From the IMG/VR virus record IMGVR_UViG_3300000553_000375, positions 1 through 21,934 of that record: 21,934 bases of DNA; one strand, written 5' to 3'. The notes under the pieces were generated by a model. That model saw only the letters and a list, made by a program, of their open reading frames with translations. It was not told where the DNA came from and ran no database searches. Every line of letters starts with the position of its first letter. Position 1 is the stretch's first letter. Shown here piece after piece: positions 1 through 21,934 of this stretch. Source of the stretch: a virus. The translations under genes were made by a program, and so were the position numbers.

Positions 1-631
1 CTCTACCTAAAACAAATCCTTCTGGAATGTTATCAGATTTACACATTTTATCCACTTCGCCATTAGTGTACCATTTAGTACCTTTTGCATCAAAAGGTGG
101 TTTAATACCTTTTCTTTTTTCAGACCATTTCTGTTTTGTTTCTTCAGAATGTTTTTTGTCTTTAAATGTCCCAGAACTGCTAATAAATCTTTTCTTTTGT
201 GCTTCACTGCTATTATATTTACTTTCCTCTGTTCTAACCCAAGTACCAGATTTACCTTTCATATTTGATTTAACTTCTTCGCTTTTTTTCTTTCCTTTAA
301 ACATAACTGAATTTTTCTCAGCTATTAAAGAACGAACTAAAGAATATGATTTAGCAGTATATCTTTCTTGGTTATTTGATTTAGAGTAAGTCATCCTTAT
401 CAAAGCATTTATCATCTTATATTTATATGTTCCACAAGTTATTTTGCAAAGTAAAAGATGACATATATAATGTTCTTTCGCTGTTAATAATACTTCTTCT
501 TTACCGCCAAAACTTTTTGGTATAATATGATGAGATTCATAGTATACTTTATTTTTCTTTTTTCTATTTTGATTTTTGGCGTTTTCTATAATTTTAAAAT
601 ACCATTTAGTATATTTGTTATCAATAAACAT
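1..631 (-). CDS. HNH homing endonuclease, 3' end cut by window edge
   Basis: Open from the ATG at 631 to the window edge (210 codons seen, no stop), preceded by AAGGAG six bases upstream. Residues 34-58 carry an HNH-type core: HHIIPKS at 34-40, then a glycine pair, LT at 49-50, EH at 53-54 and CH at 57-58, as in phage free-standing HNH endonucleases. The C-terminal half has two NUMOD3-like DNA-binding motifs (FKGKKKSEEVKSNM and FKDKKHSEETKQKW) and then a WYTNG...PEGFVLGR segment typical of phage HNH endonuclease tails. It presumably nicks or cuts a nearby target and moves by homing. It follows the YkuK-like gene, and its RBS lies in a hairpin (see 631-661). The short ORFs in other frames over this stretch are shadows. 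The family is clear; the target is unknown. Confidence 0.88.
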   Translation of the reverse strand, partial: MFIDNKYTKWYFKIIENAKNQNRKKKNKVYYESHHIIPKSFGGKEEVLLTAKEHYICHLLLCKITCGTYKYKMINALIRMTYSKSNNQERYTAKSYSLVRSLIAEKNSVMFKGKKKSEEVKSNMKGKSGTWVRTEESKYNSSEAQKKRFISSSGTFKDKKHSEETKQKWSEKRKGIKPPFDAKGTKWYTNGEVDKMCKSDNIPEGFVLGR

Positions 632-661
632 ATAAATCTCCTTTTTATACATTTATTTATA
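631..661 (-). promoter_or_regulatory. Late promoter overlapping RBS-occluding hairpin of the HNH endonuclease
   Basis: The minus strand has an exact T4 late box TATAAATA (654-661). The bases TATAAAT (655-661) are complementary to ATTTATA (631-637), which directly precedes and enters the ATG. The 17-base loop holds AAGGAG (638-643). In a long upstream transcript the 7-bp stem could hide the RBS; initiation near 648 would remove the 5' arm. The stem is all A-T, so this is the weakest of the three such structures in the window. Confidence 0.5.
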
Positions 662-689
662 GATAACCGATTTTTAAGAAGGTGTTACA

Positions 690-1160
690 TTATGCTGCTA
701 GGATCTCTTTTAGTCGGTCAGCGCAATAAGAGGCAGCCCAAGCATTTGGTTTTACCATAGGAATCACATTACACATACCTCTAATATATCCTGTAGCCTC
801 ATTAATTACACATGATGAACCGTGATGTTCATCAGGATTAATATCCAAATGCACTTCTACATGTCGATCTTCTAAAACTTCCGCTAGCTTCATATAGAGC
901 TCGGCAATTTTAAAAGTTTCGTTCATCAAACGCATACGTGGCTTATCTTTCTGCTGATCATAATCACGTTCACGTATTACTTCTCCAAAAATCTTACAAC
1001 CACGATTACCATCAATGTGTACAACAACTGCAATTGTATAATCAGCATGCCAAACATTATTGATTAGGAATCGTTCCGAGTCAGCACCAATATAAATTTT
1101 AGTTTCTGGTGACTGTGCATCGATAAATTGTTTTACTTCTTGAAGATCGATTTTTTTCAT
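690..1160 (-). CDS. YkuK-family RNase H-like nuclease (DUF458)
   Basis: A 156-aa protein matching the YkuK/DUF458 family in length and motifs: an early acidic YIGADSER segment (about residues 23-30), a beta strand TIAVVVHID, and later VHLDINPDEHHGSS (about residues 102-115). These supply the Asp/His residues of the RNase H-like fold. The family occurs in Firmicutes and in T4-like phages, and its substrate is not established. The ATG at 1160 follows AGGTG, and the gene begins 16 bases after the 3' CCA of the tRNA, so both probably share the promoter at 1262-1290. Family assignment is from recall of motifs; the biochemical role is inference. Confidence 0.75.
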   Translation of the reverse strand: MKKIDLQEVKQFIDAQSPETKIYIGADSERFLINNVWHADYTIAVVVHIDGNRGCKIFGEVIRERDYDQQKDKPRMRLMNETFKIAELYMKLAEVLEDRHVEVHLDINPDEHHGSSCVINEATGYIRGMCNVIPMVKPNAWAASYCADRLKEILAA

Positions 1161-1175
1161 GTTACACCTGTTATT

Positions 1176-1252
1176 TGGTGTCCGTTACTGGATTCGAACC
1201 AGTCCTGTAGGCATTTTAAGTGCCTTGCCTCCTACCACTGGGCTAAACGGAC
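1176..1252 (-). tRNA. tRNA with anticodon UAA (reads UUA, Leu), encoded CCA
   Basis: A full cloverleaf can be drawn on the minus strand. The acceptor is GTCCGTT/AACGGAC (7 bp), U8 A9, a 3-bp D stem GCC/GGC, and an anticodon stem AGGCA/TGCCT with 7-base loop CTTAAAA. The T arm is ACTGG-TTCGAAT-CCAGT, the discriminator is A and the gene encodes CCA (1176-1178). The anticodon at loop positions 34-36 is UAA, in the same loop context as T4 tRNA-Leu(UAA). The variable region is only 5 bases (ACAGG), whereas bacterial and T4 leucine tRNAs have a long variable arm. The tRNA call is firm; the amino acid is less so. Confidence 0.93.
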
Positions 1253-1261
1253 ATTATTATT

Positions 1262-1290
1262 ATAATACTCGCTTTCAGAATAAAAGTCAA
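1262..1290 (-). promoter_or_regulatory. Sigma70-type promoter upstream of the tRNA
   Basis: TTGACT (1285-1290), a 17-base spacer, then TATTAT (1262-1267) on the minus strand. Both hexamers match the consensus at five of six positions. The predicted start, about 1255, lies just ahead of the tRNA 5' end at 1252. It would drive the tRNA, the YkuK-like gene and, by read-through, the HNH endonuclease. Confidence 0.6.
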
Positions 1291-1316
1291 GTTATATAAA
1301 TACATCGATTGTAAAT

Positions 1317-1730
1317 TCAAATCAAAGATTTTGATCTGCGAACCCTTACCATAATCCATCCATTATACCATTCATCAGGTTTGAGTAAAACATCATATTC
1401 AAATTGTAATTTTGCTTCCCAATAATTACATTCATTTTTTGTTTTACACAATCTTAGTATTTCTCTTTTAAAATTATGTTTCCCTATTTTATTAACATCT
1501 TCTATCAATTCAATAGAAGAAGAATAGTAGTCTTTCCAGTCTGATTCAATGGTTGTTTTTTTCTTTTTGCCCTTGATCTGCTTGGTTCTTCTAAACTTGA
1601 GCAGTTTCTTCCCAATATACTTTTTACCGCTGGACATATTTACGATGAGGTATACAAATCCTATGTAATTATCTAGGACTTCAGAATCAATTATATTACC
1701 ATTATGTAACCAAGGGTTCGAATATGACAT
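1317..1730 (-). CDS. SegE-like GIY-YIG endonuclease
   Basis: A 137-aa protein with a single GIY-YIG nuclease domain. The GIY-like strand FVYLIVNMSSG lies at about residues 25-35 and KYIGKK at 37-42; basic linkers follow, then a DWKDYYSSS segment, FKREIL at 87-92 and the likely catalytic Glu in YWEAKLQ (about residue 105). Its ending, YNGWIMVRVRR, is typical of the short SegE-type GIY-YIG proteins found in T4-like phages. No separate DNA-binding domain is visible. The ATG at 1730 lies in the 3' arm of a strong hairpin that also holds the RBS (see 1729-1759). Expected role: a free-standing homing or intergenic endonuclease. Family likely, activity untested. Confidence 0.78.
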   Translation of the reverse strand: MSYSNPWLHNGNIIDSEVLDNYIGFVYLIVNMSSGKKYIGKKLLKFRRTKQIKGKKKKTTIESDWKDYYSSSIELIEDVNKIGKHNFKREILRLCKTKNECNYWEAKLQFEYDVLLKPDEWYNGWIMVRVRRSKSLI

Positions 1731-1759
1731 AGAGGGAAATTCCTTTCCCTCTATTTATT
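1729..1759 (-). promoter_or_regulatory. Late-promoter-like box plus 11-bp RBS-occluding hairpin
   Basis: On the minus strand ATAGAGGGAAA (1744-1754) is perfectly complementary to TTTCCCTCTAT (1729-1739), with a 4-base GGAA loop. The only plausible Shine-Dalgarno bases (AAAGGAA) and the first two bases of the ATG are inside the structure. AATAAATA (1752-1759), one base off the T4 late consensus TATAAATA, overlaps the 5' arm by three bases. A late start near 1746 would destroy the stem. Confidence 0.6.
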
Positions 1760-1766
1760 TCATATT

Positions 1767-2021
1767 TTAAAAGGTATCTCTATCTTGGTCGTCCCAATCT
1801 TCATCCTCATCCTCATCTTCACTGTCCCAATCGTCATCATCATTGGCGTCTTCAATGATAGTATCAAGAATTGGATCAATACCGACAAGATCACCATTAT
1901 CAATATGGTTTTCTTCTAGGACTTCTAAAATACCATAATACACTTCAGTACGAAGATCATCATCTTCAATTGTAAGTTTAATTGATTCTAAAATTTCTGT
2001 AATGGTAGAGATAGTACTCAT
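1767..2021 (-). CDS. Small acidic protein of unknown function
   Basis: An 84-aa protein, not recognised. The N-terminal two thirds look like amphipathic helices (TITEILESIKLTIEDDDLRTE), and the C-terminal third is almost entirely Asp/Glu with a few Trp. Start choice: ATG at 2021 with GGAG six bases upstream; that Shine-Dalgarno overlaps the last codons of the preceding nuclease gene, so translation is probably coupled. Strongly acidic tails occur in phage DNA mimics and in assembly chaperones, but nothing specific supports either. Real-gene confidence comes from the RBS and the tight packing. Confidence 0.7.
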   Translation of the reverse strand: MSTISTITEILESIKLTIEDDDLRTEVYYGILEVLEENHIDNGDLVGIDPILDTIIEDANDDDDWDSEDEDEDEDWDDQDRDTF

Positions 2022-2024
2022 TTA

Positions 2025-2822
2025 TTACTCCTTACATTGCTTTTTCTTATCATCAGCAAGAGTCTTTAGATCAGTAGTAATCACAGGATTCTTAACTGTT
2101 TTGGAGTCGGGAATAGGGAAAGTCATACCAGTAAGTTTTTCAATATCTGCCACTGTCACCTGATACTGAGTGTAATCAGAACTCAAACCATCTTTGTGTG
2201 GGAACAAGAAAGCATAGGACTTCTTGGTCACGTCATCAGTTACAATTTTAAATAGGTAGTCAGGAACAACAACCTTATCAGCGCCAATAGTTTTTGTACC
2301 ACCAAAGTTACCAGCGTATTCTGTATGCGGATGCTTAGTTGAATAAACCCATGCACGTGAAGCTGATTCTAGGTTCTTCCAAGTACCACGATTAACAGAA
2401 GGAAGTTGTGGGCTCATGTTAGACATAAGGAATGACTCATGTTCAACCTGTGGATCCCAAGACATGTCAGCGTCATTAGCTAGGTGGCCTTGGTCATAGC
2501 CAGAAGCTGCATAGTCAGATGGCTTGGCCGAAGCAGGTAGCGACTGGTCAGCAGCAAATGCATTAGTACGTGCAACACAACCAATAGCATGATCAGGCGT
2601 TAAAGTCCAAGCAACCCAATCTGGAGTATGTGTGTTTGGATTAAAAGCAAGTTCATAAGCTGCACGACAAACTACAGTATCACCAGCCTTTACACTTGGC
2701 TGACCATAAGGAATCTGATTGGCGCATGACGCAACAGGATGAGGAGGAACTTGGTCAGCTGCAACAGCATAAGAAGCAGCTACTAAAAATAAACTAGAGA
2801 GAAAAATTCTTAAAACTTTCAT
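2025..2822 (-). CDS. Exported DNA/RNA non-specific endonuclease (NUC family)
   Basis: A 265-aa protein. Residues 1-21 form a classic Sec signal peptide: basic MKVLR, a hydrophobic core, and AVA|A as the likely cleavage site. The mature part carries the NUC (Serratia-nuclease-like, PF01223) active site: DQGH at 110-113 with catalytic His113, MSNMSPQ at 133-139, then NRGTWKNLE, which supplies the Mg-binding Asn144 and Glu152. The usual motif is DRGH; here Arg is replaced by Gln. Cys33, 52 and 82 and a Cys near the C-terminus suit an oxidising periplasm. The ATG sits inside the last codons of nrdB (29-base overlap) with AAGGA eight bases upstream, so it is made together with the reductase. Export is inferred from the sequence; its purpose is not known. 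Confidence 0.85.
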   Translation of the reverse strand: MKVLRIFLSSLFLVAASYAVAADQVPPHPVASCANQIPYGQPSVKAGDTVVCRAAYELAFNPNTHTPDWVAWTLTPDHAIGCVARTNAFAADQSLPASAKPSDYAASGYDQGHLANDADMSWDPQVEHESFLMSNMSPQLPSVNRGTWKNLESASRAWVYSTKHPHTEYAGNFGGTKTIGADKVVVPDYLFKIVTDDVTKKSYAFLFPHKDGLSSDYTQYQVTVADIEKLTGMTFPIPDSKTVKNPVITTDLKTLADDKKKQCKE

Positions 2823-3888
2823 TTGTCACATCCTTTTTAACACCGCCAACAATGTAGGAAGATATTTCCGTTTCTTGTGGCGCAACTTGAACTTCAGAAC
2901 CGCTGATCCATTTCTGAGACCATGGCAATGGATTAGAATTACTTTTATATATAGGCGAAAGACCAACAGCTGTCATACGCTTATTGCAGATCCATTCAAC
3001 GTATTCATTCAATAGATGTTCATTAAGCCCAATCATAGAACCATCTTGGAATAGATACTTGGCCCATGCTTTTTCTTGCTCAGCTGCAGCTTTAAACATC
3101 TTGATACATTCATCACGTGTTTCATCACGGATACGAGCGAAATCAGGATCGTCAGTTGGCAATACCTTTAGTAGCTGTTGAGTGCCAGCAAGATGAAGGT
3201 TCTCATCACGAGCAATCAACTTGATGATCTTAGCATTGCCTTCCATTTTTTTCAATTCAGCAAATGCCCAAGAGCATGCGAAGCTGACATAGAAACGAAC
3301 GCCCTCAAGAATGTTGACTGACATAAGAGTAAGCCAAAGTGCTTTCTTATGTTCGTAACTGGCGTTTGTATTATATCCATTCAAGCCATGAAAATTATTC
3401 ATATCAATCAGATTATCGTAGTACTTGCTGATATCACCAGCGCAGTCTACAATTTCTTTCATATCCATCATACCGTCAAAGATGATCGAAGGATCAGCGT
3501 ATACGTTCCGAATGATGTGAGTGTAACTGCGTGAGTGAATAGATTCGCTGAATGCCCATGTAAGGATCCAGTTCTCGAGTTCAGGAAGTGAGCAGATAGG
3601 GCCAAAGGCAGCTGTTGGAGCCCTCCCCTGTACTGAGTCAAGAAGGATTTGTCGTTTGAGATTGGAGGTAAAGATGTGCTGCTCATGAACCGTCAGTCCT
3701 CTAAAATCTTTCGAATCACGTGTAACGTCAATTTCTTCTGGACGCCAAAAGAAGCCCAACTGTTTTTCAGTTAGCTTTTCAAGGAATGGATACTTCTGCT
3801 TATCATAACGAGCAATCGTCACAGGATCGTCGAAAAACGCCTTGACTTTTGTTGGATCTTTACGGTTAGTTGAATCAAATACACTCAC
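2794..3888 (-). CDS. nrdB: Ribonucleotide reductase class Ia beta subunit
   Basis: A 364-aa protein, full length for NrdB. It makes and holds the diiron-tyrosyl radical used by NrdA to reduce ribonucleoside diphosphates. All key residues are visible: Asp84 (LLDSVQGR), Glu115 and His118 (SESIHSRSYTH), radical Tyr122, Glu195 (NILEGVRF), and Glu229 and His232 (ARDENLHL). The first four share E. coli numbering. The C-terminal tail NFSL, which docks onto NrdA, is kept. The start is GTG at 3888, overlapping the upstream stop as GTGA, with GGAGAA about eight bases before it. Unlike nrdA, it carries no intein or endonuclease. Assignment is certain. Confidence 0.98.
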   Translation of the reverse strand: MSVFDSTNRKDPTKVKAFFDDPVTIARYDKQKYPFLEKLTEKQLGFFWRPEEIDVTRDSKDFRGLTVHEQHIFTSNLKRQILLDSVQGRAPTAAFGPICSLPELENWILTWAFSESIHSRSYTHIIRNVYADPSIIFDGMMDMKEIVDCAGDISKYYDNLIDMNNFHGLNGYNTNASYEHKKALWLTLMSVNILEGVRFYVSFACSWAFAELKKMEGNAKIIKLIARDENLHLAGTQQLLKVLPTDDPDFARIRDETRDECIKMFKAAAEQEKAWAKYLFQDGSMIGLNEHLLNEYVEWICNKRMTAVGLSPIYKSNSNPLPWSQKWISGSEVQVAPQETEISSYIVGGVKKDVTNESFKNFSL

Positions 3889-4079
3889 GCTGCTTTTCTC
3901 CAGTACTTCTTAGCATCATAATCCATATAGCCCTCAGGCATCTCATATAGCTTTTTAGTCTCAAACTCAAACAAACATGGTACAAGATTATCTTCAGTTT
4001 TCACATGAACAACAGCTAGTTCTAAAGATTTTTCGATCTTGTAGAAAATTTTTTCGTGTGTTAGATTGAGTTTATTCAT
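3885..4079 (-). CDS. Small hypothetical protein between nrdA and nrdB
   Basis: A 64-aa protein, not recognised, with no membrane segment, CxxC or other motif. The sequence is mixed charged/hydrophobic and could be a small alpha/beta fold; it ends YWRKAA. ATG at 4079 has GGGAG about eight bases upstream, and its stop overlaps the nrdB GTG start by four bases, a strong sign of translational coupling. It is not a glutaredoxin (no CPYC-like site), which would be the usual small companion in an nrd operon. Confidence 0.68.
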   Translation of the reverse strand: MNKLNLTHEKIFYKIEKSLELAVVHVKTEDNLVPCLFEFETKKLYEMPEGYMDYDAKKYWRKAA

Positions 4080-4268
4080 TTACCATCTCCCGTCGTCTAT
4101 GTAAAAGTGAATACAAATAGGACCAACTACTAATCTAAAAACAATTATTAGACCTGGATCCATATCTGATTTAGTCTCAATATAATGATAAATCCCCCAT
4201 TTTAATGGGTTAAAATGTAATTCAATAGTAAAATTTGAATTTTTAATATAGTTAATTAAATTTTGCAT
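4080..4268 (-). CDS. Small hypothetical protein overlapping the nrdA 3' end
   Basis: A 62-aa protein, not assigned. Residues such as LHFNPLKWG and the ending VGPICIHFYIDDGRW resemble a type of short phage protein I recall only loosely. ATG at 4268 lies inside the last codons of nrdA (13-base overlap) with no good Shine-Dalgarno, so it would depend on translation of nrdA. Its stop directly abuts the next ATG. Base composition is more AT-rich than nrdA. Probably real, because it fills the gap exactly between two coupled genes. Confidence 0.6.
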   Translation of the reverse strand: MQNLINYIKNSNFTIELHFNPLKWGIYHYIETKSDMDPGLIIVFRLVVGPICIHFYIDDGRW

Positions 4269-5281
4269 GATTCACAGGATTCATCGTCAAGTTCACCAAG
4301 AGCTAATGGTGTTCCAACATCAATTTCACCAGCACCATCATTTGTATTGAAATAATACAACTGCTTACCACCATACTTGTAAAACATCAATAGATGCTGA
4401 ATCATAACGCTCATTGGAATTTGTTCGTCATCGTAGTACTTGGGGTTGTATGAGGTATTGACTGAAATTCCTTGATCGATAAATTTTTGCAACACGCTAG
4501 CGATCTTAATATATCCTTCTGGGGAAACTTGGTCCCAAAGTAGATCGTACTTTCTCTTAAGTTTTCTGACTTCGGGGACAACCTGTTTAAGAACGCCATC
4601 TTTACTCTGTTTAACTGATACCAAAGATCTGACAGGCTCAATTCCGTTGGTTGAGTTTGAAATCTGAGCACTGGTTTCCGCTGGCATGAGAGCCATGAGC
4701 GTGGAATTACGTATGCCATATTTCTTTGCATCCTCTCTTAATTTATTCCAGTCCTTATAATACATCGGATCGGCTAATGTGTCAACTTCTTTTTTATAGG
4801 TGTCAATGGGCATAATACCAAGAGAGTACTTGGTTTCGTTAGATTTGCTTGGTGCGCCCTTTTCTTTTGCAAGATCGATAGAAGCCTTAATGAGATAATA
4901 AGACCATGATTCTGCATACTTATGGATAAGGTTTAATCCTTCAGTATCAATGCCTTGGTATGTTAGGTCATTACGAGCAAGCCAATATGCGAGATTGACA
5001 ATGCCAACGCCAAGAGGACGACGAGCCATAGTGGAGTTTTTTGCTGCAAGGACGGGATAGTGCTGATAGCTAAGCAACTCATCCAAAGCCCGCACCACGA
5101 GAGTACAAGGACGTTCAAAATCATTTGGATCCTTTATCTTTCCCCAATTAATGGCACTTAAAGTACACAGGCTAATCTCTGCATCATCTTCAGAATCAAA
5201 CTCTTCCCCAAGAACATAAACATATTCATCATCGTCATCTCCTATCTCTTTCACAACTTCAAAATTAAATGGTAGATTCAT
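4256..5281 (-). CDS. nrdA: Ribonucleotide reductase alpha subunit, piece 3 (C-terminal)
   Basis: A 341-aa protein. From about residue 33 (DAEISLCTLSA) it matches NrdA from just before E. coli Cys462 to the end. Cys39 equals Cys462, the redox partner of Cys225. ALMPAETSAQISNSTNGIEP is the substrate-loop region, Tyr309-Tyr310 equal the radical-transfer pair Tyr730/731, and the tail ends CESCKI, the CxxC that is re-reduced by thioredoxin/glutaredoxin. Residues 1-32 are not typical NrdA: a very acidic head with runs such as GDDDDE and GEEFDSEDD. The ATG at 5281 has AAGGA nine bases upstream and lies 17 bases inside the GIY-YIG endonuclease gene. It must assemble with pieces 1 and 2; precedent is the fragmented NrdA-a/NrdA-b of Aeromonas phage Aeh1. 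Confidence 0.95.
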   Translation of the reverse strand: MNLPFNFEVVKEIGDDDDEYVYVLGEEFDSEDDAEISLCTLSAINWGKIKDPNDFERPCTLVVRALDELLSYQHYPVLAAKNSTMARRPLGVGIVNLAYWLARNDLTYQGIDTEGLNLIHKYAESWSYYLIKASIDLAKEKGAPSKSNETKYSLGIMPIDTYKKEVDTLADPMYYKDWNKLREDAKKYGIRNSTLMALMPAETSAQISNSTNGIEPVRSLVSVKQSKDGVLKQVVPEVRKLKRKYDLLWDQVSPEGYIKIASVLQKFIDQGISVNTSYNPKYYDDEQIPMSVMIQHLLMFYKYGGKQLYYFNTNDGAGEIDVGTPLALGELDDESCESCKI

Positions 5282-5876
5282 TTTCTTTTTTCCTTAAATG
5301 TTTAGCTAGATTACCAAGATCAAATTCTCTTTGGCAACATAAACAACAAGCTTTTTTACCTTGAAGATGTCCAAACCCATTAGGCGGTTTTTTCAAAGTG
5401 TATTTTCCACGTTTTTTACCTGTTCTAGATAATGTATGTTTCTTTTTAGTCTCTTCACTAACAGGGCCAGTTTTTTTACCTTTATTCCAAGGTGTTTGTC
5501 CAATATGCCCTAAAGAATTATTTAACCTATGTGTTTCTGATTGTGGTCCTTTAGGTATACCTTTTGTTTTTTCGCTCATTGCTTCATAATCTCTATATGC
5601 AGAAGTATCACCACCTGAACCATTTTCTTCAATAAAGTTAGCCCATTCATCTGAATGAACTATATCCCACAGTTCAGAATAATAAAGACCTTTTTCTTTA
5701 ATTTCTTCAATGTTTTCAGATTCAAATAATATCTCGGTATCAACATCATTGCCATATTTTTTTAATTCTCGTTTCCATCTAATACCAGAACCTTTATAAA
5801 CATATGGATCTTTTTCTGTTTTACCGAGATATTTTAATCCTGTAACTTTATGAGTTTTAACGTAAAGTGTAATCAT
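5265..5876 (-). CDS. GIY-YIG homing endonuclease with NUMOD3 motifs, inserted in nrdA
   Basis: A 203-aa protein. The GIY-YIG domain is at the N-terminus: LYVKTHKVTG then KYLGKT (residues 4-20), a conserved Arg in GIRWKREL, and Glu in YYSELW (about residue 68). The middle carries NUMOD3-type DNA-binding repeats (HIGQTPWNKGKK and SEETKKKHTLSRTG, about 129-158). The end has a Cys-rich finger-like segment, CCLCCQREFDLGNLAKH. It separates nrdA pieces 2 and 3, like MobE in phage Aeh1, though that enzyme is HNH-type. Its RBS (GGAGG) lies in the loop of a hairpin behind an exact late promoter (5875-5907). No intron flanks are visible: the ORF fills nearly all of the insert. Confidence 0.92.
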   Translation of the reverse strand: MITLYVKTHKVTGLKYLGKTEKDPYVYKGSGIRWKRELKKYGNDVDTEILFESENIEEIKEKGLYYSELWDIVHSDEWANFIEENGSGGDTSAYRDYEAMSEKTKGIPKGPQSETHRLNNSLGHIGQTPWNKGKKTGPVSEETKKKHTLSRTGKKRGKYTLKKPPNGFGHLQGKKACCLCCQREFDLGNLAKHLRKKENESTI

Positions 5877-5907
5877 AGTTGTGCCTCCTTCTTCACAACT
5901 ATTTATA
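5875..5907 (-). promoter_or_regulatory. T4 late promoter overlapping 9-bp RBS-occluding hairpin
   Basis: On the minus strand TATAAATA (5900-5907) is the exact T4 late consensus. ATAGTTGTG (5894-5902) is perfectly complementary to CACAACTAT (5875-5883); the 10-base loop AAGAAGGAGG is the Shine-Dalgarno region, and the 3' arm includes the A and U of the start codon. Transcription from the late box should start near 5894, the last base of the 5' arm, so late mRNA cannot form the stem. T4 uses this arrangement for I-TevI and lysozyme gene e. Confidence 0.8.
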
Positions 5908-5911
5908 TCTG

Positions 5912-6157
5912 CTATGAATTGGGGAGAAGGGTATTTGGATTATTTTTACGCCAAATTAGATATTTTTGGTAATTTTCTTTGGTCATTTTAATATTTTTCT
6001 TCACTGGAGCCCCATCTTTAAAATCCTTCAATGGTTTGGTTGGTAGATTGATCTCGCAGTTATGAACTAAAATTCCATTGGCATAAAAGTTTTCATTTTT
6101 TTCTACTGTAATATCATATACATCTTCTGTGTAATTGAGGTATTCAATTTTTAACAT
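5912..6157 (-). CDS. nrdA: Split intein C-half fused to NrdA piece 2
   Basis: An 81-aa protein. Residues 1-33 are an intein C-terminal fragment: block F is VYDITVEKNENFYANG and block G is ILVHN followed by Cys+1. The extein then begins CEINLPTKPLKDFKD, the NrdA stretch after catalytic Cys439 (E. coli LEIALPTKPLNDV), with Glu2 equal to Glu441. The last 30 or so residues, from GAPVKKNIK, do not match NrdA; they are strongly basic (7 Lys, 1 Arg, 1 Glu), followed by a stop. Start choice: ATG at 6157 with AAAGGA upstream, in the position where split intein C-halves begin; longer readings need a non-ATG start inside the neighbouring ORF. Trans-splicing should join this extein to piece 1. Confidence 0.88.
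   Translation of the reverse strand: MLKIEYLNYTEDVYDITVEKNENFYANGILVHNCEINLPTKPLKDFKDGAPVKKNIKMTKENYQKYLIWRKNNPNTLLPNS
6059..6157 (-). other. Intein C-fragment (Int-C), 33 residues
   Basis: This marks the part of the preceding gene expected to be removed by protein trans-splicing: MLKIEYLNY to the terminal ILVHN. The penultimate His and final Asn needed for Asn cyclisation are present, and the next residue is Cys, the nucleophile for the second transesterification. It closely resembles the naturally split NrdA inteins known from marine metagenomes (NrdA-2 type). Confidence 0.88.
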
Positions 6158-6452
6158 GTTTTCTTTTTCCTTTTGAATCTTTGACAACTTTAGTTCCTTT
6201 ATTTGGACCAACAGTGCCAGTATATTTTTCTCTATATAATTGTCTTTGTTCTTCGGATCGAAAATATGGATTAAATGTCATTCCTAATTCCTTTTCAAGG
6301 ATAGCAACATAATTTTTATAATTGCCTCCAAATCTTACGGGTCTAAATGATTTAGGAAATCTTATACCAAGTTTTTCACACTCTTTAACCATCGTCAGTT
6401 GACCAACAATTCTACCAAGACCAATGCATATTTTTTTACCAATTTCAACCAA
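6144..6452 (-). CDS. ORF with homing-endonuclease-associated repeat, probably a relic
   Basis: This open frame lies between Int-N and Int-C and continues upstream to about 6485 without an ATG; the TTG at 6452 is the first candidate start and has no convincing RBS. Its first 65 residues (NEELVEIGKKICIGLGRIVGQ... then RFGGNYKNYVAIL) fit the 'homing endonuclease associated repeat' (HNH_repeat) pattern. After this come a basic stretch and KRKHVKN. No catalytic nuclease domain is visible. Its 3' end overlaps the Int-C start by 14 bases. In fractured genes with split inteins an endonuclease gene is expected here, so a decayed endonuclease is the best reading; a small DNA-binding protein is possible. 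Confidence 0.45.
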   Translation of the reverse strand: MVEIGKKICIGLGRIVGQLTMVKECEKLGIRFPKSFRPVRFGGNYKNYVAILEKELGMTFNPYFRSEEQRQLYREKYTGTVGPNKGTKVVKDSKGKRKHVKN

Positions 6453-6492
6453 TTCTTCGTTTGTATATCCCGTACTGTTATTATTTTAGAAA

Positions 6493-8109
6493 TTAACTTA
6501 CCAATAATTCATCGGTATTTAAAAGATTTTGCGCTTCAACATACCCTCTATTTTTTGTATAGATACGATGATCTGGGGTGCATACAATAGAATTACCGCT
6601 TTCGTCAGTAATTTTCATTAATGATGCATTTTTTCTAGTCATAGCAGCAGCTTTGATATGTTTAAATTCGTCTTTACCAGTTTTATTATTTCTACTCAAA
6701 ACTTTCATTTCAGTCGTAACATCTTTAATCATAATATCTTGGATGGAACCATCTAGCAATTCGACTGTTACATAAGTTTCGCCAGATACACAGCAAAGAT
6801 TGCTCATGCGAATAGGTGCTACTTCTTTAATGAACGAGCCATGGTCATTAGCATGGTCCACATTTTGTAAATAGATGCGACCAGTGTCTTTTCGCTCTTG
6901 CATGAAAGCCGAGAATAGATCAATTGCGGATAGCGTCTTTTTGCGGATCTTGGTTGACTTTTCATATTTTTCATAGAGTGTTCTGAATTTGTCGTTATCT
7001 GTGAAAAACGTTTCGTACATGTCAGGAACATCGTGCGGCGAGAATAGTGTGATGTTTCCGCCAGTAAGCAGTCTTTCATACATAACCTTGTTGAATTGGA
7101 CTCCGTAGTCGAGATGTCTGACACGATTATCTTCCGTTCCTTTGTTGTTTTTTAATACGAGAATATCTTCTACTTCAAGATGCCATAAAGGATAATAAAG
7201 AGTTGCTGCACCTCCTCTAACGCCACCTTGGCTGCAGCTTTTAACCGCTGACTGGAAGTGCTTGTAGAAGGGGATAACACCAGTATGAGAAGCATCGCCA
7301 TTACGAATGGCGCTACCAATAGCCCTAATCCTACCACCACCAATGCCAATGCCAGCTTTTTGAGAAACGTATTTAACAATTGAAGAAGACGTTGCGTTAA
7401 TGGAATCGAGTGAGTCGTCTGTTTCAATAAGAACACACGAACTGAACTGCTTTTGAGGAGTACGAAGACCTGCCATGATAGGCGTAGGGAGCGATATTTC
7501 GAAATTAGATACTGCATCATATAAATCCTTAACCCATTTTAGACGATCTACTTTATACTCTCTGAATAATACCATCGCGATAAGCATATATGCCATCTGT
7601 GGTGTTTCATAATATTTCTTAGTAACACGGTTCTTTACTAGATACTTACCCCGAAACTGTTCCATACCAGCATACGTGAGATTGAAATCGCGCTTATGAT
7701 CAATATAGCTGTCAAGTAGTCGCAAATCGTCTGGTCCGTACCATGATAGGATCTCAGAGTCATAATATCCTGCATCAGTAACTTGTTTAATGTGAGTAGC
7801 AAGATCAATTGGATTAAAGTCGCCATATACTTCCTTTCTCAAATTGTAATTAATTAAATTACCCGCAACATATTGATAGTTCGGCGTTTCCTCATCAATC
7901 AAATCAGCCGTAGCCTTGATTAATGTTTCTTGAATTTCAGTTGATTTGATATTATTATAAAACTGAATTTGAGATCTAATCTCGATTGCGCTTTCTGAAA
8001 CTCCTGTAATTCCTTCACATGCCCATTGAACCACTTTATGAAATTTGTTTAGATCTAATGGTTCTTTAGTTCCGTCTCTTTTAATTACACTAATTGGAGT
8101 TGCGATCAT
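6493..8109 (-). CDS. nrdA: Ribonucleotide reductase alpha subunit, piece 1, with split intein N-half
   Basis: A 538-aa protein. Residues 1-439 are NrdA: an ATP-cone regulatory domain (VIKRDGTKEPLDLNKFHK onward, to about 90), then the catalytic barrel with Cys225 (FSSC), SQGGVRGGAATLYYP and finally APIRMSNLC, giving Asn437 and the thiyl-radical Cys439 in E. coli numbering. Residue 440 is Cys1 of an intein that runs to the stop. Pieces 2 and 3 supply Glu441 and Cys462, so this fragment alone cannot be active. The start is ATG at 8109 with AGAGG seven bases upstream. A promoter candidate lies at 8151-8180. Confidence 0.97.
   Translation of the reverse strand: MIATPISVIKRDGTKEPLDLNKFHKVVQWACEGITGVSESAIEIRSQIQFYNNIKSTEIQETLIKATADLIDEETPNYQYVAGNLINYNLRKEVYGDFNPIDLATHIKQVTDAGYYDSEILSWYGPDDLRLLDSYIDHKRDFNLTYAGMEQFRGKYLVKNRVTKKYYETPQMAYMLIAMVLFREYKVDRLKWVKDLYDAVSNFEISLPTPIMAGLRTPQKQFSSCVLIETDDSLDSINATSSSIVKYVSQKAGIGIGGGRIRAIGSAIRNGDASHTGVIPFYKHFQSAVKSCSQGGVRGGAATLYYPLWHLEVEDILVLKNNKGTEDNRVRHLDYGVQFNKVMYERLLTGGNITLFSPHDVPDMYETFFTDNDKFRTLYEKYEKSTKIRKKTLSAIDLFSAFMQERKDTGRIYLQNVDHANDHGSFIKEVAPIRMSNLCCVSGETYVTVELLDGSIQDIMIKDVTTEMKVLSRNNKTGKDEFKHIKAAAMTRKNASLMKITDESGNSIVCTPDHRIYTKNRGYVEAQNLLNTDELLVS
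6496..6792 (-). other. Intein N-fragment (Int-N), 99 residues
   Basis: It starts CVSGETYVTV (block A) and contains GNSIVCTPDHRIYT (block B with the TxxH-type His), a NRGYVEAQNL segment and ends TDELLVS before TAA. This is the same type of ending as natural N-halves of split NrdA inteins (for example ...DDELVFS), so the stop is a natural split rather than a frameshift. No endonuclease domain is fused in. Confidence 0.88.
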
Positions 8110-8150
8110 TGTTAACCTCTTTATTCATTAATTATTCAGTAAGTGTATTA

Positions 8151-8180
8151 CTTATAAACTTTTTACAAGATAAATATCAA
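8151..8180 (-). promoter_or_regulatory. Candidate sigma70 promoter of nrdA
   Basis: TTGATA (8175-8180), an 18-base spacer and TATAAG (8151-8156) on the minus strand, about 40 bases upstream of the nrdA ATG. It lies in the only divergent intergenic region of the window (8110-8243), which is very AT-rich and must also hold the promoter of the plus-strand pair; no clear plus-strand hexamer pair was found. Confidence 0.45.
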
Positions 8181-8243
8181 CGACTGATTCTTATATTATT
8201 TTTAAAATTTGAATTTATTTTTTAAATATTTTAGGAGTTAATT

Positions 8244-8681
8244 ATGATAGATCCAGAATCAGCTGCAAAGCTAGGTGAATCATATGGCAAAAATCTAACA
8301 AATGCCGTATTTGGAATTGTAGATGTTGTTAAAAATGCGCCAGCACAAAAGGCTGCAAACACTCAACGAGTAATAAACCAAAACAAAATTACAAATATAA
8401 ACAATCAAACCATTCGCAATAATAACAGATTGCGCGAACAAGCTATGCGTGAAATAGCAGCCGAACAAGAAGCAACTATGATTGCTAAAATGACACCTGC
8501 TCAACGTGATGCATATTACAAAGCAAAAGTTGAAGCCGCCAAAGAAGCACAAAGATTAGAAAGAGAAGCTCAAAGAAAAAAAGAAGAGTTTTGGCAAATA
8601 GTTTGGACCATTGTTATATTAATTATTAGTATTCCATTATTAGGTGGAATGGCTTACGTATTATATCTATTGGCTAAATGA
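8244..8681 (+). CDS. Coiled-coil protein with C-terminal membrane anchor
   Basis: A 145-aa protein, not recognised. Residues 1-60 are Asn/Gln-rich, 60-115 are a charged Ala/Glu/Lys/Arg helix likely to form a coiled coil, and 118-143 form one hydrophobic segment (IVWTIVILIISIPLLGG...), giving a tail-anchored topology. ATG at 8244 has AGGAG seven bases upstream. It is one of only two plus-strand genes here, starting divergently from nrdA, and overlaps the next gene by four bases (ATGA). A role at the host inner membrane is inferred, for instance in lysis timing or exclusion; there is no direct motif for either. Confidence 0.75.
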   Translation: MIDPESAAKLGESYGKNLTNAVFGIVDVVKNAPAQKAANTQRVINQNKITNINNQTIRNNNRLREQAMREIAAEQEATMIAKMTPAQRDAYYKAKVEAAKEAQRLEREAQRKKEEFWQIVWTIVILIISIPLLGGMAYVLYLLAK

Positions 8682-8950
8682 TGGTAGAGCCAGTATCCAA
8701 AGAAGATATAGATAATCATCCATGGTTAGCATCATGGAATAAAATAGACAATGATGCTAGGATTGATGTGTTAAGAGCAAAAGTATCTGAGTTAGAAGAT
8801 AATTTAGGTACTGCTTCTGTAATAATCATAACTTTAATAGCTATTTTATTATTGGTATTAGTTATATCATTATTAGGCAGCGGAAGTAGTATATCAATGT
8901 CACAAATAAGTCAAATAGGTGGAATTGTTAAACAATTTACAGGGAAATAA
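8678..8950 (+). CDS. Small single-span membrane protein
   Basis: A 90-aa protein, not recognised. The N-terminal 45 residues are hydrophilic (NHPWLASWNKIDNDARID, then a short heptad-like helix); residues 47-67 are a strong membrane span; the last 23 residues are Ser/Gly/Gln-rich. It is translationally coupled to the upstream membrane protein through ATGATGG, so the two probably act together. Its stop is immediately adjacent to the stop of the convergent metallopeptidase gene; a short inverted repeat AGGGA/TCCCT spans the junction but lacks a T-run, so a terminator is uncertain. Confidence 0.72.
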   Translation: MMVEPVSKEDIDNHPWLASWNKIDNDARIDVLRAKVSELEDNLGTASVIIITLIAILLLVLVISLLGSGSSISMSQISQIGGIVKQFTGK

Positions 8951-9445
8951 TTATCCCTCGTAGATAACCTTATCACACTCTTTACCGCTGAACTTCCTAG
9001 CGTGAGCCCATTGATAAACTAATCCAGGAGCACGACCATGAGCTTCAATTTCCCATGGTAGCTCCCAGTAATCTATTTTTTCTGAATTATATTCTTTTTT
9101 GTTAAATTTAACTATGTTTTTCTTACGCAACAATTCATACATTTCACCCTTGGCCCATTGCTTGACATGAACTAGCTCATGGGCCAAGGTATTTAAAATA
9201 CGGCTATATTTCATACTCGAGTCAATTCGAATTATAAATTCTTTTGGTCGAATATGATCATCGATGCCTAAACAATCACCACAAACACCTTGTTTCTCTA
9301 ACAATTTTTTCTTGAACTGAATTGTGATATCCAGTTTTTCTTGAAGACGTTTGGTAAAAAACTTATCATTAACAAATTCAACTAGATCCTCGATTTGAAG
9401 TTTTTGTTTTTTCGAAAAATGACTAGTGCCTGTGATTGTGAACAT
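8951..9445 (-). CDS. SprT-like zinc metallopeptidase
   Basis: A 164-aa protein. The zinc site HELVH (His89, Glu90, His93) sits in LNTLAHELVHVKQWAKGE, and a downstream Glu in PWEIEAHGR is the likely third ligand, as in SprT/WSS1-type peptidases. A CGDC pair at 55-58 may hold a structural metal. Length suits the small phage SprT-like family; substrates are unknown. It lies downstream of the 49-aa ORF and thyX, and is related in its core (TLAHEL-H-KQ) to the protein at 11968-12456. Confidence 0.75.
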   Translation of the reverse strand: MFTITGTSHFSKKQKLQIEDLVEFVNDKFFTKRLQEKLDITIQFKKKLLEKQGVCGDCLGIDDHIRPKEFIIRIDSSMKYSRILNTLAHELVHVKQWAKGEMYELLRKKNIVKFNKKEYNSEKIDYWELPWEIEAHGRAPGLVYQWAHARKFSGKECDKVIYEG

Positions 9446-9451
9446 TATATA

Positions 9452-9601
9452 TTAACCTTGTGTACGGTAATATTTAAGAAGGTTCTCGTAATTAATATCC
9501 AAGTGGTGAAGTTTAAGTCCCATCAAAAATTCGATATACTGAATTTTTTCTGAATTGGTTTCAAGTTTTTTAAAGTCGCTGAAAATCATTTCTTTGGTCA
9601 T
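9452..9601 (-). CDS. Small hypothetical protein, 49 aa
   Basis: Not recognised; helical and charged, beginning MTKEMIFSDFKKLE. The start at 9601 is chosen because AGGAG lies directly upstream; an in-frame ATG at 9634 would lie at about -10 of the promoter at 9621-9649 and lacks an RBS. It sits six bases upstream of the metallopeptidase start and is probably co-transcribed with it. Confidence 0.62.
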   Translation of the reverse strand: MTKEMIFSDFKKLETNSEKIQYIEFLMGLKLHHLDINYENLLKYYRTQG

Positions 9602-9620
9602 TTTTATCTCCTGTCTTATT

Positions 9621-9649
9621 ATAATAGCCCACAATAGGTAAAAAGTAAA
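9621..9649 (-). promoter_or_regulatory. Candidate sigma70 promoter
   Basis: TTTACT (9644-9649), a 17-base spacer and TATTAT (9621-9626) on the minus strand. It lies between the thyX stop and the RBS of the 49-aa gene. The extra T-A-A-T bases after the hexamer make a second TATAAT register. Confidence 0.45.
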
Positions 9650-9654
9650 GCGAA

Positions 9655-10317
9655 TTAATCAACAAAAAGCATATCTTTAAGTGATTGAAATTCCTCAGTT
9701 ATTTGATACCATGCGTCGGTGGCGACTTCCCTGTGCTCTTTTTGAGTACCAATAGACATACGTAGCTGACAATAGTGAATCCAGCTTCGAAGAGAACCAG
9801 ACATATAAAGACGAGAGATAGTAAGACCTTCTGGCAGTACTGCACGAGCCTGTTCTTTTGCAATTCCATTTTGAGTAGCCCAAATATAAGTTTCAGTCGC
9901 CTTAGCTATCATCTCAACTTGCTTATCAAGCCAAACTTCCTGTAATTGATGATCATCTACTTCAATGGAGTTTTGTCTGTTTTTTGTATCTTGGAGACGA
10001 GCTTCACGAGGTGTGAATCCGAGGTCTTTGGTCGGATCCGCATATCTCTGGCTAAATTCTTGGAAAGAGAAGCTACGGTGGCGTAAAATTTGTCGAGCGA
10101 TATCACGGGTTGTATTAATCTCCATAACAATGTGCACCATTTCAAAAATACTCCAATGTTTATTTTTTATGCAGTATTTTAAAAGTTTTGTTGCCGATTC
10201 ATTATTCATTTGATTGCTTGGGTTAGAAACTCTGGCAGTATATGCAATAAATTCATCTACTCCTAACCCATTTAATGGTCTTGTTACACCAATAATTTTA
10301 GCTGTGTTTTTCATCAT
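9655..10317 (-). CDS. thyX: Flavin-dependent thymidylate synthase
   Basis: A 220-aa protein, the usual ThyX length. It converts dUMP to dTMP with methylene-tetrahydrofolate, FAD and NADPH. The ThyX signature RHRSFSFQEFSQRY (RHR...S with the Arg-Tyr pair) is complete. Other family segments are NTTRDIARQILRH, the substrate-binding ARAVLPEGL, and SLRSWIHYCQLR near the C-terminus. The start is ATG-ATG at 10317 with AAGGAT upstream, overlapping the AbrB-like gene by 20 bases. Together with NrdA/B it supplies deoxynucleotides for phage DNA. Confidence 0.97.
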   Translation of the reverse strand: MMKNTAKIIGVTRPLNGLGVDEFIAYTARVSNPSNQMNNESATKLLKYCIKNKHWSIFEMVHIVMEINTTRDIARQILRHRSFSFQEFSQRYADPTKDLGFTPREARLQDTKNRQNSIEVDDHQLQEVWLDKQVEMIAKATETYIWATQNGIAKEQARAVLPEGLTISRLYMSGSLRSWIHYCQLRMSIGTQKEHREVATDAWYQITEEFQSLKDMLFVD

Positions 10318-10483
10318 TAATCCTTTTCACTAAAGTAACACATTTTTGGGCATCATAATTCCATTCAATTTCATCTCCTGGAGCCCATCCTAATTCTACT
10401 ATCAATTCATCAGGAATAGTAAGAACGAACTCACCATTCTCATCCATCTCAACTGTTGCTATATAACTCACGCCTTGCTCCAT
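10298..10483 (-). CDS. AbrB/MazE (SpoVT-type) swapped-hairpin DNA-binding protein
   Basis: A 61-aa protein. The pattern ATVEMDENGEFVLTIPDELI, then LGWAPGDEIEW, is the AbrB/MazE beta-hairpin fold: the first strand, a short helix in PDELIVEL and the GDEIEW loop-strand. Such small proteins dimerise and bind DNA, or act as antitoxins. No toxin gene is adjacent; the neighbours are primase (16-base overlap upstream) and thyX. A regulator of these genes is possible but is inference. Confidence 0.72.
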   Translation of the reverse strand: MEQGVSYIATVEMDENGEFVLTIPDELIVELGWAPGDEIEWNYDAQKCVTLVKRINDEKHS

Positions 10484-11499
10484 TTCTTCAATGCTAACAT
10501 CGCTGCTAAATCTTTATATGTGTTTTGATCCATAATATACTTGATAAAATCAGAACTTAATCCAGCTTTGACCATATCATTAACATCTTTATGTTCAAAG
10601 TTATCAGGCCATATTACTACATTATACCCCTGAATGATTGCTTTGTCAATCTTTTTTATTGTTTCTTTTGATCTTGGTTCATTATCATATACTACTACCA
10701 TCGAAAATTTGGAGGACTGAATATTACTGAGAGCAGAAACAAGATCGCCACCAGCAGTAGCAATACTATTAGGGATAAACATAGAATCAATTGGACCCTC
10801 CATTACATAAGTTGTTTTGTTAAAATCTACTGTGTCTAAGCCATAAACTTTTGGTATACTTTCATCAATAACAATAGTAATATATTTCAATGGATTTTTA
10901 GGATTTAAAGATCTACCTTGAAACGCATGTAAATTATTATTCTTATCGATAAAAGGAATAAGCAATCTGCTTTCGTCTTTATCTAGTGATTCCTGTGAAA
11001 ACTTATTTGGAATGCATTCATTAGTAAAAGCATAAAAGTTAGGACAAGCGAATAACTTAGCATGATACGTTGTAGGTATTTTACGATCTACAACATACTG
11101 TTTCATTCTACTATCTGGAGATAGCTGACTAATTTTCTTAAGATTTTTTAGAGGGCTACCTTTGATAAAAGAAGGCTTCTTCATCTTATCGACGAATGAT
11201 TCTAAATCAATTTGTTGTGGGGATTTTTGATCTTTTAGTTTTTCTAATACAAATTCGTTATAAATGGTTTGATCTACCATTTTAAGAAAGTTTGGAACCG
11301 CCATTGAAGCATTACAGTTATGGCAATGGAAAGATGATTTACCTTTACGTTCATAGATATACGCTCTGGCTTTCGAGCGAACTGATTCTGAGTCTCCACA
11401 AATGGGACAAGAGAAGTTATAAAGACTTGCTGATTTTCGTTTATAGTTTCTTAAACGAGTGGATAGCATTCCAACATATTTTTGTTCTAACCAATTCAT
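10468..11499 (-). CDS. DNA primase, T4 gp61-like
   Basis: A 343-aa protein, almost the length of T4 gp61. It makes RNA primers for lagging-strand synthesis together with the replicative helicase. The N-terminal zinc ribbon has Cys31-x2-Cys34 (CPICGDS) and Cys59-x2-Cys62 (FHCHNC). The toprim core shows the conserved Glu in YVMEGPIDSMF, then ATAGGD, and the acidic VVVYDNEPRS. The start is ATG at 11499 with GGAG eight bases upstream; a TTG just before it is less likely. A clear promoter lies at 11532-11560. Confidence 0.92.
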   Translation of the reverse strand: MNWLEQKYVGMLSTRLRNYKRKSASLYNFSCPICGDSESVRSKARAYIYERKGKSSFHCHNCNASMAVPNFLKMVDQTIYNEFVLEKLKDQKSPQQIDLESFVDKMKKPSFIKGSPLKNLKKISQLSPDSRMKQYVVDRKIPTTYHAKLFACPNFYAFTNECIPNKFSQESLDKDESRLLIPFIDKNNNLHAFQGRSLNPKNPLKYITIVIDESIPKVYGLDTVDFNKTTYVMEGPIDSMFIPNSIATAGGDLVSALSNIQSSKFSMVVVYDNEPRSKETIKKIDKAIIQGYNVVIWPDNFEHKDVNDMVKAGLSSDFIKYIMDQNTYKDLAAMLALKKWSKA

Positions 11500-11531
11500 C
11501 AAACATCTCCAATATCATCATCACATATATG

Positions 11532-11560
11532 ATTATACTGTGTTTTTAGAAATAAGGCAA
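11532..11560 (-). promoter_or_regulatory. Sigma70-type promoter of the primase operon
   Basis: TTGCCT (11555-11560), exactly 17 bases, then perfect TATAAT (11532-11537) on the minus strand, about 33 bases before the primase ATG. It lies directly after the stop of the upstream late gene (11564), so it separates the replication/nucleotide block from the structural block. Confidence 0.65.
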
Positions 11561-11563
11561 GAA

Positions 11564-11968
11564 CTATTTTGTCACAAGCAATTTAATTATATGGTCGCCG
11601 TATGCAATTAGAAAGGAAATAACCGAAAATGCACCGACGTACATCCAAGTCATCTTTTCCATTTTACTAATTTTTTCACCAAGAGTTGCATGCTGTGCGC
11701 TTGACTCTTCGCGCATTTTGTTTAATTGTTTAAGGATACTGTTATCTTGTTCTCTCATAGTGTTATACACATCATCAATTTGTTTATCCGTTTGTATTCT
11801 ACGTTGTTCTACCATAGCTTCTATGTAATCGTGTTGTTTATCGTGTTGTCCAAGACGCTGTTCATGTACGGCCAGCATACTTTTCAAATCGACAGATATT
11901 TCTGTTAACTTTTGCATCCAAGTTTCTATTTTATCGAATCGATTACTTGTCCAGCTTTCTTCAGACAT
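11564..11968 (-). CDS. Coiled-coil protein with C-terminal membrane segment (XhlA-like)
   Basis: A 134-aa protein. Residues 1-100 are a long charged, heptad-rich helix without proline; 107-123 form one hydrophobic span (TWMYVGAFSVISFLIAYG), and a short KLLVTK tail follows. This matches the architecture of haemolysin XhlA-type phage proteins, which work with holins in lysis, but sequence identity to them cannot be judged here. The ATG at 11968 overlaps the preceding stop (TGATG). It is the last gene of the late block. Confidence 0.65.
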   Translation of the reverse strand: MSEESWTSNRFDKIETWMQKLTEISVDLKSMLAVHEQRLGQHDKQHDYIEAMVEQRRIQTDKQIDDVYNTMREQDNSILKQLNKMREESSAQHATLGEKISKMEKMTWMYVGAFSVISFLIAYGDHIIKLLVTK

Positions 11969-12456
11969 CAGACTGCCTTTCTTTTTAGAATGGCATTAAG
12001 AGGCTTTTTCTTTTTCCAAGTTACTGGATCATCACCAGTTCCTGGAACTCCAACACCAGTGTGGTTGGCGGCTGCTGGTTCTGCTGCTCCAGCAATTGCT
12101 CCATCTTCTTTTAAAGGTTTGGTTTTGAAAACATTACCGTATTTCTGATCGTATTTTCTCATTATCCGTCCAGCTATTGCATTAGCATTATCTTCCATGG
12201 CTTGCTTGCCACTTGCATGATTTTGCTTTTGTTTAAAATGTGTTAGCTCATGAGCTAATGTTCTCATAATATCAATCGGATGTCTATCTTTAGTTCTAAC
12301 TTTAATGCTAGAATTAGAAGGATTAAACATTCCAAAAGTTTTCTTAGAATCTATATCATTACTAACAAATTGTATTGGCGGACATACTTTTAATTTTAAT
12401 TCTTTTTGTGCAAAAGAAATAAAATGTTTGATAAGAACCGCATCAGACTTATTCAA
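11968..12456 (-). CDS. HExxH metallopeptidase with low-complexity tail
   Basis: A 162-aa protein. The zinc motif HELTH (His69, Glu70, His73) lies in MRTLAHELTHFKQKQ, and Glu88 in QAMEDNANAIAGR is a likely third ligand. After about residue 110 the sequence turns into an Ala/Gly/Pro-rich linker (GAIAGAAEPAAANHTGVG) and then a basic WKKKKP end. Such tails are common in T4-like structural or head-associated proteins, so packaging in the virion is possible (inference). The start is TTG at 12456, directly after the preceding stop, with AAGGAAA about eight bases upstream; no nearby in-frame ATG exists. Confidence 0.7.
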   Translation of the reverse strand: MNKSDAVLIKHFISFAQKELKLKVCPPIQFVSNDIDSKKTFGMFNPSNSSIKVRTKDRHPIDIMRTLAHELTHFKQKQNHASGKQAMEDNANAIAGRIMRKYDQKYGNVFKTKPLKEDGAIAGAAEPAAANHTGVGVPGTGDDPVTWKKKKPLNAILKRKAV

Positions 12457-12457
12457 T

Positions 12458-12847
12458 TTATAGTTTCCTTAGTGCTTCGATTATTCGTTCATCCATCGGA
12501 ATCAATGATGTATCAATTGTAGTTTCATTTTTGATATTATATAATTTCTCAGGCAAAACATTTAACATGACCAAAAAAGGCTTAACATAATTAAATTGGT
12601 TTTTCATTTTAAGGTAGAGAATACGACAAAGGTGGTAAGAATCAAATATGTTACTTAATATGATAAGATGATTGAGTATCAACCTATCTTTCAATTCACC
12701 ACTTTCAACATATCGAGTCAGTAATTTCTTAATGTATTTAATACGTTTCAAATCTTCAAGAAATTCCTCAGTTGTTTGACACTGAGGATTATCATAATAT
12801 TTGGCGGCATAAATCAAAAAGTTCTCATCATTTAATTTTTCACTCAT
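12458..12847 (-). CDS. Conserved T4-like phage protein of unknown function
   Basis: A 129-aa protein. It resembles a family I know only as a conserved hypothetical of T4-like phages, with the pattern ENFLIYAAKYYDNPQC, TEEFLEDLKRIKYIKKLL, and GELKDRLILNHLIILSNIF; it is all helical. Members commonly sit beside structural genes, as here directly after a fibre gene. The ATG at 12847 overlaps that gene's stop (TAATG). No function is claimed. Confidence 0.75.
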   Translation of the reverse strand: MSEKLNDENFLIYAAKYYDNPQCQTTEEFLEDLKRIKYIKKLLTRYVESGELKDRLILNHLIILSNIFDSYHLCRILYLKMKNQFNYVKPFLVMLNVLPEKLYNIKNETTIDTSLIPMDERIIEALRKL

Positions 12848-13917
12848 TAAAATCCAATCGCCATATAATATACATTTGACGCTGTTGTAGTTGATGCAGA
12901 ATATATATTTGCTGTAGTTGTATTAGAAGCAAATACATAAGGAGTATTAGCGCCAACATAAACATTATTAGCTGGTGTTACTGTAATAGAAATTACAGCT
13001 GTAGAAAATGCATTTGAGAATGTAACTTGGCTTGTTGTATTACAAATGAAATGACCGAAATTCATTTTCAATCCATTTGGAAGATATGAAAAGCCATTAG
13101 CTGCAATTAATGATGAGCCAAGTGTTAAATTATTACCTGTAATTGATAAGCCAGTAGTGTTAACAACTGCCATTGCTGTATTTGCAACACCGCCAGTATA
13201 TATTGTTACACCATCATTGGTACCAACAGAAATACGGCCATTGCCTGTTACGTAATCAATAACAACACCATCACCATATGATGGTGAATTAGCGAATGTA
13301 GAATTGGTATAGAAACCATTACCAGCTGCAATTTCATTATTAACAGAAAGAGTAGCATTAATGCTTACATTAGCAGTATGAGAAATTACATTGCTGAATG
13401 TATATGATGTATTTGTATTAAATGCAGTATACTGTAAAGTAGTATCTGGAAATGTCAAACTTCCATTAGAGCCAAAAACCCATGGAATTAAAGTATTATT
13501 TGCACTGCCTTTCCAAAGTTGTAAAACCATTCCATGAGAAGAAATGTTAGCACCAGAATTATTTTCTTTGTAGAAATTTAAATAACTTGATTGGCCTGTG
13601 GCAGGAAATGGTCCATAAGTTATTCCAATATAATCTAATGAGGCAGGTGCATAAAAATCATACCCATTAACATCGCCTTCAACATTTGCACCTAATTGAC
13701 CGCCATTAGGGAATGTTAACAATCCAGTATTAGAAAAACTTAATGTACTATTCCCATTTACTAATTTAGAAAAACTAATTGAATTAACAAAATTATTAAC
13801 TGTAATTGTTTGTAAATTAGCTGCTGTAGCAGGATTGCTGAGGACCAACAGCCTATCGTTTGCAGATACGCTGTTGGTTACATTTAATTGTGACGATCTT
13901 TTGGCGTCATTTGCCAT
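12847..13917 (-). CDS. Tail-fibre-like protein with gp53-like C-terminal domain
   Basis: A 356-aa protein, Asn/Ser/Thr-rich and beta-rich throughout, with short repeats such as TANVSINATLSVNN and GNNLTLGSSL, as in fibre shafts. The last 75 residues (KMNFGHF, VTFSNAFSTAVISITVTP, final YYMAIGF) match the pattern of the gp53-like fibre tip: strand, F-P/A-x-A-F, ITVTP, and a closing aromatic-IG-aromatic strand. This domain usually binds the host receptor. N-terminus: MANDAKRSSQLNVTN. ATG at 13917 has AGGAT upstream. Likely an adhesin or fibre; the attachment point on the virion is unknown. Confidence 0.72.
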   Translation of the reverse strand: MANDAKRSSQLNVTNSVSANDRLLVLSNPATAANLQTITVNNFVNSISFSKLVNGNSTLSFSNTGLLTFPNGGQLGANVEGDVNGYDFYAPASLDYIGITYGPFPATGQSSYLNFYKENNSGANISSHGMVLQLWKGSANNTLIPWVFGSNGSLTFPDTTLQYTAFNTNTSYTFSNVISHTANVSINATLSVNNEIAAGNGFYTNSTFANSPSYGDGVVIDYVTGNGRISVGTNDGVTIYTGGVANTAMAVVNTTGLSITGNNLTLGSSLIAANGFSYLPNGLKMNFGHFICNTTSQVTFSNAFSTAVISITVTPANNVYVGANTPYVFASNTTTANIYSASTTTASNVYYMAIGF

Positions 13918-13932
13918 AATATATCCTGACTA

Positions 13933-14949
13933 TTAGACTACGGCTGCGTTAGTAGCATTCGAAGTTGGGTTAGCAGCACCAGTAACACCAGTAGAAGATG
14001 TACCGCTGACACCAATTGAACTCATTGCTACAAGAGTCTCAAAGTGAACACGACCAGCACGACCGCCAGTACCTTCACGACGAACAACCCAACCAGCGTG
14101 AGATACTTGTGGGTAAGTTGTATTAACATCAAGATAACCAGTAGCAGTATCACCCTTGAATGTATGAGTTTCAGCAGCGCCCAATACGCGAGTATCGGTA
14201 ATTGTGATATTTGCACCAGTTGCAGTTGCAGCTAATTTAATAACTGTTGTATTGGCAAACGAAACATAATAGTATGTGTTACCCATAAGTGGAGCAATTG
14301 GAGTATTTGCAGTAGGAACGCCGTAGAATAGACGATCACCAACCTGCCAGAATGAATTAGCAGTAGTGATGATAAATGAGCTATTCGCAGCGCCAGCAAC
14401 AGTACCGTTAGCGAAACCAGTTGAGTTTGCTGTGATATTAATTGCAGCAGGAGCAGCGATTGCAACAGTTGGAGCAGTTACGTAACCAGAACCTACAGTT
14501 GAAATATTAAGTGCATCGATTTTACCAGCGTTAGTTGTTGTATTAGCATGAGCATTAACAACACCACCAGTACCACCGTTTGTTACAGTAAGAGTAACAG
14601 CAGCATTAGCTTGATAGCCTGAACCACCGAATGATACAACACCGATAGCAAGGTTGCCACCACCAGTGATAGCCATTTGTGTAGTATTAACAGCAAAAAC
14701 ACCAATCGCCATGCCTGGAATAAATGCACCAGCTGTAGTATTGCCATACATGGATACGTCGACGTTAGCACGTGATCCAGGTGATGTGTTACCAAAGTGT
14801 GCGTTTGCATCCATGCTTACTGGATTAGAGTTAGATCCACCACTACCTTTAGCAAGAGCGTAAGTACCAATCGGTGCGCCGTTTGATGACTCTTTAGTAG
14901 TAGATGAATTGGCTGTTACAGATTGATCGTTACGACCCCATTGTGCCAT
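13933..14949 (-). CDS. Abundant-type virion structural protein (T4-like phage family)
   Basis: A 338-aa protein, very rich in Ala, Gly, Asn and Thr. It begins MAQWGRNDQSVTANSSTTKE, carries Gly/Thr-rich beta repeats in the middle, and ends with AGWVVRREGTGGRAGRVHFETLVAM, a segment I recall from structural proteins of cyanophage-like myoviruses. It has the best expression signals in the window: an exact late promoter at 14981-14988 and a near-perfect TAAGGAGG Shine-Dalgarno. GC content is higher than in its neighbours. A capsid decoration or tail-associated role fits, but is not proven. Confidence 0.75.
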   Translation of the reverse strand: MAQWGRNDQSVTANSSTTKESSNGAPIGTYALAKGSGGSNSNPVSMDANAHFGNTSPGSRANVDVSMYGNTTAGAFIPGMAIGVFAVNTTQMAITGGGNLAIGVVSFGGSGYQANAAVTLTVTNGGTGGVVNAHANTTTNAGKIDALNISTVGSGYVTAPTVAIAAPAAINITANSTGFANGTVAGAANSSFIITTANSFWQVGDRLFYGVPTANTPIAPLMGNTYYYVSFANTTVIKLAATATGANITITDTRVLGAAETHTFKGDTATGYLDVNTTYPQVSHAGWVVRREGTGGRAGRVHFETLVAMSSIGVSGTSSTGVTGAANPTSNATNAAVV

Positions 14950-14980
14950 TTTAAGTCCTCCTTAAGGAATTGTTTTCTAT

Positions 14981-14988
14981 TATTTATA
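14981..14988 (-). promoter_or_regulatory. T4-type late promoter
   Basis: Exact TATAAATA on the minus strand, 32 bases before the 338-aa structural gene ATG and overlapping the stop codon of the 53-aa ORF upstream. The short leader contains TAAGGAGG. Confidence 0.78.
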
Positions 14989-15145
14989 ATTTTTGAACCG
15001 TGATCATATCGGAAGTATAAGAGTAATGATGATGTGTGTTACTAAGTCTTCTTTTCGGCACATCACCAACAAAATTCTTATAGGAAGAATTTGCTGCTAT
15101 AAACTTATCCACATTGATATAATGGTGATTATTAGCAGTTGACAT
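14984..15145 (-). CDS. Small ORF, 53 aa
   Basis: This reading frame, too short for most gene finders, exactly fills the space between two structural genes. It begins MSTANNHHYINVDKF, contains a basic KRR and a HHH cluster, and ends MITVQKL. The ATG at 15145 overlaps the stop of the 463-aa gene (TAATG), the same coupling seen elsewhere in this operon, and the codon use is like its neighbours. Not recognised. Probably real; function unknown. Confidence 0.6.
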   Translation of the reverse strand: MSTANNHHYINVDKFIAANSSYKNFVGDVPKRRLSNTHHHYSYTSDMITVQKL

Positions 15146-16536
15146 TATTCTTTAGACCCACCAATTTTTGATGAACCACCAAGGCTAATGCTACGTTTAG
15201 GGTCTTTTATAGCTTTTCCAGTATTTACAGTTTGCATAAATCTATCATGTGAATGATGTAAGCTATTTTGGATATCTTCTTTATCAGAAGGTCTTGGAGC
15301 ATTTGCCATCATTTTATTTGCTTTTGCAACATGTCTAGTGTGAACTTTATGCGTTTTGCCATCAGCAAATGTTAATGTATGGTAATCACCAACTGGACGT
15401 TTTCTAAGATCAACAGCAAATTTACCGCTACCTGCCTTTACGTCTGTTTCATCATCATCATGTTTTTTAGCTTCGTTAACATTTTCTTCTTTCATTGAAC
15501 CAAAACCAAGTTTATTCCAATGACCTTTATGAATGTGTTGAAGAACAAAATCACGAGGATCTGTATCCATGCCATGAAGGTGATGTTTTAAACCTTCAAC
15601 ATTACCATGTTCCATATGATGTGCTGCTTTTAACATATCATCCGCATCGATACCACCATGAGCATGGGCATATTTTCTTAGTCCTTCATGATTTCCAAGA
15701 TATGCTTCTGATTCATATGATTCAGCTCTTAACTTAATAGGATTTTCTTTTGCTGGTTTTTTAGGTTCATTAATTTTAACACCAGCTTCGCGTGCAGATT
15801 TTACAGCAGCCGCTTTCGCGATAGATGCTCTTGTTGCCTCAGCGATATTACCTTCACTGACCTTAATAAAATCAGCAAATGTCATATATATTTTCGATTC
15901 GGGAATAGTTGATTTTGTCATTGCTGGATTCGCCTTTTGTTTTGCTTTAGGGTCTTTTGGAGGTAATGGTGTTTTAATTGGTTTTTTTGGTGCTGGTTGT
16001 TTTGCTGCTACACCAGTTATACGAGCAGCTGCTGAATCTGAAGGATCGTCATGACCGTGTGTATTTGTTGTATTTACATCACTACGAACGTAGGCTTCAG
16101 TTTGTGCACCAATCGGTTTGTTTTTAATTTTTTCTGCTTCTTGATCACGCATTTTTTCACTATGTTTTCTAAGAGAAATTTCTTTTCTTGCAATATCGAC
16201 CTGTGATTTATCTCTGTTAATTTGCATTTTCATCTCTTTGGCAGCTCTTGCAGTAGCAGAACTTTGAGATGCTGATGAACTACTAGGAGCATTTTTTGTA
16301 CGATTAGTTTGAGGTGCACCAATGCTAATATCAGGATTTACAGGTCTGTTCTTACTACCTTTTGCGTAGTCAGTAGTACCAACGCTATCACTAATAGTAT
16401 AATCGGCAACATCATTCTTCACGCCATAACCTGTTTGATCTTGGTTTTGGCCTCTAAGTGGAGAAGAAACCACAGTAGTTTGATATTTTGGTTCAGCTTG
16501 TGATTTCTTCTCGATCAGATCATACAATTTTATCAT
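15145..16536 (-). CDS. Linker-rich probable virion protein, 463 aa
   Basis: Not assigned. It begins MIKLYDLIEKKSQAE, followed by about 200 residues of low-complexity Ser/Pro/Lys linker with a coiled-coil patch (QINRDKSQVDIARKEISL...). From about 275 there is a His-rich helical region (GNHEGLRKYAHAHGG ... AAHHMEHGNVEGLKHHLHG), then a small beta domain (TLTFADGKTHKVHTRHV). Such 'beads on linkers' proteins are common in T4-like structural clusters. ATG at 16536 overlaps the preceding stop (TAATG). Location in the head or internal core is inferred from context. Confidence 0.65.
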   Translation of the reverse strand: MIKLYDLIEKKSQAEPKYQTTVVSSPLRGQNQDQTGYGVKNDVADYTISDSVGTTDYAKGSKNRPVNPDISIGAPQTNRTKNAPSSSSASQSSATARAAKEMKMQINRDKSQVDIARKEISLRKHSEKMRDQEAEKIKNKPIGAQTEAYVRSDVNTTNTHGHDDPSDSAAARITGVAAKQPAPKKPIKTPLPPKDPKAKQKANPAMTKSTIPESKIYMTFADFIKVSEGNIAEATRASIAKAAAVKSAREAGVKINEPKKPAKENPIKLRAESYESEAYLGNHEGLRKYAHAHGGIDADDMLKAAHHMEHGNVEGLKHHLHGMDTDPRDFVLQHIHKGHWNKLGFGSMKEENVNEAKKHDDDETDVKAGSGKFAVDLRKRPVGDYHTLTFADGKTHKVHTRHVAKANKMMANAPRPSDKEDIQNSLHHSHDRFMQTVNTGKAIKDPKRSISLGGSSKIGGSKE

Positions 16537-17036
16537 TAGATACTCTTAGCAATTGCTTCGATACGAGCAAGTTCAGCTTCTGAAAATTCAACTTCTTCTT
16601 CCATTTTCTTTTTGCCACGAAGCATTTCGAAATCTTGCTTATCTAGTTTACCGTTATGGTTCTTATCAAGTTTCTTTTGCTTGCCAACAAGCTCTTCTTT
16701 CATGCCTTCTTTTTTCTTCATTTTTTCAACGCCAGCAACGAAAGCCTTTTCATCTTTTTTTTCTTTACCTGCTTTAACGCCATCAAAAGGAACGTTCTTA
16801 TCAACAGATTCACACATACATGAAGCCTTACCACATTTAGGGCATTTCATTGCTTCCTTCATGTGTTCTGCTTTTTTCATTCTATTGATTTTTGGCTTTT
16901 CGTCTTTTTCTTCTTTAGAACCAGACTCTTCGCCATCAATCGACTTGTTTGATTTTGGATTGATGATGTTTTTAACTGCTTCAAGCATGGCATCTGAAAT
17001 GCCAAATTTATTATCTGATTTAAACATGTTTGACAT
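16536..17036 (-). CDS. Basic protein with EF-hand-like loop and Cys cluster
   Basis: A 166-aa protein. It is Lys/Glu/Met-rich and mostly helical or disordered. Residues 65-75 hold CPKCGKASCMC, a possible zinc site. Residues 124-135 (DKNHNGKLDKQD) match the EF-hand/dockerin calcium loop at every key position: Asp1, Asn3, Asn5, Gly6, Leu8, Asp9 and Asp12. The following FEMLRGKKK would be the exiting helix. The C-terminus is an acidic amphipathic helix. ATG at 17036 has AAGGAT upstream. Probably a virion component like its neighbours. Confidence 0.65.
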   Translation of the reverse strand: MSNMFKSDNKFGISDAMLEAVKNIINPKSNKSIDGEESGSKEEKDEKPKINRMKKAEHMKEAMKCPKCGKASCMCESVDKNVPFDGVKAGKEKKDEKAFVAGVEKMKKKEGMKEELVGKQKKLDKNHNGKLDKQDFEMLRGKKKMEEEVEFSEAELARIEAIAKSI

Positions 17037-17039
17037 TTC

Positions 17040-18860
17040 TTAGTATCCTTCTACTTCTACTTTTTGGCCATGTGGCAATGTTTCAGGCATTTTTACAATA
17101 TATTTCTTAGAGTCGTATGGTGATTTGAACATCATGCCGCCATGTCTTGTTGCATGTTTTTCGGCTGTGTCATAATCAAATGTTCTAGTGTCGCCATTAT
17201 GAGCAAGCACTTTACCGAATACTGGATGATGCTTTACATGCCAGCCTTCGCTTTCTGTTACTCTTGCAGCAGGTTCATTTCCTGCACCTTGAATAGCATT
17301 TAATTCGCCACCGTACATTTGTTCTTTTAATTTCTTTAATGTTTTAGCAAGAATAGCTTTTCTGCGAAGTTTAGGATTTTCGCTGTGAGAAGCCTTTTCT
17401 AATTTACCTGCTGGAATTTTTTCATCAGCTGGAACATGTAATGCTCTGTGTAATGATCCAGGATGTTTAATTGCTCCAGCAATCCAATTTTTCTCATCAA
17501 GAGTTTCTTTTTTAACAGGCTTTTTCTCTTTACTTAACATTGCATGTACTTTTGCTAATTTAGCAGCATCAGAATTAGTTAAGCCATGATTAAGAACTCT
17601 AGCTTTTGGTTCAGGTACTGTTCCTTCAGATACAGTTTTGCCACTTACTTTTTTAACCATAGCCTTCATTGATTTTCTGGCAAGGTTTTTAGCAATGTTT
17701 TTTGTTTTACCAGTCATTGTACTTGCATCATCTGGTTCAAATGGTGCATCAGCATGCGAAGAACGAGAAGATGCTTTAATTGCATCATTAGTAACTTCCG
17801 AATGTCTTCCTGCCTTAGCATCTGGACCTGCAGTATCTAGTGGCCCAAACTTAGCAGCTTCATCCATATGATATTCAGCTCTTTTAACATGAGCATCAGC
17901 TACATGGTGACGACCTGCTCTTGCATGATGACCGCTCATAATATGATGGTAATTAGCCATGTGAGCATGATGACCACCGATATCACCTGCTTCATAACAT
18001 TTCATTGCTTTTTTCATATGAGAATGAGCATCAGAAGTTGATTCGAAAATAGTTTCTTCTTTCACTGGTGCGCCTTTCTGTCCAATTTCTTTGTTGGCTT
18101 TTCTGCGAGCTTTATCGCTATCCATTTTTTCTTGAGATTCATCACGGCTGCTGTCATCAGTGTGTGGCTTAAGAATTACTTCTGTCTTACCGCCTTTGAT
18201 CATTTTAGGATCATCATGGTCAGACTCAGCGCCAGTTTTTTTCTTATTTTTCTTTTCGTCAGTACCCTTACCACTGTCATCTTTACCAGTAGTTTCAACA
18301 TCACCCATAGGTATTGCAGATTCGGAAATTTTTGGCATTTTTGGCTGAAACATTTGTGGTGTATTCGACCAAACATTAGGCATAGAAGGAGCGGCTGGTG
18401 GAGTAGTTGAATTTTGATTTGCTGGTGAAGGAATATTATCAGTTGGGTTATTAAATTGTGATAAATCTTCTTCTTTAGTTACAAGATGTTTTGGAGCCTT
18501 TACAATACGTGGACCGAATTTACCATTTCCTGTATGCAAATATACATGAGTTCCGTCAACATGATGAACCTTTCCTTTATAACCAGCACCACCTTTTACA
18601 CCAAAACCTGCGTGTACCATATCGCCAATTTTAAAATTTTCATTATCAATAGGAGCATTTGGACCAATATCACCAATTACTTCATCAATAATTTTAGTAA
18701 TTATTTCACCCTGCTTTGAAATCTTTGACTTATCACTCATTGGTTCGCCATCATCTGGACGTCCAACATTTTTCACTGTACGGCGTTTTTCAGTTCCCTT
18801 CGAAATAGCCTCAGCCATTACGTTACGGATCATATGTTCGAGTGATGTAAACTTGTTCAT
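17040..18860 (-). CDS. Multidomain linker-rich probable virion protein, 606 aa
   Basis: Not assigned to a named gene. It begins MNKFTSLEHMIRNVMAEA. About residues 76-125 (FKIGDMVHAGFGVKGGAGYKG onward) look like a small SH3/KOW-type barrel. A Pro/Asn/Ser linker, an acidic/basic linker and then a remarkable His-rich helical segment follow (HHAHMANYHHIMSGHHARAG, about 295-315). Near the C-terminus VKHHPVFGKVLAHNGDTRTF and FDYDTAEKHATRHGG suggest another small beta unit. No catalytic motif is seen. It is followed four bases later by the EF-hand protein, with which it is co-transcribed. Confidence 0.65.
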   Translation of the reverse strand: MNKFTSLEHMIRNVMAEAISKGTEKRRTVKNVGRPDDGEPMSDKSKISKQGEIITKIIDEVIGDIGPNAPIDNENFKIGDMVHAGFGVKGGAGYKGKVHHVDGTHVYLHTGNGKFGPRIVKAPKHLVTKEEDLSQFNNPTDNIPSPANQNSTTPPAAPSMPNVWSNTPQMFQPKMPKISESAIPMGDVETTGKDDSGKGTDEKKNKKKTGAESDHDDPKMIKGGKTEVILKPHTDDSSRDESQEKMDSDKARRKANKEIGQKGAPVKEETIFESTSDAHSHMKKAMKCYEAGDIGGHHAHMANYHHIMSGHHARAGRHHVADAHVKRAEYHMDEAAKFGPLDTAGPDAKAGRHSEVTNDAIKASSRSSHADAPFEPDDASTMTGKTKNIAKNLARKSMKAMVKKVSGKTVSEGTVPEPKARVLNHGLTNSDAAKLAKVHAMLSKEKKPVKKETLDEKNWIAGAIKHPGSLHRALHVPADEKIPAGKLEKASHSENPKLRRKAILAKTLKKLKEQMYGGELNAIQGAGNEPAARVTESEGWHVKHHPVFGKVLAHNGDTRTFDYDTAEKHATRHGGMMFKSPYDSKKYIVKMPETLPHGQKVEVEGY

Positions 18861-18861
18861 T

Positions 18862-19302
18862 TTAGACAGCCTTCGTTATGGATCTTAACATCCAGTGATG
18901 TTTGTAGTGAGTATCGATTCTATCCTGAAGGAAATTTTGATAACCAACAGAATTATTTTTTTCAGCTAGTTTTTGTGTTTCTTTTAAAAGAACAATAACT
19001 TTTAGATTATCATCCATAAGTTTAACCATCATAGACATAGCAGGAGGAATATTAGTCTCGTCCTTGACAATAGAAAGTTCACTAAAACGAATGAAAGATC
19101 CAGGAGCATAACCGTCAGATGTTCTAATTTCTTCAGCATGTCTATCGACAGATTCGTGAAGATCTTCATACATCTTCTGAAGAAATTTGTGATGGCTATA
19201 GAAATTTGGCCCTTCAACGTTCCAGTGAAAATAATGTGTTTTTAGATAGAGAGCAAATACGCTCGCCAAACACACTTTCATTTTTTCAATTAATTCGTCC
19301 AT
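18862..19302 (-). CDS. Dps-like ferritin
   Basis: A 146-aa four-helix protein of the Dps/ferritin family. The signature HYFHWNVEGPNFYSHHKF is followed by ESVDRHAEEIRT. Expected ferroxidase ligands: His26, His38, Asp53 and Glu57 are present; the position of the usual acidic ligand four residues after His38 is Gln42. A later GSFIRFSELS fits the helix-C region. Dps proteins oxidise and store iron and may coat DNA; there is no long basic N-terminal tail here. ATG at 19302 overlaps the preceding stop (TGATG). Its presence within a virion-gene operon suggests late expression. Confidence 0.85.
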   Translation of the reverse strand: MDELIEKMKVCLASVFALYLKTHYFHWNVEGPNFYSHHKFLQKMYEDLHESVDRHAEEIRTSDGYAPGSFIRFSELSIVKDETNIPPAMSMMVKLMDDNLKVIVLLKETQKLAEKNNSVGYQNFLQDRIDTHYKHHWMLRSITKAV

Positions 19303-19541
19303 CACTTAGCTTTCTTTGGTGCTTTTGGTTTCGTAGGAGCAGAAGGTTTAGTAACAGTAGCTGCCTTCTTTGGTGCTCTTGGTTTTCTTGGCTTTTTAGG
19401 TTTCACTTCAGTTTCTTCTTTCGCTTCAACTGCCTTCTCAACTTCTTTAATAAGTTCAGCTGGTGTTTCTTTCTTATTAACCATCAACCAAATTGCGCCG
19501 CCAATAATTGAAAGGCAAATAACTCCAATAATAATATCCAT
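19302..19541 (-). CDS. Membrane-anchored Lys/Pro/Ala-rich protein
   Basis: A 79-aa protein. Residues 1-21 are a hydrophobic span (MDIIIGVICLSIIGGAIWLM), then an acidic helix (AELIKEVEKAVEAKEETE). The last 35 residues are a histone-H1-like tail of KPKKPRKPRAPKK type repeats. The second ATG (19541) is chosen because GGAG is nine bases upstream; the first (19547) is too close to it. Not recognised. The tail could bind nucleic acid; this is inference. Confidence 0.68.
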   Translation of the reverse strand: MDIIIGVICLSIIGGAIWLMVNKKETPAELIKEVEKAVEAKEETEVKPKKPRKPRAPKKAATVTKPSAPTKPKAPKKAK

Positions 19542-19543
19542 AA

Positions 19544-20173
19544 TCATTTCTCCTCATCAGTAAATTTAGACATAGAACCATTAGGTTTAACATGAAATGC
19601 AGTAAATTGCACGTTCGGGTATTCTCTTTTCATATTTAGTAGAGCACGTAAATTAGTTTTGCTATCATCATACATCACAACTTTCTTGTGATTGTATTTG
19701 TCTAGATAGTTCTTAATAATCTTAACTTTCTTATCAGCGGGTAATTCATCTCCTGGAATACTGCCAGCACGATGAACGTGGATCTTATCAATATCCATAC
19801 CTTGATTTCTAAATGTATCTAGAAATGTATCTTTGTTATCAAAATTATCACGAGCTGTATTAATAATTACTCGACTATTAGGATGTTTCTTGATGTTAGC
19901 TTGTATTCTATTAATTTTACTGATCATCGATGGAATCGGTTTTGATTCATCACGGAATTTTTGAGCATCACGAAACTCACCAAAATCATAACTATGGTTA
20001 GGAGGTAATTTATGATCGTTAAATTCAGAGTTAGAAAGACGTTGAATTACTTTACCTGCAGGATCTCTAACACCAACTTTAGCAGTAGTGTGGAAAAGCG
20101 TGTCATCAATATCAGCAACATGAAGTGTGCCTTGTGACTGCTGTTCTTCTAAATACTGCTTAAAACTTTTCAT
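19544..20173 (-). CDS. HAD-family phosphatase with capsid-targeting-like N-terminus
   Basis: A 209-aa protein. HAD motifs: I is DIDDTL (Asp21, Asp23, Thr25), II is IINTARD (Thr106), a motif III Lys lies in PADKKVKIIK, and IV is VVMYDD (Asp169/170). The layout resembles the phosphatase half of phage polynucleotide kinases, but no kinase P-loop is present. Residues 1-10 (MKSFKQYLEE) resemble the T4 capsid targeting sequence MKTYQEFIAE, including the (L/I)xE gp21 cleavage pattern at 8-10. ATG at 20173 overlaps the preceding stop (ATGA). The substrate is unknown. Confidence 0.82.
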   Translation of the reverse strand: MKSFKQYLEEQQSQGTLHVADIDDTLFHTTAKVGVRDPAGKVIQRLSNSEFNDHKLPPNHSYDFGEFRDAQKFRDESKPIPSMISKINRIQANIKKHPNSRVIINTARDNFDNKDTFLDTFRNQGMDIDKIHVHRAGSIPGDELPADKKVKIIKNYLDKYNHKKVVMYDDSKTNLRALLNMKREYPNVQFTAFHVKPNGSMSKFTDEEK

Positions 20174-20325
20174 TTACCACCGCCACCAGAACTTCCGCTT
20201 TTACCTGGATCTTTCATTTCTATTTTGCCATTTGCCATACGAATAGCAACTTTGCCGATATGATGAATTTTACCAGCAGCATCACGGACGTTTAATTCTT
20301 TGATAAAATCTTTAAATCTTTTCAT
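20170..20325 (-). CDS. Small basic protein, 51 aa, with capsid-targeting-like N-terminus
   Basis: A short ORF that exactly bridges its neighbours: ATG at 20325 overlaps the upstream stop (TGATG) and its TGA overlaps the next ATG (ATGA). It begins MKRFKDFIKELNVRDAAGK, continues with a small beta-like region (HHIGKVAIRMANGKIEM) and ends in Gly/Ser/Lys. The first ten residues match the pattern of T4 internal-protein leaders, with IKE at 8-10. Not recognised otherwise. Confidence 0.65.
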   Translation of the reverse strand: MKRFKDFIKELNVRDAAGKIHHIGKVAIRMANGKIEMKDPGKSGSSGGGGK

Positions 20326-21227
20326 CAGCAGTTCCACTTTCTTAAAGCTAATGCCTTACGAGTTGGTCTGCCATGTTCATCTCTCATTGGTCCTTCTACG
20401 CCACCCATACGAGCGCAGAAAGATTTACGACGGTTAGCAGCCTTACTGCCTTTTTTTAATTTAGAAGGAGGAGTAGTAACTGGTGCTTTAAGATGACCGC
20501 CACTTTCTCTATTGTAATGATCACGACCTTTTTGCGTCAATCCACCAGTAGGATTTTTATATCCTTTTGCATCTTCATCAACATGTTTACCACAAGTGCA
20601 ATTGCCATTACATTCATACAATTCAGCTGCTTCTTTTACAACTTTTTTAATTGTTTTAATTGTTTGTCCTGGAGTAAATTCTTTATATACTTTTACTAAT
20701 TCATCAGTAGATTCGAATCTAGATGATGGTTTTCTAAAATCATGTGACACTTTTTCAGCGCCAGTATATGCTTCATTTTTTGGTGTTTTACCAGCTTTTT
20801 TCATAGCAATTGCAATTGCAGCTTGTTGTGCTGGATTTGCAGCTTCTGTTTGAGATGCTTTTAATGCTTTTGGTGTTGGTGCGCCTTTTTCTCCAGGCTT
20901 ACGCATATGCTCACCAGAACCGTGTTTAATGCGTTCACGCTTGGCATGAATATTATCCCAAAGACCACGTTTTTCTACTAAATCGTTATCCATATACATC
21001 GCCTTTCCACCTGCGATAAATGAGTTGACTCTATTAAACGCCTCTTGTTCGTTTAATGATACGGCATAACCTCTTTTGAACACTTCAAGGATTGTGTCAA
21101 AAGGAATACCACTATTTTCTGATTTTTTATAGAGGGAGAGAATTTGTTTGTGTGAAGGAGCTACGACAACCCCTTGTTGCTCTTCGAAAACTAGCTGAGG
21201 ACTAGGATGGAGACTTTTGTTCGACAT
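20325..21227 (-). CDS. DUF6321-like phage protein
   Basis: A 300-aa protein. The N-terminal third (PSPQLVFEEQQGVVVAPSHK ... IPFDTILEVFKRGYAVS) and the middle GLWDNIHAKRERIKHGSGE / MRKPGEKGAPT block are conserved in many T4-like phage virion proteins. After a linker and a CNGNCTCGKH Cys patch, the C-terminus (about 225-300) matches DUF6321: YKNPTGGLTQKGRDHYNR, then SKAANRRKSFCARMGG and ending RKALALRKWNC. The start is ATG at 21227; a TTG 24 bases upstream is in frame but less likely. Function unknown; probably a structural or packaged protein. Confidence 0.75.
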   Translation of the reverse strand: MSNKSLHPSPQLVFEEQQGVVVAPSHKQILSLYKKSENSGIPFDTILEVFKRGYAVSLNEQEAFNRVNSFIAGGKAMYMDNDLVEKRGLWDNIHAKRERIKHGSGEHMRKPGEKGAPTPKALKASQTEAANPAQQAAIAIAMKKAGKTPKNEAYTGAEKVSHDFRKPSSRFESTDELVKVYKEFTPGQTIKTIKKVVKEAAELYECNGNCTCGKHVDEDAKGYKNPTGGLTQKGRDHYNRESGGHLKAPVTTPPSKLKKGSKAANRRKSFCARMGGVEGPMRDEHGRPTRKALALRKWNC

Positions 21228-21286
21228 TGGTGATTCCCATGGGTGTACCAAACAACTGAAGGATTGCCGTAGCTTTCTTCACGGTC

Positions 21287-21294
21287 TATTTATA
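21287..21294 (-). promoter_or_regulatory. T4-type late promoter
   Basis: Exact TATAAATA on the minus strand, about 60 bases before the DUF6321-like gene and just downstream of the stop of the previous structural gene. It probably drives the whole overlapping late operon that follows. Confidence 0.72.
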
Positions 21295-21301
21295 AAATAA
21301 C

Positions 21302-21934
21302 TTATGTTATAGCAGCTACGAACGTATTGTTTGCAGTTCCATCTAAACAGAAATACTTAACATACATCGTATTATGAGAACTGAGATAAAAAGATGCGCC
21401 GCCTGTAGCTTGTGTTGAAGCAACACCGTGGTTAAACTGCTGAGTACCACCGACATTGTTAAAGATGAATAGCTCAACTACTTTACCAGCAGTAAGATTC
21501 TGTAAGTTAGCAGTAACTGTTCCATCGTTAGTATGAATATGGACAAAGTTGTCCGATGCAAAATCAATTAAAACTGTATTTGATATTACGTTTGCTATTC
21601 TTACGTTAGGAACCTCGTAAGCTGTATTTTGTACGGTATTGTCAGTAAAAGTAATAGTTGTATTTGCTTTGATGTCTTGGTTAAAGACAACGCTTGTGTT
21701 TACGGAAGTAGAACCGACTATCAAATTTTCCGATGTATTTGCTAACTGAATAGTATAGTTTTGTAAAATGATCCCACCAGCATTGAATCCCGCATTGGCG
21801 TTATATGCCGTGTTTGTTCCTGAACCTTGAGTGATATAGAATACCTGATTCGCAACTGACAATATCTGATCTGGACCACCTAGAGTGTCCGAAAAGGTAA
21901 TGGAGTTAGAACCAACATATATTGAATCCCAGCG
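21302..21934 (-). CDS. Structural (tail/fibre-like) protein, 5' end cut by window edge
   Basis: The C-terminal 210 codons of a larger gene; the frame is open to the window edge, beginning RWDSIYVGSNSITFSD. An internal TTG at 21862 is not the start. The sequence is Asn/Thr/Ser-rich and beta-rich with repeats such as TITFTDNTVQNTAYEV, similar in style to the 12847-13917 protein (which also has TFPDTTLQYTAF), the usual appearance of tail or fibre proteins in cyanophage-like myoviruses. No catalytic motif. Confidence 0.75.
   Translation of the reverse strand, partial: RWDSIYVGSNSITFSDTLGGPDQILSVANQVFYITQGSGTNTAYNANAGFNAGGIILQNYTIQLANTSENLIVGSTSVNTSVVFNQDIKANTTITFTDNTVQNTAYEVPNVRIANVISNTVLIDFASDNFVHIHTNDGTVTANLQNLTAGKVVELFIFNNVGGTQQFNHGVASTQATGGASFYLSSHNTMYVKYFCLDGTANNTFVAAIT

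Follow-up and report, generated by a model that had tools for sequence, protein, structure and literature searches.

The window analysed here is the whole 21.9-kb stretch of the IMG/VR viral record IMGVR_UViG_3300000553_000375 (positions 1-21,934), a fragment that carries no gp21 gene of its own and from which the head genes are absent. On its minus strand lies an operon that precedes gp61, thyX, nrdA and nrdB; the features of the operon and of its surroundings are as follows.

21287..21294, minus strand: TATAAATA, an octamer resembling T4-type late promoters, upstream of the operon, some 60 bases ahead of the probable start codon (ATG) of the 308-aa gene
20325..21251, minus strand: 308-aa protein with a C-terminal DUF6321 module (E 6.5e-26), the first gene of the operon, with its likely ATG start at 21227
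20631..20651, minus strand: IKKVVKE, an internal leader-like linker directly before the DUF6321 module (pattern at residue 201 of the 308-aa protein)
20170..20325, minus strand: 51-aa protein with leader MKRFKDFIKE and a Ser/Gly-rich tail (PGKSGSSGGGG); its open reading frame opens at a GTG four codons upstream of the leader Met
20296..20325, minus strand: capsid-targeting-like leader of the 51-aa protein, residues 1-10 (F4, F7, I8, E10)
19544..20173, minus strand: HAD-fold phosphatase of 209 aa with leader MKSFKQYLEE (ORF call)
20144..20173, minus strand: leader of the HAD protein, residues 1-10, with a predicted cut after E10 (F4, Y7, L8 and E10 being the T4 determinants)
19302..19547, minus strand: 81-aa basic Lys/Pro-rich protein with an N-terminal membrane-like segment and no leader, coupled to the HAD gene
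18862..19305, minus strand: Dps-like protein without leader, in the same operon as the HAD gene (phrog_3636, E 1e-29; NCBIfam Dps models match below their cut-offs)
17040..18860, minus strand: 606-aa protein with a longer leader-like start (IRNVMAE at 11-17), a weak case
16536..17036, minus strand: 166-aa protein of the HAD operon, no leader (ORF call)
15145..16536, minus strand: 463-aa protein with a degenerate leader here (MIKLYDLIEK) and a full leader in orthologues, as judged from the N-termini of relatives

The first three genes are translationally coupled, the 308-aa and 51-aa genes overlapping in TGATG and the 51-aa and HAD genes in AAATGA. The octamer TATAAATA occurs six times in the window against 2.9 expected, a count that is not significant, so only its placement is suggestive. 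We regard the extended leader of the 606-aa protein as a weak case because its Glu is not conserved in relatives. In the relatives surveyed over their whole genomes, the cargo operon again includes the Dps-like protein without a leader; a leader match was seen in one of 43 members of its family, which is probably chance, and we do not count the family as tagged.

Amber-suppressor work on the T4 capsid-targeting sequence (CTS) has assigned residues 4 and 7 to targeting and residues 8 and 10 to processing by the gp21 protease, whose cleavage site is L/I-x-E (PMC9026906). A preliminary description of the window, made from the sequence alone, had claimed that two adjacent genes carry T4-like leaders that include the hydrophobic-x-Glu pattern of the gp21 site at positions 8-10. 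Both open reading frames are real, and both leaders align without gaps to T4 MKTYQEFIAE, matching all four T4 determinants: an aromatic residue at positions 4 and 7 (F4/Y7 in the HAD protein, F4/F7 in the 51-aa protein), kept across relatives, and L/I-x-E, present as LEE and IKE respectively. Applied to T4 as a positive control, the same rule picks out the annotated gp24, Alt, IPII and IPIII, all known gp21-processed head proteins, plus gp61.1. The last of these (L024:18966-19130, minus strand), a 54-aa product annotated as hypothetical, starts MKTFKEFIKE and is itself a candidate internal head protein of T4. At internal Met or ATG codons the motif occurs at a rate of 0.12-0.31%, from which about 0.04-0.12 motif-bearing genes are expected among the 32-40 genes of the window; the probability of two or more is 0.0007-0.007.

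The leader was then sought in relatives from IMG/VR, gathered with the HAD protein (9), the 51-aa protein (36) and the 308-aa protein (the best 80 of 165). Among 901 non-redundant genes at 141 loci, 78 carry the motif at the N-terminus, whereas it follows only 3 of 2573 internal ATGs, and motifs with permuted positions mark 2.1 genes on average in the same set. As most loci were reached through leader-bearing queries, the raw gene count is inflated and a count of sequence families is fairer; after clustering with low-complexity masking and mutual coverage, the leader marks 22 of 560 families against a permuted-motif mean of 1.5. The highest permuted motif marks 17 families, the next 8; we take the former to be a swap of positions 4 and 7, and hence a nearly identical motif. 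That two short N-termini are alike by chance, or share a start through gene duplication, is thus scarcely credible and was rejected on the permuted motifs, the internal-ATG controls and the family clustering: although the motif fixes just four positions, with relaxed residue classes, both the probability for the window and the family count speak against it, as does the fact that the bodies are unrelated and that the pattern is kept while the letters of homologues vary.

The consensus in relatives, M-K-[ST]-F-K-[QDE]-[FY]-[LI]-x-E, may be set beside M-K-T-Y-Q-E-F-I-A-E of T4, and the leader is found on unrelated proteins at many of these loci, often at the same locus. It is present in 27 of 31 members of the DUF6267 family and, by the strict rule, in 10 of 16 stand-alone 51-aa proteins. 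Homologues of the HAD protein were found at 36 loci; the strict rule recognises the leader in 15 of 26 HAD members, and with shifts allowed the count among distinct N-termini rises to roughly 19 of 26, the exact letters varying. The orthologues in L003/L004, L104, L065 and L069 have K, D or a non-acidic residue at position 10. A further tagged family is an HD-domain protein resembling ppGpp hydrolases (L010; family assigned from the L009 relative). The 463-aa protein of the window had been put forward as a weaker case, and this judgement stands: its own start is degenerate, and those of its orthologues are full leaders (MKNFRNWLEE, MLTFRGWFTE, MKSFSDWVFE, MKTFSSWLKE and MKSFIGWLNE).

A T4-type leader would call for a gp21-type prohead protease with L/I-x-E specificity. 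A T4-type prohead protease (Pfam S77) is encoded in 8 of the 21 records of relatives, a set that includes many fragments; gp23 was found in 4 of 6. Two relatives of near-genome size (164 and 168 kb) encode both the S77 protease and gp23, and their thyX, nrdA and nrdB are 67-89% identical to those of the window. The N-terminal regions of the relatives' gp23 show a recurring L-x-E (TLSE, TLNE, TLTE) ahead of an A/T-rich stretch, a suggestive fit, at the level of sequence, between the cleavage specificity of the protease and the L/I-x-E of the leader.

Independent evidence comes from virion proteomics of cultured cyanophages. A tblastn search with the HAD protein against annotated phages gave no match, so cultured relatives were reached via DUF6267 and the NMNAT-like proteins; single-protein scans with DUF6267 or the S-CREM2 NMNAT gained little. 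For the T4-like cyanophage S-CREM2 a virion proteome has been published, in which 52 of 219 coding sequences were detected (PMC10665884). The strict leader rule marks six of the 219, and five of these six are in the published virion list (Fisher p = 0.003); the enrichment is stronger when recognised structural proteins are set aside (p = 0.0002) and weaker under a looser rule (p = 0.02). The five tagged virion proteins of S-CREM2 start as follows.

SAM hydrolase: MKDFDSFLEE
gp13: MKDLHSFLTE
APH-like kinase: MKRFDAFLTE
gp136: MQTFSMFFSE
cytidylyltransferase (NMNAT-like): MKNFSSFLTE

The authors of that proteome left the presence of the SAM hydrolase, the kinase and the NMNAT-like enzyme in virions unexplained and deemed contamination possible (PMC10665884). 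A fourth non-structural virion enzyme (two endolysins aside), annotated as Cas9-like, carries RFASFMAE about 17 residues further in, and the same displacement is seen in its relatives in S-CRM01, S-H34 and S-N03. In this Cas9-annotated virion family of cluster C cyanophages (L023:7704-10313, minus strand, L041, L042 and L043) a conserved start precedes the displaced leader. In other cyanophages, the virion NMNATs of S-SCSM1 and S-SZBM1 start MKSFLQFLKE and MRFRQFIIE respectively, and the S-CRM01 kinase, detected in virions (PMC10665884), starts MISFDQFLSE. S-SZBM1 served as a second blind test: one of its three leader proteins is among the only 30 proteins detected, which is no significant enrichment (p = 0.36). 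Its DUF6267-like protein _141, recognised by an HLEHLED start, has no leader and is absent from the virion list. Published virion lists of this kind may include co-purifying proteins. As a separate observation, the product of G013:C1:165568-166296 in one relative, with leader MQSFTEYLTE, resembles by eye S-CREM2 gp156 (OR473000, 126012-126725), a virion protein whose start, LISE, is shorter.

These data also bear on whether the leader might send its proteins to some other late complex (the scaffold only, the tail, a membrane or host RNA polymerase), where they would be degraded or left behind without injection. T4 scaffold proteins are processed by gp21 as well and for the most part do not stay in the head (PMC9026906), and the small leader proteins _191 and _192 of S-SZBM1 were not among the proteins detected in its virions. 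However, the leader-bearing enzymes of S-CREM2 are found in purified virions, and most tagged proteins are enzymes rather than acidic scaffold. We therefore consider this alternative improbable.

Much of the tagged cargo in the cyanophages and relatives compared maps to the interval from the helicase gp41/mazG genes to gp61/nrdA, and the operon of the window has these same surroundings. In the corresponding interval of S-SCSM1, seven of 18 complete genes are annotated as virion proteins. The cytidylyltransferase of S-CREM2 lies upstream of the primase gene and nrdA, and its SAM hydrolase and kinase lie elsewhere.

Taken together, gp21 and gp23 in relatives, the many tagged families and the tagged enzymes in cyanophage virions support the capsid-targeting reading offered in the preliminary description, according to which a phosphatase and a small basic protein would be packed in the head and injected. 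The linkers between modules, the partner with an RNA-ligase-like fold and the spread of the leader over further phages go beyond that description. We conclude that the leader is very probably a T4-type CTS. The best overall explanation, which we hold to be likely, is that both leaders are working T4-type targeting sequences whose cargo is packed, cut and injected; for this phage we infer packaging, cleavage and injection, and likewise the repair role considered below. Late in infection, the coupled operon would make the phosphatase and the 51-aa protein, and the aromatic side chains of residues 4 and 7 would bind the core of the prohead scaffold. A T4-type gp21 would then cut after E10, leaving the mature proteins loose in the head, from where they would enter the next host along with the DNA. 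The leader would thus act as a portable address tag, fused in related phages to many unrelated proteins.

The same element may also operate within proteins. In other phages the body of the 51-aa protein is fused behind larger proteins via TPGQSTKTIKRVVKE-IAIRDAAG or KAQTVKRVVKE-LNVRDAAG, and the stand-alone form reads MKRFKDFIKE-LNVRDAAG, the leader aligning without gaps to the linker (IKRVVKE) and being followed by the same residues after the Glu. Tag and linker look interchangeable because the linker of the fused 51-aa body aligns with the leader of the free one. The linker of the window, IKKVVKE, is homologous to linkers that precede other modules in relatives. The DUF6321 module, for its part, occurs elsewhere as a separate gene, starting MTVSFRQYIAE at L002 and MIRFKDFIAE at L049, and L057 encodes a fusion of the 51-aa body with the HAD protein. 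Such switching of modules from tagged gene to linked domain and back agrees with a cut at their junction; the linkers are probably internal gp21-type cut sites, a reading of the alignments in which cleavage is the predicted step. Our tentative proposal is that tag and internal linker are one exchangeable element, by which modules of a packaged end-repair kit move between stand-alone and polyprotein form.

If the leader delivers proteins with the DNA, what might the cargo do? The HAD protein received no usable name from standard annotation libraries; it has a weak PHROG match to polynucleotide kinase, and its catalytic motifs DIDDT, INTAR, K149 and YDDS are conserved. Its structural model (pLDDT 77.7) matches the 3'-phosphatase of T4 Pnkp with Z 10.1 over 133 residues, a score tied with those of capsule-synthesis, lipin/Nir2, acid and other HAD phosphatases. 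DUF6267 genes accompany the HAD gene at 24 of the 36 HAD loci, mostly within 2-3 kb. The family keeps K-Y/F-D-G (KxDG) and E-G-x-V (EGxV), and in fold comparison its top 50 structural matches are without exception ligases of RNA or DNA, the best with Z 9.7; Foldseek alone gave no E-value below 0.001, and sequence-profile searches of solved structures found no true relative for either the HAD protein or DUF6267. On this structural modelling, the fold of DUF6267 appears to be RNA-ligase-like. The AlphaFold model has a pLDDT of 86 overall and below 50 over the first 18 residues, as expected for a loose appended tag. A single leader-bearing protein of 677-705 aa combines DUF6267 with an NMNAT-like domain in the nearest relatives (G012:C1:17552-19585 and G013:C1:134819-136936).

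The predicted ligase fold of DUF6267, the Pnkp-like HAD protein and their shared loci lead us to propose an end-repair kit. The tagged cargo near the operon would include the RNA-ligase-fold DUF6267, which often has an NMNAT-like nucleotidyltransferase fused to it or next to it, and the Pnkp-like phosphatase. Part of this cargo could be at work within minutes of the start of infection, mending ends such as those of tRNA or DNA broken by host defences. The main competitor to this part of the argument accepts a true CTS and has the HAD, DUF6267 and NMNAT-like proteins act early on NAD, nucleotides or other small molecules. The tie of the HAD model with lipin-type, acid and other phosphatases fits such a role, as does the lack of any match at the level of sequence between DUF6267 and structurally solved ligases, and papers on cyanophages propose NAD synthesis for the NMNAT. 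Against it stand the DUF6267 fold comparison, whose rows are RNA and DNA ligases throughout, the conserved K-Y/F-D-G and E-G-x-V of that family, and the place of the Pnkp 3'-phosphatase among the top matches of the HAD model. We give the small-molecule role a little under an even chance. Nucleic-acid end repair, as we infer it for the cargo, is a serious candidate of which we are less than confident, and the fuller proposal, in which a head-carried kit (DUF6267, often NMNAT-fused, plus the Pnkp-like phosphatase) with exchangeable tag and linker would seal breaks left by anticodon nucleases or other defences of the host before phage expression, is more speculative.

The principle of a head-addressing leader is known, and a review suggests that varied proteins may be recruited in this way in T4-like phages (PMC9026906). 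The leaders described here share with the CTS of T4 IPII and IPIII the ten-residue length, the aromatics at 4 and 7, L/I-x-E at 8-10, unrelated bodies, and gp21 and gp23 in relatives; unlike the T4 case, they sit on enzymes and on Ser/Gly-tailed small proteins of aquatic T4-like phages, their form is shared with internal linkers, and they are located close to gp61 and the nrd genes. T4 Alt is a head-packaged enzyme injected with the DNA, and its start, MELITELFDE, fits the same rule, but Alt is an ADP-ribosyltransferase and none was seen here. The T4 Pnkp/Rnl1 repair system resembles our cargo in that folds like a HAD 3'-phosphatase and an RNA ligase are encoded near each other; the T4 enzymes, however, are made after infection, whereas here there are head-targeting leaders and the HAD protein shows no kinase domain. 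In phiKZ and SPN3US many different head-packed proteins, ejection proteins among them, are likewise cut after Glu by gp21-related proteases (gp175 and gp245), but these are giant phages and the phiKZ sites are S/A-x-E (PMC9026906), in contrast to the L/I-x-E and defined ten-residue leader found here. The virion NMNAT, kinase and SAM hydrolase of S-CREM2, S-SCSM1, S-SZBM1 and S-CRM01 have the same leader and are reported in virions; in the literature we searched, however, the leader has gone unrecognised, and no paper links it to cyanophage virion enzymes or to the families described here. What is new is thus the breadth of the leader, its fit to proteomics, the leader-linker exchange and, possibly, a packaged repair kit. 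If correct, this would give a sequence rule predicting DNA-delivered proteins in abundant aquatic phages, whose virion enzymes had been noted and left unexplained, would rank hypothetical proteins as first-minute effectors and counter-defences, and would suggest that virions can bring along an RNA-repair system made in advance.

Several other features of the window merit mention. The nrdA gene (8109-4256, minus strand) looks interrupted by an intein or split intein: a 538-aa open reading frame ends in CVSGETYVTVELLDGS..., an intein-like C-terminal block, FYANGILVHNC, occurs at 6211-5912, and a GIY-YIG-like open reading frame precedes the C-terminal part of nrdA. A second GIY-YIG-like open reading frame, at 1317-1730 (minus strand), is possibly a homing endonuclease, and 2025-2822 (minus strand) encodes a protein resembling DNA/RNA non-specific endonucleases, with a signal-peptide-like start.
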